A DNA stretch of 64,000 nt, from the NCBI GenBank assembly GCA_023664945.1, contig JAMPER010000001.1, positions 839,795 to 903,794 on the forward strand, read 5' to 3'. The position numbers were made by a program, and so were the translations under genes. The stretch's first letter is position 1, and each line of letters starts with the position of its first letter. This document shows, one piece after another, positions 1 through 64,000 of the stretch. The DNA is from Alistipes senegalensis (GTDB taxonomy: Bacteria; Pseudomonadota; Gammaproteobacteria; Burkholderiales; Burkholderiaceae_D). The notes beneath the pieces were generated by a model, which was not told where the DNA came from, did no database searches, and saw only the letters and a list, made by a program, of their open reading frames with translations.

Positions 1-94
1 TCCCTGGTTCGCATCAGACAGAAAAGGACAGGCTGAATCGGGCTATGCCGAATGGTTTGGGAGATTGCCGTTTTTGGGGAAAGGAAAGACCAGT

Positions 95-1351
95 ATGGAA
101 AGAAAAAATGCTTTTTATGCACAATCCGGCGGGGTAACGGCAGTAATCAACGCTTCTGCCAGCGGCGTTATTGAAACAGCCCGTACCTATCCGGAAAGAA
201 TTGGCACGGTTTATGCCGGGTTAAACGGTATTTTGGGTGCATTGGAAGAAGAACTGGTTGATACCGGTATGGAAAACCGGACAGATATTGCCGGATTGCG
301 CCAAACTCCGGCCGGGGCTTTTGGATCATGCCGCCTGAAGCTGGCAGATCCCCGGCTTGACCGGCAGAAATTTGAACGCCTGATTGAGGTCTTTCGTGCG
401 CATGATATCGGGTATTTTTTCTATAACGGGGGAGGGGATTCTGCCGATACCTGTTTCAAGGTTTCCCAGATTTCTGCTCTGATGGGGTATCCTGTTCAGG
501 CTATCCATGTGCCAAAGACAATTGATAATGATTTGCCTTTCACTGATAATTGCCCGGGATTTGGCTCTGTTGCCAAATATATCGCCGTATCGGCCATAGA
601 AGCTTCTTTCGATGTGAGGGCCATGTCGAAAACTTCCACCCGGGTTTTTGTGCTGGAAGTCATGGGACGCCATGCGGGATGGATTGCTTCCGCCGCCGGA
701 CTGGCTGAAAGTTATGGTATTCCGGTTGTTATTCTTTTTCCCGAAAGGCCTTTTAACGAAGAAAAATTTTTGGGAAAGGTAGATGAGCATGTCCGGCAGT
801 TTGGCTATTGCACAGTTGTAGTATCGGAAGGGTGCCGCTATCCTGATGGCACTTTTATTGCCGAGCAGGGGGAACGCGATGCGTTTGGACATACCCATCT
901 GGGCGGAGCTGCGCCGGTTATTGCCAATATTATCCGAAACCGGCTGGGGCATCCTCTTCATTGGGCTGTTGCCGACTATTTGCAACGTTCAGCACGTCAT
1001 CTGGCTTCAGCGACGGATGTCAAACAGGCTTATGAGCTGGGATGTGCTGCCGTTAAGCTGGCAATGGAAGGGCATCACGCTGTCATGCCCACTATCGAGC
1101 GGCTGGCCGATGAACCTTATCAATACCGGATTGGCATGGCTGATCTGAAGGAAGTAGCCAATGTGGAAAAAGCCATGCCTGCCAATTTTATCCGCGAGGA
1201 CGGCTTCGGTATCACACAAGCCTGCCACCGTTATTTATTGCCTCTCATAGAGGGAGAAGATTATCCTGTTTATACAAATGGCCTGCCTCAATATGTTACG
1301 CTGAAAAACCGCCTGGTTGCAAAAAAGCTGAATCCCTTTACTGCTGTCTAG
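95..1351 (+). CDS. pfp: Pyrophosphate-dependent 6-phosphofructokinase
   Basis: This is a PfkA-fold phosphofructokinase of 418 residues that interconverts fructose 6-phosphate and fructose 1,6-bisphosphate in the cytoplasm. ATP enzymes carry GGDGS and PGTIDND; this protein reads GGGDSADT and PKTIDND. The Asp and Lys at these two positions are the known hallmark of PPi-using enzymes, so PPi is inferred as phosphoryl donor. I start it at 95 (MERKNAFYAQSGG) because AGGAAAG lies 8 nt upstream. The frame stays open upstream to the window edge, including an ATG at 65, but that stretch is not conserved-looking. A bidirectional terminator hairpin follows the stop. A reversible PPi enzyme suits an anaerobe with a tight energy budget (inference). 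The enzyme class is confident, the PPi specificity fairly so. Confidence 0.88.
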   Translation: MERKNAFYAQSGGVTAVINASASGVIETARTYPERIGTVYAGLNGILGALEEELVDTGMENRTDIAGLRQTPAGAFGSCRLKLADPRLDRQKFERLIEVFRAHDIGYFFYNGGGDSADTCFKVSQISALMGYPVQAIHVPKTIDNDLPFTDNCPGFGSVAKYIAVSAIEASFDVRAMSKTSTRVFVLEVMGRHAGWIASAAGLAESYGIPVVILFPERPFNEEKFLGKVDEHVRQFGYCTVVVSEGCRYPDGTFIAEQGERDAFGHTHLGGAAPVIANIIRNRLGHPLHWAVADYLQRSARHLASATDVKQAYELGCAAVKLAMEGHHAVMPTIERLADEPYQYRIGMADLKEVANVEKAMPANFIREDGFGITQACHRYLLPLIEGEDYPVYTNGLPQYVTLKNRLVAKKLNPFTAV

Positions 1352-1386
1352 GAAAATTTTTTATTTCAGCAAAAACATTGAATAAA

Positions 1387-1418
1387 AAACGGTAAGCCTG
1401 ATACCAGGCCTACCGTTT
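1387..1418. terminator. Bidirectional terminator between convergent genes
   Basis: A 13-bp hairpin (AAACGGTAAGCCT paired with AGGCCTACCGTTT, one mismatch) is flanked by an A-run on the left and TTTTT on the right. It lies between the convergent phosphofructokinase and DUF5610 genes and can end transcription from both sides. Confidence 0.8.
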
Positions 1419-1450
1419 GGTTTTTAGGGAAAAGAGAAAGAAACAAAATG

Positions 1451-2068
1451 TCAGCTTTCAACTTTCCCGGTACTTGCCGTTTCTGTTTCAGACGGCGTCG
1501 GGTTAACTTTGGCCGAGAGCCAGTCATCATAACCTTTCTGCACCAGTTCCCAGGTTTTTTCAATATCAGTCTTGATATCGCCATTGAAAACGCTCAGGGA
1601 CTCCAGGATATCGACTGCTTCTCCATAGCCTTTTTCAAAGCCGCCGCGGATCAGCTCAATAAAATTGGTTGCCATTTCCGCCTCATCTTCACCCTGGTGG
1701 GATTGGGAGTATTGTGCATACAGTCCCAGAGAGAAAGAAAGAATCACGTTGGCTGTACCTTCCGGTGTGGCATAGGGATTGTTGGAGTCGTTCATTGACG
1801 GCATTTTGTAATCCGGATTGATATTGGATTTAAAGCCGCCGATGGACTCATAGATACTTTCCAGGCTGGTGCGGAATAAAAGGCCTTGCGGATTGTCGCC
1901 CACCTGGATAGAAACTTTAAGGGAGGCTTCAATAATCTGGGCATTAAAAGATGAACGAAGGCTTGCCGCTGTCGGTTTTTGTTCCTTGACCTCGGAAGCT
2001 GCCGTTGAATCTTTTGTTGTAGAAGCGGTCACAGCATTTTGCTGCATACTGGTAATAGTTGTGCTCAT
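1451..2068 (-). CDS. DUF5610-like hypothetical protein
   Basis: A 205-residue hydrophilic protein with no signal peptide or membrane segment. Residues 1-35 are Ser/Thr/Ala-rich and probably disordered. The core includes NPYATPEGTAN, a short hydrophobic helix (VILSFSLGLYAQY) and ELIRGGFEKGYGEAVDIL, then DIEKTWELVQKGYDDW. I recognise this pattern as the DUF5610 family, whose function is unknown to me. The start is well supported by AGGAGACGAAA before the ATG. It has no obvious operon partner: the next gene on its strand, a 59-codon ORF, is separated by a terminator hairpin. The family call is moderately sure; no function can be given. Confidence 0.72.
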   Translation of the reverse strand: MSTTITSMQQNAVTASTTKDSTAASEVKEQKPTAASLRSSFNAQIIEASLKVSIQVGDNPQGLLFRTSLESIYESIGGFKSNINPDYKMPSMNDSNNPYATPEGTANVILSFSLGLYAQYSQSHQGEDEAEMATNFIELIRGGFEKGYGEAVDILESLSVFNGDIKTDIEKTWELVQKGYDDWLSAKVNPTPSETETASTGKVES

Positions 2069-2260
2069 TTTCGTCTCCTGTAGGGTAGAGGGATACTGCC
2101 AGGAAAATTTCCTGCTGATTCCGGTTTTCTGCCTTGTTTACGGCAGATTCCTTAAAAACTTGATACTGGTTTCATGATGAAGAGAATATGATTTGCCAAC
2201 AGGACGGTATCCCGTTCGTTTTTGCAGCATTTGAGACGGACTTAAATAATAAAAAAGAAA

Positions 2261-2284
2261 AAGCGTTGCAAGCCGGCAACGCTT
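2261..2284 (-). terminator. Terminator after the 59-residue ORF
   Basis: A 9-bp stem (AAGCGTTGC / GCAACGCTT) with T-runs on both strands. On the minus strand it lies about 20 nt past the stop of the small ORF at 2304-2483. Confidence 0.75.
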
Positions 2285-2303
2285 TTTTTGCTATGCCCTG
2301 AAA

Positions 2304-2483
2304 TCAGGAAGCTTTGTTTTTGCTTATATCGCCTTCTTTTGCCTGATTTCCGTAAATTTGGTTGTGAACTGCTTTCGCCTCATCAAGCCGTTGTTCAGCA
2401 AGTGTTTCGCAGGAAGGGGTTTTGTCTCCCTTCGCCCCTTTCTTTTCATAGGGTTTGTTTGTGACAGATTGTCGCTGTTCCAT
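2304..2483 (-). CDS. Small hydrophilic protein (59 aa), unknown
   Basis: This 60-codon frame is short but well supported: AAGGAGAACTGAT precedes the ATG, and a rho-independent hairpin follows the TGA. The product begins MEQRQSVTNKPYEKKGAKGD. It is rich in Lys, Glu, Gln and Ala, contains one cysteine (residue 25), and has no membrane segment or signal peptide. Around residues 26-45 there is a likely helix (ETLAEQRLDEAKAVHNQIYG). I do not recognise the family. It appears monocistronic. It resembles in style the 52-residue Lys/Ser-rich protein at 16889, but I see no clear sequence homology between them. Confidence 0.62.
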   Translation of the reverse strand: MEQRQSVTNKPYEKKGAKGDKTPSCETLAEQRLDEAKAVHNQIYGNQAKEGDISKNKAS

Positions 2484-2689
2484 ATCAGTTCTCCTTAACA
2501 GGTGGTGAAAGCAGGTTAGGTTTCTTTGGATGTAAAAATTCCAGGATTGTTGCCTGATACCAGATACGGATCAAAAAATCTGTCAGCTAAAGAACCAAAG
2601 ATAATAGATGATGACAAAAGTCAGGATAAAAGGTGAGATATTCTTCATGTAAAATCATCTCATGATGTTTGACTGCATGAAAGAAGGAT

Positions 2690-3139
2690 ATGCAAAAGCT
2701 TTTGTTAGGCGTCATTGCCGCCTTTTCTTTAAGTGCTGCCTGGGCAGATCCTGTTCCCCCCAGGTTGATGAGAAACCTGAAAGGGCATCACGTCATGAAG
2801 GCCACTTTGCAAAAAGGTGTCCTGAAACTGGTTGCAACGCATCAGGCCATTGAGCCGGAATTTTATAAAAAGGTTGTCATGGAAGGGGCGTGTTCTGTTC
2901 TTCTTGCTCATCCGGATAAAGGTTGGGGAAAAGCCTGGATTGACGGTATTGAGGTATTAAATCGGGATGAACGTCAGGGCTATATTTTTATTGATGCCCG
3001 CCAGGCTTGCATGGAACTGGATACGATAAAAGATGCCGAAAAACGTAACGCCTATTTTTCCGGGAAAACAGGCGTATGCAAAGAGGCAACCTGTAACAGT
3101 CCTAGTCAGGTGAAACAGGACAATAAGGCAAAGCCATAA
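2690..3139 (+). CDS. Exported hypothetical protein
   Basis: A 149-residue protein with a Sec signal peptide: MQKLL, a hydrophobic core (LGVIAAFSLSA), then an AWA-DP cleavage site near residue 19. The mature part is about 130 residues with four cysteines (ACSV, QACME, GVCKE, ATCNS), which could form two disulphides in the periplasm. Its C-terminus is a polar tail. I do not recognise the family. The ATG at 2690 has a GAAAGAAGGAT ribosome site directly upstream. The preceding 200 bases (2484-2689) are AT-rich and hold no gene I can see. Export is fairly certain, the role unknown. Confidence 0.68.
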   Translation: MQKLLLGVIAAFSLSAAWADPVPPRLMRNLKGHHVMKATLQKGVLKLVATHQAIEPEFYKKVVMEGACSVLLAHPDKGWGKAWIDGIEVLNRDERQGYIFIDARQACMELDTIKDAEKRNAYFSGKTGVCKEATCNSPSQVKQDNKAKP

Positions 3140-3315
3140 GAGTGAAATTTTTGCATTTCCCAATTTTTATCAGGCAATGGCGGTCTTCTTTTTGAATCTG
3201 CTCCTATATTCCTGTATCCTTGAAAGGATATTTCTCCAGCCGTATCCGGCTTTTATGCGAATGCCGGTTGGCTGGGTTCCACGAAAAATCTCTTACCAAC
3301 CGCCGCGAGGATAAT

Positions 3316-3921
3316 ATGCTCAAGAAAAGGTCAGGCAGCAATAATAAAAAATTCAACCTGGTTGCTTTTCTTTTGCATCCGGCTGTCAGCATTATCGGCG
3401 GGATTTTTTCTTTACTGGCAGCACTTCTTTTTGGCGGATTTCATTTTTCCCGCCGCAAGAAAAAAGCAACGGAAACAGAGGCGCGCCTGACAGCCTCCAG
3501 ACTTTGGAGCAATCTGGAGGAAGTGCGCATCCGGCTGGAAGCGTTTCGGACATGGCTCGAAGAACAAAAAGGCCCTATAAAGGATATGAAAGAAGCGCAA
3601 ATCCAGTATGCCGGACTGAAAAAGCTTTATAGCGAATGGACATCGCATGAGAGAATGGAGGAAATTCTTGGAACGGTTCAGTATGACCCCAAAATTGGCA
3701 TGAATGTTTCCAATGGTTTGCATGAATTGCGCAGCCTGAATATTCACATGGAAAGTGTGCTCAGGGATGGGACGGCAGATGAACAGGAAAGCCGGAAAAT
3801 AGCCAGGATGAAGGAGCATGTGGAGCTGGCTATTGGCTTTTTTGCTTATCCCGGAAAGGATAATATAGCCACACAGTCCGGGAATAAACCACTTGTTTCC
3901 AAAAAGGAAACAGCCCAGTAG
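3316..3921 (+). CDS. Single-pass membrane protein with coiled coil, unknown
   Basis: A protein of about 201 residues. After a basic N-terminus there is one strong membrane segment (residues about 17-41), followed by RRKKK, which places the rest in the cytoplasm by the positive-inside rule. Residues about 48-120 are charged and helical (ATETEARLTASRLWSNLEEVRIRLEA is typical), probably a coiled coil. I do not recognise the family. The frame is open from an ATG at 3220, but that extension looks non-coding, and GCGAGG sits 5 nt before the ATG at 3316, so I use the later start. It converges on the SSB-like gene with a 13-nt gap. Confidence 0.6.
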   Translation: MLKKRSGSNNKKFNLVAFLLHPAVSIIGGIFSLLAALLFGGFHFSRRKKKATETEARLTASRLWSNLEEVRIRLEAFRTWLEEQKGPIKDMKEAQIQYAGLKKLYSEWTSHERMEEILGTVQYDPKIGMNVSNGLHELRSLNIHMESVLRDGTADEQESRKIARMKEHVELAIGFFAYPGKDNIATQSGNKPLVSKKETAQ

Positions 3922-3934
3922 ATCCGTTACCTTT

Positions 3935-4297
3935 TCAGGCTGGTTGTTGGCTTTCCTGGCTTATTCCTGTTTGGAAATCAGGGAGATCTTTTTTGCGGGA
4001 AAGCAACCGTATGCGGTGCGCAATAATATGGGTTTGCTCCTGCTTCCAGCCTTTCCAGTTGGTGTAGTACCTGTATTGCAAACGTCCTTCAACGTATAGT
4101 TGCATTCCGGCCGCCAGGTTTTTCAGGGCAAATTCTCCCAGTTTGCCATATAGCAAGATCCGGTGTTTTTCTGCTGTTTCATCTGGAAAATACGTTTTCA
4201 GTATTAATCTGGCAACCCGCTTCCCCGATGGAAGGAAATGATAGACGGGAACGGTCATGACCTGACCTATCAGAATGATCTTGTTGATAGATGTCAT
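3935..4297 (-). CDS. SSB-like single-stranded DNA-binding protein, tail-less
   Basis: An OB-fold SSB relative of 120 residues. The start MTSINKIILIGQVMTVPVYH matches the SSB pattern (V/I-NK-ILIG), and HRILLYGKLGEFALKNL plus LYVEGRLQYRYYT correspond to the HRV-FGKLAE and YVEGRLQTR segments. It is shorter than housekeeping SSB (about 150-180 residues) and ends in a Ser/Gln/Pro stretch with no acidic DDDIPF-type tip. That tip is the known docking site for repair and replication proteins. It is therefore probably an accessory paralogue, not the main SSB (inference). The frame is open upstream to 4375, but similarity begins at 4297. Confidence 0.72.
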   Translation of the reverse strand: MTSINKIILIGQVMTVPVYHFLPSGKRVARLILKTYFPDETAEKHRILLYGKLGEFALKNLAAGMQLYVEGRLQYRYYTNWKGWKQEQTHIIAHRIRLLSRKKDLPDFQTGISQESQQPA

Positions 4298-4410
4298 TGC
4301 CAGCCTGTGAAGAAAAAAAGTAGACCGGCTATTATTGTGTACTGTCTCCCTTGCCCGGATTCTGATATCGTTCAATCTCTCATGAAAGAGAATACAAAGG
4401 GGAATGCAGT

Positions 4411-4707
4411 GTGGAAGAAATTGTTGTACTGGCTGGTTTTATCCTGATATTTCTGTGGGGATGGCGGCGTGTTTATATGCACGTCATGCGAAAAAGCGCC
4501 CGGCCGCTGATCGCTCACCTTCTTGGGCTTTTGCTAAGTCTTTTTCCTGCCCGTTTTTTCGTGTATGCTGCCTTTGCTCTTGCCCCTCCTGAAGGTATTG
4601 AACCCGTAACAGATACCAAGGCGCTGATGCTGTGCGGACTTTTTGCCGCTTCCATGGCAGGACTTTATATCCTCACAAGAAAAAAAAGCGATAAAAAGCT
4701 ACCTTGA
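4411..4707 (+). CDS. Small integral membrane protein, unknown
   Basis: A 98-residue membrane protein with a GTG start, supported by AAGGGGA 8 nt upstream. It has three hydrophobic segments: residues about 4-17, 34-57 and 70-87. The C-terminus is basic (TRKKSDKK). It is not part of a visible operon; it lies between the SSB-like gene (divergent) and moeA (convergent, 11-nt gap). No recognised family and no functional clue from the neighbours. Confidence 0.55.
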   Translation: MEEIVVLAGFILIFLWGWRRVYMHVMRKSARPLIAHLLGLLLSLFPARFFVYAAFALAPPEGIEPVTDTKALMLCGLFAASMAGLYILTRKKSDKKLP

Positions 4708-4718
4708 CAGGGTAAACT

Positions 4719-5963
4719 TCATATCAGCCCTTCAAGCAGGACAACTTCAACTTCTTCCCCTGGCATAACAGCTGCCCTGTCAGCTGGCAATACAATAATG
4801 CAGTTGGCTTGAGTCATGGAAGAGAGCATACCGGAACTTTGCGGGCCAGTGCTTTGTACCACCCAGTTTCCCTGGTTATCCGGGGAAAGTATGCCACGCT
4901 GGAATTCAGTACGGCCAGGACGTTTGGAAAGCGTAGAAAACGTTTTCACGCGCAGGCGTGGAAGAGGGGATGGGATTGCACCCATTAAGCAAAGCAGGGC
5001 TTCCCGCACAAAAAAACAGAACGTGATCATGACTGCAACCGGATTCCCCGGCAAGCCAAACAAAAAAATTTCTTTTTCTTTAAAGAACGCCCGTCCAAAT
5101 GCCATTGGCCTTCCTGGACGCATATTCACATTCCAGAAAGCTATATCAGCCATTTCAGCCATAATGGTTCTGGTATAGTCTGCCGCACCAACAGAAACAC
5201 CGCCTGTTGTAATGACAGCATCGGCTTTGCTAATAGCCTCTGTAAGGGCTTTGCGGATCAATTCAGGTTTATCTCTGATAATGCCCATATCAATCGTCTT
5301 GCATCCCAGGCGCTGCAACATACCGTGCAAAACATACCGGTTGCTGTCGTAAATGCCACTGCCAGAAAGCGGTTTGCCAACAGGACAAAGCTCATCGCCG
5401 GTTGAAATGAGCGCGACTGTCGGGGGTTTAATTACCTTGATTTGCCCAATGCCAATAGACGCCAGCATGCCAAAGTGAGGCGGTTTGAGAAGCGTGCCTT
5501 TGGGCAGACATACTGTTTTCGCTTGAATGTCTTCACCTTTAAGGCGAACATTGTCTCCAGCAGAAACGCTGGCAGCTGGGATAAGAATTGTATTTTCCTT
5601 TATTTGCACATTTTCCTGCGGAACGACTGTATCGCATCTGGAGGGCATGGCACTGCCTGTCATGATCCTCACACAGGCATGAGCCGGCAGCGTTCCTGCG
5701 AAATGATGCCCGGCAAAGACCGAACCGGCGATAGGCAGGGTTTGTGTCTGGTTAAGGTCAAGATCAGTGGCTGAGAAAGCATAGCCGTCCATAGCCGCAT
5801 TGTTCCAGGGAGGGACATTGACTGGCGCAATAATATTTTCGGAAAGAACACGAAAAAGCGCTTCTCCAAGAGGAATTTCCTCTGTAACAGCAAGCGGATG
5901 AACCCATTTATGAATATATTCCAAGGCCTTTTCCACCGAAAGGGAAGATGAAAAGTTCTTCAT
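4719..5963 (-). CDS. moeA: Molybdopterin molybdenumtransferase MoeA
   Basis: A 414-residue MoeA that inserts molybdate into adenylylated molybdopterin. Family landmarks are visible: PPWNNAAMDGYAF near residue 52, MTGSAMPSRCDTVVPQE near residue 103, the domain III signature ISTGDEL with IYDSN, TTGGVSVGAADY and MRPGRPMAFG, then LPGNPVAVM. The length is normal. It is the last gene of a minus-strand moaA-mobA-moeA cluster, with a 24-nt gap after mobA. Genes for MoaC, MoaD/E and MoaB/MogA are not in this window. In an anaerobe the cofactor probably serves formate dehydrogenase or a similar molybdoenzyme (inference). Confidence 0.95.
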   Translation of the reverse strand: MKNFSSSLSVEKALEYIHKWVHPLAVTEEIPLGEALFRVLSENIIAPVNVPPWNNAAMDGYAFSATDLDLNQTQTLPIAGSVFAGHHFAGTLPAHACVRIMTGSAMPSRCDTVVPQENVQIKENTILIPAASVSAGDNVRLKGEDIQAKTVCLPKGTLLKPPHFGMLASIGIGQIKVIKPPTVALISTGDELCPVGKPLSGSGIYDSNRYVLHGMLQRLGCKTIDMGIIRDKPELIRKALTEAISKADAVITTGGVSVGAADYTRTIMAEMADIAFWNVNMRPGRPMAFGRAFFKEKEIFLFGLPGNPVAVMITFCFFVREALLCLMGAIPSPLPRLRVKTFSTLSKRPGRTEFQRGILSPDNQGNWVVQSTGPQSSGMLSSMTQANCIIVLPADRAAVMPGEEVEVVLLEGLI

Positions 5964-5987
5964 TTTATTTAAAATAAAAACAACAAG

Positions 5988-6614
5988 TTATGTTTTATAT
6001 TTAATGTTATTTCTATGCTTATTTTCCTGCCTTTTCAATTCTTGCAAGGTGTTGATATTGTCAAATGCTGATTCATCAGGAAAATAGACTTTGCTCACAC
6101 TAAGTGTGGCATACCAGGAAGCAATTTTACGCTGCCCTGTGGCAAGAAAGGCTTGAAGATTCGGCAGGATTTCCCGCTTCATCAGGCAGAAAACAGGCTG
6201 CAAGGAAAAAGAGGGAGCATGACCGGTTACAGCTATCGCTGCCTCGGTTTTCTCATCCTGCAGTGCCGCACCAAGCTTACTGGCCAGGTTGTCAGGAAAA
6301 AAAGGTGAGTCACACGGCACCACCAGAAGATAAGGTGTCTGGCATCGTGCCAGACCAGCGGCAAAACCGGCCAATGGTCCAGCGAAATCCGGCTGCATAT
6401 CCGGCAAGACAGTGAATCCTGCTTGTGCATATTGTTTCTCATTCCTGTTGGCGTTCACAAAAACGGAAGCAACCTGCGGCTTTAATCGATCAATGGCATG
6501 CAGAAAAAGCGGCTTTCCAAAGAAAAGCTGAAGCCCTTTGTCTATGGACCCCATTCTTGTTCCTTTCCCGCCTGCCAGAACCAGTCCGGTGATATCTGTT
6601 CGGGAAATGATCAT
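5988..6614 (-). CDS. mobA: Molybdenum cofactor guanylyltransferase MobA
   Basis: A 208-residue MobA that couples GTP to Mo-molybdopterin to make the MGD form of the cofactor. The nucleotide-binding start GLVLAGGKGTRMGSIDKGLQ is the family signature, and VVPCDSPFFP holds the metal-binding aspartate. The ATG begins one base after the moaA stop, so the two are very likely translationally coupled. Making MGD implies the cell has DMSO-reductase-family enzymes, for example formate dehydrogenase (inference). Confidence 0.94.
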   Translation of the reverse strand: MIISRTDITGLVLAGGKGTRMGSIDKGLQLFFGKPLFLHAIDRLKPQVASVFVNANRNEKQYAQAGFTVLPDMQPDFAGPLAGFAAGLARCQTPYLLVVPCDSPFFPDNLASKLGAALQDEKTEAAIAVTGHAPSFSLQPVFCLMKREILPNLQAFLATGQRKIASWYATLSVSKVYFPDESAFDNINTLQELKRQENKHRNNIKYKT

Positions 6615-6615
6615 G

Positions 6616-7716
6616 TCAGCCGCCTATATAGGACATCTCAATTTTTTCTCCGGATACAGGCAAGTTGGCGTTACGTAATTCAGAATAACGGTTTTCCCGG
6701 TTTTTCCAGTAAAAAACCAGTGCTTGTGCAATTTGTTCATCCGATTTTCCACTGCGAAGCAATGATTTAAGATCCATGCCATCTGTTGCAAACAGGCAAG
6801 GGTAGAGCTTGCCTGTGGTTGACATACGTATTCGGGTACAATCGCTACAAAAGGGACGTGTTACGCTGGCAATTACCCCGATTTCACCGCTTCCATCCTG
6901 ATAACGCCACCGTAACGCTGTTTCCCCCGGATAATGGGAAGCCAGTTTTTTCAGCGGTATTTCGGCATGGATTTTGTTAATCAGTTCATTTGAAGGGATA
7001 ATTTCATCCGGTTTCCATCCATTGGAAGAGCCAACGTCCATATATTCAATAAAACGCGGAATAATAGATGTATGCCTGAAATAACGGGCTATTGGCAAAA
7101 TTTCCCCATCATTAACTCCTTTTTTGACAACCATATTGATTTTGATAGGGGAGAAACCTGCATTTTTCGCTGCTTCAATGCCCTCAAGCACATGAGCAAC
7201 CGGGAAATCCACATCATTCATACGGCGGAAAACAGCATCGTCAAGCGCATCAAGTGAAACGGTAATGCGGTCAAGTCCGGCATCATGCAACTGTTTTGCT
7301 TTTCGTGAAAGCAAGGAACCATTTGTTGTTAATGTCAAGTCAATTTTTTTACCGCCAGGTGTTTTCAGGCTGGCAAGCTGCTCAACCAGTTTTTCAATAT
7401 GACGCCGCATAAGCGGCTCACCGCCGGTCAGCCGGATTTTTTCTACTCCCATACTGACAAAAATACCGGCAATACGGCGGATTTCCTCAAATGACAACAT
7501 TTCATCGTGGGGAATAAAGTGAAAACGGCTTCCAAAAACCTGTTTGGGCATGCAGTAGATACAGCGCATATTACAACGGTCTGTCACTGATATGCGCAAA
7601 TCACGCAGTGGCCGGAAAAGCCTGTCATAAACCGGTAAGGAAAAACAGGAAGAAGGCTTGTCGCCTGTTGTAACTGGCAAAGGATTGCAAAAAACAGGGA
7701 TAATTTTTTTTTTCAT
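6616..7716 (-). CDS. moaA: GTP 3',8-cyclase MoaA (radical SAM)
   Basis: A 366-residue radical SAM enzyme that starts molybdopterin synthesis from GTP with MoaC. The SAM cluster motif is CNMRCIYC near residue 48. The second cluster is carried by the C-terminal [19 protein letters not shown] region, and the protein ends in the conserved Gly-Gly. [13 protein letters not shown] is the SAM-binding GGEP motif. An N-terminal extension of about 35 residues precedes the usual start ([19 protein letters not shown]). It is the first gene of moaA-mobA-moeA. I see no clear ModE or riboswitch element in the 90 nt before it. Confidence 0.95.
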
Positions 7717-7803
7717 GCCAAAAGAAGTTCAGAAACCGGAATTACCTGATATCTAAAGATAACATGAAGCTGCAAAAAGTACAGGAAAGGTCTGCCATAA
7801 ATA

Positions 7804-7835
7804 AAAGAGGGAGAGTAATGACACTCTCCCTCTTT
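7804..7835 (-). terminator. Terminator after rne
   Basis: A 13-bp perfect stem (AAAGAGGGAGAGT / ACTCTCCCTCTTT) with a short loop lies 22 nt after the rne stop. T-runs on both strands make it potentially bidirectional, but the only gene reading into it is rne. Confidence 0.85.
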
Positions 7836-7856
7836 TTCTTGCCTTGGCAGGCGTTT

Positions 7857-10736
7857 TTATTTACGGGTATCGACCTGTATCAGCGGTTCATCTACAACGG
7901 GCGGTGGGGTACGACGGCGTCTGACAGGGCGGGGCGGTATTTTTTCTGCTTCCTGCGCTGCTTTTTCCTGTGCTGCCCGCATTTTTTCAGGATCAGTTGC
8001 CGTCATAGTCAATCCGGCTGATGCCAGCGCATCCGCCAAGTCGGCAGGCTGGAAACTGGCATCAGTTTCTTTTGTTGCTTTAGCAGCCATCTCTTGTTCG
8101 CCATCCAAAACAGGAGCTGTGACGAAGTCGGAAACTTCCAGTACAGCAATTTCAGGGGCATTGCCGGGAAGAACCTGATCCATATGAAGATCGGCCTGTT
8201 TTGTGGTAGCAGGCGATGTTTCTTCTCTGTTTTCTTCTGTCCCCGCTGCAAGAATAGCCTCATCATTGGGGTCATAAAAAGCAAGCGGCGTCTGATGTGG
8301 TTCCTGCTCTGTTACAGGCTCTTCATGGATAACCGGCGTAAAAGGAACATCCTCAGCTGTTTCTAACGTTTTCATGGGAACAGTTTCCAGAGTATCGCGC
8401 TCTGCGTTGTCCCGGCTGAATGTGTCGTTATCAGACACACCCATTTCTTCCATTTTGCGAGCCTCAACAGAGACAATTTCAGCGACTTCTGCACTGTCCG
8501 CCATGTTGTCACGATCACGACGGTTGCGGTTACGGCCACCCCGGCGACGGCGGCGGCGAGGTTCTTCGCTATTTGCCGTATTGTCTTCCGCTATTGTTTC
8601 CGCCGCAGAAGAGGTCATGTCAATAATAACTGCGCCGGTTTGTTCCTGAATAACTTCATTATTGGAATCAAGCAGTTCTGTGTTATCTGCATTATCGGTT
8701 TTTTCTTTTTGATCGGCTTTGGGCGTGCGGCGGCCACGCTTCCTTTCATTGGTTGTTTCTCCAGCCGGTTTGGCCGACCTGGCCTGCCTGGGCGCAGTGG
8801 TTTCTTCATTCACTGCATCCGTATCATTGGTTGTTTCTCCAGCCGGTTTGGCCGACCTGGCCTGCCTGGGCGCAGTGGTTTCTTCATTCACTGCATTCGT
8901 ATCATTGGTTGTTTCTGTATTTTTCTCTTCACGGCTACGGTCACGGCGACGTCGATTACGGTTGCGCGAACGGTCGCTGTTACGTCTTGCACGGGTTTCA
9001 GGTGAGGATTTTGAGGGGGATGCCGTATCTTCATCGGCCTTTTCAATACCGAAGAAAGAAAGCAGCTTGTCCCAGAACCCGTTGTTTTCAGGTACAGAGG
9101 CGCGAGGAGCAGGCGGGGGAGGTGGCGGCATATCGGGAGAAATCCCTTTCACAAGCGCTTCCTGGCGAGGCTTGGGGGCTTCCTTGTAAGTTTTGTTAAA
9201 ACTCATATCAACCTCTGTGGATTCCTCTGCAAGCTCATAACTCAGATTATGCTCATCCAGGCGAGGATCGTCATGTTTTAAACGTTCCAGTTTATAGTGC
9301 GGCGTTTCCAGATATTTGTTAGGAATAATAGTGGCCGTGACACGGTGGCGTGCCTCAATTTTCATTACCTCGCCACGTTTTTCATTCAACAGGAAAGCGG
9401 AAACGTCAACCGGCAGCTGGATGTGGATAGCTGCCGAACTTTCTTTCATGGATTCTTCTTCGATAATGCGGAGTACTTGCAGGGCAAATGATTCCACATC
9501 ACGAATATGACCGGTTCCATTGCACCGTGGACAGGTAATATGGCTGCCTTCAGACAAAGCCGGACGCAGCCGCTGACGTGACAGTTCGACTAGGCCGAAG
9601 CGGGATATCTTGTCCATCTGCACACGTGCCCGGTCATGGCGCAATGCTTCCTTGAGACGGTTTTCAATCTCACGCCTGTTTCTGGATACCTCCATATCAA
9701 TAAAATCAATCACGATAAGGCCGCCCAGATCGCGCAACCGTAACTGGCGAGCGACTTCTTCCGCCGCTTCGCAATTGGTATTGAAAGCAGTTGTCTCGAT
9801 ATCTCCTCCCCGCGTGGAGCGGGCCGAGTTAACATCGATGGAAACCAGTGCTTCGGTATGGTCAATAACGATTGAGCCGCCTGACGGAAGAGGGACAACG
9901 CGCGAATACGCCGTTTCAATCTGATGCTCAATCTGGAATCGTGAAAAGAGAGGGACATCGTCACGGTAACGCTTGACCCGATTGACCATATCCGGCATAA
10001 CATGGCTCATGAACTGGCGGGCCTGCTCATAAATTTCGTCCGTATCAATCAGGATTTCCCCAATATCCGGCTGGAAATAGTCTCGAATAGCACGGATAAC
10101 CAGTGAGGATTCATGATAAATCAGGAAAGCGCCCGGTGCAGATGCCCCGGCACCGTCGATAGCACGCCAAAGTTGAAGCAGGTAGTTCAAGTCCCATTGC
10201 AGTTCTTCCACGCTTCTGCCAATGCCGGCCGTGCGGGCGATAACCGACATGCCCTGGGGCAAATCCAGCTTATCAATATTCTCACGTAATTCCTGACGTT
10301 CCTCGCCTTCAACACGCCGTGAAACACCGCCGCCTCTCGGGTTGTTCGGCATAAGGACAAGATAACGGCCTGCCAGGGAAATAAAAGTGGTGAGCGCAGC
10401 ACCTTTGTTGCCTCGCTCTTCTTTTTCCACCTGTACCATAATTTCCTGTCCTTCATGCAGAGCATCCCTGATGGAGGCATGGCGGACATCAACGCCTTCC
10501 TTGAAAAGGCTGCGGACGACTTCCTTGAAGGGAAGAAAACCGTGGCGATCCTCACCGTAGTTGACAAAACATGCCTCAAGAGAGGGTTCAATCCGGGTAA
10601 TAACCGCTTTATAAATATTGGATTTATGCTGCTCCCTTCCTGTCGTTTCAATATCAAGATCAAGAAGTTTTTGTCCATCGACAATCGCAACACGCAGTTC
10701 TTCCTGCTGTGTTGCGTTAAACAACATACGTTTCAT
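7857..10736 (-). CDS. rne: Ribonuclease E
   Basis: A 959-residue RNase E, the main endonuclease for mRNA decay and rRNA/tRNA maturation. The N-terminal half carries the S1 RNA-binding region (residues about 35-120), the catalytic DNase-I-like part with SIDVNSARSTRG and VIDFIDM (metal aspartates), and the CPRCNGTG zinc link. The C-terminal half is low-complexity: arginine-rich RNA-binding blocks (for example RRRRRRGGRNRNRR) alternate with acidic stretches, as in the degradosome scaffold. It includes a 26-residue tandem duplication and a proline-rich segment. I choose the Met at 10736 (MKRMLFNATQQEELRVA), the usual betaproteobacterial start, with GGAG upstream. It is divergent from rluC. Confidence 0.96.
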   Translation of the reverse strand: MKRMLFNATQQEELRVAIVDGQKLLDLDIETTGREQHKSNIYKAVITRIEPSLEACFVNYGEDRHGFLPFKEVVRSLFKEGVDVRHASIRDALHEGQEIMVQVEKEERGNKGAALTTFISLAGRYLVLMPNNPRGGGVSRRVEGEERQELRENIDKLDLPQGMSVIARTAGIGRSVEELQWDLNYLLQLWRAIDGAGASAPGAFLIYHESSLVIRAIRDYFQPDIGEILIDTDEIYEQARQFMSHVMPDMVNRVKRYRDDVPLFSRFQIEHQIETAYSRVVPLPSGGSIVIDHTEALVSIDVNSARSTRGGDIETTAFNTNCEAAEEVARQLRLRDLGGLIVIDFIDMEVSRNRREIENRLKEALRHDRARVQMDKISRFGLVELSRQRLRPALSEGSHITCPRCNGTGHIRDVESFALQVLRIIEEESMKESSAAIHIQLPVDVSAFLLNEKRGEVMKIEARHRVTATIIPNKYLETPHYKLERLKHDDPRLDEHNLSYELAEESTEVDMSFNKTYKEAPKPRQEALVKGISPDMPPPPPPAPRASVPENNGFWDKLLSFFGIEKADEDTASPSKSSPETRARRNSDRSRNRNRRRRDRSREEKNTETTNDTNAVNEETTAPRQARSAKPAGETTNDTDAVNEETTAPRQARSAKPAGETTNERKRGRRTPKADQKEKTDNADNTELLDSNNEVIQEQTGAVIIDMTSSAAETIAEDNTANSEEPRRRRRRGGRNRNRRDRDNMADSAEVAEIVSVEARKMEEMGVSDNDTFSRDNAERDTLETVPMKTLETAEDVPFTPVIHEEPVTEQEPHQTPLAFYDPNDEAILAAGTEENREETSPATTKQADLHMDQVLPGNAPEIAVLEVSDFVTAPVLDGEQEMAAKATKETDASFQPADLADALASAGLTMTATDPEKMRAAQEKAAQEAEKIPPRPVRRRRTPPPVVDEPLIQVDTRK
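8751..8916 (-). repeat. 78-bp tandem duplication inside rne
   Basis: Two adjacent copies of a 78-bp unit (8751-8828 and 8829-8906) differ by one base, and a partial third copy starts at 8907. The unit is a multiple of three and encodes 26 residues (ETTNDTDAVNEETTAPRQAR, then SAKPAG) in the disordered linker of RNase E, so copy-number change keeps the frame. Confidence 0.9.
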
Positions 10737-11276
10737 GCATACACTCCGAGCCTTCAAGGCCTGTTACACAGTATCACGCTACGGGATACGGCTGTTCATT
10801 CGGATGTGCGCCAGGATGGGGAAAATGAAAAAAGCGACGTGACAGGGCAGGGGCATGCAAATGCCGTTTCCTGCCGGAAAGGAAAAGGTATGATAAATTG
10901 TCGCAGTTGGCAACAATGCCTGCCATATACATGCTGATGTTTCCATTTGCCCATTCGTCTGGAACAGGCTGTTCATCAAAAAACGTGTTTATCAAATACC
11001 AAGCCTGCAAGCTATTTTTTCAGTTCTTATAAGCAGCTTGCCGCCTTACATTCTTCAAGTTCCTGCGCCAATCCTGTCTTTTTTCCGCCTGATCCGGTTG
11101 CAGCTTCAGGGCGCAACACCTGTCGGCTCAAAAAGGGCGCACACAGCTTTCCATTCAATTTGCCTTTTGGCGAGGCCAATGGATATGCCCCCTGTGCAGA
11201 ATGCTAAAATTCACAGCATGCACAAAAAACAATTGCGCGCATAACGCACAAACCGTTTCCGGGATTATATATTTAA
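10737..11276. other. Intergenic region with rne leader and divergent promoters
   Basis: About 540 bases between divergent rne and rluC. No convincing gene: the short frames here have neither family features nor good ribosome sites. In many proteobacteria rne has a long 5' leader through which RNase E autoregulates, and this spacing would allow one (inference). A GCAAGCT/AGCTTGC inverted repeat spans about 11007-11041. An AT-rich patch (ATTATATATTTAA, 11264-11276) directly precedes the rluC start. Confidence 0.45.
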
Positions 11277-12335
11277 ATGAGCAGAACTAACAGGGGTAGA
11301 GCAGGCGTACCTGAGGAAAAACAACCGAAAACTGTTGCCGGATCAAATACAGCTGAAGTCCGGCTGCATACGGTCAGCGAAGAAGAGGCTGGGCAACGTA
11401 TTGACAACTATCTTTTCAGGCAATGCAAAGGCGTACCGAAAAGCCATGTTTACAGAATTTTGCGTTCCGGGGAAATCCGGGTTAACAAGCGCCGGGTGAA
11501 TCAGACATACCGGATTGCGGCAGGAGATATTATCCGTATTCCACCTGTCAGGCTGGCCACACAGGCGCAAAAACTGGTTTCACCGGCCCGTTTCGAGATT
11601 CTTTTTGAGGATGATTATCTTCTGATAATCAACAAGCCGGCCGGAATTGCTGTCCATGGCGGATCCGGTGTGGTTGCCGGCGTTATTGAGCAGCTTCGCG
11701 CTTTTAGGCCTGAAATGGCCTTTCTGGAACTGGTTCACCGTCTGGACAGGGAAACTTCCGGAATTTTGATGCTGGCCAAAAAGCGGTCTGCTTTGAGAGG
11801 CATGCATGAACAAATGCGTCAGGGTAATATGGATAAACGTTACCAGGCGCTGGTTTGCGGAAACTGGACACAACAGCGCCAGCATGTCAGATTACCGCTC
11901 TTTAAGTACCTGACACCGGAAGGAGAACGCCGGGTACGTGTCCAGCAGGGTGGCATGGCAGCTCATACTATTTTTAATATCCTGAAAAAATATGAGGGAT
12001 TTACCCTGCTAGAAGCAGAGCTGAAAACAGGACGGACACATCAGATAAGGGTTCACCTGGCAGCCAGCGGCCATGTGATTGCCGGAGACGACAAATATGG
12101 GGATTTCGGATTGAACCGGCAACTGCAAAAAGCTGTCAATACCGGCGCTGCTCTGAAAAGAATGTTTCTTCATGCATGGCGCCTTTCTTTTATCCACCCG
12201 CATACCCAGGAAAAGATGACGGTTACGGCGCCACTCCCGCAGGAATGCACCCGTTACCTGGAAAGCCTTGATCTCTATGCCGGGAAAACGAATGAACCGG
12301 ATAAAAAAGGCTACAATGACGCCTCCATGCGATAA
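11277..12335 (+). CDS. rluC: 23S rRNA pseudouridine synthase RluC
   Basis: A 352-residue RluA-family enzyme expected to isomerise uridines 955, 2504 and 2580 of 23S rRNA. An S4 RNA-binding domain occupies residues about 38-95 (QRIDNYLFRQCKGVPKSHVY, with IRVNKRR). The catalytic motif HRLDRETSGILMLAKK holds the essential Asp, and KTGRTHQIRVHL is the C-terminal signature. Divergence from rne is the classic context. The ATG at 11277 has no strong Shine-Dalgarno. The next gene overlaps its 3' end by 20 nt. Confidence 0.93.
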   Translation: MSRTNRGRAGVPEEKQPKTVAGSNTAEVRLHTVSEEEAGQRIDNYLFRQCKGVPKSHVYRILRSGEIRVNKRRVNQTYRIAAGDIIRIPPVRLATQAQKLVSPARFEILFEDDYLLIINKPAGIAVHGGSGVVAGVIEQLRAFRPEMAFLELVHRLDRETSGILMLAKKRSALRGMHEQMRQGNMDKRYQALVCGNWTQQRQHVRLPLFKYLTPEGERRVRVQQGGMAAHTIFNILKKYEGFTLLEAELKTGRTHQIRVHLAASGHVIAGDDKYGDFGLNRQLQKAVNTGAALKRMFLHAWRLSFIHPHTQEKMTVTAPLPQECTRYLESLDLYAGKTNEPDKKGYNDASMR

Positions 12336-13047
12336 CCGGCAGTTGCAAGCCGCCTTGAAAAAGAGGGATATCTTGTGCCATAACGAAGAAAAACAACACC
12401 ATTTCAAGCTTATTGTTTTTGACTGGGACGGTACCCTGATGGATAGCACAGCTGCTATTGTTAAAAGTATCCAGGTAGCAGCAAGCGAATTGGGATTGCC
12501 TGTTCCAGACAAGGAAGCCGCTTCACATGTTATCGGGCTGGGCCTTTACGAAGCCATGGAAGCTGTTGTACCCGGTATTGACCAGACAACCTGCCGGCAA
12601 ATGGGGGCACGTTATCGCGACCTGTATTTTCAGTTCAGCAGGGAAATCACTCTTTTTGACGGAGTGACAGCCATGCTTGAAGACCTGGTCTCACGGGAAT
12701 ATCTGTTGGCAGTAGCCACCGGAAAAAGCCGGCAGGGGTTAAATCGCGCAATGAAAGAAACAGGAACCAGCCGCTTTTTCCAGGCGACAAGGACAATAGA
12801 TGAAGCTCCTTCAAAGCCACATCCTGCCATGTTATGTGACCTTGCGGAAGAACTGGGTATAGACATGCGGCATATTCTCATGATCGGCGATACCACGCAT
12901 GATTTATTAATGGCATCTAACGCAGGTTGTGCCGGTATTGCTGTTCAGTACGGGGCGCATCCGCCGGATGAGCTAAAACGCCTTAACCCATTGTATATAG
13001 CAGAATCGGTTGCCGGCCTTCATCACTGGCTGGGAAAATATGCCTGA
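12316..13047 (+). CDS. HAD hydrolase, phosphoglycolate-phosphatase-like
   Basis: A HAD-IA phosphatase of about 243 residues. Motif I is VFDWDGTLMDS (nucleophile and acid Asp), the Thr/Ser motif lies in LLAVATGKSR, the Lys lies near SKPHP, and motif IV is MIGDTTHD. The substrate cannot be told from sequence; Gph-type phosphoglycolate or a nucleotide is plausible. The frame opens at 12268, but AAAGG sits 6 nt before the ATG at 12316, inside the rluC end, so I use that. The order rluC-HAD-sppA is common in betaproteobacteria and suggests one transcript. Confidence 0.88.
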   Translation: MTPPCDNRQLQAALKKRDILCHNEEKQHHFKLIVFDWDGTLMDSTAAIVKSIQVAASELGLPVPDKEAASHVIGLGLYEAMEAVVPGIDQTTCRQMGARYRDLYFQFSREITLFDGVTAMLEDLVSREYLLAVATGKSRQGLNRAMKETGTSRFFQATRTIDEAPSKPHPAMLCDLAEELGIDMRHILMIGDTTHDLLMASNAGCAGIAVQYGAHPPDELKRLNPLYIAESVAGLHHWLGKYA

Positions 13048-13053
13048 GAAACT

Positions 13054-14049
13054 ATGGAAAATACCAAAGACACGACTGGATTACCTGATACGGGAACCTC
13101 TGCCGAAGAAACAGGATGGAAAAAAGATATCCTTGAAAACATATTGCTCGAATCTTTAAGGGAACAACGCGCCCGCAGGAGATGGGGCATCTTTTTCAGG
13201 TTTGTCTGGATTGCCATACTATTGGCAATTTTGGGGCTGGCAACAACAATGGACTTTTCCGAAAACGAAAACATTGCTGTCGGGCCGCATGCTGCCCTGA
13301 TTAAAATTAACGGGGTTATTGAAACAGGCAGTGCTGCATCTGCCGAAAACGTTAACAAGGCCTTGCAGAAAGCCTTTGCAGAACCGGGTGCAGCCGGCAT
13401 CATCCTGCGCATCAACAGTCCTGGCGGCAGCCCGGTGCAGGCCGGCAGGATACATGATGAAATCCTCCGCCTGAAACAACGTTATCCCGATAAGCCTGTG
13501 CATGTTGTCGTAGAAGACATTTGTGCTTCCGGCGGTTATTACATTGCTGCAGCCGCCAATAATATTTATGTGGACAAAGCCAGTATTGTCGGTTCAATCG
13601 GTGTCATGATAAATGGTTTCGGCTTTACCGGCCTGATTGATAAAGTCGGCATTGAGCGCCGTCTTCTGACAGCAGGCAAAAACAAGGGATTTATGGATCC
13701 GTTCAGTCCGCAAAGCGAGCAGCAAAGAAAATTTGCCCAGAATCTTATTGACGAGGTACATGAACAGTTTATTGCGGTTGTAAAAACCGGTCGTGGAGCA
13801 CGACTGAAGGAAAATGATGAACTTTTCAGCGGATTGATATGGACCGGAAACCGTGCTATTGAACTGGGCCTGGCCGATGGACTGGGAACAGTAGAAAGTG
13901 TGGCACGGGAAGTGATTCAGGTTCAATCTGTTGTGGATTATACCGAGGAAGAAAAGCTCTCTGACAGAGTGCTCAAAAAACTGGGTGCCTCCATGGGAGA
14001 AGGCGCCGTAAGATACAGCTTTCAGGAATGGCTGCCGGTACTGAGATAA
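13054..14049 (+). CDS. sppA: Signal peptide peptidase SppA-type, S49 family
   Basis: A 331-residue membrane-anchored serine protease that degrades leftover signal peptides. One transmembrane helix lies at residues about 48-66, after a basic RRRWG segment. The S49 core follows with AALIKINGVIETG, INSPGGSPVQAG, the nucleophile Ser in DICASGGYYIAAAAN, and the Lys general base expected in TAGKNKGFMDPF. It is the single-domain, short type, about half the length of E. coli SppA. It starts 6 nt after the HAD gene. An AT-only hairpin follows (about 14068-14092), too weak to call a terminator. Confidence 0.92.
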   Translation: MENTKDTTGLPDTGTSAEETGWKKDILENILLESLREQRARRRWGIFFRFVWIAILLAILGLATTMDFSENENIAVGPHAALIKINGVIETGSAASAENVNKALQKAFAEPGAAGIILRINSPGGSPVQAGRIHDEILRLKQRYPDKPVHVVVEDICASGGYYIAAAANNIYVDKASIVGSIGVMINGFGFTGLIDKVGIERRLLTAGKNKGFMDPFSPQSEQQRKFAQNLIDEVHEQFIAVVKTGRGARLKENDELFSGLIWTGNRAIELGLADGLGTVESVAREVIQVQSVVDYTEEEKLSDRVLKKLGASMGEGAVRYSFQEWLPVLR

Positions 14050-14312
14050 ATATCCAGAAAGGCAATTTCATTTTTACTTTAAAAAATGAATATATCTTGT
14101 TGATTTATTAAATAAATTTACTTAAAAAATAAAAGCAACAAGAACAAGATAGGCAAGCTCCCCGGAAAAGGAAAGAGAGCAGCAATTTCTTTGCTTTTCT
14201 GCCGGAAATTTTTGTTGACACCTGTTTTTTTGCATGCCGTTTTTTTATGACTGCTGGAAAATAACATACAATATGAGCCTGTTTATTTCCCAATGACCAG
14301 GCAAACCGACCA

Positions 14313-14681
14313 ATGCCATGCCAACCACCTAACCCTATTGAACATTCCCCCCGAATTCAGCGATGGGGAGCAAAACTTGAAAAGCATCGTGTACTTTTGA
14401 CACTCAAGTCACTGCTTGTTACAACGCTCTTTTTTGTCGTTTCCGGTTACGGTATAGTGGCATATTTGCTGGGCCGTCCACAAGCCAAGGCTAGCCGTGC
14501 TATTCCTGTTATTCAGATGGGGTGTGCCTGCCTGATATTCATTACCCTGTATTTTGTCATAGTAGAATACCTGTTCCGCCACCGTCCCCGGGAAATACGC
14601 CTGATCCAGCGCTTTATCTGGTATCTGGCTATTTTTTTCATTGTGGCAGCATCAGCATTTTGTGCTGTTGTAATCATCTAG
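14313..14681 (+). CDS. Small membrane protein, unknown
   Basis: A 122-residue protein with three membrane helices: about residues 32-52, 65-86 and 100-121. The N-terminus is polar and proline-rich (PCQPPNPIEHSP). No recognised family. The start has no clear ribosome site. It converges on the VWA gene with a 5-nt gap. The 263 bases before it (14050-14312) are very AT-rich and may hold its promoter. Confidence 0.5.
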   Translation: MPCQPPNPIEHSPRIQRWGAKLEKHRVLLTLKSLLVTTLFFVVSGYGIVAYLLGRPQAKASRAIPVIQMGCACLIFITLYFVIVEYLFRHRPREIRLIQRFIWYLAIFFIVAASAFCAVVII

Positions 14682-14686
14682 CGGAA

Positions 14687-15862
14687 TTATTTTCCCAAAG
14701 CCCGCATAGCATCATCCAGTCCATGCAAGGTAAGGGGATACATACGGTCTTCCATGATATTCCGAATAATTTCAATGGATTGTATTCCCGTCCAGAAACG
14801 CTCCTGTTCCGGATTCAGCCAGACTGCATGACGAAAGTGCGCAAGCAATATTTTCATGGCAGTTTCGCCTGACTGCTGATATGGCGTGTAATAAAAACTG
14901 CTGTTCGGGTCTGTAATTTCTGTTGGCCCCATGGTGGCATCCCCGACAAAAACCAGTTTGTAATCCTTGCCAAACCGGTGCGTGAGATTCTGGAGAGAAT
15001 AATGCGTAGTGGAAGAGGGGCCATCATATTTCCATACCGTATCATAAACACAGTTATGAAAATAAAAATGATCCATCTGCTTGAATTCTGTCCGGGCGGC
15101 AGAAAACAGTTCTTCACAACATTTGACATGTGCAGCCATGGAACCGCCTGTATCAAAAAGCAGTAATACCTTAACCTTGTTTTTCCGCTCGGGACGCATA
15201 ACCAAATCAAGCAATCCCGCATGATGCGCTGTGCTTTGTATGGTAGCGTCAATATCCAGCTCAGTAGGCATTCCTTCCCGGGCAAATTTTCGAAGCCGCC
15301 TCAAAGCCAGTTTGATATGCCGGGTTCCCAGTTCAATGCTGTCATCTATTGCCTGAAATTCCCGGCTGTTCCATGCACGAACAGTTTTAACGCCATTTTC
15401 TTCCTGTCCCATTCCCATTTGGTAAAGTGGCCTGGGAATCTCATCCATATCGCCAAAAGGGCTGCCGGTATTTGCCGCACTGACAGGGTAGTTCTCGTCA
15501 TCAGGCTTGTTATCACTATCAGAAACCGGCTTTTGCTCAGCTGCTTCTTCAGGCAGAAGAACATCCGGAACGACCGGCTCACCGGCAAGCGAAATGATGT
15601 TGCTTTCCTTGGACAAAAAGGCTGAAATATTGCTGATATCCCAACCTGTTTTCCTGGTTTTTTCAATATATTCAGCAAAAGCAACATCAAACCGGTCGTA
15701 GTGCGTCTCGTTTTTGACCAGGCAGATTCGTGAAAGGGTATAAAAATCATCCAGGGAGCAATTAGCCAATCCGGCCCGCAAGGCTTCCAGGAACACCAGA
15801 TATTCCGTAATTGTCACCGGAAGATGCCGTTCCTTCAAATGAAAGAAAAGATTGGTCAGCAT
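14687..15862 (-). CDS. VWA-domain protein (CoxE-like), MoxR partner
   Basis: A 391-residue protein with a von Willebrand A domain in its C-terminal half. The metal site reads LLLFDTGGSMAAHV, so the middle Ser of the usual DxSxS is Gly here. The N-terminal part is helical and includes an acidic, disordered linker (about residues 130-165). This architecture matches the CoxE-like proteins encoded beside MoxR ATPases, which act together as a chaperone pair inserting cofactors or activating enzymes. The moxR gene lies 22 nt upstream on the same strand. The client is not evident from this window. Confidence 0.85.
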   Translation of the reverse strand: MLTNLFFHLKERHLPVTITEYLVFLEALRAGLANCSLDDFYTLSRICLVKNETHYDRFDVAFAEYIEKTRKTGWDISNISAFLSKESNIISLAGEPVVPDVLLPEEAAEQKPVSDSDNKPDDENYPVSAANTGSPFGDMDEIPRPLYQMGMGQEENGVKTVRAWNSREFQAIDDSIELGTRHIKLALRRLRKFAREGMPTELDIDATIQSTAHHAGLLDLVMRPERKNKVKVLLLFDTGGSMAAHVKCCEELFSAARTEFKQMDHFYFHNCVYDTVWKYDGPSSTTHYSLQNLTHRFGKDYKLVFVGDATMGPTEITDPNSSFYYTPYQQSGETAMKILLAHFRHAVWLNPEQERFWTGIQSIEIIRNIMEDRMYPLTLHGLDDAMRALGK

Positions 15863-15884
15863 GATGATGCAGGCGAGGGCGCAA

Positions 15885-16730
15885 TCAACGGTGCTGACTG
15901 TTGGATCTCACCAGGCGGTAAAGCATTTCCACATCCTGTTCGTTTTTAATAAGGGCACCAAACAGGGGCGGCATACTGGTGCGTTTTTCCTCCTTGGCCA
16001 GTACCCCTGGATCAATGCCTTCCGCCTTCAGGAGTTTTAGCCAGTCAATCAATTCTGATGTAGATGGCTTCTTTTTGAATCCGCCAACCCTGCGTAATTC
16101 ATAAAATACTTCCAATGCATCCAACATCAGCTTTTCAGGAAGATCAGGAAAGTGAACTGCAACAATCCTGGCCATGGTTTCTCTGTCAGGAAAAGCAATG
16201 TAATGAAAAAAGCACCGGCGAAGAAAAGCATCTGGCAACTCTTTTTCATTATTTGAGGTAATAATAAAAAGTGGGCGATGTCTGGCCTTTACCAGGCGGC
16301 GAATTTCATGGCAATAAAACTCCATCCTGTCCAGCTCTCTCAGCAAATCATTAGGGAATTCGATATCTGCTTTGTCAATTTCATCAATCAGCACTACAGC
16401 AGGCTTATCCGACTCAAAAGCCTCCCACAGCACTCCCTTGATAATGTAGTTTGCTATATCAGCAACCTTTTCTTCCCCAAGCTGGGAATCACGCAACCGG
16501 GAAACAGCGTCATATTCATAAAGACCGTGTTGAGCCCTGGTGGTAGATTTAATGTGCCATTGCAACAAAGGCATATCCAGCGAGGCTGCAACTTCTTCAG
16601 CCAACATGGTTTTCCCGGTTCCGGGTTCCCCCTTGATAAGTAAAGGGCGCTGAAGCGTTATGGCAGCATTAACAGCCAGCTGCAAATCAGGAGTGGCAAT
16701 GTAATGAGAACTTCCTTCAAAACGCATCAT
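15885..16730 (-). CDS. MoxR-family AAA+ ATPase
   Basis: A 281-residue AAA+ ATPase of the MoxR clade. Walker A is GEPGTGKTML (residues about 36-45), Walker B is VVLIDEIDKAD, sensor 1 is FIITSNNEKELP, and the arginine finger lies in AFLRRCFFHY. It begins MMRFEGSSHYIATPDLQLAV and is probably the first gene of the moxR-VWA operon, with AGGAGGTT just before the start. Members remodel partner complexes using the VWA protein as adaptor. The partner enzyme is unknown. Confidence 0.92.
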   Translation of the reverse strand: MMRFEGSSHYIATPDLQLAVNAAITLQRPLLIKGEPGTGKTMLAEEVAASLDMPLLQWHIKSTTRAQHGLYEYDAVSRLRDSQLGEEKVADIANYIIKGVLWEAFESDKPAVVLIDEIDKADIEFPNDLLRELDRMEFYCHEIRRLVKARHRPLFIITSNNEKELPDAFLRRCFFHYIAFPDRETMARIVAVHFPDLPEKLMLDALEVFYELRRVGGFKKKPSTSELIDWLKLLKAEGIDPGVLAKEEKRTSMPPLFGALIKNEQDVEMLYRLVRSNSQHR

Positions 16731-16849
16731 AACCTCCTGATCAAGAACGGGATATCAGAAGTATATCAGTTATCTTCTTCATGGCTGCAAGAAAAGTCTA
16801 GTTTGATATAGCTCAAAAAATACGCAGAGCAAGAGAATCTTTTCAGTAA

Positions 16850-16874
16850 AAAAGACACTAAACCAGTGTCTTTT
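16850..16874. terminator. Hairpin just before the 52-aa ORF
   Basis: A 10-bp perfect stem (AAAAGACACT / AGTGTCTTTT). On the minus strand it is followed by a run of six T, like a terminator. On the plus strand it ends only 5 nt before the ACAGGAGA ribosome site of the small gene, so it may instead be a leader element of that gene. Confidence 0.5.
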
Positions 16875-16888
16875 AACAGGAGAACCTT

Positions 16889-17047
16889 ATGGAAAAGAAA
16901 TCATCCCCCAAACAGGCTTCGGACAAAAATACTGCATCCAGCCAATCCAAAAGCCCGTCCAAATCCGCTGATAGCGCAAAAAAAAGCAAGCTGGATACTT
17001 CAGCAGGTTCCAGCCGCTCAAAAAGTGAAGCTGTGAAAAAATCGTAG
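16889..17047 (+). CDS. Lys/Ser-rich small protein (52 aa)
   Basis: A 53-codon frame with a strong ribosome site (AGGAGAACCTT) and a textbook terminator 4 nt after the stop. The product (MEKKSSPKQASDKNTASSQS and on) is almost entirely Lys, Ser, Ala, Asp and Gln, strongly basic, without hydrophobic core or cysteine, and surely disordered. The composition recalls small nucleoid- or stress-associated proteins, but I do not recognise the family. A hairpin directly in front of the ribosome site may modulate its expression. Confidence 0.65.
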   Translation: MEKKSSPKQASDKNTASSQSKSPSKSADSAKKSKLDTSAGSSRSKSEAVKKS

Positions 17048-17051
17048 TCAT

Positions 17052-17079
17052 AAAAAAGCCGGAAAATTCCGGCTTTTTT
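17052..17079 (+). terminator. Terminator after the 52-aa ORF
   Basis: A 13-bp stem (AAAAAAGCCGGAA / TTCCGGCTTTTTT) with its U-run, directly behind the stop of the small Lys/Ser-rich gene. Confidence 0.88.
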
Positions 17080-17150
17080 ATTTTCGCAAACTGTCCACAA
17101 GCCAGATTCTTGCGTTATCCTAACTATGAAGGAAACACAGGAGAAGGCTC

Positions 17151-17744
17151 ATGGACTATCAAACAATCAGGCAAAATTTCGAAAACCACGGATTCTCCAC
17201 CCAGTTTTTCGCAACCGGAGAAGAAGCAAGGAATTATTTTGCTCAAAAGCTGGAGCGCAAAACTATCGGATTCGGCGGCAGTGTAACCTTGCGCGAGCTG
17301 GGTCTGTATGAAGTATTGCAGGAAAAAAATGTTGTTGTCTGGCATAACAAGGTTCTCTCCAGAGATGTCCGGCGGCTTGCCAACAGCACAAGTATTTATA
17401 TCACCAGCGCCAATGCTGTTTCCGAAACAGGTGAAATCGTTAATATTGATGGAACCGGCAACCGGGTCGCCATGACAGCCTTTGGACCTAAAGCCTGTTA
17501 TTACGTGATTGGGAAAAATAAAATTATGCCTACTCTGGCGGATGCCCTGAACCGTGCTAAAAATGTGGCGGCTCCCAGAAATGCCAAACGGCTAAAAATG
17601 AAAACGCCTTGTGCCAGGGAAGGGGACCAGTGTTATAACTGCAATACCCCTGACAGGATTTGCAGGATGACTATTGTGATGGATCGCGCTCCTTTTGGTA
17701 TGGAATCCGAAGTAATTTTTATTGATCAGGATCTGGGGCTTTAA
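17151..17744 (+). CDS. LUD-domain protein (LutC/DUF162-like)
   Basis: A 197-residue LUD-domain protein. The fold is recognisable from TIGFGGSVTLRELGLYE, the segment ITSANAVSETGEIVNIDGTGNRVA, and VIGKNKIMP. The C-terminal part has a cysteine cluster (CAREGDQCYNCNTPDRICR; four Cys), which may bind iron-sulphur or zinc. Related LutABC proteins oxidise lactate, but solo LUD proteins of this short type are uncharacterised, so no substrate is given. AGGAGAAGGCTC precedes the ATG. It stands alone, with no lutA or lutB nearby. Confidence 0.82.
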   Translation: MDYQTIRQNFENHGFSTQFFATGEEARNYFAQKLERKTIGFGGSVTLRELGLYEVLQEKNVVVWHNKVLSRDVRRLANSTSIYITSANAVSETGEIVNIDGTGNRVAMTAFGPKACYYVIGKNKIMPTLADALNRAKNVAAPRNAKRLKMKTPCAREGDQCYNCNTPDRICRMTIVMDRAPFGMESEVIFIDQDLGL

Positions 17745-18037
17745 CCAGCCATATCCTAAAAAATACATCATTACAACTATGAGTTAATAGTGAATTTAAC
17801 TTTAAGTTATCATTGCAAGTAACTGATTTTACTAAAATTAACAGAGTTTACGCTGGGCGATTTCGTACAAGCGCTTAAGAAAGAGCTGTAGCTCTCTGGG
17901 AGAAACAGACCTGTCTGCCGGTTCATGTTCCGGCGCATAGGTAAGTGTCAGGAAAAGAAAAACCTCCTAAAGAAAATTCGCATAATTCGTATTATGTTAA
18001 ATTACTAATAAAAAAACATCTCTTCTCGAATTTTCGT
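17745..18037. other. Gene-free region with clustered stem-loops
   Basis: AT-rich for the first 100 bases, then a GC-richer stretch at about 17855-17945 with three consecutive stems: AGAGC/GCTCT (about 17882-17895), CAGAC/GTCTG and GCCGG/CCGGC. I compared it by eye with the common riboswitch, 6S, SRP and tmRNA motifs and found no match. It could be a small RNA or only the 3' ends of the flanking convergent genes. Confidence 0.3.
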
Positions 18038-18688
18038 TCAGGATGCCTGTTCCCCTCCCATAGAGACTCTTGGCAAATGAATCTTAAAATGCAACGCAAG
18101 GATGCGCATGGCAGAACATGTGACAATCGCAATCCATGTGCTATAGGCCGGATGAATGATTCCGGTTAAACCCAATAATTCGATACCGGCTCCAGCTATA
18201 GCTGCCGTTGCGTATATCTCGCGTGAAAATATATGCGGACTGCTTCCAGAAAAGATATCCCTGATGCATCCGCCTCCTGCGGCGCTCACACACCCCATCA
18301 GGATAGCCAGTTGCCAGTTACCTGTCAGTACATAGGTTTTATTCGCACCGAATGCGGCAAAGAATCCCAGTCCCACAGCATCCAGATAAAGCGAAGGCAG
18401 CTCAAAATGGTTAATTATTTTTCTGAAACAGATACTTGCAGCAACGGCAAGCAAGATGACGAGCATATAAAGCGGATTGGTCAAACCTGGCGGTGGTGTT
18501 GATCCAATACAGATATCACGGAGAACACCGCCGCCTATCCCGGTAACGGCCGCCAGAACAAAAATACCGAATATATCGAAATGCCTGCGTATGCCTGTTG
18601 CGGCTCCGCTCATGGCAAAAACAAAAGTGCCGATCAGGTCAATCGAAAGAAAGATAATAGGCGCTTTGGATAAAATGGCCTCTGCCAT
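18038..18688 (-). CDS. TRIC / UPF0126 family cation channel protein
   Basis: A 216-residue integral membrane protein made of two homologous three-helix repeats plus a final helix. The repeats show the family glycine motifs: FVFAMSGAATGIRRHFDIFG with GGGVLRDI in the first half, and FAAFGANKTY with GGGCIRDIF in the second. Prokaryotic TRIC homologues are trimeric K+/cation channels in the inner membrane. GAGGGAAGTCG precedes the ATG. It has no operon partner here; the AraC gene upstream ends about 120 nt away. Confidence 0.9.
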   Translation of the reverse strand: MAEAILSKAPIIFLSIDLIGTFVFAMSGAATGIRRHFDIFGIFVLAAVTGIGGGVLRDICIGSTPPPGLTNPLYMLVILLAVAASICFRKIINHFELPSLYLDAVGLGFFAAFGANKTYVLTGNWQLAILMGCVSAAGGGCIRDIFSGSSPHIFSREIYATAAIAGAGIELLGLTGIIHPAYSTWIAIVTCSAMRILALHFKIHLPRVSMGGEQAS

Positions 18689-18808
18689 CGACTTCCCTCA
18701 CCCTGAAATACACAAAAACTGTAATATAGAAATAACTGAATCCTACTCCTATTGCTATTTCTCTGCTCTGTTTTTCGAATATCTCAGATATTGGCGAAGT
18801 GGGCAAAT

Positions 18809-19723
18809 TTAAGGTACAGTAGCTACAGCGCGCATATAATTAACATCCTTCGCTGGCGGTTTGCCAAAGAGACGCTTGTACTCACGGTTAAATTGGGCCG
18901 GGCTTTCATATCCCACGGCTGCGCAAGCGCTGGCTGCATATTCATTTTCTACCAACATAAGGCGCTGTGCCTCGTACAGGCGAAGACGCTTTTGGTATTG
19001 CAGCGGACTTAACGTGGTAACCTGCTTAAAGTGCCTGTGGAAAGTAGATGTCGCCATATTAACATGGCGGGCCAGCTCATTGATTTGTAAAGGCTCCCTG
19101 TAATTGTCTTTTAACCAATTGATGGCACGTGCAATCTGGTTGCTCTGACTGCCAAGCGTATTAACCATACGCATGAAACCGCCTTGCGGCCCAATCAGTA
19201 TGCGGTAATGGATTTCACGGATAATCATGGGGGCAAGAACCGGTATCTGTTCCGGTTTATCAAGCAATTCAAGCAGGCGAAAAAATGCGTCAAGCACATC
19301 AGGATCTGCATGGGCAATACAAATATTTTTTTCGTGGCAAATTTCTGTCTTCGCCTTTGGCGGCATCTCGGCGGCCAGCTGCATGGCAAGCCTTTTATCA
19401 ATACTCAGCGCCATGACCAAAAAAGGTTTTTCCGGCGAAGCCTCATAAATATAGTTGGTACTGGGCAAATCCAGGTTGTTTATCAGGCACTGCCCTTCCC
19501 CATAATCGTACTCCTCGTTTCCGACCATGGTACGTTTCCGCCCCTGCACCAGCACGGTAATGGCCGGATTGAAAAAGCAGTTTTCAGGGATATTGATCTC
19601 ATCCCTTCGATGAAGCGATAACCCATCTATAGATGTCGGGTAATTACCCGGCGCAGCCATGTGCCCCGTCAGTTTTTCAATTATTCGCCTGTGTGACAGC
19701 GTATCGGCAAAGTTGATGGCCAT
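18809..19723 (-). CDS. AraC-family regulator (YqhC-like)
   Basis: A 304-residue regulator with an N-terminal AraC_N ligand/dimerisation domain (residues about 20-180) and a C-terminal double HTH (about 200-295: INELARHVNMATSTFHRHFK and AACAVGYESPAQFNREYKR-like segments). It is transcribed away from the redox operon that starts at 19888, with a 164-base shared control region, so it most likely regulates that operon. The related E. coli YqhC activates aldehyde reductases, and an aldo/keto reductase is also present here. Binding sites cannot be assigned by eye. Confidence 0.9.
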   Translation of the reverse strand: MAINFADTLSHRRIIEKLTGHMAAPGNYPTSIDGLSLHRRDEINIPENCFFNPAITVLVQGRKRTMVGNEEYDYGEGQCLINNLDLPSTNYIYEASPEKPFLVMALSIDKRLAMQLAAEMPPKAKTEICHEKNICIAHADPDVLDAFFRLLELLDKPEQIPVLAPMIIREIHYRILIGPQGGFMRMVNTLGSQSNQIARAINWLKDNYREPLQINELARHVNMATSTFHRHFKQVTTLSPLQYQKRLRLYEAQRLMLVENEYAASACAAVGYESPAQFNREYKRLFGKPPAKDVNYMRAVATVP

Positions 19724-19887
19724 AGATTTTTAACAGGTTATTTAGAACAATGATTATTGCACTTTTTCAGGCAGAGAGAAACAGGCAACAAAAAGAGAGA
19801 AATATATCTGTTCTTGCCTTACTGCCAATCTTATCCTGAAGGATATTTTGCCATATTACGAAAAGAAACAGACAAGAGGTTATACCT

Positions 19888-20391
19888 ATGGATACTGCTC
19901 ACAAACAAGTAAAAGTCCTGGTCATTTTCTATTCACAATCCGGCGTAACCAGACGAATCGCTGAAATATTGCAATCCAAAACACAAGCTGACCTGTATGA
20001 AATTGAAACCGTCCGGACTTATCCAACACAGCAGCCCGGCATTTATGACGAACCTAAAAAAGAGCTGGAAACAGGCCAGTTGCCCGCTCTCAAACATGAA
20101 CCGCCTGATATGTCTGCCTATGATCTGATTCTGGTTGGCGGCCCGGTTTGGTGGTATACCGTTTCCACACCAGTCATGCGTTTTTTGCAACTTGCTGACT
20201 TCAAAGGAAAGAAAACAGCTGCTTTCTGCACGCACATGGGTGGACTGGGGCGCTATTTTCCCCATTTCAGAACACAGGCGCGCCATGCCAACGTGCTGGA
20301 AGGTATTGATTTTTTCCAGCCTACGAGAAGCAAAACAGCTTCAACTGAAGCTGCTCTGGACAAATGGCTGGATAAGCTGGCTAATTCATAA
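19888..20391 (+). CDS. Cytoplasmic flavodoxin-like protein
   Basis: A 167-residue flavodoxin fold protein without signal peptide. The FMN phosphate loop reads IFYSQSGVTRRIAE, and the second FMN loop region is LVGGPVWWYTVSTP. AFCTHMGGLG is the third. It is the first gene of a seven-gene operon on the plus strand and a clear paralogue of the exported flavodoxin at its end (24697), sharing PALK, YDLILVG-PVWWYT-STPVM and GKKTAAFCTH. Expected role: electron carrier or quinone/FMN-dependent reductase. A ribosome site (AGAGG) lies 9 nt upstream. Confidence 0.88.
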   Translation: MDTAHKQVKVLVIFYSQSGVTRRIAEILQSKTQADLYEIETVRTYPTQQPGIYDEPKKELETGQLPALKHEPPDMSAYDLILVGGPVWWYTVSTPVMRFLQLADFKGKKTAAFCTHMGGLGRYFPHFRTQARHANVLEGIDFFQPTRSKTASTEAALDKWLDKLANS

Positions 20392-20408
20392 AACTGCTAC
20401 TGGCTGGC

Positions 20409-21530
20409 ATGAAAAAAACAGGAAAAATGATATTGGCAGGCCTCTTTCTTGCTATTTTGTCTGTGACAATAGCTGTCTTTGTCATTTTAGGGCAACGCCA
20501 GTTCGGCAGGCAACCGAAGGGTGGTTCCCTAAATGCCATCATGAAGTCTCCTCATTATGTGGAAGGTGAATTCAAAAATCTTTCCCCTACTCCTCTGTTT
20601 ACTGAAGATACCAGCGTTGCCGCTGTCCTGTTGAAAAGTCTCTTTACCGCCCAAAAACGCCGTATTCCTGAAGGGACAATACCTTCTGTCAAAACAAACT
20701 TGCACTTGCTTGATCCGAAAAAAGATCTGGTTGTCTGGCTTGGACATTCTTCCTATTACATTCAGCTTTCAGGAAGACGTTTTTTGATTGATCCTGTCCT
20801 GCACCCTTATGCTGGTCCATTTTCTTTTGTGAACAGCGCTTTTAAAGGCAGTCATGTCTATACGCCTGAGGATATGCCGGTTATTGATTACCTGCTGATT
20901 TCTCATGACCACTGGGATCATCTGGATTACGAAACCGTAACAGCGCTGGAACCTCGCGTCAGATCTGTTATTACCGGACTGGGCGTAGGCAACCACCTGA
21001 CTTACTGGGGATATCCTGCAAAAAAAATCCACGAGGCTGACTGGTATGACCAACTCGCTCCTGAAGAAGGTATCCGTATCCATGTTTTGCCAGCCCGCCA
21101 TTTTTCAGGCCGAGGCCTGATACGTAACAAAACACTTTGGGCCAGTTTTGCCATTCAGACAGCAAACCGGAAAATTTTCTTCAGCGGTGACAGTGGTTAT
21201 GGTCCTCACTTTGCCGAAGCAGGAAAACGTCTTGGCGGATTTGATCTGGCTATTCTTGAAAATGGCCAATATGATAAATTATGGGCCTATATTCATATGA
21301 TGCCTGAAGAAACTGCTCAGGCAGCTGTTGATTTGAAGGCAAATGCCCTGCTTCCTGCCCATTCCGGCAAATTTGCCCTCTCAAATCATGCCTGGGATGA
21401 TCCGCTTGCCAGGCTTTCAGCAGCCAGCAAAAACCAGCCCTACCGATTATTGACTCCGATTATTGGCGATACAGTCAATTTAAGCGACAAGACACAGCGC
21501 TTTTCCTCCTGGTGGGAAACACTGGAATAA
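20409..21530 (+). CDS. Membrane-anchored metallo-beta-lactamase-fold hydrolase
   Basis: A 373-residue protein with an N-terminal membrane anchor (residues about 8-29) and a metallo-hydrolase domain. Metal ligands are visible in ISHDHWDHLD, LPARHFSGR and FFSGDSGYG, with a final His in LPAHSGKF. The WLGHSSYYIQLSGRRFLIDPV region is typical of the NAPE-PLD / RomA-like subgroup, some of which cleave phospholipid-type substrates. By topology the domain should face the periplasm. It begins 17 nt after the flavodoxin gene. The substrate is unknown. Confidence 0.85.
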   Translation: MKKTGKMILAGLFLAILSVTIAVFVILGQRQFGRQPKGGSLNAIMKSPHYVEGEFKNLSPTPLFTEDTSVAAVLLKSLFTAQKRRIPEGTIPSVKTNLHLLDPKKDLVVWLGHSSYYIQLSGRRFLIDPVLHPYAGPFSFVNSAFKGSHVYTPEDMPVIDYLLISHDHWDHLDYETVTALEPRVRSVITGLGVGNHLTYWGYPAKKIHEADWYDQLAPEEGIRIHVLPARHFSGRGLIRNKTLWASFAIQTANRKIFFSGDSGYGPHFAEAGKRLGGFDLAILENGQYDKLWAYIHMMPEETAQAAVDLKANALLPAHSGKFALSNHAWDDPLARLSAASKNQPYRLLTPIIGDTVNLSDKTQRFSSWWETLE

Positions 21531-21627
21531 ACAGCAAGGATACTTTCCCATGAGAGAATCGGCCAATAATCAATCCGTATTGAATTTATTTTCTACTTTC
21601 CGTTCGCATGACTATAAGGAGAAATTG

Positions 21628-22371
21628 ATGAGCAACGTAGCAAACAAAGTTATTCTGATTACCGGTGCCAGTAGCGGAATTGGGGAAGCTGCCGCGCGCA
21701 AGCTGGCTGCTGGCGGAGCTGTGGTCGCCCTGGTTGCCCGGCGAAAAGAGCGGCTTGAAAAAATTGTTCGTGAAATTACAGAAACAGGCGGAAAGGCATC
21801 CTGCTATCAGGTTGACATTACAAACAAACAGGAAATAACAAATACCGTCAATGCTATTGTTTCCCAGTATGGGCGCCTGGATGTGTTAATCGGCAATGCC
21901 GGCGTTATGCTGAGTGCGCCGCTTGCAGCACAGCAAGTTGACGAATGGGAAAAAATGATTGATGTCAACATCAAAGGTATCCTGTATGGCATAGCAGCAG
22001 CCTGGCCGGTCTTTGACAAACAGCAGTCTGGGCACTTTGTTAATGTAGCTTCTGTTGCCGGACTTAAGGTGGCGGCTCCGAGCGGTACGGTTTATTCCGC
22101 AACAAAATTTGCGGTACGGGCTATTGCGGAAGGCATTCGTATGGAATCCGCTGGCCGCTTCCGCTCTACCATTATTTCTCCTGGCTTTATTGAATCTGAG
22201 CTGCCAAATTACAGCGCCCATGATTCAACCCGGCATGCCATGCAGGCAGCCTACAAAAAATTTGCCATTCCGGCAGAACGAGTTGCCGATGCCATTATGT
22301 ACGCCATTTCCCAACCGGAAGATACGGGCATTAACGAAATTGTCATCCGCCCCACAACGCAGGAATTTTAG
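21628..22371 (+). CDS. Short-chain dehydrogenase/reductase
   Basis: A classical SDR of about 247 residues: the NAD(P) loop is ITGASSGIGEAAARKL, the structural motif GNAGVM, and the catalytic Ser plus YSATK (Tyr/Lys). An Arg-rich ARRKER after the second strand suggests NADP(H). I choose the Met at 21628, preceded by AAGGAGAAATTG; an in-frame ATG at 21550 adds an unlikely extension of 26 residues. The substrate is unknown; many such enzymes reduce aldehydes or ketones, in line with the neighbouring aldo/keto reductase. Confidence 0.9.
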   Translation: MSNVANKVILITGASSGIGEAAARKLAAGGAVVALVARRKERLEKIVREITETGGKASCYQVDITNKQEITNTVNAIVSQYGRLDVLIGNAGVMLSAPLAAQQVDEWEKMIDVNIKGILYGIAAAWPVFDKQQSGHFVNVASVAGLKVAAPSGTVYSATKFAVRAIAEGIRMESAGRFRSTIISPGFIESELPNYSAHDSTRHAMQAAYKKFAIPAERVADAIMYAISQPEDTGINEIVIRPTTQEF

Positions 22372-22395
22372 GAAAAATATCCTTTCAGGAAACAG

Positions 22396-24152
<1,757 letters not shown>

Positions 24153-24174
24153 TAACTCCCCAAAAGAGGCTTAA

Positions 24175-24678
24175 ATGAGAAAATATGTTGTTCTTGCGGC
24201 ACTTTTGCCATTTTTCCTGGCATGGGAAAATCACGCTGTTGCAGAAACAGCCGGTTTCTCTGCCAGACAAACTATTTCACCAAATGGTTCACAAGCATCT
24301 TTACCGGGCCCTGCAGACTGGTTTACGGGTAATGTCAGGATTTATCCCCTGTTCCCTGCAACGGAGGAAAGCCCTGTTTCCGGCGCTTATGTCACCTTTG
24401 AACCTGGCGCCCGTTCTGCATGGCATACCCACCCGGCAGGACAAACGCTCGTAGTTATTTCAGGCGTCGGGCTTACCCAGGAATGGGGTGGCACTATTCG
24501 GGAAATCCGGCCGGGGGATGTGGTTCATTGCCCTTCCGGTGTCAAACATTGGCATGGAGCTTCTCCTCGTACCGGGATGGTGCATATGGCAATTACCGGT
24601 ACAATCAGTGGAAAAAATGTCCAATGGATGGAAAAAGTCAGCGATATTCAATATGGCTCAAAACCGGCACAGCAATAG
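24175..24678 (+). CDS. Exported cupin protein
   Basis: A 167-residue single-cupin protein with a Sec signal (hydrophobic residues 4-17, cut near AVAE). The metal motifs are [14 protein letters not shown] (two His), then [17 protein letters not shown] (further His). This pattern resembles small manganese cupins near carboxymuconolactone decarboxylase genes, including (R)-mandelonitrile-lyase-type and quercetinase-like members. The link with the CMD gene two positions earlier fits that pairing. Location is the periplasm. Substrate unknown. Confidence 0.85.
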
Positions 24679-24696
24679 CTATCAAGGAGAAAAGTA

Positions 24697-25257
24697 ATGA
24701 AAAAATGGTTATGCAGTTTGTTCTTCGGATGCTTGGGACTTATTCCGGCAATAACTTTTGCTGGCAATAACACATCGCCTAAAACCCTGATTGTCTATTT
24801 TTCACAAACTGGCAATACAGATTATATTGCCAGGGAATTACAGAAGAAAACAGGTGCTGATATTTTCCGGATTGAAACAGCAGTACCTTATCCTGCCGGA
24901 TATCAGGCCATGACTGACGCCGTAAAAAAAGAACGGGAAACAGGCAACCTGCCTGCCCTAAAAGGGCTGCCGGGAAAAATAGCTTCTTATGATTTGATTC
25001 TGGTTGGCAGCCCGGTATGGTGGTATACCATTTCCACACCGGTAATGAGTATGTTAAATCAGCTTGATTTCAGCGGCAAAAAAACAGCTGCTTTTTGCAC
25101 GCATGGCGGCAATCCGGGTACTTTTTTTGCCGATTTTAAAAAACAGGCAAAAAACGCCGTCGTATTGGATGGATATGAAATTTATAAACCCCAAAGCAAA
25201 GCGCCGGTTGTTATCAGTGAATCCCTGGATGCCTGGCTTAATGCCCTCCGAAAATAA
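24697..25257 (+). CDS. Exported flavodoxin-like protein
   Basis: A 186-residue flavodoxin preceded by a Sec-type signal (MKKWLC, hydrophobic core, cut after ITFA). FMN loops: VYFSQTGNTDYIARE, LVGSPVWWYTISTP and AFCTHGGNPGTFF. It is a paralogue of the cytoplasmic flavodoxin that opens the operon. No twin arginine is present, so FMN would have to be loaded after Sec export. AAGGAGAAAAGTA precedes the ATG. A periplasmic electron carrier or quinone reductase is the natural inference. Confidence 0.86.
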   Translation: MKKWLCSLFFGCLGLIPAITFAGNNTSPKTLIVYFSQTGNTDYIARELQKKTGADIFRIETAVPYPAGYQAMTDAVKKERETGNLPALKGLPGKIASYDLILVGSPVWWYTISTPVMSMLNQLDFSGKKTAAFCTHGGNPGTFFADFKKQAKNAVVLDGYEIYKPQSKAPVVISESLDAWLNALRK

Positions 25258-25502
25258 TATAGGGTATATTTCCTGGAAAAGAAAGCAATCCTGATAATAA
25301 AAATATAAGACCTAGATTTGCTTTCACCCAAACAAATTGGGGCTTATGGCTTGTTTAATAAAGGAATCATGAAAAGGAGGTGTTCCACCTACAGACAGTT
25401 CTTTAAAAATAAGGTAAAAAAACCGTTTTGTTTCTGCTTTTGATTGCGTCGTTTTCTGTTAGGCTAGTACTTGAAGAAGTGTTCAAATATCAGGGGGTCA
25501 AC
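25258..25502. other. Gene-free stretch after the redox operon
   Basis: About 245 AT-rich bases. No gene-like frame beyond about 25 codons. A short inverted repeat, AGGTG-TTC-CACCT (about 25379-25391), contains an AGGAGG sequence with no start codon at proper distance. No clear terminator for the operon upstream. Confidence 0.4.
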
Positions 25503-25877
25503 ATGAGCATCGACAAAATTACAGACAGGATTCAGTTTGGTGTCGCCTCCCCTCCGTATCAAAGCAGGAGCGCAGGAACAGATTTTGAGGACATGCTAAA
25601 ACAGATCAGGGAGGATCTGAAAGCAGCCGAAATGCACTATACGAGAAACATCCTGAAACCTGCCGGTACATCCCGGAACAATTCAGCAGACTCGACACAG
25701 GAAGTAGCACAATCCGGAGTACCATCACTTTTCAAAATGGATCAGGTGGAATTTTCTCTTCTGGATGCCATGTTGATGACAGCACTGGAAGAAACCCGTC
25801 TCGCTAATGCAAATACTCCGAAAAATCAGGGTATGCATGCATTGCCAGGAAAAAATATCCAACCCAAAGCAGGTTAA
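25503..25877 (+). CDS. Hypothetical protein, helical
   Basis: A 124-residue soluble protein starting MSIDKITDRIQFG. It has helix-prone stretches (FEDMLKQIREDLKAAEMHY and FSLLDAMLMTALEETRL) separated by a Ser/Asn-rich linker, with no signal peptide or cysteine. Family not recognised. The frame is open from 25428, but CAGGGG sits 6 nt before the ATG at 25503 and the upstream residues look spurious. A terminator hairpin follows. Confidence 0.55.
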   Translation: MSIDKITDRIQFGVASPPYQSRSAGTDFEDMLKQIREDLKAAEMHYTRNILKPAGTSRNNSADSTQEVAQSGVPSLFKMDQVEFSLLDAMLMTALEETRLANANTPKNQGMHALPGKNIQPKAG

Positions 25878-25897
25878 GCCGGGATAGCCGATTATCT

Positions 25898-25928
25898 ACC
25901 CGTTTTTTGCAGAAAAGACGGGTTTTTA
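25898..25928 (+). terminator. Terminator after hypothetical gene
   Basis: Stem ACCCG plus T-run paired with A-run plus CGGGT (one bulge), followed by TTTTTA, 20 nt behind the stop of the 124-residue gene. Confidence 0.65.
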
Positions 25929-25988
25929 TTTGGTGGGAAATCTCTCCCCGATCTATAGAATACAAGGAAAGCGGGTAAATATTTTCCT

Positions 25989-26558
25989 TCAATCTGTTTG
26001 TGGAGTTTCCGGTTGTTTTTCTGTTTTTAAAAACAGCATAATGCGCTCATAATATTTATCAACCAGCTTGGCCGGAATATTATTTTCTTCCACTAACATA
26101 TGAGAAAGCTGTGCCAGTTCTTCCATGATTTCCCTGCCCTCTCCGGTTTCGCACGCAGAGGATGCTGCTGCACAGTGTGCAGTCAATGCAGTAGATGCGT
26201 TAAGAAAATCTTCAGGTGAGTATTTTACCCAGGGCGTCTGCTTTTCAAGGCCGTTTCCTCCTGCAAGCAAATCATCTGCAATGGCAATCATCTGATCCAT
26301 CACTGAGCATAACTGATCCAGGCCTGTTTGCCCGGCAGATTTGTCTTTTTGGTATAACGCATAAAGCGTGGAAAACTCCCTTCCCAATTCTGATGCAAGT
26401 TGGGAATAAACGGGCAGCCTGTGCTGCCCCTGAAGAGCATATACCCGGAAATAAAGTGCCTTTTCTCTTTTAAAAGCCAATGCTTCTTCTGTGCATGCAG
26501 CTTTTCCCATAAGCGGCACTGCCAGCAAGAGCAAACTGCATGCAAGATATTTTTTCAC
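25989..26558 (-). CDS. Exported hypothetical protein, efflux-operon 3' gene
   Basis: A protein of about 189 residues with a GTG start and a Sec signal (VKKYLACSLLLLAVPLMGKA, then AC). A lipobox is not convincing. The mature part is helical with scattered cysteines (CTEE, LCSV, HCAAASSACE). The frame continues upstream to 26666 over the emrB end, but AAGGA 8 nt before the GTG at 26558 and the signal peptide favour the short form. It follows emrB by 25 nt and is probably co-transcribed with the efflux genes. Family not recognised. Confidence 0.6.
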   Translation of the reverse strand: MKKYLACSLLLLAVPLMGKAACTEEALAFKREKALYFRVYALQGQHRLPVYSQLASELGREFSTLYALYQKDKSAGQTGLDQLCSVMDQMIAIADDLLAGGNGLEKQTPWVKYSPEDFLNASTALTAHCAAASSACETGEGREIMEELAQLSHMLVEENNIPAKLVDKYYERIMLFLKTEKQPETPQTD

Positions 26559-26583
26559 ACCTCTATTCCTTTTTATTACTTGG

Positions 26584-28113
26584 TCATGTTCTTTCCTGCT
26601 TTGCAGAACCTGGCCGGGGAACCACGCAAACGGCAAAGGCGGCAATAACCAGAAGCACGCTGACAATCAGCATAATTTCATTGGTTGCCAGCATAACACT
26701 TTGGGTAGTTGCCATGTTGTTTATCAGTGCCCTTGCCATTTCTGTCGGCATACCCGCTTCGGCTGCCATCAGGAAATACTCTCCCGAGGCATCAATCAGA
26801 CCGGAAAGTTCGGCATGCAGGTAGTTTGTCTTGTCTTCCCAGGCAGTGGTAACAATGGAAGTAGCGATAGCACCGGACAATGTCCGGACAAAACTCATCA
26901 AACCGGCTGCTGAAGCAGTTTCATGTTCTTCCACACTGGTTAACGCCAAACCTGTTAACGGAACAAAAAAGAAAGGCGAGCCCAATCCCATAAGCATAAT
27001 TGGTAGGATAATCCACCAGTAATTGGCATCTGTATTTAAAAAAGAACGGCAAAAGGCCATGATACCCAGCCAGATAACACCGCAGAAAATCAGTTTTCTG
27101 GGATCTACGCGACGGGAAAGAATAGCCGCAGCCGGGGCAATAAGAAAGGCACTGACTCCGCTCCATGCAGTAGTTTTACCGGACCATGTGGGGGTATATC
27201 CCATATAGGATTGCAGCCATAGCGGCGTTAAGACATTAACAGCAAAATAGCCGCCAAAAGCCAGGGCAATAGTAAAAAGGCAGGCAGAATACCCCCGGTG
27301 ACGAAATACCCGGATATTGACAATAGGATGCTCCTCAGTCAGTTCCCATATCATGAAAGCGCAAAATCCGATGACAGCAATAACAGCCAGAGCAACAATA
27401 TAGTTGGAAGAAAACCAGTCCAGATCCTTGCCTTCGTCCAGCATCAGCTGCAAGGCGCCGACCCAGATAATCAGAAGCCCTAATCCCACGACATCAATCG
27501 GTGCCTTCTCGATTTTTTGAGGAAGATCTTTCAGCATTTGCCAGGCCAGCCAGCTGCAACAGATGGCAATCGGCACATTGATCAGGAAAATCCAGTGCCA
27601 GGAATAGTTATCGCACAACCAGCCTCCCAGGATAGGGCCAAGCACCGGCGCAACCAGGGTTGTCATGGCCCAGAGCGTTGTTGCCGTCATGGCTTTTTCC
27701 CTGGGGAAAATTCGCAAAAGCAGCGTTTGCGTCAGTGGCATCATGGGGCCGCCTGCCAGCCCTTGCAATACCCTCGCCCCTACCAGCACTCCCAGTGTAT
27801 TGGACAAACCGCATAAAAAAGAAAAAATGCCAAAAAAACTCATGGCTCCCACAAACATCCGTACAGCGCCAAACCGGCTGGCCAGCCAGCCTGTCAGGGG
27901 AACAACAATCGCTTCTGCAACCGCGTAGGAAGTAATAACCCATGTTCCCTGGCTGGTACTGGCACCCAGACCACCGGATATACTGGTAACCGACACATTG
28001 GCAATCGTCATGTCGAGTACCGCAATAAAATTGGACATGGAGAGCAAAATAGCCATTACCCATAGCATTTTTCCCTGAAAAGGCTGTTCTGCGCTGGCAT
28101 TCATAGATGGCAT
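26584..28113 (-). CDS. emrB: DHA2-family multidrug efflux MFS transporter (EmrB-like)
   Basis: A 509-residue, 14-helix drug:proton antiporter. Landmarks: FIAVLDMTIANVSV in helix 1 (DHA2 motif D1), LASRFGAVRMFVGAM (motif A), VLQGLAGGPMMPLTQ (motif B) and GPILGGWLCDNYSWHWIFLIN (motif C, antiporter). Third gene of nodT-emrA-emrB, so it pumps across the inner membrane and hands substrate to the EmrA and NodT partners. The TetR protein at 30630 is the expected repressor. Substrate unknown; hydrophobic drugs, bile acids or fatty acids are typical. Confidence 0.94.
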   Translation of the reverse strand: MPSMNASAEQPFQGKMLWVMAILLSMSNFIAVLDMTIANVSVTSISGGLGASTSQGTWVITSYAVAEAIVVPLTGWLASRFGAVRMFVGAMSFFGIFSFLCGLSNTLGVLVGARVLQGLAGGPMMPLTQTLLLRIFPREKAMTATTLWAMTTLVAPVLGPILGGWLCDNYSWHWIFLINVPIAICCSWLAWQMLKDLPQKIEKAPIDVVGLGLLIIWVGALQLMLDEGKDLDWFSSNYIVALAVIAVIGFCAFMIWELTEEHPIVNIRVFRHRGYSACLFTIALAFGGYFAVNVLTPLWLQSYMGYTPTWSGKTTAWSGVSAFLIAPAAAILSRRVDPRKLIFCGVIWLGIMAFCRSFLNTDANYWWIILPIMLMGLGSPFFFVPLTGLALTSVEEHETASAAGLMSFVRTLSGAIATSIVTTAWEDKTNYLHAELSGLIDASGEYFLMAAEAGMPTEMARALINNMATTQSVMLATNEIMLIVSVLLVIAAFAVCVVPRPGSAKQERT

Positions 28114-28129
28114 ACCCTGTAAACCGGCA

Positions 28130-29086
28130 TTACTTCACATCGCGGGTATCAATCGTCACTGTCATGGAAAGCCCGACTGAAAGCGGATTGGCTTTCAGTT
28201 CCTGGGGATCAAGACGAATACGGACAGGCAGGCGCTGAACAACCTTGATCCAGTTGCCAGTAGCATTTTGCGCCGGAATAATGGCAAAAGCTGACCCGGT
28301 CCCGCCGGATAAGCCTTCTACTACGCCGTTATACACTACTGACCTGCCGTAAAGGTCAGCATGCAATTTTGCTTTTTGTCCTACATGGACACGCTCAAGC
28401 TGACCTTCCTTGAAATTGGCATCTACATGCATCTCGTGAAGCGGAACCACAGAAAGCAAAACATCACCAGCCTGAACCCGTTGCCCCACCTGCACAGTCC
28501 GTTTGGCAATTACGCCGTTTACCGGAGAACGCACCACAGTTCGGCCAAAATCAACCTCCGCCTGCCTGACACGCGCTCTGGCCTGCTCAATAGCCGCTTT
28601 TGCCGCCTGGACAGATGCCTTTCCCGAAGTATAGGCATTTTGTGCGCGAGTCAATTCATCACCTGAAACGGAACCATCCCCAACCAGTGCGCGGCGGCGT
28701 TTCAGGTCAATTTTTGCCCGTGCATAATCAGATTCAGCCATAGCCAGCTGTGCTACAGCATGTTCGGCATCCGCTTTGGCCTGCGCCAATGCCAGTTTTG
28801 CATCCACTTCGTCGATAACAACCAGGATTTCCCCTGCCGTTACATTTTGTGTATCCACTACCCTGACTTCCTGGATAGTACCGCCTGTTGAGGGAGTAAC
28901 CTGCACAACCTCTACAGCTGTATAGGCATTATCCGTTTCAACAAAATAGGAACCCCAAAAAAACCAGTACAATCCCCAGGCTATTGCACAAACCACAATC
29001 GCACAGCCCAGCAGAATAAATCCCTTTTTCCGGCGGACATTGGCCGGTTTTTCAAATTTCTCAGGCAAATCAGAAGATGAGGTCAT
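28130..29086 (-). CDS. emrA: HlyD/EmrA-family periplasmic adaptor
   Basis: A 318-residue membrane fusion protein. One inner-membrane helix (residues about 23-46) is followed by a lipoyl half-motif (VQVTPSTGGTIQEVRV), a long alpha hairpin coiled coil (about residues 95-175), the second half (TVVRSPVNGVIAKRTVQVGQ) and a beta domain. It joins EmrB to the outer-membrane channel. AAGGAATGAT precedes the ATG, which lies 1 nt after the nodT stop, so translation is likely coupled. Confidence 0.93.
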   Translation of the reverse strand: MTSSSDLPEKFEKPANVRRKKGFILLGCAIVVCAIAWGLYWFFWGSYFVETDNAYTAVEVVQVTPSTGGTIQEVRVVDTQNVTAGEILVVIDEVDAKLALAQAKADAEHAVAQLAMAESDYARAKIDLKRRRALVGDGSVSGDELTRAQNAYTSGKASVQAAKAAIEQARARVRQAEVDFGRTVVRSPVNGVIAKRTVQVGQRVQAGDVLLSVVPLHEMHVDANFKEGQLERVHVGQKAKLHADLYGRSVVYNGVVEGLSGGTGSAFAIIPAQNATGNWIKVVQRLPVRIRLDPQELKANPLSVGLSMTVTIDTRDVK

Positions 29087-29087
29087 A

Positions 29088-30548
29088 TCATTCCTTGTCT
29101 CCAGGCAAAACGGTATATCCGCCGCCTAACGCTTTTACCAGGGCAACATCCAGTGTAAAAGAGCGTGACCGGAGATCGCTTTGCAATCGAAGATTGGACA
29201 GCAAGATCTCTTCAGCTGCCAATACTTCAATATAATTGGACAGCCCGCCGTTATACCGCTGGTTCACAATGCGATGCGCTTCCCGCGCAGCTTCAACAGC
29301 TTCATTTATTCTGATTAACTGCCTGCCAAGCGCTTTCTGGCTGGTTGCAGCATCAGCGACTTGCTGCAAAGCCTGCGTGACAGTCATGTTGTAATTGCCA
29401 ATAGCCTCTTCCAGTTCGGCCTGTGCAACAAAAAGCTGCGATCTTAATCTGCCGCCGTTAAAAATCGGCAGGGAAACAGCAGGTCCGACAGCACCAAAAT
29501 CAGCGCCAGAACTTCCCAGATGATTAATACCTAACGCCTGAAAACCGATAAGGGCAGATAAATTGACATTGGGATAAAATTCCGCTTTTCGTTGTTCAAT
29601 AGTACTGGCAGCAGATTCCACCCGTTTTTTGGCTGCTACGATATCAGGCCTTCTTCCCAGCAAATCCAGCTGTATTTTTTGCGGCAAGGAAAATCCTTTT
29701 TTCATGTCAAGAACAGGCCGGGAAATGGCAAGACCTCTGTCCGGCCCCTCTCCCATGAGTGCTGCCAGTTGATTCCTTTGGAGTGCCATTAACTCTTCCA
29801 GTTCCAGCAACTCTTCATGTGCCGCAGCCAGCCGCGCTTCTTCCTGGCGAACGCTTGCCAAAGTTTCCATCCCTTCCCGGAAACGGTTGCGAAAAAGCCG
29901 CAGATTTTTGTCTCGTACTTCTATAGCGGCCTTTGCCGTATCGTGGGCAGCATACAGCCGGGCCAATTCGCCATAAGCAGACGCGATTGAAGCCGTTAGT
30001 ACCAGTCTGGCTTCAGACCGGTCGGCTTCTGCTGCTTCCGCAGCAGATGTTGCCGCAGCCAGCGCCGCCCTATTTTTTCCCCAGAAATCAATTTCCCAGC
30101 TAAAATCCAAGCTGGCTCTGCCATAATCACGCCAGCCATGTTTTACATTGCTTCCTCCAGCGGTTCGATAGCTTTGCTTTTCTGCAGAAACTGATGCATT
30201 GGCATCCACATCGGGATAAAGTGCAGATTCTGCCCACTCTGCCATGGAAACAGCACGACGCAATCTTGCTTCGGCAATAGCCATGTCGGGAGAATTGGCA
30301 AGGCCTTCCTGGATAAGCTCGTCAAGCTGGGGATCACCATAAATACACCACCATTCGTCTTCAGGCCATACCGTGTTGTCTCCCTGCAAAGTCTCTTCGC
30401 TTGCATAAGCATCAACAGGCCTGATTTCCGTTTGGCTTTCCAGATCAGGCATCCAGGCACACCCGCCCAGAAAAAGCGCACCCACTGCCACGCCCATATG
30501 CAGGGCAAAGCGGTACTGCCTGGCAGAAAAAAGAAAAGTTTTTTTCAT
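29088..30548 (-). CDS. Outer-membrane efflux lipoprotein, NodT family
   Basis: A TolC-like channel of about 486 residues. The start MKKTFLFSARQYRF leads into a lipoprotein signal with lipobox LGGC. Two OEP repeats follow: ELIQEGLANSPDMAIAEARLRRA and RPDIVAAKKRVESAASTIEQ, with FYPDVDA/FYPNVNL strands after each. I start at 30548, where the signal peptide begins. An in-frame ATG at 30602 would be upstream of the predicted promoter. The start has no clear Shine-Dalgarno and directly abuts the 33-bp operator-like palindrome. It is the first gene of the efflux operon. Confidence 0.9.
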   Translation of the reverse strand: MKKTFLFSARQYRFALHMGVAVGALFLGGCAWMPDLESQTEIRPVDAYASEETLQGDNTVWPEDEWWCIYGDPQLDELIQEGLANSPDMAIAEARLRRAVSMAEWAESALYPDVDANASVSAEKQSYRTAGGSNVKHGWRDYGRASLDFSWEIDFWGKNRAALAAATSAAEAAEADRSEARLVLTASIASAYGELARLYAAHDTAKAAIEVRDKNLRLFRNRFREGMETLASVRQEEARLAAAHEELLELEELMALQRNQLAALMGEGPDRGLAISRPVLDMKKGFSLPQKIQLDLLGRRPDIVAAKKRVESAASTIEQRKAEFYPNVNLSALIGFQALGINHLGSSGADFGAVGPAVSLPIFNGGRLRSQLFVAQAELEEAIGNYNMTVTQALQQVADAATSQKALGRQLIRINEAVEAAREAHRIVNQRYNGGLSNYIEVLAAEEILLSNLRLQSDLRSRSFTLDVALVKALGGGYTVLPGDKE

Positions 30549-30580
30549 ACAATTGAACCGTACTGTACGGTTCAATTGTA
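30548..30580. promoter_or_regulatory. 33-bp perfect inverted repeat, likely TetR operator
   Basis: Sixteen-base half-sites TACAATTGAACCGTAC and GTACGGTTCAATTGTA flank a single central T at 30564, without any mismatch. The repeat lies between divergent nodT and tetR, overlaps the -10 of the nodT promoter and the -35 of the tetR promoter, and ends on the nodT start codon. Position and symmetry fit an operator for the adjacent TetR. Confidence 0.85.
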
Positions 30581-30599
30581 CCCTACAACCGGATATAAT
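30571..30599 (+). promoter_or_regulatory. Predicted tetR promoter
   Basis: TTCAAT (30571-30576), 17-bp spacer, TATAAT (30594-30599), about 30 nt before the tetR ATG. The -35 lies inside the palindrome, so tetR should be autoregulated. Confidence 0.6.
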
Positions 30600-30602
30600 C
30601 AA
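30575..30602 (-). promoter_or_regulatory. Predicted efflux-operon promoter
   Basis: On the minus strand: TTGATT (30602-30597), 16-bp spacer, TACAAT (30580-30575). The -10 lies inside the palindrome. A transcript from here would have a leader of only about 20 nt before the nodT ATG. Confidence 0.6.
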
Positions 30603-30629
30603 GTTGCTATTTTTGCGTTTTTACAAGTT

Positions 30630-31280
30630 ATGATGAATCAGATACGCAGCAAAAAAAGACAGGCTATACTGGAAACGGCAGTACAGGTTTTCAGGGAAGT
30701 AGGATTTCACAATGCCTCAATGAACGTCATTGCCAGCCGTGTAGGCGGTTCCAAGTCAACGCTGTATAACCATTTTCCCTCAAAGGAAGCCCTGCTTCTG
30801 GAAATTATCCGCCATGTTGCCCGGCTCCAGAATCAGGAAAGAAGCGCTATCCTGACAGATGCAGCGCAAAATTACATCAATGCCGCTTTTCTCGCGCTGA
30901 ATGAGCCGCCGGACGATGTACGGGCTACTCTCCTCCGTTTTGGGGAAAACTTTATCAGTTTTCTTTATATGCCCGAGCTGCTTGCCATCCGCCGCTTTCT
31001 TGTCGCGGAATCCCGGCAATCGGAAATTGGACGTATCTACTATGAATCCGGTCCCAAAAAAGCGCTGGCACAAATCGCTGCCTACCTGAAAAAAGCCATG
31101 GAAGCAGGAACACTCCATAAAAAAGATCCGCTAATTGCGGCCGCTCATCTAAGAAGTCTTCTCGAGGCGGAATGTTATGAATACTTTCTGCTAAACATGG
31201 AAAAACCGCTTCCGGCAAAGCGCATACAGGAAATGGTTGAAGCGGCTGTCACGGTTTTCATGGCAGCATATGGAAAATAA
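30630..31280 (+). CDS. TetR-family repressor of the efflux operon
   Basis: A 216-residue TetR regulator. The HTH is at residues about 12-56 (AILETAVQVFREVGFHNASM, ASRVGGSKSTLYNHFPSKEA). The C-terminal ligand domain resembles the AcrR_C-type domain of efflux repressors. It is divergent from nodT-emrA-emrB, and the 33-bp palindrome lies between them. Two adjacent ATG codons (30630, 30633); the frame is open farther upstream only through the operator. Local efflux control is inferred from layout and is quite likely. Confidence 0.92.
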   Translation: MMNQIRSKKRQAILETAVQVFREVGFHNASMNVIASRVGGSKSTLYNHFPSKEALLLEIIRHVARLQNQERSAILTDAAQNYINAAFLALNEPPDDVRATLLRFGENFISFLYMPELLAIRRFLVAESRQSEIGRIYYESGPKKALAQIAAYLKKAMEAGTLHKKDPLIAAAHLRSLLEAECYEYFLLNMEKPLPAKRIQEMVEAAVTVFMAAYGK

Positions 31281-31407
31281 CAGAATTTACCGGTGCGAAT
31301 TTTGTACCGCACCTTACATGGCATCCTGTGCAACAGGCCATCCTCTCTGGTCTTGTCCTGCTCTATGCTGAAAAAGTAATCAACCGGTAAAAGACCCGGC
31401 AGCTTGG

Positions 31408-31788
31408 TCAAGTCTCAATCAGTTCAATCCGGTAGCCATCCGGATCTTCAAGAAAAGCAATGACTGTTTTGCCGCCTTTGACCGGACCGGGTTCCCTGGA
31501 AAGCCTGCCTCCTTTTTCCCGAATACGATCACACATGGCGTAAATATCGTTTGTTCCAATGGCAATATGCCCATAAGCTGTTCCCATCTCGTAATGGTCA
31601 ACACCATAATTCCAGGTCAGTTCCAGCTCGGCATGGTCAGGATTGCTGCCATATCCCAGATAGGCAAGCGTATATTTGAATTCAGGATTGTCCTTCATCC
31701 TTAACAGCGTCATGCCCAGTACATCGGTATAAAAATCAATGGAACGCTGCAAATCACCTACCCTGATCATAGTATGGAGAATACGCAT
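31408..31788 (-). CDS. gloA: Lactoylglutathione lyase (glyoxalase I)
   Basis: A 126-residue glyoxalase I that isomerises the methylglyoxal-glutathione hemithioacetal. Metal ligands by family: His in [13 protein letters not shown], Glu in [10 protein letters not shown], His in GYGHIAIG-like [11 protein letters not shown], and Glu in YRIELIE. This is the short, Ni-type form as in E. coli. It lies 30 nt after nrdG and may be the last gene of nrdD-nrdG-gloA. It implies the cell makes glutathione or a similar thiol (inference). Confidence 0.95.
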
Positions 31789-31818
31789 TACATGTTCCTT
31801 TCATCGTTGTTCTTTTCT

Positions 31819-32367
31819 TTATCCCGGCTTGTCGCCGAGCCAATCAGGATCTTCTGTCCAGATTGCTTTTTTTTCTGCCAGCGATCGTGGCAAATCCAGT
31901 ATACGCTGGTTTTCCGATCCCCTGAAACGCAGCGACAGATTGCGTTGCTTGATGACAAATGGCCCGTCAATCAGAATATCGGCCAATGAGAGCAATGCCA
32001 GCACATTCGGATCAGCATGCGCAAGAATGTCCTCAAAGACATAACCGGTATAAATAGCCAGATCCAGTTTTTCCTGCCGTATCATTTTTGCAAGCGGCAA
32101 AAGAGAAACCGCCTGACTCAGCGGTTCTCCCCCGCTGAAAGTCACGCCCGTCAGAATCGGATTTTTGCAAATCCGGCCAAACAATTCTTCAGCCGAATAC
32201 CACCTTCCTCCTTCCAGCGGGATAGACTCAGGATTATGGCAACCCGGACACGCTCTGGGACATCCCTGAACAAAGAGTGTCAGCCGCAATCCGGGACCAT
32301 CGGTTATGGAATCATTCTCTATGCCGGCAACACGAATCCTTCCGGCATCAGGCCTGGTGCTTGACAC
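31819..32367 (-). CDS. nrdG: Anaerobic NTP reductase activase NrdG
   Basis: A radical SAM activase of about 182 residues that forms the glycyl radical in NrdD. The cluster motif is CPRACPGC (CxxxCxxC) near residue 37, followed by FSGGEPLSQA. The frame is open up to 32409, overlapping nrdD by 62 nt; I prefer the GTG at 32367, which has GAGGA 9 nt upstream and leaves a 20-nt overlap typical of coupled genes. The ATG at 32394 is the alternative. Confidence 0.9.
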   Translation of the reverse strand: MSSTRPDAGRIRVAGIENDSITDGPGLRLTLFVQGCPRACPGCHNPESIPLEGGRWYSAEELFGRICKNPILTGVTFSGGEPLSQAVSLLPLAKMIRQEKLDLAIYTGYVFEDILAHADPNVLALLSLADILIDGPFVIKQRNLSLRFRGSENQRILDLPRSLAEKKAIWTEDPDWLGDKPG

Positions 32368-34741
32368 GATCCGATTCCTCGGCACGCTTGGCATTATTGA
32401 AACGATCAAGCGTACCGACCAGATAACCCGTTATGCGGCGGATACGTTCAAACTTGATTCCGTCCTCTTTTTCCTTGCGTCCGCATTTCGGGCACACTTC
32501 ACCAATAATGCCGTTGTAACCACAAACCGGATCACGATCTACCGGATGGTTGACTGAACCATACCCCACTCCGGCTTCCTTCATGGCGCGCACTACTTTC
32601 TCAAATGCCTTGACGTTATTGGATGTATCGCCATCCAGTTCCACATAAGTAATATGCCCGGCGGCTGTCAACGCATGATAAGGTGCCTCAATCTGGATTT
32701 TCTCATACGCAGAGATCGGGAAATAGACCGGCACATGAAAACTGTTTGTGTAATATTCACGGTCTGTTACCCCCTTGATAACGCCAAATTTTTGTTTGTC
32801 CATCCGAACAAAACGCCCGGAGAGTCCTTCAGCAGGCGTAGCCAGCAAAGAGAAATTTAACCCGTGTTTTTCGGTCATTCTGTCAAGGAAATCATTCATA
32901 AAACTGACAATTTCCAGGCCAAGATTGCGCGCTTCCTTGGATTCGCCGTGATGTTTGCCCGTCAAAGCCACCAGTGTTTCTGCCAGGCCGATAAAACCAA
33001 TCGACAACGTGCCGTGCTTGAGCACTTCGCCAACTTCGTCATTGGGTCCCAGCTTGTCTGAACCGATCCAGATACCCTGCCCCATAAGGAAAGGGAAATT
33101 TTTCACTTTTTTGGATGACTGGATTTTAAAACGATCCAGAAGCTGTCTGGCAACCAGCTCCATCTTCCGTTCCAGCTCATCAAAAAACCATTCCATGTTG
33201 CCTTTGCTGTTTAGGGCAATGCGAGGCAAATTGATGGAAGTAAAGCTCAGGTTACCTCTGCCAAAGGCAATTTCGTTTTCCGGATCAAAAGCATTGCCCA
33301 TCACGCGGGTACGGCATCCCATATAAACAGCCTCGGTTTCCGGCCGACCAGGGCGGTAATAACGCAGGTTAAACGGCGCATCCAGAAAAGCGAAATTGGG
33401 GAACAGCCTTTTTGCGCTGACTTTGCAGGCAAGCTGGAACAAATCATAGTTCGGGTCTCCCGGATTATAATTGACCCCTTCTTTAACTTTGAAGATATTG
33501 ATGGGAAAAATAGCTGTCTCGCCATTGCCCAGGCCCGATTCCGTTGCCAGCATAATATTACGAATGATCATCCGGCCCTCTGGCGAGGTATCTGTACCGT
33601 AATTGATGCTGGAAAAAGGCGTTTGCGCACCGGCACGGCTGTGCATGGTGTTAAGGTTGTGAACCAGAGCTTCCATAGCCTGGCGCACATCGCGGTCTGT
33701 TTCCGTTTCGGCATTTTCTTTGGCAAAAGCCTGAACAGCCGACAGGACAGCGTCTTCCTTCACCACCGCCGAAAAAGCAGCTTTTTCCTTTTCCCGAAAG
33801 GCTTCCGGCATAGCCAGGCAAGGGAAAAGCCCGGATTCTGCCTCAATAGCCTGGAACATTTCCGCTATCTTTTCCTTACTTAGATTTTCAGCAGGAACCA
33901 GTAACTTTAAGGCTTTGAAAAAATTGGAAATATAATTTTTTTTGTACGATTTTTCCACGCCCTTTGCAAGGCCGTAATCAAAATTGGGGATACTTTGCCC
34001 GCCATGCTGATCATTCTGGTTTGACTGAATAGCAATACATGCCAGCGCTGCATAACTCTGGATGCTGTTGGGTTCCCTCAAATTACCATGCCCCGTTGAA
34101 AAACCGCCCTCAAACAGTTTTTTGATATCAATCTGGCAACAGGTAGTAGTCAACGTATAAAAATCGAAATCGTGGATATGGATATCACCTTCCGAGTGGG
34201 CTTTTGCCTGTTCGGGCGACAGTACAAAGTGCTTGTAATAATCCTTGGCGCCTTCCGACCCATACTTGAGCATCACTCCCATTGCCGTATCGCCATCGAC
34301 ATTGCCATTTTCCCGCTTGATGTCGCTTAGCGTTGCATCCTTATGGGTCAATTCGTCAAAAACACGCATCAAACTGGTATTGCGTGTCCGTACCCTGCTG
34401 CGTTCGGAACGGTAAAGGATATATTTTTTGGCCACATAGGCATAACCGCTGTCCATAAGCACGGTTTCCACCGTATCCTGGATATCTTCAATACTGGGGG
34501 ATGCCTCCCGAAAACGAAGGCAGAGCTTGTGTTCTACCGCTTTGGCAAGGCGCATGCTTTCTTCCAGATTACCGCGATTGCATGCCAACAGCGCCTTGTT
34601 AATGGCTTCAGCAATTTTGGTAATGTCATACGGTACTATCCGCCCATCTCTTTTCTGGATAGCACTGAAGCGGATCTCTGCCCCGGTAACGCCATTATCC
34701 AACTGGCCATCCGAATCAATTTCCTGAACTGATTCAAACAT
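32348..34741 (-). CDS. nrdD: Anaerobic ribonucleoside-triphosphate reductase NrdD
   Basis: A class III ribonucleotide reductase of 797 residues, supplying dNTPs without oxygen. An N-terminal ATP cone (residues about 20-115: IQKRDGRIVPYDITKIAEAI) is followed by the ten-stranded barrel. The C-terminal zinc site is VCGYNGIIGEVCPKCGRKE, and the glycyl radical region is RRITGYLVGTLDRFN. I start at 34741 (MFESVQEIDS), preceded by GGGGGAAAGAGG; an upstream ATG at 34771 is possible. An exact FNR-type box lies about 200 nt upstream. Confidence 0.95.
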   Translation of the reverse strand: MFESVQEIDSDGQLDNGVTGAEIRFSAIQKRDGRIVPYDITKIAEAINKALLACNRGNLEESMRLAKAVEHKLCLRFREASPSIEDIQDTVETVLMDSGYAYVAKKYILYRSERSRVRTRNTSLMRVFDELTHKDATLSDIKRENGNVDGDTAMGVMLKYGSEGAKDYYKHFVLSPEQAKAHSEGDIHIHDFDFYTLTTTCCQIDIKKLFEGGFSTGHGNLREPNSIQSYAALACIAIQSNQNDQHGGQSIPNFDYGLAKGVEKSYKKNYISNFFKALKLLVPAENLSKEKIAEMFQAIEAESGLFPCLAMPEAFREKEKAAFSAVVKEDAVLSAVQAFAKENAETETDRDVRQAMEALVHNLNTMHSRAGAQTPFSSINYGTDTSPEGRMIIRNIMLATESGLGNGETAIFPINIFKVKEGVNYNPGDPNYDLFQLACKVSAKRLFPNFAFLDAPFNLRYYRPGRPETEAVYMGCRTRVMGNAFDPENEIAFGRGNLSFTSINLPRIALNSKGNMEWFFDELERKMELVARQLLDRFKIQSSKKVKNFPFLMGQGIWIGSDKLGPNDEVGEVLKHGTLSIGFIGLAETLVALTGKHHGESKEARNLGLEIVSFMNDFLDRMTEKHGLNFSLLATPAEGLSGRFVRMDKQKFGVIKGVTDREYYTNSFHVPVYFPISAYEKIQIEAPYHALTAAGHITYVELDGDTSNNVKAFEKVVRAMKEAGVGYGSVNHPVDRDPVCGYNGIIGEVCPKCGRKEKEDGIKFERIRRITGYLVGTLDRFNNAKRAEESDRVKHQA

Positions 34742-34941
34742 ATCCTCTTTCCCCCGAAAGTTAAGTTCCAAAGCGAAGTATTATAATTTCTCCCGGCAAA
34801 TTGTGCTTTTCTCCTTTTATTTTTCCTGAATCCGCTTTCAGGCCAATACCTGTCAGGGTTTCAGGAAACAGGGAACTCGCCGCCCTCCTTGCAAAGCCGC
34901 ATAAAACCGTCATGTGGGAAAAAAGAAAAAATTCTCTTTTC

Positions 34942-34955
34942 TTGATTTAGATCAA
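34942..34955. promoter_or_regulatory. FNR/CRP-type box upstream of nrdD
   Basis: TTGAT-TTAG-ATCAA, an exact match to the FNR consensus TTGATnnnnATCAA. It lies 200 nt before nrdD and 163 nt before the divergent MFS gene. FNR-type control of nrdDG is well known in proteobacteria. Confidence 0.7.
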
Positions 34956-34958
34956 TTT

Positions 34959-34978
34959 TTAACGGTTCTTAACGGTTC
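34959..34978. repeat. Tandem 10-mer next to the FNR box
   Basis: TTAACGGTTC occurs twice in direct succession (34959-34968 and 34969-34978), three bases after the FNR-type box. One helical turn per copy suits a direct-repeat activator site; the factor is unknown. Confidence 0.6.
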
Positions 34979-35117
34979 AATACCCTCGCAAAAAACTAGC
35001 CAATATCCATATACCCTACATTCCTCATCTTGCTGAAAAGCCGTCAACTCATTTTGCCAAAAAGGGATAGAATGCCCGCCAAATGATAATTTCCAGGAAT
35101 TTCATCGACTTGCCAAC

Positions 35118-36383
35118 ATGAGCATACCTGAACAAAAAATGCCGGAGCAACAAGCCAGCGAGCCTCTTGTCCCGTTATCCCGGAAAGATGCCAGTTATAC
35201 ATTGAAAAGCCATCTTCATGCCTGGCTGCCCGCCCTGAGCCTGAGTTTTTCAGCTTTTATTTTTGTCAGTACCGAATTTATGCCTGTTGGCCTTTTGCCG
35301 GATATGGCGGCAAGCCTGAACCGGTCACAGCCGGAAATGGGCACCATCATGACTTTTTATGCGTGGACTGTGGCACTCATGTCGCTTCCACTAACCATTG
35401 CAAGCGCACGTTGCGAAAGGAAACGGCTGCTGCTTGGCGTTTTGCTGGTATTTATCGCTGGCAATGCCATGGCTGCCTTTGCTTCCAGCTTTTCCATGTT
35501 GCTTATCGCCAGAATCGGCATTGCCTTGGCCCATGCTATTTTCTGGTCTATCGCTGTTCCCCTGGCATACCGGGTTGCACCACAGGGGAAACAGCCGCAG
35601 GCACTGGGCCTGGTCGTAGCAGGTGCCTCGCTTGCCGTTGTGCTTGGCGTACCGCTAGGCACGGCAATTGGTCATAGCTTTGGGTGGCGCTGGGCTTTTG
35701 CCGCTGTCAGCATCATAGCCCTGTTCGTTTTTGCCGTCATGTGGCTGACTTTACCGATACTTCCCAGCGCCAATGCCGGTTCGTTGAAAAGCCTGCCGGT
35801 ACTGTTTCACCGTCCGCCCCTGATCGTGGCTTATATCCTGACAGCAATGGTCGTATGCGGCCATTTTGCCGCCTATACCTACCTTACTCCCTATCTGGAA
35901 GGCATCGGCCAGTTTTCTCCACAACTGGTTGTAGTTATTCTCCTCATTATGGGGGGAGCCGGCGTTATTGGCAGTATTGTGTTAAGCCACACCACAGGAA
36001 AATATCCTGTCGTCATGTTTTATCTGCCTGTTATTCTGGTTGGCCTGTCCCTTCTTATGCTGGAAAGTGCCGCTTCCAACTTGTTTTCAGTCTGTCTTCT
36101 CTGCTTCATATGGGGAGCCGCCATGACTGGTGTCGGCCTGGTTCTCCAGTCCAAGATACTGAAATTTGCCCACGATGCAACGGATGTTGCCACTTCCATC
36201 TACTCCGGCATCTACAATATCGGTATAGGCGGCGGCGCATTAATTGGCGGGCAGGTATACAACCGGTACGGCCTTTCCCGCATTGGCTACGCTGGATTGT
36301 TCTTTATTGCAGCGGCACTAGCTTTGGTATTGCTTCTTCGCTATGCCCGAAAAAAAGAGATCAATGCTCTGGAAACATTATAA
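35118..36383 (+). CDS. MFS sugar-efflux-type transporter (SotB-like)
   Basis: A 421-residue, 12-helix MFS protein of the DHA1 family. An unusually long polar N-terminus (residues 1-35) precedes helix 1 (FSAFIFVSTEFMPVGLLPDM), which closely follows the SotB/YdeA pattern (AFIF-TEF-PVGLL). Further matches: FYAWTVALMSLPLTI, RIGIALAHAIFWSIAVPLAY and GVPLGTAIGHSFGWR. Homologues export arabinose, IPTG or amino acids. It is divergent from nrdD; the substrate here is unknown. Confidence 0.88.
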   Translation: MSIPEQKMPEQQASEPLVPLSRKDASYTLKSHLHAWLPALSLSFSAFIFVSTEFMPVGLLPDMAASLNRSQPEMGTIMTFYAWTVALMSLPLTIASARCERKRLLLGVLLVFIAGNAMAAFASSFSMLLIARIGIALAHAIFWSIAVPLAYRVAPQGKQPQALGLVVAGASLAVVLGVPLGTAIGHSFGWRWAFAAVSIIALFVFAVMWLTLPILPSANAGSLKSLPVLFHRPPLIVAYILTAMVVCGHFAAYTYLTPYLEGIGQFSPQLVVVILLIMGGAGVIGSIVLSHTTGKYPVVMFYLPVILVGLSLLMLESAASNLFSVCLLCFIWGAAMTGVGLVLQSKILKFAHDATDVATSIYSGIYNIGIGGGALIGGQVYNRYGLSRIGYAGLFFIAAALALVLLLRYARKKEINALETL

Positions 36384-36391
36384 CAACTTAC

Positions 36392-36425
36392 ATTAGAAAA
36401 CAATTTTAATTCATTGTTTTCTAAT
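36392..36425. repeat. 13-bp AT-rich inverted repeat
   Basis: ATTAGAAAACAAT and ATTGTTTTCTAAT flank an 8-nt loop, 9 nt after the MFS stop. It lacks a GC stem and U-run, so a protein site or a weak terminator are both possible. A consensus TATAAT (36461-36466) follows before the KAP-like gene. Confidence 0.55.
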
Positions 36426-36529
36426 AAATTATTAAATAGAATTTGTTAGCTTGGATCGGTTATAATAGCACTTCGCCGGATATGCGATAATTACATTTTG
36501 CATGGAAACAAGGTTGCAGCAGGAACAAT

Positions 36530-37252
36530 ATGCGTTTTGAGCAACACGAAGAAATCCTGAAACAATATGCCGCCAGACTGGCAACCCTTTTGGCGGATGA
36601 CGTCAAGGTTTCTCCCCTCATCCTAGATGGCCCCAATCATGAAGGGAAAGCACGGTTTATCCATAAATTTATTCATTTCCTCAAAGAAAACCAGGCCCCT
36701 TACCAGTATATTCTGATTGATGCCGCGCAATCCGGTAAAAGCCAGCTTGCCATGATGAGTTTCATGGCTGATCTGGCCAATGCCCTGCCTGAGGAAAATC
36801 AGGAATGCTTCTACCGTGCAGCTGAACATCTGCTGCATCTGGCATCCGAACAAAACATGCTGCTTGAAGGCTACCTGAAAAAGAAAAATCTGGCTGCCCT
36901 CACCCAGGCAATTTCAGGTTCATGCGGCGGAAATATGCTGCAGCAATATCTTCACGCGCAGGAAAACATCCGTACTATCCAGAATTTGCTGGAGCAGCAT
37001 ACTGAAAAAAGACCACTGTTGGTATTTATCAATGGTCTGGATACCTGCCCTGATGATTTCACGGTAAAACTGCTTCATGCCATTGACATGGTCTTCAAGG
37101 CAAAAAACATGCAATTCGTACTGCTTGCCCAAAGGGAACGCCTCCTGGCCTCCATTGCACAGTTCTGCGGTTCTGCATCTGCGCCTGAAACCTATCTGGA
37201 AGAAATAACAGGCCTGTGTTTCAAGATAGGCCGTGCAACAGAAAAAGTATAA
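36530..37252 (+). CDS. Degenerate KAP-like P-loop NTPase
   Basis: A 240-residue soluble protein. Its layout follows KAP NTPases: a Walker A-like loop at residues about 32-42 ([12 protein letters not shown]), a helical insert, then [16 protein letters not shown] around residue 168 and [24 protein letters not shown]. In active KAP proteins the loop ends in GK[ST] and the second motif reads IDDLDRC. Here Lys is followed by Ala, and the Walker B Asp is replaced (INGLDTC). So it has probably lost ATPase activity or works differently. No TM helices, unlike many KAPs. AGGAACAAT precedes the ATG. Confidence 0.6.
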
Positions 37253-37365
37253 ACCGGCAAACCTGGCACCCCAAGACTATCTCGTCTCCCTTGAGAAAAA
37301 GGCATTTTGCCTGCTCTCCCGCATCAATTGTGCTAGCATACCTTATTCCTGTTCGGAGCTGTTTT

Positions 37366-37845
37366 ATGACACCGGCCGTCCTTCTTCTTGAAAAATACCG
37401 GGTTGCCTTCACACTGCATGAATACGAGCATGACAGCGAGGAAAGGCATTTTGGCGAAGAAGCTGTTAAGAAACTGGGCGTGGATAACGCGCGTTTTTTC
37501 AAGACCCTTCTCGTGTCGCTTAACGGTAATCCCAAAAACCTGGCCGTTGCTGTCACACCGGTGGCAACACAGCTTGATATGAAAAAAGTGGCTAAAGCCT
37601 TCTCGGCCAAAAAGGCAGAAATGGCGGATCCCCTTGCCGCACAGCGCGTTACCGGCTATCTTGTCGGCGGTATAAGCCCGCTGGGACAGAAAAAACGGCT
37701 TCCTACAGTTGTGGATACTGATGTGGCACTTTTCCCGACTATTTTTATCTCTGGCGGAAAAAGAGGATTAAGTATTGAGCTTGCCGGAGCAGACTTAAGC
37801 CGGCTGACGGACGCAATAATTGCTCCTATCGCCAAAACGGATTAA
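37366..37845 (+). CDS. ybaK: Cys-tRNA(Pro)/Cys-tRNA(Cys) deacylase YbaK
   Basis: A 159-residue YbaK/EbsC protein that hydrolyses mischarged Cys-tRNA(Pro). Family pattern: [61 protein letters not shown] with the catalytic Lys region in the middle, and [19 protein letters not shown]. The frame is open from 37216, but CGGAG sits 9 nt before the ATG at 37366 and homology begins there. It follows the KAP-like gene by 113 nt; a functional link is not evident. Confidence 0.93.
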
Positions 37846-37957
37846 CTGTAAAAAAGTCAGGCTTTTCCGGCACAGCCATGACAACGGGAATAAGAAAACC
37901 ATCACATATTGGCAATTTACTTTTACTGGATAAATTATTTTTGAAGGAGCATGGGAA

Positions 37958-38206
37958 ATGGAAGAAAAACAGTTTAAGGAAGGAGCAAAATATTCCGGTG
38001 AAATCCTGTATGGCGGCTGCGGCTGTCTGGATTGCAATTACATCAGGGTTATCAAAAGAGAAGGTAATTCTCTTACCTACCAAGAATTTTTGGGCAAGGC
38101 AGAAGGAAATATTGTTACTGCCCCGATAGAGACCATTGAAAACTGGGGAGAATATGTTGCAGCCGGCGAGGATCGTTTTTTTGCCTATTCCATCGAAAAA
38201 GACTAG
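37958..38206 (+). CDS. Small cysteine-containing protein, unknown
   Basis: An 82-residue soluble protein, MEEKQFKEGAKYSGEILYGG followed by CGCLDCNYIRV. The CGCxxC triad could bind a metal, but no other ligands follow. Contains mixed charged residues and no signal peptide. A good ribosome site (GGAGCATGGGAA) precedes the ATG, and a strong terminator follows. Family not recognised. The neighbour on the other side is CopA; a copper link is possible but only suggested by the cysteines. Confidence 0.6.
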   Translation: MEEKQFKEGAKYSGEILYGGCGCLDCNYIRVIKREGNSLTYQEFLGKAEGNIVTAPIETIENWGEYVAAGEDRFFAYSIEKD

Positions 38207-38222
38207 GTTTTTCCTTTTTTCC

Positions 38223-38259
38223 TGGCCTGGCAGCCTTTGCGCGCCGCCAGGCCATTTTT
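38223..38259 (+). terminator. Terminator after the 82-aa gene
   Basis: A 9-bp GC-rich stem (TGGCCTGGC / GCCAGGCCA) followed by TTTTTA, 17 nt behind the stop. It also lies behind the convergent copA stop, but the minus strand has no U-run at the right place. Confidence 0.78.
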
Positions 38260-38292
38260 ATAAATGGGCATAGCTGTTTCTTGGTATGGGAA

Positions 38293-38505
38293 TCAGGCTA
38301 TCCCTTTCAGTTCAAACCCGGCAGTTGTTACTGCTTCTTCCATCTGTTCGGCAGTCACTTGCCCATCTGATACAACCCGCGCCTCTTTTTTGGCCAGATC
38401 CACTTCTGCTTTTACGCCCGGCAAAGCGTTCAGCGCTTTCTCCACAGATGCCTTGCAATGGGCACAATTCATTCCCTCAATATAAAGAACCGTTGTTGAT
38501 GGCAT
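38293..38505 (-). CDS. CopZ-like copper chaperone by internal initiation in copA
   Basis: The last 70 codons of copA can be read as a free protein: AAAGGAG lies 6 nt before an in-frame ATG at 38505. The product ([20 protein letters not shown] and on to ELKGIA) has one ferredoxin-like HMA domain with the copper motif MNCAHC and the length of stand-alone CopZ (about 69 residues). Either the ribosome makes both the fused pump and the free chaperone, or a former copZ gene fused to copA by loss of a stop codon. Whether the internal start is used is not shown by sequence alone. Confidence 0.6.
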
Positions 38506-40857
38506 AGTGAACTCCTTTCTTTTCCAAACAGGTAAACTCGGTAAGATGTCGTCCTGCCCTACTCTGCCGGTTTTATCTTCCCCAGGCAAATCACCCGGCA
38601 ATATGCGCCGGTGAAACAGGTTAAGCCGAAGGGCATTCACAACCACAAACACACTGGACAAACTCATGGCTGCCGCGGCAATCATTGGATTCAGCGTCAG
38701 ATTAAAGGCAGGATACAGCAGCCCGGCCGCTATAGGGATACCCGCTACATTATAGGCGAATGCCCAGAAAAGGTTCATTCTGACCGTTTTCAGCGTAGTA
38801 CGTGAAAGATCGTATGCCGCTACCATATCGGCAAGATCGCTTTTCACCAGCACCACATCTGCCGATTCCAGCGCCACATCGGTTCCCGCGCCAATTGCCA
38901 TACCGACATCTGCTCTGGCCAGCGCCGGCGCATCGTTAATGCCATCCCCTACCATCAACACTTTGCGGCCTGACTGCATTAACTGGCGAATATGCCCGTC
39001 TTTTTCCTGTGGCATAACCTCCGCTATTACCCGGTCAATACCAACCATCTGGCGAACAGCCTCTCCTGTGGCTGCATTGTCGCCCGTCAGCATAATAACC
39101 TGTATGCCCCTTGCTTTCATTGCCGTTACCGCAGCCCGGCTGTTGCTGCGTGGCCGGTCCATCAAGGCCAGCATACCAACAAGCCTTCCATCACACGCAA
39201 AATACAGGGGTGTTTTTCCTTCACAGGCAAACCTGGCTGGCATTTGTCCTGCCAGCGACAAATCAACGCCATGCTCCAACATCAGCCGCCGGTTTCCGGC
39301 AATACACAGGCTGCCTGAAACCACTCCTTGCAACCCCAGTCCGGAAAGCGCCTTGAAATCACTAACCTGAACAGGCGTTAAATTACGGTTTTTGGCTTCC
39401 TCTATAATAGCTCGCGCGAGGGGATGTTCAGAGCGGGATTCCATCCCGGCAGCCAGCGACAATAATTCATCCTGCGATCCATAAAAAGGCAGATTATCCG
39501 TTATTTTGGGATAGCCCTCCGTTACTGTCCCTGTCTTGTCCAGCACAACAGTATCAATACGGCAGAGATTTTCCAGCGCTTCAGCATGTTTGTACAAAAT
39601 GCCTTCCCTGGCACCTTTTCCTGTCCCGACCATAATGGCAACCGGCGTAGCCAGGCCAAGCGCACAGGGACAGGAAATAATCAGCACTGAAATAGCGCGC
39701 GCCAATGCAAATTCCAGCGAATACCCCGCAAAGAGCCAAACTGAAAAAGCCAGCAGAGATACCGCCATCACTGCCGGGACAAAAATACCGCTGATTCTAT
39801 CAGCCAGTCTGGCTACAGGCGCTTTCGATGCACCCGCTTCCTCAACCAGCCTGACAATACGGGAAAGCGCTGTGTCTTCGCCCACCTTTTCAGCACGCAT
39901 GGTGAAATAGCCGCCGGTATTAAGCGTAGCTCCAGTCACAGCGTCTCCCGGCATTTTTTCTACCGGGAGGCTTTCTCCGGTTAAAGCAGATTCATCAACA
40001 GCAGAAAAACCTTCCAGCACAATGCCATCGACCGGCACGCGAGCCCCTGGCCGAACAGCCAGCACATCGCCAGCACGAACCGCTTCCAGCGGAACCTCTT
40101 CTTCTTTGCCCTCACGAACCACCCATGCAGATGGCGGTGAAAGATCAAGCAACGCCTTAATAGCAGCGCCTGTTTTTCCTCTGCTGAAAGCTTCCAGCAT
40201 CCTGCCAAGCGTAACCAGCGTCAGGATCATCGCTGCACTCTCAAAATACAGGTCATGCCGGTAATACATGGCAACATCGGGATAGCCGTTACCGACAGCC
40301 CAGCCAATTCGATACAGGGCAACGACTCCATATACTATGGCAGCCGAAGCACCCACAGCAATCAGACTGTCCATATTGGGCGCACCGCCCATCAACGAGC
40401 GGAAGCCGCCGGAAAAATAACGGTAATTGACAACCAGAATAGGCAGACAAAGCAAAAATTGCGTCAACGCATAGATAACCGTATTTTCCGTTCCTTTCAG
40501 GATATCCGGAAAAGGCAAACCAGCCATACTGCCCATGCTGACATACATGAGCGGCAGCAAAAAAGCCACAGAAACACCAAAGCGCCACGCCATGGCAGAC
40601 AATACATTGTCTGTTGCAGGAGGGATATCAGTTTGTGCCGTACCACGCAGCCTGGCATCATAACCCGCCTTTTTCACGGCTTCGCAGATAGCTTCCGGAG
40701 AAAGCATTGCCGGATCATATTCGGCAGTCATACTGTTAGTCAGCAAACTGACTTCGGCATGGTGCATACCCGGCAGTTTTTGCGTAGCTTTTTCAACATG
40801 AGCGACACAAGCCGCACAATTCATGCCCCCAATATCAAATCTGTTTCGCTGTTTCAT
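38293..40857 (-). CDS. copA: Cu(+)-exporting P1B-type ATPase with C-terminal CopZ domain
   Basis: An 854-residue copper pump of the inner membrane. Order of parts: an N-terminal heavy-metal-associated domain ([15 protein letters not shown]), eight membrane helices, the transduction motif TGES, the copper channel motif CPC in [15 protein letters not shown] phosphorylation site, the ATP-binding HP of EHPLARAI, and [11 protein letters not shown]. Unusually, the final helices are followed by a linker and a second metal domain ([19 protein letters not shown]) forming the last 70 residues. That part has its own ribosome site and ATG. I choose 40857 as start (AGGACA upstream); the frame opens at 40893. 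No CueR-like gene is adjacent. Confidence 0.95.
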
Positions 40858-41125
40858 TGTCCTGTTCTGTTGGTATCCCGAGGCTGAAAACATCCTTTTT
40901 ACAACAAGGCTAAGCCAATCATACCCCGTTGTTACGTAACTTGTTAAAGTTTAATATTTACTTTAAAAACGAATAATAATTAATTGATAATTAAATAATT
41001 TATTGTGAAATATTATTTTTCATCCTCTTTCCCTGAACCCTGGCAATGAAAAAGACAATTATGCGGCAAAACAGTAAAATGCTTTTTCTTCACAGATTCT
41101 CCTTCCAGATGCTGCTCAACTTGCC
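40858..41125. other. AT-rich intergenic region before copA and the DMT exporter
   Basis: About 268 bases between divergent genes. Contains the palindrome GTTACGTAAC (40931-40940) and TTAAAGT/ACTTTAA (40944-40966), either of which could be an operator. I see no typical CueR site and no gene. Confidence 0.35.
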
Positions 41126-42022
41126 ATGACTGTCACCAAAGCCAATCTTCACGGGATAGCAGCTATCCTGATGTGGAGTACCTTGATTGCCCTGGTACGT
41201 TCAGTCAGCCAGGCCTTTGGCATAGCTGGCGGAACCGCACTTATTTTTACTGCCGGAGCTATTATATTGTGCCTGCGCCAGGGCTTCCCTCAAATCCGTT
41301 CCATGCATCCGCTTTATGTCTGGGGATGCGGCTTTGCCTTTGTCATGTACGAACTCCTTATGTCGCAGGCTATCGGTCTGGCTGCAAACAATAGCCAGAC
41401 ACTGGAAATCAGCATGATCAACTATCTGTGGCCATGCGCCATCGTATTTGTCGCTATCTGGATTAACCAGGAAAAACTGCGGTGGTGGGGATGGGCAGGC
41501 ATCCTGCTTTCCCTGGCCGGCATCTTCGTTTGTCTGGCCTCAAACAGTGAAACCAGCCTTGCCGGAATCACCATCCACATGACAGAAAATCCCCTTCCCT
41601 ATGCGATGGCTTTTATTGCCGCTATCTTGTGGGGATTTTATTGCAACCTGAGCCGCCGTTACGGCAAGGGAGACAATGCCGTTCCTCTGTTTTTCATTGT
41701 CATAGCCTCCGTGCTCTGGTGCCGCTTTTTCCTTACAGGCAGCACACTTTATTTTCCCGATTGGCAGGCATGGGGAGAGCTGGCCTACATCGGTGTTATC
41801 TTTGCGCTTTCCTATGCCTGCTGGGAAACCGGTATCCAGAAAGGAAACATGATTTTTTTGGCAGCTGTTTCCTATTTCACGCCAGTATTTTCTGCCCTTT
41901 TTATTTGTCTGTGGCTTCAAACCCTGCCTCACCCCAGTTTTTGGGCAGGCGTAGCCTGCATCGTGACAGGCTCGCTCATTTGCTGGAAAGCCTCAACCGA
42001 AAAAGAAGATACCTCTCAATGA
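41126..42022 (+). CDS. DMT-family exporter (YddG-like)
   Basis: A 298-residue protein with ten helices in two EamA repeats. The start (NLHGIAAILMWSTLIALVRS) and LGLAANNSQTLEISMINYLWP-like segment (IGLAANNSQT, ISMINYLWP) are characteristic of YddG, an exporter of aromatic amino acids and similar compounds. The ribosome site is weak. It stands alone between divergent copA and convergent ymgE-like gene. Substrate unproven. Confidence 0.87.
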   Translation: MTVTKANLHGIAAILMWSTLIALVRSVSQAFGIAGGTALIFTAGAIILCLRQGFPQIRSMHPLYVWGCGFAFVMYELLMSQAIGLAANNSQTLEISMINYLWPCAIVFVAIWINQEKLRWWGWAGILLSLAGIFVCLASNSETSLAGITIHMTENPLPYAMAFIAAILWGFYCNLSRRYGKGDNAVPLFFIVIASVLWCRFFLTGSTLYFPDWQAWGELAYIGVIFALSYACWETGIQKGNMIFLAAVSYFTPVFSALFICLWLQTLPHPSFWAGVACIVTGSLICWKASTEKEDTSQ

Positions 42023-42104
42023 AACCAAAATCGGCCTTTAAAGCCCCAGGCAATATACAGGCCAGACCCAACAGCAATGAGAGGCCAGGCCTGTAGCGCA
42101 AAAA

Positions 42105-42368
42105 TTAAACCGGCTGCTTCCTGTGAGTGAGCATACCCCAGACAAACAACACAATTAAAGCACCGATTACAGCAATGGCAAAACTACCGAGGTTAAAGCC
42201 ATTAACCGTACCAAACCCGAAAAAAGTGCTGATCCAGCCGCCGACAACCGCACCGGCAATGCCCAGAATCATGGTCACAATAATACCCATTCTGTCCGGA
42301 CCAGGCCTGATCAAACGGGCCAATGCGCCGGCAATAATGCCGAAAACAATCCAGGAAATAATTCCCAT
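42105..42368 (-). CDS. GlsB/YeaQ/YmgE-family membrane protein
   Basis: An 87-residue, three-helix glycine-rich membrane protein. The start MGIISWIVFGIIAGALARLI and GIAGAVVGGWISTFFG are the transglycosylase-associated (GlsB/YmgE) signature. Often stress-induced; molecular role not established. AAGGAGGCAGGCG precedes the ATG. The C-terminus is a short basic tail (THRKQPV). Confidence 0.9.
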   Translation of the reverse strand: MGIISWIVFGIIAGALARLIRPGPDRMGIIVTMILGIAGAVVGGWISTFFGFGTVNGFNLGSFAIAVIGALIVLFVWGMLTHRKQPV

Positions 42369-42532
42369 CGCCTGCCTCCTTGCTGGTTGTTATCAGAAAA
42401 CCATCTTGCTGATTTTCAGACCACTCCGGCAAGGAAAAGTTCTTTTTCCACTATGGAGAAAACCGTTTTTCCCCTTAATGGAAGCATCTATTGAACTTGG
42501 TCATTTCAGCATCATTTTCTATCTGCTGCACA

Positions 42533-43057
42533 TCAAGCGGAAAATGAATTATAAAAAACAGTTTCTTCCAGAGGCTTGCGTTGCAAATGCTTGGGACTGG
42601 GCACAGCGTCTTCAGCCGGGTACCCCATAACCAGAAGAGCAACCGGTTCAAGCGAAGGCGGAATAGAAAAGGCTTCTCTTATACGTTCCGGATCAAAATA
42701 CATCACCCAGGTCGTTCCCAGCCCGATATCTGCTGCTGCCAGCATCATTTGTGTAGTGACAATACTGCAATCAATCTCGCCGCTGTTCTTTTTATCATAG
42801 GGACGAACCCAGGCTTCCTCCTTTTCGCTGCATACCAGGAAGGATACCGGTGCATTGAAATGGTAAGAAGTGCATTCCCTCAATCGGGCACGCGCCTGCC
42901 TGTCTGTAATGACAAGAATACGTTGCGGCTGAAAATTGACAGCAGTAGGTGCCAGCTGCCCTGCCCTAAGCACATATTCCAGTTTTTCTTTTTCTACTTC
43001 CTGTGTAGAGAACTTGCGGACAGAATAGCGTTTGGCTGCCAAATCGTTAAAACTCAT
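42533..43057 (-). CDS. Nitroreductase-family protein
   Basis: A 174-residue FMN nitroreductase-fold protein. FMN-binding features: RYSVRKF at the N-terminus, APTAVNFQPQRILVI, and the GLGTTWVMYFD segment, with LEPVALLVMGYPAED near the end. CAGGAGAATCGC precedes the ATG. These enzymes reduce nitro groups, quinones or flavins with NAD(P)H; the substrate is unknown. Single gene, divergent from mntP. Confidence 0.9.
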   Translation of the reverse strand: MSFNDLAAKRYSVRKFSTQEVEKEKLEYVLRAGQLAPTAVNFQPQRILVITDRQARARLRECTSYHFNAPVSFLVCSEKEEAWVRPYDKKNSGEIDCSIVTTQMMLAAADIGLGTTWVMYFDPERIREAFSIPPSLEPVALLVMGYPAEDAVPSPKHLQRKPLEETVFYNSFSA

Positions 43058-43179
43058 GCGATTCTCCTGTAAACAAGATAAAAACCGGTAAGTGGATTAT
43101 TTATTTTACCCTCATGCCGCCGGTTTCCGGCATACCCCTGTAAAATGCCACAGCAACATGACTTCTCAGGAAATACGCC

Positions 43180-43758
43180 TTGAATTTCATTGCTGTCCTT
43201 GTCATTGCGCTGGCGCTTTCCCTGGATGCCTTTGCCGTTGCGCTGGCTTTTGGCATGCAGCCGGAGCGGGTTACCCCCTTTCAGGCCATAAAAATTGGCA
43301 GTTTATTCGGCGGATTCCAGTTTCTCATGCCGATAGCAGGCTGGTGGCTGGGAAAAGAAGCGCATCGCTACATTGAACCATACGATCATTGGATAGCCTT
43401 TATTCTTCTGGCTTTTATCGGCAGCCGCATGATTCGCGAAGCCTTTCACACGCAACATAACCTGCCACACCATAACCAGACATATACAGGAACACTCTTT
43501 CTGCTCGGTATCGCAACCAGCCTGGATGCACTGGCTGTCGGCCTGTCACTTTCGGTCCTCAATACGGCCATCTGGATACCCGCACTGGTTATCGGAGCAG
43601 TCTGCTTCTGCCTTTCCGCCATCGGTCTGTATGCCGGCAAATGGATCTCCCGCCTGTCCGGTACTGATTTCTTCAGCAGCAAGGCCAACATCATCGGCGG
43701 CATTGTTCTGGTAGCGATTGGTATCCATATTCTTCAGCAACATGGCGTCTTTTCCTAA
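43180..43758 (+). CDS. mntP: Manganese efflux pump MntP
   Basis: A 192-residue six-helix Mn2+ exporter. Two DUF204 repeats with the conserved aspartates: ALALSLDAFAVALAFGM and GIATSLDALAVGLSLS. It uses TTG as start, with AGGA 9 nt upstream. In E. coli this gene is preceded by the yybP-ykoY Mn riboswitch; I looked for it in 43058-43179 and see only one hairpin (ATGCCG/CGGCAT), not the riboswitch core. The helical repeats make the assignment firm. Confidence 0.93.
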   Translation: MNFIAVLVIALALSLDAFAVALAFGMQPERVTPFQAIKIGSLFGGFQFLMPIAGWWLGKEAHRYIEPYDHWIAFILLAFIGSRMIREAFHTQHNLPHHNQTYTGTLFLLGIATSLDALAVGLSLSVLNTAIWIPALVIGAVCFCLSAIGLYAGKWISRLSGTDFFSSKANIIGGIVLVAIGIHILQQHGVFS

Positions 43759-43793
43759 AAACGCACCATAAACAAACCATGCAGCAACGCATA

Positions 43794-44882
43794 TTATCCT
43801 TCTCCTGCCGTTTTTTGCCGATACCATTGTTTTGTCTGCACCACCAGAAAACGGATGAGGCTAAACGTCAGATAAACAAGAACCAGATACGCCACCATAC
43901 CCAAACGGTGCAAACCTATCAGGATAAAACAAACTGCCAGAATACCGCCCGTTAACAAAACACCCTGCCCAAAACGCCGGTAAAAACCAAGTGCGGTTCC
44001 CCATACACGGGGACGAAAAACCCAGTTGATTGGACGAACAAAGGCATTCATCAGCAAAATCGCATAAGACATATATTCAAAACGCACATCACCTGTCAGG
44101 AAAATTGCTGCAGCCATGCCTGTCATCACACCAAAATACAGCTTCCCCCAGGGCGTTGAAGAACTGGTCGGCATGTCGGTTGCCATGTAAACAGCCCCAA
44201 GAAGAACACCCCCCAAGGAAAACCGAAGCGGACCTCCCGGAAAAAACAGAGCAAATCCGGCCAACATAACGCAAAATCCGAAAGGAATGTGCCATGAGAT
44301 ACGACGCCTTGCCAGCAAATACACTCCTCCCAATACCAGAAAGAAAACAGAATACTCACCAATAGCCCCCGATGGCCTGAAAAACAGTTCATCCAGGAAA
44401 ATCTCGCCAAAAAACGACAGGCCACCCACATTTATGGCTTCAGCGTTATGCCAGATATCGCCGGACGCCATAACAAGAGGGAAAAAAACGGTCATACATT
44501 CCCGCCCGACAAGCGCCGGATTGAACATGTTTTTTCCCAGCCCTCCCAACAAAAGCTTGCCAAAAATCACAGCCATCGCGCCACCAAAGGCTACCGCATA
44601 AAGAGGAGTAAAAGGCGCCAGGGTCAGTGCCAGCAAAATACCGGTAACGATGGCCGAGCCATCAGAAAGCGAACCGGTTTTTCCGGCAGCCAGCAACGAA
44701 AAAAAGAATTCAGCAGCAAGTGCGCTCCCGACAGCAACCAACACCACCATCAACGGCACATACCCATAAGCCAGCCATGACATAAAAATGCAGGGCAACA
44801 GCGCAATAACCACATCTGCCATTACGCTGGCAGTATGGTCACAGTTGTGAATAAACGGCGGGGCAGGCAACCTAGCGTGCAC
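43794..44882 (-). CDS. rnfD: RnfD-like electron transport subunit
   Basis: A 362-residue polytopic membrane protein of the NqrB/RnfD family: LPAPPFIHNCDHTASVMADV at the start, FGKLLLGGLGKNMFNPALVG, and RRRISWHIPFGF with YMATDMPTSSSTPWGKLYFG. In RnfD an FMN is covalently bound to Thr in an SGAT-type motif in an insert after the NPAxVG helix. I do not find this motif, and the insert is shorter. GTG start inside the rnfC end (11-nt overlap, AAGGAG upstream). No rnfA, B, E or G follows; mntP converges. Confidence 0.85.
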   Translation of the reverse strand: MHARLPAPPFIHNCDHTASVMADVVIALLPCIFMSWLAYGYVPLMVVLVAVGSALAAEFFFSLLAAGKTGSLSDGSAIVTGILLALTLAPFTPLYAVAFGGAMAVIFGKLLLGGLGKNMFNPALVGRECMTVFFPLVMASGDIWHNAEAINVGGLSFFGEIFLDELFFRPSGAIGEYSVFFLVLGGVYLLARRRISWHIPFGFCVMLAGFALFFPGGPLRFSLGGVLLGAVYMATDMPTSSSTPWGKLYFGVMTGMAAAIFLTGDVRFEYMSYAILLMNAFVRPINWVFRPRVWGTALGFYRRFGQGVLLTGGILAVCFILIGLHRLGMVAYLVLVYLTFSLIRFLVVQTKQWYRQKTAGEG

Positions 44883-46146
44883 GGCTTTTCTCCTTGCCGA
44901 TACGGATACTTTCCATTAGCGGTACCCGGGATGGGCAGATATACTCGCAGGCACCGCACTCGATACAGGCAAACAAACTGTATTTTTCTGCCATCACACT
45001 GTATCTTTTTTTTTGGCGTAGCTCATCATACTTCATGGGCATCAGCCGCATCGGGCAAACATCCGCGCAATAGCCGCATGAAATACAGGGACTTCGTCTG
45101 ACAGCCACATCCGGCAACACAATCAGTCCGCCAGTTCCTTTTGTTATTGGCATGGAAAAATCCATGACCGGCCGCCCCATCATCGGCCCTCCCAAAACCA
45201 GTTTTTTCCCCTCATGCAAAATAGCAAGCGCCTTCAGAACATGGCGAACCGGCGTACCAATCCGGATTTCAAAATTGCCAGCCTGCCCTACCCCCTCACC
45301 TGCTACTGTAACAACTCGGCTGACAAAAGGCCTGGAATGAACAATGGCATCATAAACAGCCCTGACAGTCCCGACATTACTGACAACAATGCCTGCTTCA
45401 GCTGCACGCACATTGCGCGGCAATTCTTTTCCGGTAACAGCATAAATCAGCTGAAGCTCGCTTCCCTGGGGATAGGCATCTGGAAGCAGGGCTATACGGC
45501 AAACCAAACCTGCCTGCCCTGCAAAAGAAATCAGCCGCTGCCCAACTTCCCGGTTATGGCTCTCAATGGCAATAACCACCTCGCGCGCAGCCAGTATCCG
45601 GTTAATCAGGCTGATGCCAACCATCAGTTCTTGAGGCTGCTGCGACATAACAGCATAATCCGCATTCAGGTATGGCTCGCATTCCGCACCGTTGATAATC
45701 AGGGTATCAATCTTTTTGCCACCACACTGATACTTTACCGCCGTCGGAAACTGGGCGCCCCCTGCTCCTGCAATACCTGCCTCGCCAATTCTCTGAAGCA
45801 ATATATCAGCAGAACAGGTTTCAGGATTCAATATAGGCAAACTTGCTTCCGTTTCCTGAAAATCATTTTTGATATCAACCAGTAAAGCAGTTGTTCCGTC
45901 TGCCAGCAAAGATTCCCGGATACCAGTCACCTCGCCCGACACAGGCGCATGAACACTCACAGAATATCGTCCCGTATCGCAGGCAATCAGCTGATACTTC
46001 ATCACTTTCTGGCCGATGGAAACCAGCGGACAGGGATTGCCTCCGAAATAGCGCGGCAGGGGAACAGATAAAACAGGCGGTGCTGCCAGCGGTACAACCT
46101 GTTTGAAACGAGTTTGGCTTTTTGTAGAAAAAAAACGGGTTGCCAT
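44872..46146 (-). CDS. rnfC: RnfC-like NADH/ferredoxin-binding subunit
   Basis: A 424-residue peripheral subunit of the RnfABCDGE complex. The nucleotide and FMN parts include GEAGIAGAGGAQFPTAVKYQ and TLIINGAECEPYLNADYAVM. Two 4Fe-4S clusters are bound by CISCGYCADVCPMRLMP and CIECGACEYICPSRVP. It ends soon after the second cluster, lacking the long Ala/Lys-rich tail of E. coli RsxC. It is co-directional with yjbQ and a small membrane-protein gene upstream. Confidence 0.9.
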   Translation of the reverse strand: MATRFFSTKSQTRFKQVVPLAAPPVLSVPLPRYFGGNPCPLVSIGQKVMKYQLIACDTGRYSVSVHAPVSGEVTGIRESLLADGTTALLVDIKNDFQETEASLPILNPETCSADILLQRIGEAGIAGAGGAQFPTAVKYQCGGKKIDTLIINGAECEPYLNADYAVMSQQPQELMVGISLINRILAAREVVIAIESHNREVGQRLISFAGQAGLVCRIALLPDAYPQGSELQLIYAVTGKELPRNVRAAEAGIVVSNVGTVRAVYDAIVHSRPFVSRVVTVAGEGVGQAGNFEIRIGTPVRHVLKALAILHEGKKLVLGGPMMGRPVMDFSMPITKGTGGLIVLPDVAVRRSPCISCGYCADVCPMRLMPMKYDELRQKKRYSVMAEKYSLFACIECGACEYICPSRVPLMESIRIGKEKSRAR

Positions 46147-46163
46147 ATCACTGCCTGTGCTGG

Positions 46164-46442
46164 TTATTGTGATCCTGTCGCCTTTTCAGCTGTTTTTCTC
46201 TCCAACACAGTTTTACTGTTACGGCGTTTTTTGGCAATCCGGTGTTTTTGAGGAGAATGGATATTTTTCTGGGCCTGCAAAGGAGCAGAAACATTTTCTT
46301 TTTGAATCTGCACGCTTTCCACTACCACATTATCTTCTTTTTCGGCTACGGCCTCGCCTTCCCTGCCTATATTGATCCAGAAACCCCAAATAATCAGGCC
46401 AATGCCGGAAAGAAAAAGTGCGATATTTTTCAGGATAAACAT
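46164..46442 (-). CDS. Single-pass membrane protein, unknown
   Basis: About 92 residues: one N-terminal membrane helix (FILKNIALFLSGIGLIIWGF), an acidic region, and a basic Lys/Arg/Gln-rich tail ending KTAEKATGSQ. I use the ATG at 46442; the frame also opens with a TTG at 46484 that overlaps the yjbQ stop. Neither start has a good ribosome site. It sits between yjbQ and rnfC on one strand and may be a small accessory protein of the Rnf-like pair, but that rests on position only. Confidence 0.5.
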   Translation of the reverse strand: MFILKNIALFLSGIGLIIWGFWINIGREGEAVAEKEDNVVVESVQIQKENVSAPLQAQKNIHSPQKHRIAKKRRNSKTVLERKTAEKATGSQ

Positions 46443-46473
46443 AAAGAAAACTTGTGTATGCGAATACACCAGA

Positions 46474-46890
46474 CTATTCGCCAATAATTTTTACCAATAC
46501 CCGTTTTTTTCGTCTGCCGTCAAATTCCCCATAAAAAACCTGTTCCCAGGGCCCAAGATCCAAACGGCCTTCTGTTACGGCGACAACAACTTCACGGCCC
46601 ATCACCTGCCTTTTCAGGTGGGCGTCCGCGTTATCCTCATATCCGTTGTGCGCATACTGCTCATAGGGTTTTTCCGGTGCCAGTTTTTCCAGCCAACGCT
46701 CAAAATCGCTGTGCAATCCCGATTCATCATCATTAATGAAAACAGACGCAGTAATATGCATGGCATTGACCAGAACCATCCCTTCCCGGATGCCTGATAT
46801 CCGCAATTCATTTTCCACCTGCGGGGTAATATTGATATAGGCGCGCCGCGTCCCGGTCTCAAACCATAACTCCTTGCGATGACTCTTCAT
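46474..46890 (-). CDS. yjbQ: YjbQ / UPF0047 family protein
   Basis: A 138-residue YjbQ protein. Family pattern: [17 protein letters not shown], and a C-terminal [30 protein letters not shown]. The family has weak thiamin phosphate synthase activity in some members, but its physiological role is unsettled. AGGAGAAGGGGC precedes the ATG at 46890; the open frame extends to 46965. Head of a possible operon with the small membrane protein, rnfC and rnfD. Confidence 0.9.
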
Positions 46891-47006
46891 GCCCCTTCTC
46901 CTGGGTATTAACCGATACGCTTCGATTGTATGACAACTGCCCGTGCAAAACCATTTCACAGGCAAATTCCCGAATAATACCGTATCAAAACAGGCAAAAC
47001 ATCCTG

Positions 47007-48335
47007 CTATATCGGTTTATGCTGCCAATTGGCTGTTCGCATATAAACCCAGGAAACAGCCAGCACACATCCCCAGTAAATGTGTTCATTCAACCAGCAG
47101 GCGGCTACATCTGCCTTGAGATGGAAAATAACGCCGTAAATAAAAAGACTGACCACCAGCATAGGACCCAGATCCAGCAATAATGCCGTACGGGTATTGC
47201 CCGTTCCGGAAATGGTCTGGAACAGAATGAGCGCCGGCACGGCAATAACCAGCGATGTCACCGCTACCCGTATTGCTGCCCGGCTACCAGCCACAAGATC
47301 CGCTTGATCAGTATAAATACGGGCAAAAAAATCAGGAAATACAAAAATAACCAACGCAACGGGCATGGTCATCAACAGGCAAAGCCGGATAACTTTCCAG
47401 CAGGTGCGCCAGACCTGTTCCTGCTTTCCTGCACCAATCAGGTTACTGGTAAGGGAAACAGAAGTTGAGGCCAGTGCAAAAATCGGCATAAACATCAGGG
47501 TAAGAATACTGCGGGTAATATTCGAGACAGCAATAGCCCGTTCTCCCAAATGTTCTACTGCCACAAAAAACACAAACCAGATAGCTACCCCCACCAGATA
47601 TTGGATCATAATCCACACGCCCACATCCAGAATACGTCTGACTAAAGCCGCTTTGAACCCCCATGAACCCGAAAAACCATATTTATCCAGATCGGTATGC
47701 CCGCGGGTATATAAAATGAAAAAAAACATGGCAACACTTTCTGCAATGCCGGAAGCCAGTGCAGCGCCGCCAATCCCCATTTTCGGGAATCCCCATTCCC
47801 CGAAAATCAGCAGATAATTCAAAAGCACATTGACAGCAACCATCAGAAAGGAACTGGCTGTCAGAACTCGGGTTTGCCCGATCCCAACATAATAAGCCCT
47901 GAAAATCAGGCAGATAAAAGCAGGGAAAAAACCCAGGCTGCGCCAGTCAAGATAACGGACAACGGCAACATAAACCGGCCCGGAAGCAACCAGTTCTTTC
48001 AGAATCACAGGCGCAAACAGGCGGGTGAAAAAAAAGGCAAGCAATCCCAGAAAGCCCAGGAAAAAACCTCCCTGGATAACAAGCGGCCCAATATCTGCAA
48101 AATGTTTTTCTCCATTTCGCCGGCCAATCAGGATCTGGGCTCCCATTGAGAAACCAAAACCAATCATGAAAATAGCCAGAAAAAAAACACCGGCAAGCGC
48201 CGACGCACCCAGCTCGATTTCTCCAACCCTTCCAAGGAAAGCCGTATCAGTCATTAAAATCAGATGCTCGGCAATCAGGCTGACCAGGATCGGATAGGCA
48301 ATTTTCCAGATTTGGCGAGTAGAAACAGCTTTCAT
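47007..48335 (-). CDS. MATE-family efflux transporter
   Basis: A 442-residue multidrug and toxin extrusion protein with twelve helices in two halves. Typical features: [46 protein letters not shown], and in the second half [14 protein letters not shown]. It belongs to the NorM/DinF-type group that uses Na+ or H+ gradients. I start at MKAVSTRQ (48335); the frame opens at 48413. No regulator adjacent. Substrate unknown. Confidence 0.9.
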
Positions 48336-48604
48336 ATAGCAGTATGTCAAAAAAACTTCATGCTCAGGCAACCTATACCGCCTTTTTGCCAAAGCAGACT
48401 TGCCTCTTGACAATACGCTTTCGGCTGGCGGCCATTATAACAAGAAGCCATTTTTCTCTAAGAAGCGACGCATCCTGCCTGTCTCAGGTAAAAATCAGGA
48501 TTTGTGGCCTGATACCTTTCCAGGTCTGGCTAGTCAGACAGGCAAAACAAACTTTATTTCCCGCTTTTTAGCAGTGTGCCTGCCACGCCGCAAACCGGAT
48601 GCCT

Positions 48605-51600
48605 TTAGTGAAGCAGCCGTTCCCTTAAAGCCCGGTAGTCTGTTTTGCCACTGCCCAATATGGGAATAGCAGTAACTTTTTCAATTCGCCGGACAGTATA
48701 AAGCGGCGAAAGACCGGCCTTCCTGATAGCGGCTCGAACCTCATCCAGCGTAAGCGGCAAAGAAGTAAAAAGTACAATCTCTGCTCCATCCTCCTCCGGC
48801 GCTGCTTCTACTGCCAGCATCACCCCTTCTTCCGGCCTGGCTGGATGAGAGGAGAAAGCTTTTAACAACACTTCCTCAATTTGCGGCAAGGAAACCATTT
48901 CTCCGCCAATTTTGACAAAACGCTTCATCCTGCCCTGAAAAATCAACCTGCCCGCTTTGTCCATGCTGACAAGGTCTCCTGTCCGATACCAGGTGTTGCC
49001 TTCAAACTCTACAAAAGGCGATAGCGCTTCTCCAAGATAACCGCCAAACACATTTGGTCCGCGTAACAAAAGCATTCCGGTTTCTTCCGGAACAACCCGT
49101 CCGGTGATCACACCATCTTTTTCCTTAACTATTGCTGCCGACATGGAAGGCAACAAAAAGCCAATAGTGCCTGGCTGTACCTCTCCCGGACGGTTTACAG
49201 ACACAGCCGGCGAACATTCAGTAATGCCATATCCTTCGCAAAGCGAGGCCATAGGACACTGCGCGGCAAAATCCTGGTAAATCTGTTCCGGACATTTCTC
49301 AGCACCGACAAACGCGTATTTAACACTGGCCAGCCTGTCCGTTCCCTTTGCCTGCTCCAGCATCGCCCCCAGAAAAGTAGGCGGCATCGCAAGCAAACTG
49401 ATTCGGTAATCCTGAACCAGGCCATTTAAAAGAGCAGGTTCCGCCGGATTAGGATGGAAAACGGCCCTGATCCCCGTTGAAAGCGGAATAACCAGGCCAA
49501 CCATCAGACCAAACGAATGAAAAGGCGGAAGCATAGCCAATACCGTATCCTGCGATGCCAAGTTTAATACCTGGATAATATCTGCCGCATTGGAAAGCAG
49601 ATTTTCATGGGTCAGCGGCACAGCCTTGGGAAGGGATTCGGAACCTGAAGTAAACAACACCGCCGCAATCCGGGGAACAGGAAAATACCGGGCCTGCCGC
49701 ATAATAGCAGCCTTGAACACGCCGCATAACTTTTCCCGCAGCGAAAAGGAAGCAACCATGCTGTCAAGTGCCAACCACTCTACAGGCCACACGCCAGGTT
49801 TCAGACCTTCCCAGCTAAGCCGTTCTATCAACGGTGTCACACTGACAATATGGCGGATACCCGCTAAATCTACACAATGCCTGAAATTCGCTTCCCCTGT
49901 CGTCCAGTTGAAAAAAACCGGCGTCTTTCCAGCTAGTAGCGCTGCCATCCAGACAACCGTAACCGCAGGTACTGAAGGCATCATAATGCCAATCCGTTCA
50001 TCAGGGAATTTGGCAAAACGTACGGCAAGAATCAGTGCGCCAAGAAAAAGCCGCTTCCGGCTATACAGGGCGTCTCTTTCAGCCAGAAGTGGCTCTTTCG
50101 GATTATGCCTGAGCTGCCTTAAAAAAGCCGAAACAAGGCAGGAATGATCCGATGGCAGGGAAAGTGGTCCAACAGAAGAAGGGAAAAACCATATATCCGG
50201 TGCTGGTGGAACGGGTTTAACAGCCTCATGCTGGCCAATGGCAGCCAACAGACAATCTGCTACGGTTTCCAGCTCTTCCGGATTGTGGAAAGCCTGTTTG
50301 CCAATTCCTTCCATTTCCAGAGCCGCTTCCATCAACATCAGGCTGTCCATCCCCAGATCATGGCTAAGGCTCATGCTGTCATGCAATGGAAAATCCGGCT
50401 CAAGCATTGCCGTGCGGCGCAGGATATCATAAACGGTTTTCCGTATGTCTGGAGGTATACTTCCGGTATCAAGCCTGTTCCGGTAAACAGGATGGGCAGG
50501 CAGCGCCGTTGTCTGTGTTCCCTGCCAAAACCAACGGGGAACACTGATGGCAGGTTGCTCCGTTTCATTGTAAAACGCTTCCAGCTGCCGGTTGAATTCA
50601 CGCCTGTCTGCTATGGCAGCCAGCTCGTCTGCCTCAACAAAATCCACCTGTACCGGCCTTTTGGGCACAAACAGGAAAAAATTGCCCAAAACAGTCAGAA
50701 TGCCTTGTAAAAAAGCACGCCCCAGATAGGGAACGTCGCCGGTTGCGCCATAGCTGAAGGTACTTCCCCACAAACCGCTTGTCCGCACAAGAATAATCTG
50801 CACACCCTCTGCCTGCTGGACAAGCGACCAGGTTCCCGAATTGCCACCAACCCTTTCCTTTGGCGACCGGTAAATTCGCCCGGAAGGGTACATCAGTACC
50901 GACCGTCCTGCTTTCAGACTGTGTAAAATTGCCAAAAGGCCCTTCTGTACCTTGCCAACAGCCTTAAAGCCATCTTTCATCATATCCGGAATCGTCACAG
51001 CATCCAGAATCCGGGCCGCCGCTTTGCCATGCCATCCGGCAAACTGATGCTCGTCTGCAAGCGGACGGGGCGCATAATCAGCCAGCAGGGAATAGACAAT
51101 AAAAGGATCCACCAATGCAGGATGGTTAGGCAGAAAAAGAGCAGGCCCCTTTACGGAAAGCGTATCCAGGCCGCTGGCAGTAATGCGGTAGCGGAAAGAA
51201 AGCAAAAAGCGCAAAAAAGCCCCGAGCAGGCTATAGTGTTCGCCAGGAAACTGCTTTTTGAGACAGCGCAAAAACCAAAACAGGAAAAGCAGTCCCGCCA
51301 ATGCTCCCCAGGCCATTCTCCCGGCAGGTTGTGCGCTGCCAGTCAGCTCATGCACCCAGTCAAAAATAGCAAAGATAAAACCGGCAAGGAACATGCCGGA
51401 AAAAGTGGCAAAATTGGAAAGGCCAAGCACTTTCCCCTTCTCTGTTGCACCAGGCCGTATCTGGATAATGCTGATCAGCGGTATCAGGTACCTCCCTGCA
51501 AAAATACCGGTTAATATACAAATTACCCCCAGGAAAACATCCCGTATGAATAATTCGGCAGGCAAAAAAACAGCCAGGGGAAAAATCAGGATACAGGCGA

Positions 51601-52531
51601 TCATGCCTCCCCCGGCAAAGAGAACAGAACGCCGCCAGAAAACGGCATGTTGCTTCCCGGCTCTTGCCGCACCGGCAATTATCCCAACACATAGCAAGGT
51701 TGCCAGCAAACCGGCATGCAGCATCCCCATGCCCAATTGCCCGGCAACAAGGTGCCCCATACACAGCATGGCAAAAGACAGCAAAGCATAAAAGAAAGTT
51801 TCTGCACTCAGCGCCAGGAAAAGCGCCGGATCTTTCTTTTTGTATTGCCAGGCATACCGCACAGAATCCAGTGGCCCCAACAAAGGAAACGGCTCGTTTG
51901 CCACAGGCATTTCCCGGTTTATCCGGATACGGAAAGCCATTTCAACACCTGCGGCAGCCACTAAAACTGCCATTCCGCCAAGTAACAGCCTCCCCTGTCC
52001 AAAAATGCCCTCCGGCAATGATTCTCCCGGTAAAAATGCCGGCAGATACGGCAATAACCCTCCCAACGCCATACCGGCAGGCAAAACGACTGCCGCTGCT
52101 ATTGTTATCAGGGAATTGACACGAGGCACATCGGCAACGGGAAACGCTTCGGGAATCAGGCCATGAAACGGCGGGCTGAAGAAAGCCGACTGTATACCCA
52201 TAAGCAATACCACAATAACCAGACCCGCCCAGTTCAGGCCAGCCAGCGCGATAGCCCCCAAAAGCATAATACCTGCCTCTGCCAACTTGGCATAAACAAC
52301 AAGCCGACTTTTCGGCATCCTGTCAGCCATCCATCCGGCCCACGCCGAGCAAACAATAAAAGGCAAAATAAAAAGGACAATGACCGAACCGCGAAGATAA
52401 CCTGCCCCACTTGCTGCCGCCAGAAACAGAAGCCCCTGCCTGAGAAAATACCTGTTAAAAGCGCCTGCCGCATAGCAGGCAACCATGCAGTGAAGCATCT
52501 TTAAACTCTCATCAGGAAACGGTTGGCGCAT
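48605..52531 (-). CDS. MFS-acyltransferase-ACP-acyl-ACP synthetase fusion
   Basis: A 1308-residue protein with four parts. 1: residues about 1-415, a 12-helix MFS domain of LplT type (lysophospholipid flippase). 2: about 440-665, a PlsC acyltransferase with NHPALVD (HX4D) and YPSGRIYRS. 3: about 690-770, an acyl-carrier-like domain with DLGMDSLMLMEAAL, where Ser near 728 is the phosphopantetheine site. 4: about 800-1308, an acyl-ACP synthetase with TSGSESLPKAVPLTH and the catalytic Lys in GSGKTDYRAL. LplT and Aas recycle lysophospholipids in E. coli; here all steps plus a built-in carrier are joined. The arsR gene lies 3 nt upstream, so the two are surely co-transcribed. Confidence 0.9.
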   Translation of the reverse strand: MRQPFPDESLKMLHCMVACYAAGAFNRYFLRQGLLFLAAASGAGYLRGSVIVLFILPFIVCSAWAGWMADRMPKSRLVVYAKLAEAGIMLLGAIALAGLNWAGLVIVVLLMGIQSAFFSPPFHGLIPEAFPVADVPRVNSLITIAAAVVLPAGMALGGLLPYLPAFLPGESLPEGIFGQGRLLLGGMAVLVAAAGVEMAFRIRINREMPVANEPFPLLGPLDSVRYAWQYKKKDPALFLALSAETFFYALLSFAMLCMGHLVAGQLGMGMLHAGLLATLLCVGIIAGAARAGKQHAVFWRRSVLFAGGGMIACILIFPLAVFLPAELFIRDVFLGVICILTGIFAGRYLIPLISIIQIRPGATEKGKVLGLSNFATFSGMFLAGFIFAIFDWVHELTGSAQPAGRMAWGALAGLLFLFWFLRCLKKQFPGEHYSLLGAFLRFLLSFRYRITASGLDTLSVKGPALFLPNHPALVDPFIVYSLLADYAPRPLADEHQFAGWHGKAAARILDAVTIPDMMKDGFKAVGKVQKGLLAILHSLKAGRSVLMYPSGRIYRSPKERVGGNSGTWSLVQQAEGVQIILVRTSGLWGSTFSYGATGDVPYLGRAFLQGILTVLGNFFLFVPKRPVQVDFVEADELAAIADRREFNRQLEAFYNETEQPAISVPRWFWQGTQTTALPAHPVYRNRLDTGSIPPDIRKTVYDILRRTAMLEPDFPLHDSMSLSHDLGMDSLMLMEAALEMEGIGKQAFHNPEELETVADCLLAAIGQHEAVKPVPPAPDIWFFPSSVGPLSLPSDHSCLVSAFLRQLRHNPKEPLLAERDALYSRKRLFLGALILAVRFAKFPDERIGIMMPSVPAVTVVWMAALLAGKTPVFFNWTTGEANFRHCVDLAGIRHIVSVTPLIERLSWEGLKPGVWPVEWLALDSMVASFSLREKLCGVFKAAIMRQARYFPVPRIAAVLFTSGSESLPKAVPLTHENLLSNAADIIQVLNLASQDTVLAMLPPFHSFGLMVGLVIPLSTGIRAVFHPNPAEPALLNGLVQDYRISLLAMPPTFLGAMLEQAKGTDRLASVKYAFVGAEKCPEQIYQDFAAQCPMASLCEGYGITECSPAVSVNRPGEVQPGTIGFLLPSMSAAIVKEKDGVITGRVVPEETGMLLLRGPNVFGGYLGEALSPFVEFEGNTWYRTGDLVSMDKAGRLIFQGRMKRFVKIGGEMVSLPQIEEVLLKAFSSHPARPEEGVMLAVEAAPEEDGAEIVLFTSLPLTLDEVRAAIRKAGLSPLYTVRRIEKVTAIPILGSGKTDYRALRERLLH

Positions 52532-52534
52532 TTT

Positions 52535-52876
52535 TCACGCGTTTGCAAAACGATCCTTCAATATATCCAGATCGCTTTCAATAAAAAGACGGAGCCGTTC
52601 AAGCGAATCCAGCACCGCCTTGTAAACAATGGAATAAAGCGCTTGCCTGCCCTGCCGCCTTACGGAAAGAATCCCTGCCTCTTCCAAAACAGAGAGATGG
52701 TGAACAATAGTCGAGCGCCCCAACACAAATACCGAGGAAATGTCCTTGATAGACAATTCCTCGCCTGGTTCGAACAGGAGCAGAATTTGTTGCCGTGTGG
52801 TATCTCCCAGTGCAGAAAAAACACGCGCCGCCGGTTTCCATTCATCAGGAAACCGCTCAAGATAGCCCGTCCTCAT
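52535..52876 (-). CDS. ArsR-family transcriptional regulator
   Basis: A 113-residue winged-helix regulator: FSALGDTTRQQILLLFEPGE, then the recognition helix in FVLGRSTIVHHLSVLEEAGI and the wing VRRQGRQALYSI. The cysteines of metal-sensing ArsR proteins (CxCxxC) are absent, so it senses something else, perhaps a lipid signal (inference). It starts the operon with the phospholipid-recycling fusion. An inverted repeat 24-43 nt upstream is a likely binding site. Confidence 0.9.
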   Translation of the reverse strand: MRTGYLERFPDEWKPAARVFSALGDTTRQQILLLFEPGEELSIKDISSVFVLGRSTIVHHLSVLEEAGILSVRRQGRQALYSIVYKAVLDSLERLRLFIESDLDILKDRFANA

Positions 52877-52899
52877 AGTATATCCCTGACCGACAAAAT

Positions 52900-52919
52900 A
52901 TAACCATTTTCATGGTTAT
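52900..52919. promoter_or_regulatory. Inverted repeat, candidate ArsR operator
   Basis: ATAACCAT-TTTC-ATGGTTAT, 8-bp perfect half-sites, between divergent arsR and kup. Its position suits autoregulation of the arsR-fusion operon and possible control of kup. Confidence 0.6.
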
Positions 52920-52976
52920 TTAACGCTTTAACAAAACGGATGTCAACCGTATTTGCAATTTCAACGGGTTTTGACT

Positions 52977-54893
52977 ATGGTACTGCGTAAATTGTATCAA
53001 GGAAGCGGTGAAACTTTGTCCCAACAGTCCACAAAAAGCAGCCTGACTGCACTAACTATTGCCGCTGCCGGCGTTGTTTACGGCGACATCGGCACCAGCC
53101 CTCTTTATACCATGCGGGCAATATTCGGCCATGCAGGAAATGTTGCCTTTACGCGGGAAAACGTACTCGGCATTGTCTCCCTGGTAATCTGGGGCTTAAT
53201 TGTCATTGTATCAGTCAAATATGTGCTGGTTATGCTGCGTGCTGAAAACCGTGGAGAAGGCGGGACGCTGGCATTAATGGCGTTGGCTCACACAGTCTTT
53301 CCCAGAAAATCCCACCCCTATTTCCCGCTGCTGGCATTAGGTGTTTTTGGCGCTTCCCTTTTTTATGGCGACAGCGTAATTACGCCGGCCATCTCGGTTC
53401 TTTCCGCTGTGGAAGGATTGGAAGTTGCCACGCCGGTGCTGAAACCTTATGTGGTGCCGATTGCACTGGTTATTCTGATCGGACTTTATTCAGTCCAGTA
53501 CAAAGGCACAGCAGGCATCGGAAAGTGTTTTGGCCCAATTATGATCTTCTGGTTCCTTGTATTGGCAGCACTCGGCATTGTCAACATCGTCGCTGCGCCT
53601 GACATTTGCATGGCGTTAAATCCCTGGCATGCCCTGCACTTCGTGCTGAAAAACCCTTTTGTTGCTTTTATTGCCTTAAGCGAAGTTGTGCTGGCATTTA
53701 CCGGCGCGGAAACACTGTACGCAGATATGGGCCATTTCGGCCCGATTCCTATCCGGCGAGCATGGTTCCGCCTGGTCTTTCCTGCGCTGGTACTTAACTA
53801 TATGGGCCAGGGAGGATTACTGCTTGCCAGACCGGAAGCACTGGCAAATCCCTTTTTCATGCAGCTGGGTTCCTGGAGCATTTACCCGCTGGTTATCCTC
53901 TCAACTATGGCCGTTATCATTGCCTCGCAGGCAACCATTTCCGGTGCGTTTTCCATTACCAAACAAGCCATTGGCCTGGGGCTTTTGCCCCGTATGAAAA
54001 TTATTCATACCTCTCCCAGTGAATTCGGGCAAATCTATATTCCTACTATTAACTGGATGCAGATGTGCGCTGTTCTTTTGGCCGTTATTGGCTTCAGCTC
54101 ATCGGCAAACCTGACGGCAGCCTACGGCCTGGCTGTGACTGGCGCTATGCTTATCACCAGCATCTTCCTGTTTTTTGTCATGCGCTATGTCTGGAAAATC
54201 AACCTTTTTGCCAGCCTGCTTGTTCCCCTCTTTTTTGGAGCAATTGATCTGCTGTTGCTGGCCTCCAATACGCTCAAAATCAGCCACGGCGGATGGTTCC
54301 CGCTGGTTGTCGGCATCGGGCTTTTCACAGTCATGATGACATGGCGGCGAGGCCGCGAACTGCTGGGAGAAAGCCAGCAGAAACACGCCATTCCGCTGGC
54401 ATCTTTTTTGCAGTCACTTTTTTTCATGCCGCCTCACCGGGTAGCGGGAACCGCCATTTTCCTGAGAGGAGAAAGAGATGGCGCTCCCCAGGCGCTGTTG
54501 TATAATCTTTCCCATAACAAAGTGCTGCACGAGCGGGTTTTCTTTTTAACCATCCATGTAAAAGAAACACCCTGGCTGCCGGATTCGGAACGGGTACAAA
54601 TACAGGAACTGGGCTTTAACTGTTACCAGCTTGATCTGTATTACGGCTTTAATGATGAACCGGATATTCCTCGAACGCTGGAATTATGCAAAGAACACGG
54701 ATATGCCTTTGATATGATGACCACCTCGTTTTTTGTTACCAGGCAAACCGTTATTTCCAATCCCTTGACAGGCATGGCAAGGTGGCGGGAAAAACTGTTC
54801 ATCTGGATTTACCGCAATGCCCGCAACCCGGCAGATTTTTACCAGATCCCGACAAACCGTGTCATTGAACTGGGTGCCCGTGTGGAAATCTGA
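52977..54893 (+). CDS. kup: Low-affinity potassium transporter Kup
   Basis: A Kup/HAK/KT protein of about 638 residues taking up K+ with protons. Family landmarks: AGVVYGDIGTSPLYTMRAIF, GEGGTLALMALA, FGASLFYGDSVITPAISVLSA, SEVVLAFTGAETLYADMGHFG and NYMGQGGLLL. Twelve helices occupy residues about 25-460, followed by a cytoplasmic C-terminal domain. The frame starts with TTG at 52953; I take the ATG at 52977. A later TTG behind AAGGAAG is possible. No visible partner gene. Confidence 0.93.
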   Translation: MVLRKLYQGSGETLSQQSTKSSLTALTIAAAGVVYGDIGTSPLYTMRAIFGHAGNVAFTRENVLGIVSLVIWGLIVIVSVKYVLVMLRAENRGEGGTLALMALAHTVFPRKSHPYFPLLALGVFGASLFYGDSVITPAISVLSAVEGLEVATPVLKPYVVPIALVILIGLYSVQYKGTAGIGKCFGPIMIFWFLVLAALGIVNIVAAPDICMALNPWHALHFVLKNPFVAFIALSEVVLAFTGAETLYADMGHFGPIPIRRAWFRLVFPALVLNYMGQGGLLLARPEALANPFFMQLGSWSIYPLVILSTMAVIIASQATISGAFSITKQAIGLGLLPRMKIIHTSPSEFGQIYIPTINWMQMCAVLLAVIGFSSSANLTAAYGLAVTGAMLITSIFLFFVMRYVWKINLFASLLVPLFFGAIDLLLLASNTLKISHGGWFPLVVGIGLFTVMMTWRRGRELLGESQQKHAIPLASFLQSLFFMPPHRVAGTAIFLRGERDGAPQALLYNLSHNKVLHERVFFLTIHVKETPWLPDSERVQIQELGFNCYQLDLYYGFNDEPDIPRTLELCKEHGYAFDMMTTSFFVTRQTVISNPLTGMARWREKLFIWIYRNARNPADFYQIPTNRVIELGARVEI

Positions 54894-54962
54894 CCCTTGT
54901 TGAAAAAAACAGAATATCAATAATGCGCACAGTCTGATTCTTACTATTTCTTGGAGCTTTCT

Positions 54963-55583
54963 TTGCCACACTCTCTTATACCGGCTGATTTTGTATATAT
55001 CAGCGATATCGCACCTGAAATCCAGTTGGATATACGTTATTTCACAAGCAACAACTTTATTGGCGCACCTGTTGACGGATATGAAAAACCGGTTGCTATT
55101 CTCACCCGCCCGGCAGCATTGGCATTGAAAAAAGCAAGCGAAATTTGCCAGAAAACAGGCTATGCCATTTGTATTTTTGATGCTTACCGCCCACAGACAG
55201 CCGTCAACCATTTTATCCGCTGGGCAAAAAATCCGGATACCCAAACAAAGGCTGCCTATTATCCCTGCCTTGATAAACCTTCCCTGCTCGAAAAAGGCTA
55301 TATCGCGACCCGTTCCAGCCATTCCAGAGGCAGCACAATAGATATGACTCTTATTAGTCTTAAAACTGGAAAAGCGCTGGATATGGGTTCTCCCTTTGAT
55401 TTTTTTGACCCCATCTCTCACCACGGCGCAACAGGGCTCACACCAGAACAAACGGCCAACCGCTCAACGCTGCTTTCCATTATGAAAACCTGTGGATTTA
55501 TAACCTTCCCGCTGGAGTGGTGGCACTATACTCTGGAAAACGAGCCTTATCCCAATACCTGTTTTGATTTTCCGGTTCGCTAA
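54963..55583 (+). CDS. D-Ala-D-Ala dipeptidase (VanX/DdpX family)
   Basis: A zinc dipeptidase of about 206 residues (M15D). The metal site is SHSRGSTIDMTL (His, Asp) and EWWHYTL (Glu, His); the substrate Arg lies in FDAYRPQTAV. DdpX recycles D-Ala-D-Ala from cell wall turnover; VanX in vancomycin resistance removes it. No vanA/vanH homologue is present, so resistance is not implied. No signal peptide is seen. Start: TTG at 54963, with TTGGAG 6 nt upstream. Confidence 0.88.
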   Translation: MPHSLIPADFVYISDIAPEIQLDIRYFTSNNFIGAPVDGYEKPVAILTRPAALALKKASEICQKTGYAICIFDAYRPQTAVNHFIRWAKNPDTQTKAAYYPCLDKPSLLEKGYIATRSSHSRGSTIDMTLISLKTGKALDMGSPFDFFDPISHHGATGLTPEQTANRSTLLSIMKTCGFITFPLEWWHYTLENEPYPNTCFDFPVR

Positions 55584-55641
55584 GAAATAAGATAAAATGC
55601 TCTTTTTCTATTAGTCATTTTTTCTCCTATTATTAACAAAT

Positions 55642-57142
55642 ATGAAATATCTGATGCACATTCTTCGTTTTGCCACAGCGCTAACCGGTTGTCTGAGCAT
55701 TTTCTGCCTAGCTGCCTTGAAATGGCTCACATCTACTTTCGGTAAAAATATCCATATAGAACAAGTACTGTTTCACCTGTCCACACCGGCAGCAGGGATT
55801 GCCAATAATATTATTATGCGTGCTGTCGCCTTCATCCTGCTTTTTATTGCGGGGGGGGGTATGGGTTTTGCTTGTTTACCGAACCGATCGCTTTATCCAG
55901 TTTTTAGCTTCATTATCCGATAATCTTATAAAACTGTATAAAAAAGTCTATCAAAAAATCCAGAATAATAATAAAAACATTTCTCGTGTCTTTCCTTTTT
56001 TATTTTTCATAATTAGCCTGATTTCTGCACTGGCTGTCATTAAAAAAACGGATCGCAACCTTCGTATAAAAGAATATCTTGCTTCGCAAATAACCATCCC
56101 TAAAAAAGATTTCATTGCCGAACACTATCAGGTTCCGTCTCTTCATGACGTCACATTTGATAAAAAGAAAAATTTGGTAATCATATTAGTGGAATCGCTG
56201 GAGAACAGCTTTTCCGATCCCCGCATTGGCCCTTCCCTTACGCCGCATCTTGATTCATTAAAAAAACAATCAGCATATCATCCCAATCAGGTACAAATTG
56301 CCGGAACCAGTTGGACAATAGCGGCCATGACAGCATGGCATTTTGGCCTGCCGTTGAAATTGATTATTGACGGCAACGCCTATCGTTCCAAATTTGGTCA
56401 TACAACCTTCCTGCCTCATGCACATAGTATCTTTGATATTCTCGCTGATAATGGTTATGAACAGGTATTGATCATGGGAAGCAAATCAAGGTTTGGAGGA
56501 ACAGACAATCTTCATAAACATGGTAAATTTAAAATAAAAGATGCCCCTTATTGGAAAAAAACAGGTCATAATTCCGATGCATTTCACGGTGCATGGGAAT
56601 TCAACGATACCTTTGTCCTTAGCCAGGCAGAAAAAGAATACCAAAGGCTATCGAAACAAGACAAACCTTTTGTTCTAATCATCCAAACTATCGATACGCA
56701 TGCGCCAGAAGGGTTTTGTCCTGAAGATAAAAAATTTCATCATGATATCCGCGATGCCATACTAAACACTGACAAGGAATTGGGGAATTTTCTGAAGAAA
56801 AACTTTACCACAAAACCGGAAAATACCGTTGTTGCTGTATTGGGCGACCATTTATTCATGGGGAATCCCGCTTTTCTCGCTCCTGTTCAGGAAAGAACTA
56901 TTTTTAATGCATTTTATGGAAATATTCCCCCTATCAGCGAAAAGAAGAAGGCGGAGAAAATCTCTTCGCTGGATATTGCTCCTACCCTGCTTGAAGCAGC
57001 CGGTGCTAAATGGGGATCTCCATATTTTGGGTTGGGAGTGAGTGTTTTTTCTGATGTCCCATCTCTTGTTTCCATATATGGAATACATGAATTGAATCAT
57101 AAACTGGAGCAATTATCTCTACTTTACCAATCTTTTTTCTAA
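55642..57142 (+). pseudogene. OpgB/LTA-synthase-like phosphoglycerol transferase, G9 phase-variable (off)
   Basis: Reads in two frames joined by a run of nine G at 55851-55859. The first frame gives two membrane helices (FATALTGCLSIFCLAALKWL and AFILLFIAGG...) and stops at 55923 (93 residues). The second continues with YRTDRFIQFLASL, a third helix (FPFLFFIISLISALAVI) and an alkaline-phosphatase-fold domain: NLVIILVESLENSF, the nucleophile region AGTSWTIAAMTAWHFGLPLK, TIDTHAPEG and GDHLFMGN. With eight G the two fuse without a gap into 499 residues. The pattern, especially GT-[YW]-TIA, is that of E. coli OpgB, which puts phosphoglycerol on periplasmic glucans. AT-richer than its neighbours. 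Inferred off in this sequence. Confidence 0.8.
55851..55859 (+). repeat. Homopolymeric G9 tract inside coding sequence
   Basis: Nine consecutive G within the second transmembrane helix of the OpgB-like gene. The downstream frame requires eight G (or any count differing by three). Such tracts are classic slippage sites. Confidence 0.9.
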
Positions 57143-57156
57143 AAATTGACAAGAAA

Positions 57157-58087
57157 ATGAATATTCCTTCTAAAAAAAGAAAATGGCTGCTTGTTCTGGT
57201 TTTACTTGTAATAGCGTCTGGCTTCTCATTCTATTATGTCATAAAAAAGATAAAATCATACCGCGTTGAAATAAAAACCATGAAGCAGGAAATAGCTCAT
57301 TTATATTTAATTCGGGATATTGAAAAATACCTTCATGAAAACCCGGCGCATCCTCAACGTTTTTTTAATCATGATGGATACCGCTCAAAAGAAGCCTATA
57401 TTGCGCATGGGGGGGGGGATTGGCAAGTTTACCTATACCAACTCTAAAGAAGCTGTTCTGGATTCTGTTAAGAAAAATTTCAGGTTTATAGAAATTGATC
57501 TGATTAAAACGTCAGACGGGCATCTTTTTGCAGCGCATGACTGGAAAAGCTTTAAATCACTGGCAGGCATTTCAAACCATGATAAGATTCCCCTGACGCT
57601 TGACGAAGCCATAAAACTAAAAATCAAAGGAACATTTTCTCCACTGGATGGAAGTGGCATCCGGAAAATTATGGAAACCCATCGTGATTTTATTCTGGTA
57701 ACCGATAAAATTGCCGACTATGACCTGTTTTTAAAAGAAATTCCTTTCCCGGAAAGAATGATTGTGGAAGTTTTTTCTCCGGAAGATTATCTCAAAGCGT
57801 TACAATCCGGCGTCAAATACCCGGCTTATTGCATATGGGGGAAAAAAGAATATCAGATTGCAACCCGCTTCAGGTTCCCTATTGTCACTATGTCGGCATA
57901 CAGTTTCTTTGATACTCCTGAAACCACGCAAATGGCTCAGAATCTACATAATAACGGTACCGCCATTCTGCTTTTTGGTACAGGCAAGCCCTATTGGGAC
58001 AAAAAAGATTTCGTCAGGGAACATCTGGGCAAAACTGTCAGCAAAATTTACACAGACCGTTTCTCTCCGGCTGATATGCCCCAATAG
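57157..58087 (+). pseudogene. Membrane-anchored glycerophosphodiesterase-like, G10 phase-variable (off)
   Basis: Begins 14 nt after the transferase gene. One N-terminal helix (LLVLVLLVIASGFSFYYVI, residues about 11-29) places the rest in the periplasm. A G run at 57409-57418 (ten G) separates two frames: the first ends in AYIAHGGGDWQVYLYQL, the second carries on as GIGKFTYTNSKEAVLDS. With nine G the joined protein is 309 residues and reads IAHGGGIGKFTYTNSKEA. Features of the PI-PLC/GDPD superfamily are then aligned: the first His in AHGGG, FRFIEIDLIKTSDGHLFAAHDW (Glu, Asp, second His). It would cleave glycerophosphodiesters; the role is inferred. The tract follows the presumed catalytic His codon. 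Confidence 0.75.
57409..57418 (+). repeat. Homopolymeric G10 tract inside coding sequence
   Basis: Ten consecutive G encode the Gly residues behind the presumed catalytic His of the diesterase-like gene. Nine G keep the frame. Same direction of slip as in the gene before. Confidence 0.9.
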
Positions 58088-58207
58088 GTGAAAAGCAAAC
58101 GAATATAGTGGTTTTCTTCTCGCCAGTTAGAAATTCGGGCATAATCAAAACAATGTGATACTCGTTTTTTCTGCTGCCTCAGCCAACAAGAAAATTTACC
58201 CGACCCA

Positions 58208-58948
58208 ATGAAAAAAATTGACCCTGCCAGCATCATGCAGATGGATCCCTCCATTTTTCCACCTGAACTGCTGGGGAAACTTTCCTTCAGGATAACGCCG
58301 CCAACTCAGCCGCCCCTTCCGGCAGGCCTGCACCAGCTCGGCTTGGCAAAAGAACGGGATACCCTGTTAATCGTTCCGGAACACCTGCCGTCTGGCAAGC
58401 CCATACCCCTTTTTGTCATGTTCCACGGCTCAAGTGGCAGCGCGCAAAAAGTTATGCCCTTTGTAGAAGCCTATGCGCACCGCCACCAATTCCTGATACT
58501 GCTGCCCCAGTCAACCTACTACACATGGGATCTCAGCGTTGGCGGGCACGGCCCGGACCTTGACCGCTTGGGGAAAGCACTGGAAAAAGTCGCCTCCCAT
58601 TTCATAATTGACCCGGCGCACTTTGCCTTTGCCGGTTTCTCGGATGGCGGCAGCTATGCGCTCTCAACCGGCCTGACCAATGGTAATCTCATTTCCCATA
58701 TTATCGTCTTTTCCGGCGGCTTTATGAACGTGTACCTGAAAACAGGCAAGCCCCGGGTCTTTATTTCACATAGTCCGGAAGACGAACAACTTAATATCAA
58801 AACCAGTGCGCTCAAACACTACAAGGAACTGAAAAGCGAAGGTTATGATATTGCTTTTGAACTTTTTTCCGGGCGGCATGTTATCCACCCGCCTGTTGTG
58901 GAAAAAGCAATGGCTTTCTTCCTGGAACCGGCATCCCAATCAGCCTGA
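58208..58948 (+). CDS. Alpha/beta hydrolase, esterase-like (paralogue 1)
   Basis: A 246-residue serine hydrolase without signal peptide. The nucleophile elbow is AGFSDGGSYAL, the oxyanion region FVMFHGSSGSAQK, the acid probably in SHSPEDEQLN and the His in SGRHVIHPPVV. The layout resembles phospholipase/carboxylesterase-type and PHB-depolymerase-type enzymes (LPQSTYYTWDLS). A close relative is encoded at 63048. The ATG at 58208 has no strong ribosome site; Met 11 and 12 are alternatives. Substrate unknown. Confidence 0.85.
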   Translation: MKKIDPASIMQMDPSIFPPELLGKLSFRITPPTQPPLPAGLHQLGLAKERDTLLIVPEHLPSGKPIPLFVMFHGSSGSAQKVMPFVEAYAHRHQFLILLPQSTYYTWDLSVGGHGPDLDRLGKALEKVASHFIIDPAHFAFAGFSDGGSYALSTGLTNGNLISHIIVFSGGFMNVYLKTGKPRVFISHSPEDEQLNIKTSALKHYKELKSEGYDIAFELFSGRHVIHPPVVEKAMAFFLEPASQSA

Positions 58949-59520
58949 AAAACTGGTGTTTTTTGAAAAAAAGGGGTGCATACCTCTCAGCTGTGCTAAT
59001 AGTAAAGCAGGCCGTTTGTTTGGTTTTCCCCCTAACCCTGTTTCTCTTTCCTCCGCATGTTTTGCAAGTGAGATTCCTGTTTCCGCTTAATCCAGGCATT
59101 CTCCAACACCCATGTCATCGTAGCGCCTTCTTTATAGCGCACAGAGGAACGCTTCTGCCATCGGCATCCTGGCAAACGGCTTCTCCCTGTTGGAAAATAT
59201 GAAAATTCTATTTGGGAAGAAACTCTAATACGGCAACAGATACCCAGCATCGGTTTCGATCCAGCATAATAGGAACAGGGATTAGTGTCCATTAATGCAG
59301 GAATTTGACTGTTGGTAAACCAGAAAAAAACCTTAATAAAATATCGCCTGATTCTCTTTTATATACCCGCATAACCCGATATTTTTTGTTTAGAGTGAAA
59401 GGCCGTATAATTTTTACCCTGACTGATTTTCATCAGGCTGTTTTCGGGACAGGATGAAGCTCCTTTTCCTGTTGTTTCTTCTCCAAAATACCCTGTAATG
59501 CTCTTAGATGAGGAATAATC
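58949..59520. other. Gene-poor stretch before the AAA+ gene
   Basis: About 570 bases. A minus-strand frame (59032-59292, 86 codons) is the only sizable one; it lacks a ribosome site and family features. It could be a decayed gene. A TATAAT at 59406-59411 may belong to a promoter for the AAA+ gene; its -35 is weak. Nothing else recognised. Confidence 0.35.
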
Positions 59521-61173
59521 ATGGATTTTGAACTGTCTGTTCCATTTGCCACCAAACTGCTCCTTCATATCCAGCCTGATACCCCCCTGGCAGAGCGGCT
59601 TTCCTCTCATGGCCTCTCAACGGGAAGAATCATTGTGCCTGCGCCGCTTTTTAACAGCCACGATCTCCTGCAACTGAACAAACTGGCCAAAGAAGAGCGA
59701 AACCTCCCTTTGCTGTTTCAGATCATTGCGCTAAGAAATATCCTTCAGGATAAAAACAATGTTGTCGTCACCGATCTTGAACTGCTCCTACCTGCCCTTG
59801 CTTCCTACCTTGCATGGCACGAAATAGACGGATGGGTCTATTCCCGGAACAGGGACGGGATTCTTCTTCCCTGGCTGGTTGATACTATTGAATATATCCA
59901 GCCTCCTGAAGGCACAGGACGCCCCTATGTTTCTGTCAAGCTGCTGGCCAATACCATGCAATCAGCCAACCGTGCACAGGATAATACAGAAGATCCGGAA
60001 ATGTGGCGTGCCGGCATGACCAATGCCATTCTCTTTTTCCAGCGTGACCTGGGTACATTTACTATACCGGAATTGCTGGCACGAAAAGGCTATTTCCGTG
60101 AATGCCCTGAATTCAAGGCAGAATACGAAACCCAACTGACCCGTTTTAAACGGCTCCAACCCCTGTTCGGTAAACAATTCCATGCCAGAAACTATGCCTT
60201 TATCCGGGATAAAAACAGTAAACTGGATGAATTCAGCATCCTCCGTTTGCCTGAAAACGTTCCGGTCAGATGTATTAACGATGAAGAAATGCTGAACAGG
60301 CGAATTGAAACCAACCTGGATCGCCGGATTGAAGGAATGGATCGCCATGCGCAAATTCCCCTGCACTGCTATCTTTATGTTTTCCATCTGGAACTGCATG
60401 AAAATATCTGGGTACATGTGCAAAATCTGGAAGAATATACTTACCGCCCGGAATTGCGGGATAAACTGATTTTGCCAAAACAGCACCGTCTTCTGGTTGA
60501 TATCCTCACCTCGAAGATAGATATGCTGATGGATGACATTATTGAAGGAAAATCAGGAGGCACAACCATCCTTTGTATGGGTGCGCCTGGCCTGGGAAAA
60601 ACCCTGACTGCAGAAGTCTATTCCGAAGTCGTAGGCAAACCGCTTTATCGCGTCCATTCCGGCCAGCTTGGTACCTCGGCGGAATCAGTGGAATCCGCCC
60701 TCTCCACAATCTTGCGCCGTGCCACGCGATGGGACTGCATCCTGCTCCTGGATGAAGCAGATGTTTATATCAGGCAGCGCGACAATGATATGCAGCATAA
60801 CGCCATAGTGGCAGAATTTCTCCGCACACTGGAATATTTTGACGGCCTGCTTTTCATGACAACAAACCGCGTCAATGATGTAGATGATGCTATCCTGTCG
60901 CGTTGTATTGCCGTTATCCGGTATGAAACGCCTTCTGTTGAAGATGCTGCCCTGCTTTGGCACTCGCTTGCAGAGCAATTCGGGATACCGCTTCCGGACA
61001 GTTTGATTGAAGAACTGGTTCAGGCTTTCCCCAACTCAAGCGGACGCGATATCAAAGAACTTCTGAAACTTACCGGCCGTTTCTGTGCAGGTATGAGAGA
61101 ACCTTTATCCCTCTCTGCCTTCCTGCAATGCGCTACTTTCAGGGGAAAAAACAGCTATACAGAAAACTCATGA
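59521..61173 (+). CDS. AAA+ ATPase with uncharacterised N-terminal domain
   Basis: A 550-residue soluble protein. Residues about 1-340 form a mixed alpha/beta region without a family I know; it includes a stretch with TTTLP-free, aromatic-rich segments (LASYLAWHEIDGWVYSRNRD) and a basic block around RRIETNLDRRIEGMDRH. The AAA+ core is at about 345-520: Walker A GAPGLGKTL (353-361), Walker B CILLLDEADVY (about 402-412), sensor 1 FMTTNRVND, arginine finger ILSRCIAV, sensor 2 GRDIKELLKL. The core is of the spastin/FtsH-like classical type. GAGGAATAATC precedes the ATG. It stands alone. A protein-remodelling role is generic. Confidence 0.88.
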   Translation: MDFELSVPFATKLLLHIQPDTPLAERLSSHGLSTGRIIVPAPLFNSHDLLQLNKLAKEERNLPLLFQIIALRNILQDKNNVVVTDLELLLPALASYLAWHEIDGWVYSRNRDGILLPWLVDTIEYIQPPEGTGRPYVSVKLLANTMQSANRAQDNTEDPEMWRAGMTNAILFFQRDLGTFTIPELLARKGYFRECPEFKAEYETQLTRFKRLQPLFGKQFHARNYAFIRDKNSKLDEFSILRLPENVPVRCINDEEMLNRRIETNLDRRIEGMDRHAQIPLHCYLYVFHLELHENIWVHVQNLEEYTYRPELRDKLILPKQHRLLVDILTSKIDMLMDDIIEGKSGGTTILCMGAPGLGKTLTAEVYSEVVGKPLYRVHSGQLGTSAESVESALSTILRRATRWDCILLLDEADVYIRQRDNDMQHNAIVAEFLRTLEYFDGLLFMTTNRVNDVDDAILSRCIAVIRYETPSVEDAALLWHSLAEQFGIPLPDSLIEELVQAFPNSSGRDIKELLKLTGRFCAGMREPLSLSAFLQCATFRGKNSYTENS

Positions 61174-61329
61174 GGGGAAAAGGCAATAAAAAACAGTAAC
61201 TTCATCTCTGCACCTCTGCCTGTACTGTCTTTCCCCTGCCATGTGGGGCAAATACATGGAAACTGCCTTTTTCCCAGGTATAAAAGCTGTATAAAAAACA
61301 GGGCATGTTTCCTGTAACCGGGAAATAAA

Positions 61330-61359
61330 AAACGGTGTTCTTTTCAGAACACCGTTTTT
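61330..61359. terminator. Terminator between AAA+ gene and frc
   Basis: A 12-bp perfect stem (AAACGGTGTTCT / AGAACACCGTTT) with A- and T-runs on both sides. It ends frc 23 nt after its stop and can also stop transcripts from the AAA+ gene. Confidence 0.87.
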
Positions 61360-61382
61360 TTACTGCAAATCAGCGCTTTTTA

Positions 61383-62672
61383 TTATTTCTTTGCGCCTTT
61401 TTGGCAGGTATCGCTGCTGCTGATTGCCTGAGCTTCCGCATCGGAGTAACCCAGTTCTTTCAGCACTTCAACAGTGTGTTCGCCAAGCAGCGGAGCACGG
61501 GTAACATCAACTTCCATGTCGGAGAAGTGCATCGGAGCAGAGATGGTCAGGTATTTACCACCACGATCCGGGTGTTCCACTTCAACAATGGTTTTGAGTT
61601 TACGCAGAGACGGGTCATAAGCCAGTTCTTTCATGGACATGACCGGGCCGCAGGGAATGTCATATTCATTGGCCCATGCGGTTGCTTCATGTTTGTTCTT
61701 GTCTTTGAGCAGGGACTCAACATATTCAAAGATCTTGAACTGTTTGTCGCGGCGTGCTTCAAACGTGCTGTATTCAGGATCATTGATCCATTCCGGCTTG
61801 CCGATGCGGGTGCAAATCTTGTCCCAGGCATTGGCTTGCAGGGTAAAGTAAACATAGTCGTCCGGATCAGTGCCATCCCATGCGCCTTTACATTTCAGCA
61901 TCCAGCCCGGTTGACCGCCGCCGCCGGCATTACCGCCACGCGGAGTGCTGTCGCCCAACGGAATCTTCAGTTCGCCGTGCGGGTATTCATCCAGACGGCC
62001 GGTAGCTTCAAGGCGTTGCTGGTCGCGCAGTTTGATACGGCACAGGTTCAGCACAGCTTCCTGCATGGCAACAGCCACTTTTTGGCCTTTGCCGGTTTTA
62101 TGGCGTTGTTCCAGTGCAGCCAAAATACCGATACACAGGTGCATACCGGAGTTGCTGTCGCCCAGTGCAGCGCCGGAAACCAGCGGCGGGCCATCCCAGA
62201 AACCGGTCGTTGCAGCTGCACCGCCGGAGCATTGCGCTACGTTTTCAAAAACCTTGAAGCTTTCGTTGGCGTGGCCTTCTGCATAACCCTTTACGGAAGC
62301 CATAATCAGGCGCGGATTCAATTCTTTGTGGATCCGTTCCCAGCCAAAGCCCATCCGATCCATTGCGCCCGGTGCAAAGTTTTCAACCAGGATATCAGCG
62401 CTTTTGATCAGTTTTTCCAGAATTTCCTTGCCTTGGGGGGTTTTGGTGTTCAGGGTAATGGAACGCTTGTTGCCGTTGAACATAGTGAAGTAAAGGCTGT
62501 CCTTGCCTTCAATATCCCTCAGCCAGCCACGGGTCACATCGCCGGATCCAGGCATTTCAATCTTGATCACATCGGCGCCAAAAAAACCCAACATCTGGGT
62601 ACAGGCCGGACCAGCCTGCACGTGGGTCATGTCAATGACCTTGATTCCATCAAGTGCTTTAGTTTTAGACAT
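61383..62672 (-). CDS. frc: Formyl-CoA:oxalate CoA-transferase
   Basis: A 429-residue class III CoA-transferase that moves CoA from formyl-CoA to oxalate, giving oxalyl-CoA for decarboxylation. Recognised from [46 protein letters not shown], the catalytic Asp in [10 protein letters not shown] and the mobile glycine loop [11 protein letters not shown]. Between [17 protein letters not shown] and the loop it is shorter than I recall for O. formigenes Frc, more like E. coli YfdW. The C-terminus has a short tail ending in [17 protein letters not shown] precedes the ATG. oxc is not in the window. It should be highly expressed in this lifestyle. Confidence 0.96.
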
Positions 62673-63047
62673 AATTCCTCATTTCCTTGTCAATAGAGCT
62701 ACTACTTCTTGTGTTGCAAGTGGATATGGCCCGAAGGCCATACTAAATACACCATTCAACCACAAACGTGGCAGGATGAACTACCGCAGCAGACCTGCCG
62801 CATCTCTGACACCACAGCCAAAAATATGGCAGACCTTGTATATAGCATGACTATTTTACTGGATAATCAGCCCAACGCAATACTGTTTCTCAAAAACATT
62901 CGGCATTCCCTCGCCATACCTGCTTTCCCCTGCATATAGACAGGAAAAACCTTCCGGCCTGGGCAACAGAAAACCTTTTATAATATTGAATGACTGTCAA
63001 AATACGTTCTTCTATATTTTTATCTTTCCGCTACTGTGCTACCAGAA
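62673..63047. other. frc promoter/leader region
   Basis: About 375 bases between divergent frc and hydrolase 2. It must hold both promoters, but I cannot assign -35/-10 boxes with confidence. A compact hairpin is present at 62725-62742. Confidence 0.4.
62725..62742 (-). promoter_or_regulatory. Compact hairpin in the frc leader
   Basis: A 7-bp stem TATGGCC / GGCCATA closes a four-base loop (CGAA on plus, TTCG on the minus, mRNA-sense strand: a UUCG-type stable tetraloop). It lies about 55 nt before the frc start codon and may stabilise the abundant frc mRNA (inference). Confidence 0.5.
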
Positions 63048-63803
63048 ATGAATAATGCCGACAACAGCCAATTCTCACTGGCAGATCTTGAGCAATATGA
63101 TTTTTCCGGTTTCCCCCCTTCTCTGCTTGGCAAGCTGGATTTTTGCATCGTGCCGCCTACAGGCACTCCCATGCCGGCAGGACAACATTTTCTTGGCGTT
63201 GCCCAAGAAAGGGATACCCTCCTTGTTGTGCCTGAAAACCTGCCTCTGGACAAACCGGTTCCCCTGCTCGTTATGTTCCATGGTGCGGGAGGCAGCGCGG
63301 AAAAAGTATTACCGTTTCTGATAGAACATGCCAAAAGCCGCCGCTTTTTGCTTATGCTTCCCCAGTCCACCTATCCGACATGGGATTTGACAATAGGCGG
63401 ATATGGCCCTGATTTGGAAAAACTGGAAAAAGCGCTTGCCGCCGTCTCTTCCTGTTTTGCTGTTGATCAGGCCCATTTTGGTATAGCCGGTTTTTCTGAT
63501 GGCGGCAGTTATGCGCTCTCAACCGGCGTCACAAATGGCAAACTCTTCTCACATGTTATCGTTTTTTCCGGCGGTTTCATGAATGTCTATAAAAAAGAAG
63601 GCAAGCCCAAAATCTTTATCGCACACAGTCCGCAAGACGAACAGCTTAATATCAAAACCAGCGGCTTAAAGCACTATAATCTGCTGAAAAAAGAAGGCTA
63701 CAATGTGCATTTCGAGATGTTCAACGGATTGCACATTATCTATCCGCCTGTGGTAGAAAAGGCTGTTGCCTTTTTTCTGAGCAGCCCGTCTGAACACAGC
63801 TGA
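63048..63803 (+). CDS. Alpha/beta hydrolase, esterase-like (paralogue 2)
   Basis: About 251 residues, and a clear paralogue of the protein at 58208: by eye about two thirds identical, without large gaps. Shared blocks: PPxLLGKL, QERDTLLVVPE, LLVMFHGAGGSAEK, LPQSTYPTWDL, the elbow AGFSDGGSYALSTG, SHVIVFSGGFMNVY and PQDEQLNIKTS. The active-site His is probably in NGLHIIYPPVV. I use the ATG at 63048; a GTG at 63036 is possible. Together the two flank the AAA+ and frc genes, which points to a duplication. Substrate unknown. Confidence 0.85.
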   Translation: MNNADNSQFSLADLEQYDFSGFPPSLLGKLDFCIVPPTGTPMPAGQHFLGVAQERDTLLVVPENLPLDKPVPLLVMFHGAGGSAEKVLPFLIEHAKSRRFLLMLPQSTYPTWDLTIGGYGPDLEKLEKALAAVSSCFAVDQAHFGIAGFSDGGSYALSTGVTNGKLFSHVIVFSGGFMNVYKKEGKPKIFIAHSPQDEQLNIKTSGLKHYNLLKKEGYNVHFEMFNGLHIIYPPVVEKAVAFFLSSPSEHS

Positions 63804-63900
63804 CCGGCAGTTCCAGATTTGAGACTGCCACCTCATTTTCTGCCCGGACCGCAATAAAGCCGGCTCATGCTTTCTCCGGCAATATGCCTGGCTGGAAAGA

Positions 63901-63929
63901 TTGCGTACTGCGCTCTTTTTCTATATAAT
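63901..63929 (+). promoter_or_regulatory. Predicted promoter of the edge gene
   Basis: TTGCGT (63901-63906), 17-bp spacer, TATAAT (63924-63929), 25 nt before the ATG at 63954. Confidence 0.55.
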
Positions 63930-63953
63930 GATTCTCCCCGGGTATTCTGGCCA

Positions 63954-64000
63954 ATGAAATACAAAAAGCGTTTTTCCATGTTTGCTGATTCCGGCAAAAA
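63954..64000 (+). CDS. Start of a gene cut by the window edge
   Basis: An ATG 25 nt after a good promoter opens a frame reading MKYKKRFSMFADSGK to the end of the window. Too short to identify; an N-terminal fragment of a cytoplasmic protein is likely. Confidence 0.4.
   Translation, partial: MKYKKRFSMFADSGK

Follow-up and report, generated by a model that had tools for sequence, protein, structure and literature searches.

Poly-G tracts in a putative phase-variable transferase-diesterase gene pair of the Oxalobacter cell envelope

The window analysed here is a 64-kb stretch of DNA (C8:839795-903794) from an Oxalobacter genome of 1.93 Mb in 16 contigs (G000). It contains two adjacent genes, separated by 14 nt, which encode a transferase (gene A) and a diesterase of predicted GDPD type. 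The parts of the two genes and their neighbours are listed below in window coordinates.

54951..55583, forward strand: upstream neighbour, M15 D-Ala-D-Ala dipeptidase-like gene that carries no tract (Pfam PF01427, 1e-45)
55642..55850, forward strand: 5' part of gene A, with start codon and predicted membrane segments (open reading frame, Kyte-Doolittle hydrophobicity, 58% identity to paralogue B)
55851..55859, forward strand: G9 tract in gene A, out of frame (direct reading; pure G10 at the homologous position in paralogue B)
55862..57142, forward strand: remainder of gene A, sulfatase-fold (OpgB/LTA-synthase-like) domain, in the next frame (Pfam, NCBIfam, PDB 3lxq)
57157..57408, forward strand: 5' part of the GDPD gene, with start, predicted membrane anchor and IAH, which includes the first predicted catalytic His (sequence, open reading frame)
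57409..57418, forward strand: G10 tract after the predicted catalytic His codon, out of frame (direct reading; G11 at the same position in a sister genome)
57419..58087, forward strand: remainder of the GDPD gene, predicted catalytic domain, in the next frame (Pfam, profile matches to the GDPDs 3i10, 2oog and 2pz0)
58208..58948, forward strand: downstream neighbour, esterase-like protein of 246 aa (assigned by eye, with no Pfam match; used as a dN/dS baseline)

The downstream neighbour is related to a second esterase-like gene about 4 kb away (63036-63803, about 70% DNA identity). Between the two lie an AAA ATPase gene and a gene that by eye resembles formyl-CoA:oxalate CoA-transferase.

Apart from the G9 and G10 tracts, the window has no G or C run that reaches 7 bases. 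Runs of at least 9 bases are expected about 0.2 times for G and about 0.4 times for C under a first-order Markov model, and about 0.05 times each under a third-order model. The gene pair is AT-rich, with a G+C content of 39.4% in gene A and 39.5% in the diesterase gene versus 47.7% in the window, and GGG is the rarest Gly codon in the 37 long open reading frames of the window (192 of 1156). In gene A the reading frame starts at ATG 55642, enters the tract 209 bases past the ATG and ends at a stop at 55921-55923, 64 bases past the tract; the rest of the gene continues in the next frame, open as far as 57142. The diesterase frame starts at ATG 57157 and stops at 57445-57447, 29 bases past a tract that directly follows the codon of the His which we take to be the first catalytic one (57406-57408), and the rest of this gene can be read in the next frame up to 58087. 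Both domain matches (Sulfatase and GDPD) fall 3' of the tracts. Since the parts on either side of each tract are open in different frames, translation from the start codon would yield only a truncated membrane piece. Direct reading and the coordinates of the open reading frames thus bear out the first-pass annotation as regards the tracts, their spacing, the splitting of both genes, the off/off state in this assembly and the quoted lengths of 499 and 309 residues. Features by which contingency genes are recognized were found in both genes, namely a homopolymer of at least 8 bases within the coding region and a conserved domain beyond it in another frame that is free of further stops.

The product of gene A has a sulfatase-type phosphotransferase domain (Pfam Sulfatase PF00884, E 6.6e-16, 58.9 bits versus a cut-off of 25). 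The best NCBIfam match of the downstream open reading frame alone was PRK03776 (E 3.6e-47, over 363 aa), with 160.9 of the 574 bits that define the OpgB/MdoB equivalog. The only solved relative under E 0.01 was PDB 3lxq (3.3e-20). The motifs VESLE (56189), GTSWT (56303), DTHAP (56693) and GDHLF (56843) presumably have catalytic roles. A search for MdoG, which acts in periplasmic-glucan synthesis, was positive in 2 of 25 genomes overall and in the E. coli control, and gave no match in the 13 Oxalobacter genomes, several of which are incomplete (62-100%; 99.94% for the present genome). Periplasmic glucans are therefore an unlikely acceptor, and the phosphoglycerol would instead be transferred to LPS or another surface glycan. 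A-like proteins occur in 10 of 60 genomes of relatives and the diesterase in 3 of 60, so A-like enzymes usually lack a partner of this kind.

The diesterase matched Pfam GDPD PF03009 with an E value of 3e-4 and 21.4 bits, below the cut-off of 23.6; its relatives scored 47.7 (spirochaete), 33.8 (Akkermansia) and 21.9 bits (sister genome). A profile built from nine homologues matched the solved GDPDs given in the list, its top match being a designed TIM barrel, and the E, D and H of the GDPD motif are conserved (IEID from 57488, HDW from 57536). A scan of genome contigs gave 10 loci, comprising that of the sister genome, one in a Nitrosomonadales genome (G058) and eight others. The pairing with an A-like transferase recurs in one distant genome only, that of the Nitrosomonadales, amid glycosyltransferase-like genes (neighbours named by eye from translations) and with no G or C run of at least 8 bases within 14 kb. 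At the eight other loci no A-like neighbour was evident when open reading frames were inspected by eye rather than by family search. Runs of at least 8 bases were likewise absent there, except in a Spirochaetaceae MAG (JAIRPY010000081.1), in which a G20 tract (L108:207-226) lies between anchor and catalytic domain of a GDPD gene of the same subfamily, the two parts being in different frames. This may be an independent origin of the same switch.

These data bear on the proposal that the diesterase trims what the transferase adds, which could not be established. The competing explanation, that the substrates of the diesterase are lysophospholipid or other glycerophosphodiesters, or that it serves to salvage by-products, and that it is simply co-switched with gene A, stands at not far below even odds. 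Groups derived from phosphatidylglycerol are sn-glycerol-1-phosphate, and in S. aureus an LPG phospholipase D has reportedly been found. GlpQ acts specifically on sn-glycerol-3-phosphate and, according to the part of the source consulted, leaves intact LTA (sn-glycerol-1-phosphate) undegraded unless it is precleaved (PMC7086022). The eight loci devoid of an evident A-like neighbour point the same way. Trimming is favoured by the pairing with an OpgB-like gene inside the glycan locus of the Nitrosomonadales genome, and the stereospecificity of the diesterase subfamily may differ from that of GlpQ.

Gene A has a paralogue, B (contig C10, positions 31100-32401; 61% identical), in the same genome. 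The pure G10 of B lies at the codon position homologous to the tract of A and leaves B out of frame in the other class than A. The leader of B has a run of ten C (C10) that starts 19 bases before its ATG. This run (L046:6888-6897, L084:5004-5013) has the same length in both Oxalobacter genomes compared and may modulate translation or transcription in addition to the coding G10. The second of these genomes, G007, belongs to the same genus and is a separate assembly. With the 255-aa downstream open reading frame as query, its diesterase shows 89% identity across residues 29-255; it has G11 at the same position, again out of frame and in a class that differs from that of the G10 in G000. Tract length thus differs at the same position in both gene families (G9 in A and G10 in B; G10 and G11 in the GDPD genes), a further mark of contingency genes. 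The first-pass annotation had argued from two errors of the same sense in neighbouring genes; this argument is replaced by the observation that B is in the other out-of-frame class and that the copies differ in length and frame class.

In G007 the end of a transferase gene stands just before the diesterase gene, after which the contig ends, and another contig breaks off shortly after the start of B and retains the C10 ahead of the ATG. As the contigs break inside the copies of A and B, only four alleles are readable (A, B and GDPD in G000; GDPD in G007), and all four are out of frame; no in-frame allele of A, B or GDPD was found among them. Inspected by eye, the C-terminal end of the G007 transferase (L082:8740-9064, at the contig end) is closer to B than to A of G000, and together with the contig breaks in both copies this resemblance hints at possible gene conversion.

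A third paralogue, 507 aa long, has an open frame both in G000 (C13) and in G007 (C34), as do relatives in G001 and G002; none of them has a G or C run of at least 8 bases in the stretch fetched. The tract is therefore not a feature of the family, and the idea that the family requires it was rejected. As evidence against switching, the first-pass annotation had coupled in-frame homologues that lack a tract with further stops in the present copies; such homologues of A exist, and stops beyond the tract are absent from A, B and both GDPD genes. A first search of the contigs with protein A gave 96 pattern matches and no relative. When 100 relatives were searched for the pattern of AH codons followed by G8, it occurred at five places in four genomes, two of the places being the GDPD genes of G000 and G007; at the three remaining places no GDPD was evident by eye in the surrounding open reading frames. 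The tract-bearing proteins at L044 (GT2) and L090 were rejected as relatives, being unrelated.

Selection on the coding parts was estimated as dN/dS by the NG86 method. For A versus B the ratio was 0.284 over the 69 codons before the tract and 0.212 over the 425 codons after it (dS 1.16 and 1.33). The diesterase genes of G000 and G007 gave 0.246 over 83 codons before the tract (0.155 in the best 55-codon segment) and 0.185 over 222 codons after it. As baselines between the same genomes, three neighbours gave 0.105, 0.094 and 0.088, the C13 paralogue 0.114, a further gene of the sulfatase family (with a run of 9) 0.140 and the best segment of a GT9 gene 0.328. Simulated evolution free of constraint left the frames stop-free in 1 of 2000 diesterase pairs and 0 of 500 A pairs. 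The absence of stops, ratios near 0.2 and the simulations together indicate that the genes are kept, perhaps under somewhat relaxed constraint, and support purifying selection on the predicted protein beyond the tract.

That the genes have been switched off and are being lost, the tracts being relics, is unlikely on these figures. Decaying pseudogenes would fit the out-of-frame state of all four readable alleles, and the diesterase ratio of 0.185 exceeds the 0.088-0.114 of the four untracted baselines, so some relaxation is possible. Against decay stand the open frames beyond every tract, which neutral simulation almost never leaves, ratios clearly below 1, and the pure G runs kept in A and B despite strongly diverged synonymous sites.

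The two window tracts belong to a set of 14 distinct G or C tracts of at least 9 bases in G000. Seven are intragenic by open reading frames and Pfam: A, the diesterase gene and B are out of frame, and genes for a GT9 protein, a GT2 protein, a GT92 protein and a 654-aa sulfatase-family protein are open across their tracts. The other seven are leader or intergenic tracts; they include the C10 that precedes B and another C10 next to where an outer-membrane efflux (OEP) gene begins. The GT9 gene (heptosyltransferase family) is open with C10 in G000 (L044:6494-6503) and split with C9 in G007 (L091:5375-5383), so that in-frame and out-of-frame states are both seen between the two genomes. It lies about 25 kb beyond the window, and the GT2 gene with G11 is nearby. 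Some tracts do not vary: the 654-aa sulfatase-family gene has 9 bases in both genomes, as the leader of B has C10 in both, and the GT92 genes differ by a substitution, not in length.

Slippage of RNA polymerase or of the ribosome would offer another account of out-of-frame alleles under purifying selection, in which every allele gives a constant low amount of full-length protein and the tract governs the dose instead of switching the gene on or off. Long homopolymers are generally known to cause slippage in transcripts. The frame classes of A and B differ, as do those of the two GDPD genes, and only one of the two genomes has an unbroken GT9 gene; all of these suggest changes of DNA length and make this account distinctly unlikely.

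At the start of the OEP gene the tract, C10 in G000 (L040:6547-6556) and C11 in G007 (L086:14669-14679), stands between an AAGGGGA stretch and an ATG. This ATG opens the gene frame in G007; in G000 it is in another frame, with a stop just before it in the OEP frame. A simple spacing switch was rejected because the two starts differ by more than the tract. A promoter-spacer switch for a 309-aa gene at L038:3274 was suggestive by eye, but the promoter scan gave only another site. In the window region the scan gave 8 sites versus 8.9 expected, and in the leader of B none. In G007 a nucleotide-sugar epimerase gene is split at a G10 (L087:5170-5179); its G000 counterpart is open and lacks such a tract. 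A third Oxalobacter genome (G003) has a C11 near the start of an N6 DNA methylase gene (L099:5015-5025), between two differently framed open reading frames, which makes it a candidate methylome switch. The same single-contig genome has five G tracts of 22 to 26 bases (G003:C1, L094-L098), of which one lies about 60 bases before a 692-aa open reading frame (CopB match, below the cut-off) and another close to a gene for a Chlam_PMP-repeat protein.

All 13 Oxalobacter genomes have at least one 9-mer match, with counts from 1 to 86 and several below 5. Of 47 genomes outside the genus, 3 (G045, G053 and G055) have more matches per Mb than G000 (23 matches in 1.93 Mb). Tracts are thus numerous in G000 but neither unique to it nor uniform across the genus. 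Loss of MutS was rejected, since mutS1 was found in 13 of the 14 genomes examined, G000 and G007 included; with mutS present, slippage need not be fast.

That the homopolymers were miscounted in this assembly and that the genes are simply intact has a low probability: some platforms are generally known to miscall long G runs, and against this the other four intragenic tracts of the same assembly (9 to 11 bases) are in open reading frames, the separate G007 assembly has an out-of-frame G11 in the same gene, and tracts of such length at conserved positions would be slippage-prone even with wrong counts. That assembly and paralogue B make a sequencing artefact a very unlikely source of the tracts themselves.

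The gene pair is best read as an envelope module of two genes whose translation is phase-variable through poly-G tracts, a reading to which we assign a probability of roughly 0.77. This agrees with the phase variation originally proposed and draws, at the level of sequence, on tracts at the same codon positions in paralogue B and the G007 GDPD gene, in other out-of-frame classes, and on the purifying selection beyond them. Replication slippage in the tracts would restore or break the frame at high frequency, and in a clonal population some cells would possess a given one of the enzymes while others lack it. From phosphatidylglycerol as donor, gene A and the tract-bearing paralogue B would pass phosphoglycerol on to a glycan of the envelope, for instance LPS or a surface polysaccharide. 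Glycerophosphodiesters in that compartment would be the substrates of the membrane-anchored GDPD-type enzyme, which would serve either to trim the decoration or to recycle by-products. A more far-reaching version is rather doubtful: a writer and an eraser of surface-glycan glycerophosphate in one operon, each with its own poly-G switch, plus a second switchable writer elsewhere, by which a gut commensal might step through several envelope states by slippage alone, with the G20 of the Spirochaetaceae MAG as a tract of independent origin in the same subfamily.

Phase variation by simple repeats has been studied mostly in mucosal pathogens; the present poly-G tracts appear to be in envelope genes of Oxalobacter, a gut oxalate degrader of therapeutic interest. 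If the module is phase-variable, several envelope types would coexist in isolates and probiotic cultures, gene A and the GDPD gene would be mislabelled as pseudogenes in annotation, and strain comparisons as well as phage and host-interaction tests would need tracking of tract lengths. Joint switching of transferase and diesterase also poses the testable question of whether the two switches are opposed or act as one unit. The literature searches made returned neither phase variation in Oxalobacter nor a phase-variable GDPD partner. In an Oxalobacter genome paper (PMC9812493) the terms homopolymer and frameshift are absent and 'phase' occurs only in unrelated senses. In the excerpts of a Treponema paper (PMC10118025) the poly-G passage concerns tpr genes, and the diesterase appears only in the references.

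Among known systems, OpgB/MdoB (phosphatidylglycerol:membrane-oligosaccharide glycerophosphotransferase) is the nearest NCBIfam family of gene A; the differences are a score far under the equivalog cut-off and a genus with no MdoG detected. Streptococcal GacH reportedly transfers glycerol phosphate to the group A carbohydrate, a surface glycan, and is an analogue of gene A by description, not by sequence. The diesterase resembles GlpQ/GDPD enzymes in its profile matches to solved structures and retained E, D and H; it differs as a divergent subfamily with H-(A/G)-GG...YTNSKEA below the Pfam cut-off, and by its N-terminal membrane anchor and poly-G tract. G tracts in surface genes of Neisseria and Campylobacter mediate on/off switching by slippage.

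A phosphoglycerol transferase of Campylobacter coli with a G8-9 tract (N149_0993; BfR-CA-9557 position 1257487) is described as putatively phase-variable in the portions of two papers that were consulted (PMC6321876, PMC4687069). It is comparable to gene A in its annotated class and its G/C tract, which by the coordinates of the open reading frame and the minus strand lies about 248 bases inside the 5' end (PMC4687069), versus 209 past the ATG in gene A; the labelled columns of the same table give 256 bases from the stop, so the place of the tract is uncertain. The likeness is by annotation, not sequence, and the excerpts name no diesterase partner. PptA of Neisseria meningitidis is likewise an envelope phospho-group transferase with a coding poly-G tract: the tract, which encodes glycines, switches this pilin phosphotransferase, some lengths being on and others off (PMC3656113, in part). 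The likeness is again by description, not sequence; PptA differs in adding phosphocholine to pili, and the excerpt of that paper mentions no linked diesterase. With these two precedents, the mechanism is already known and the class of transferase to which gene A belongs has been listed as putatively phase-variable before.
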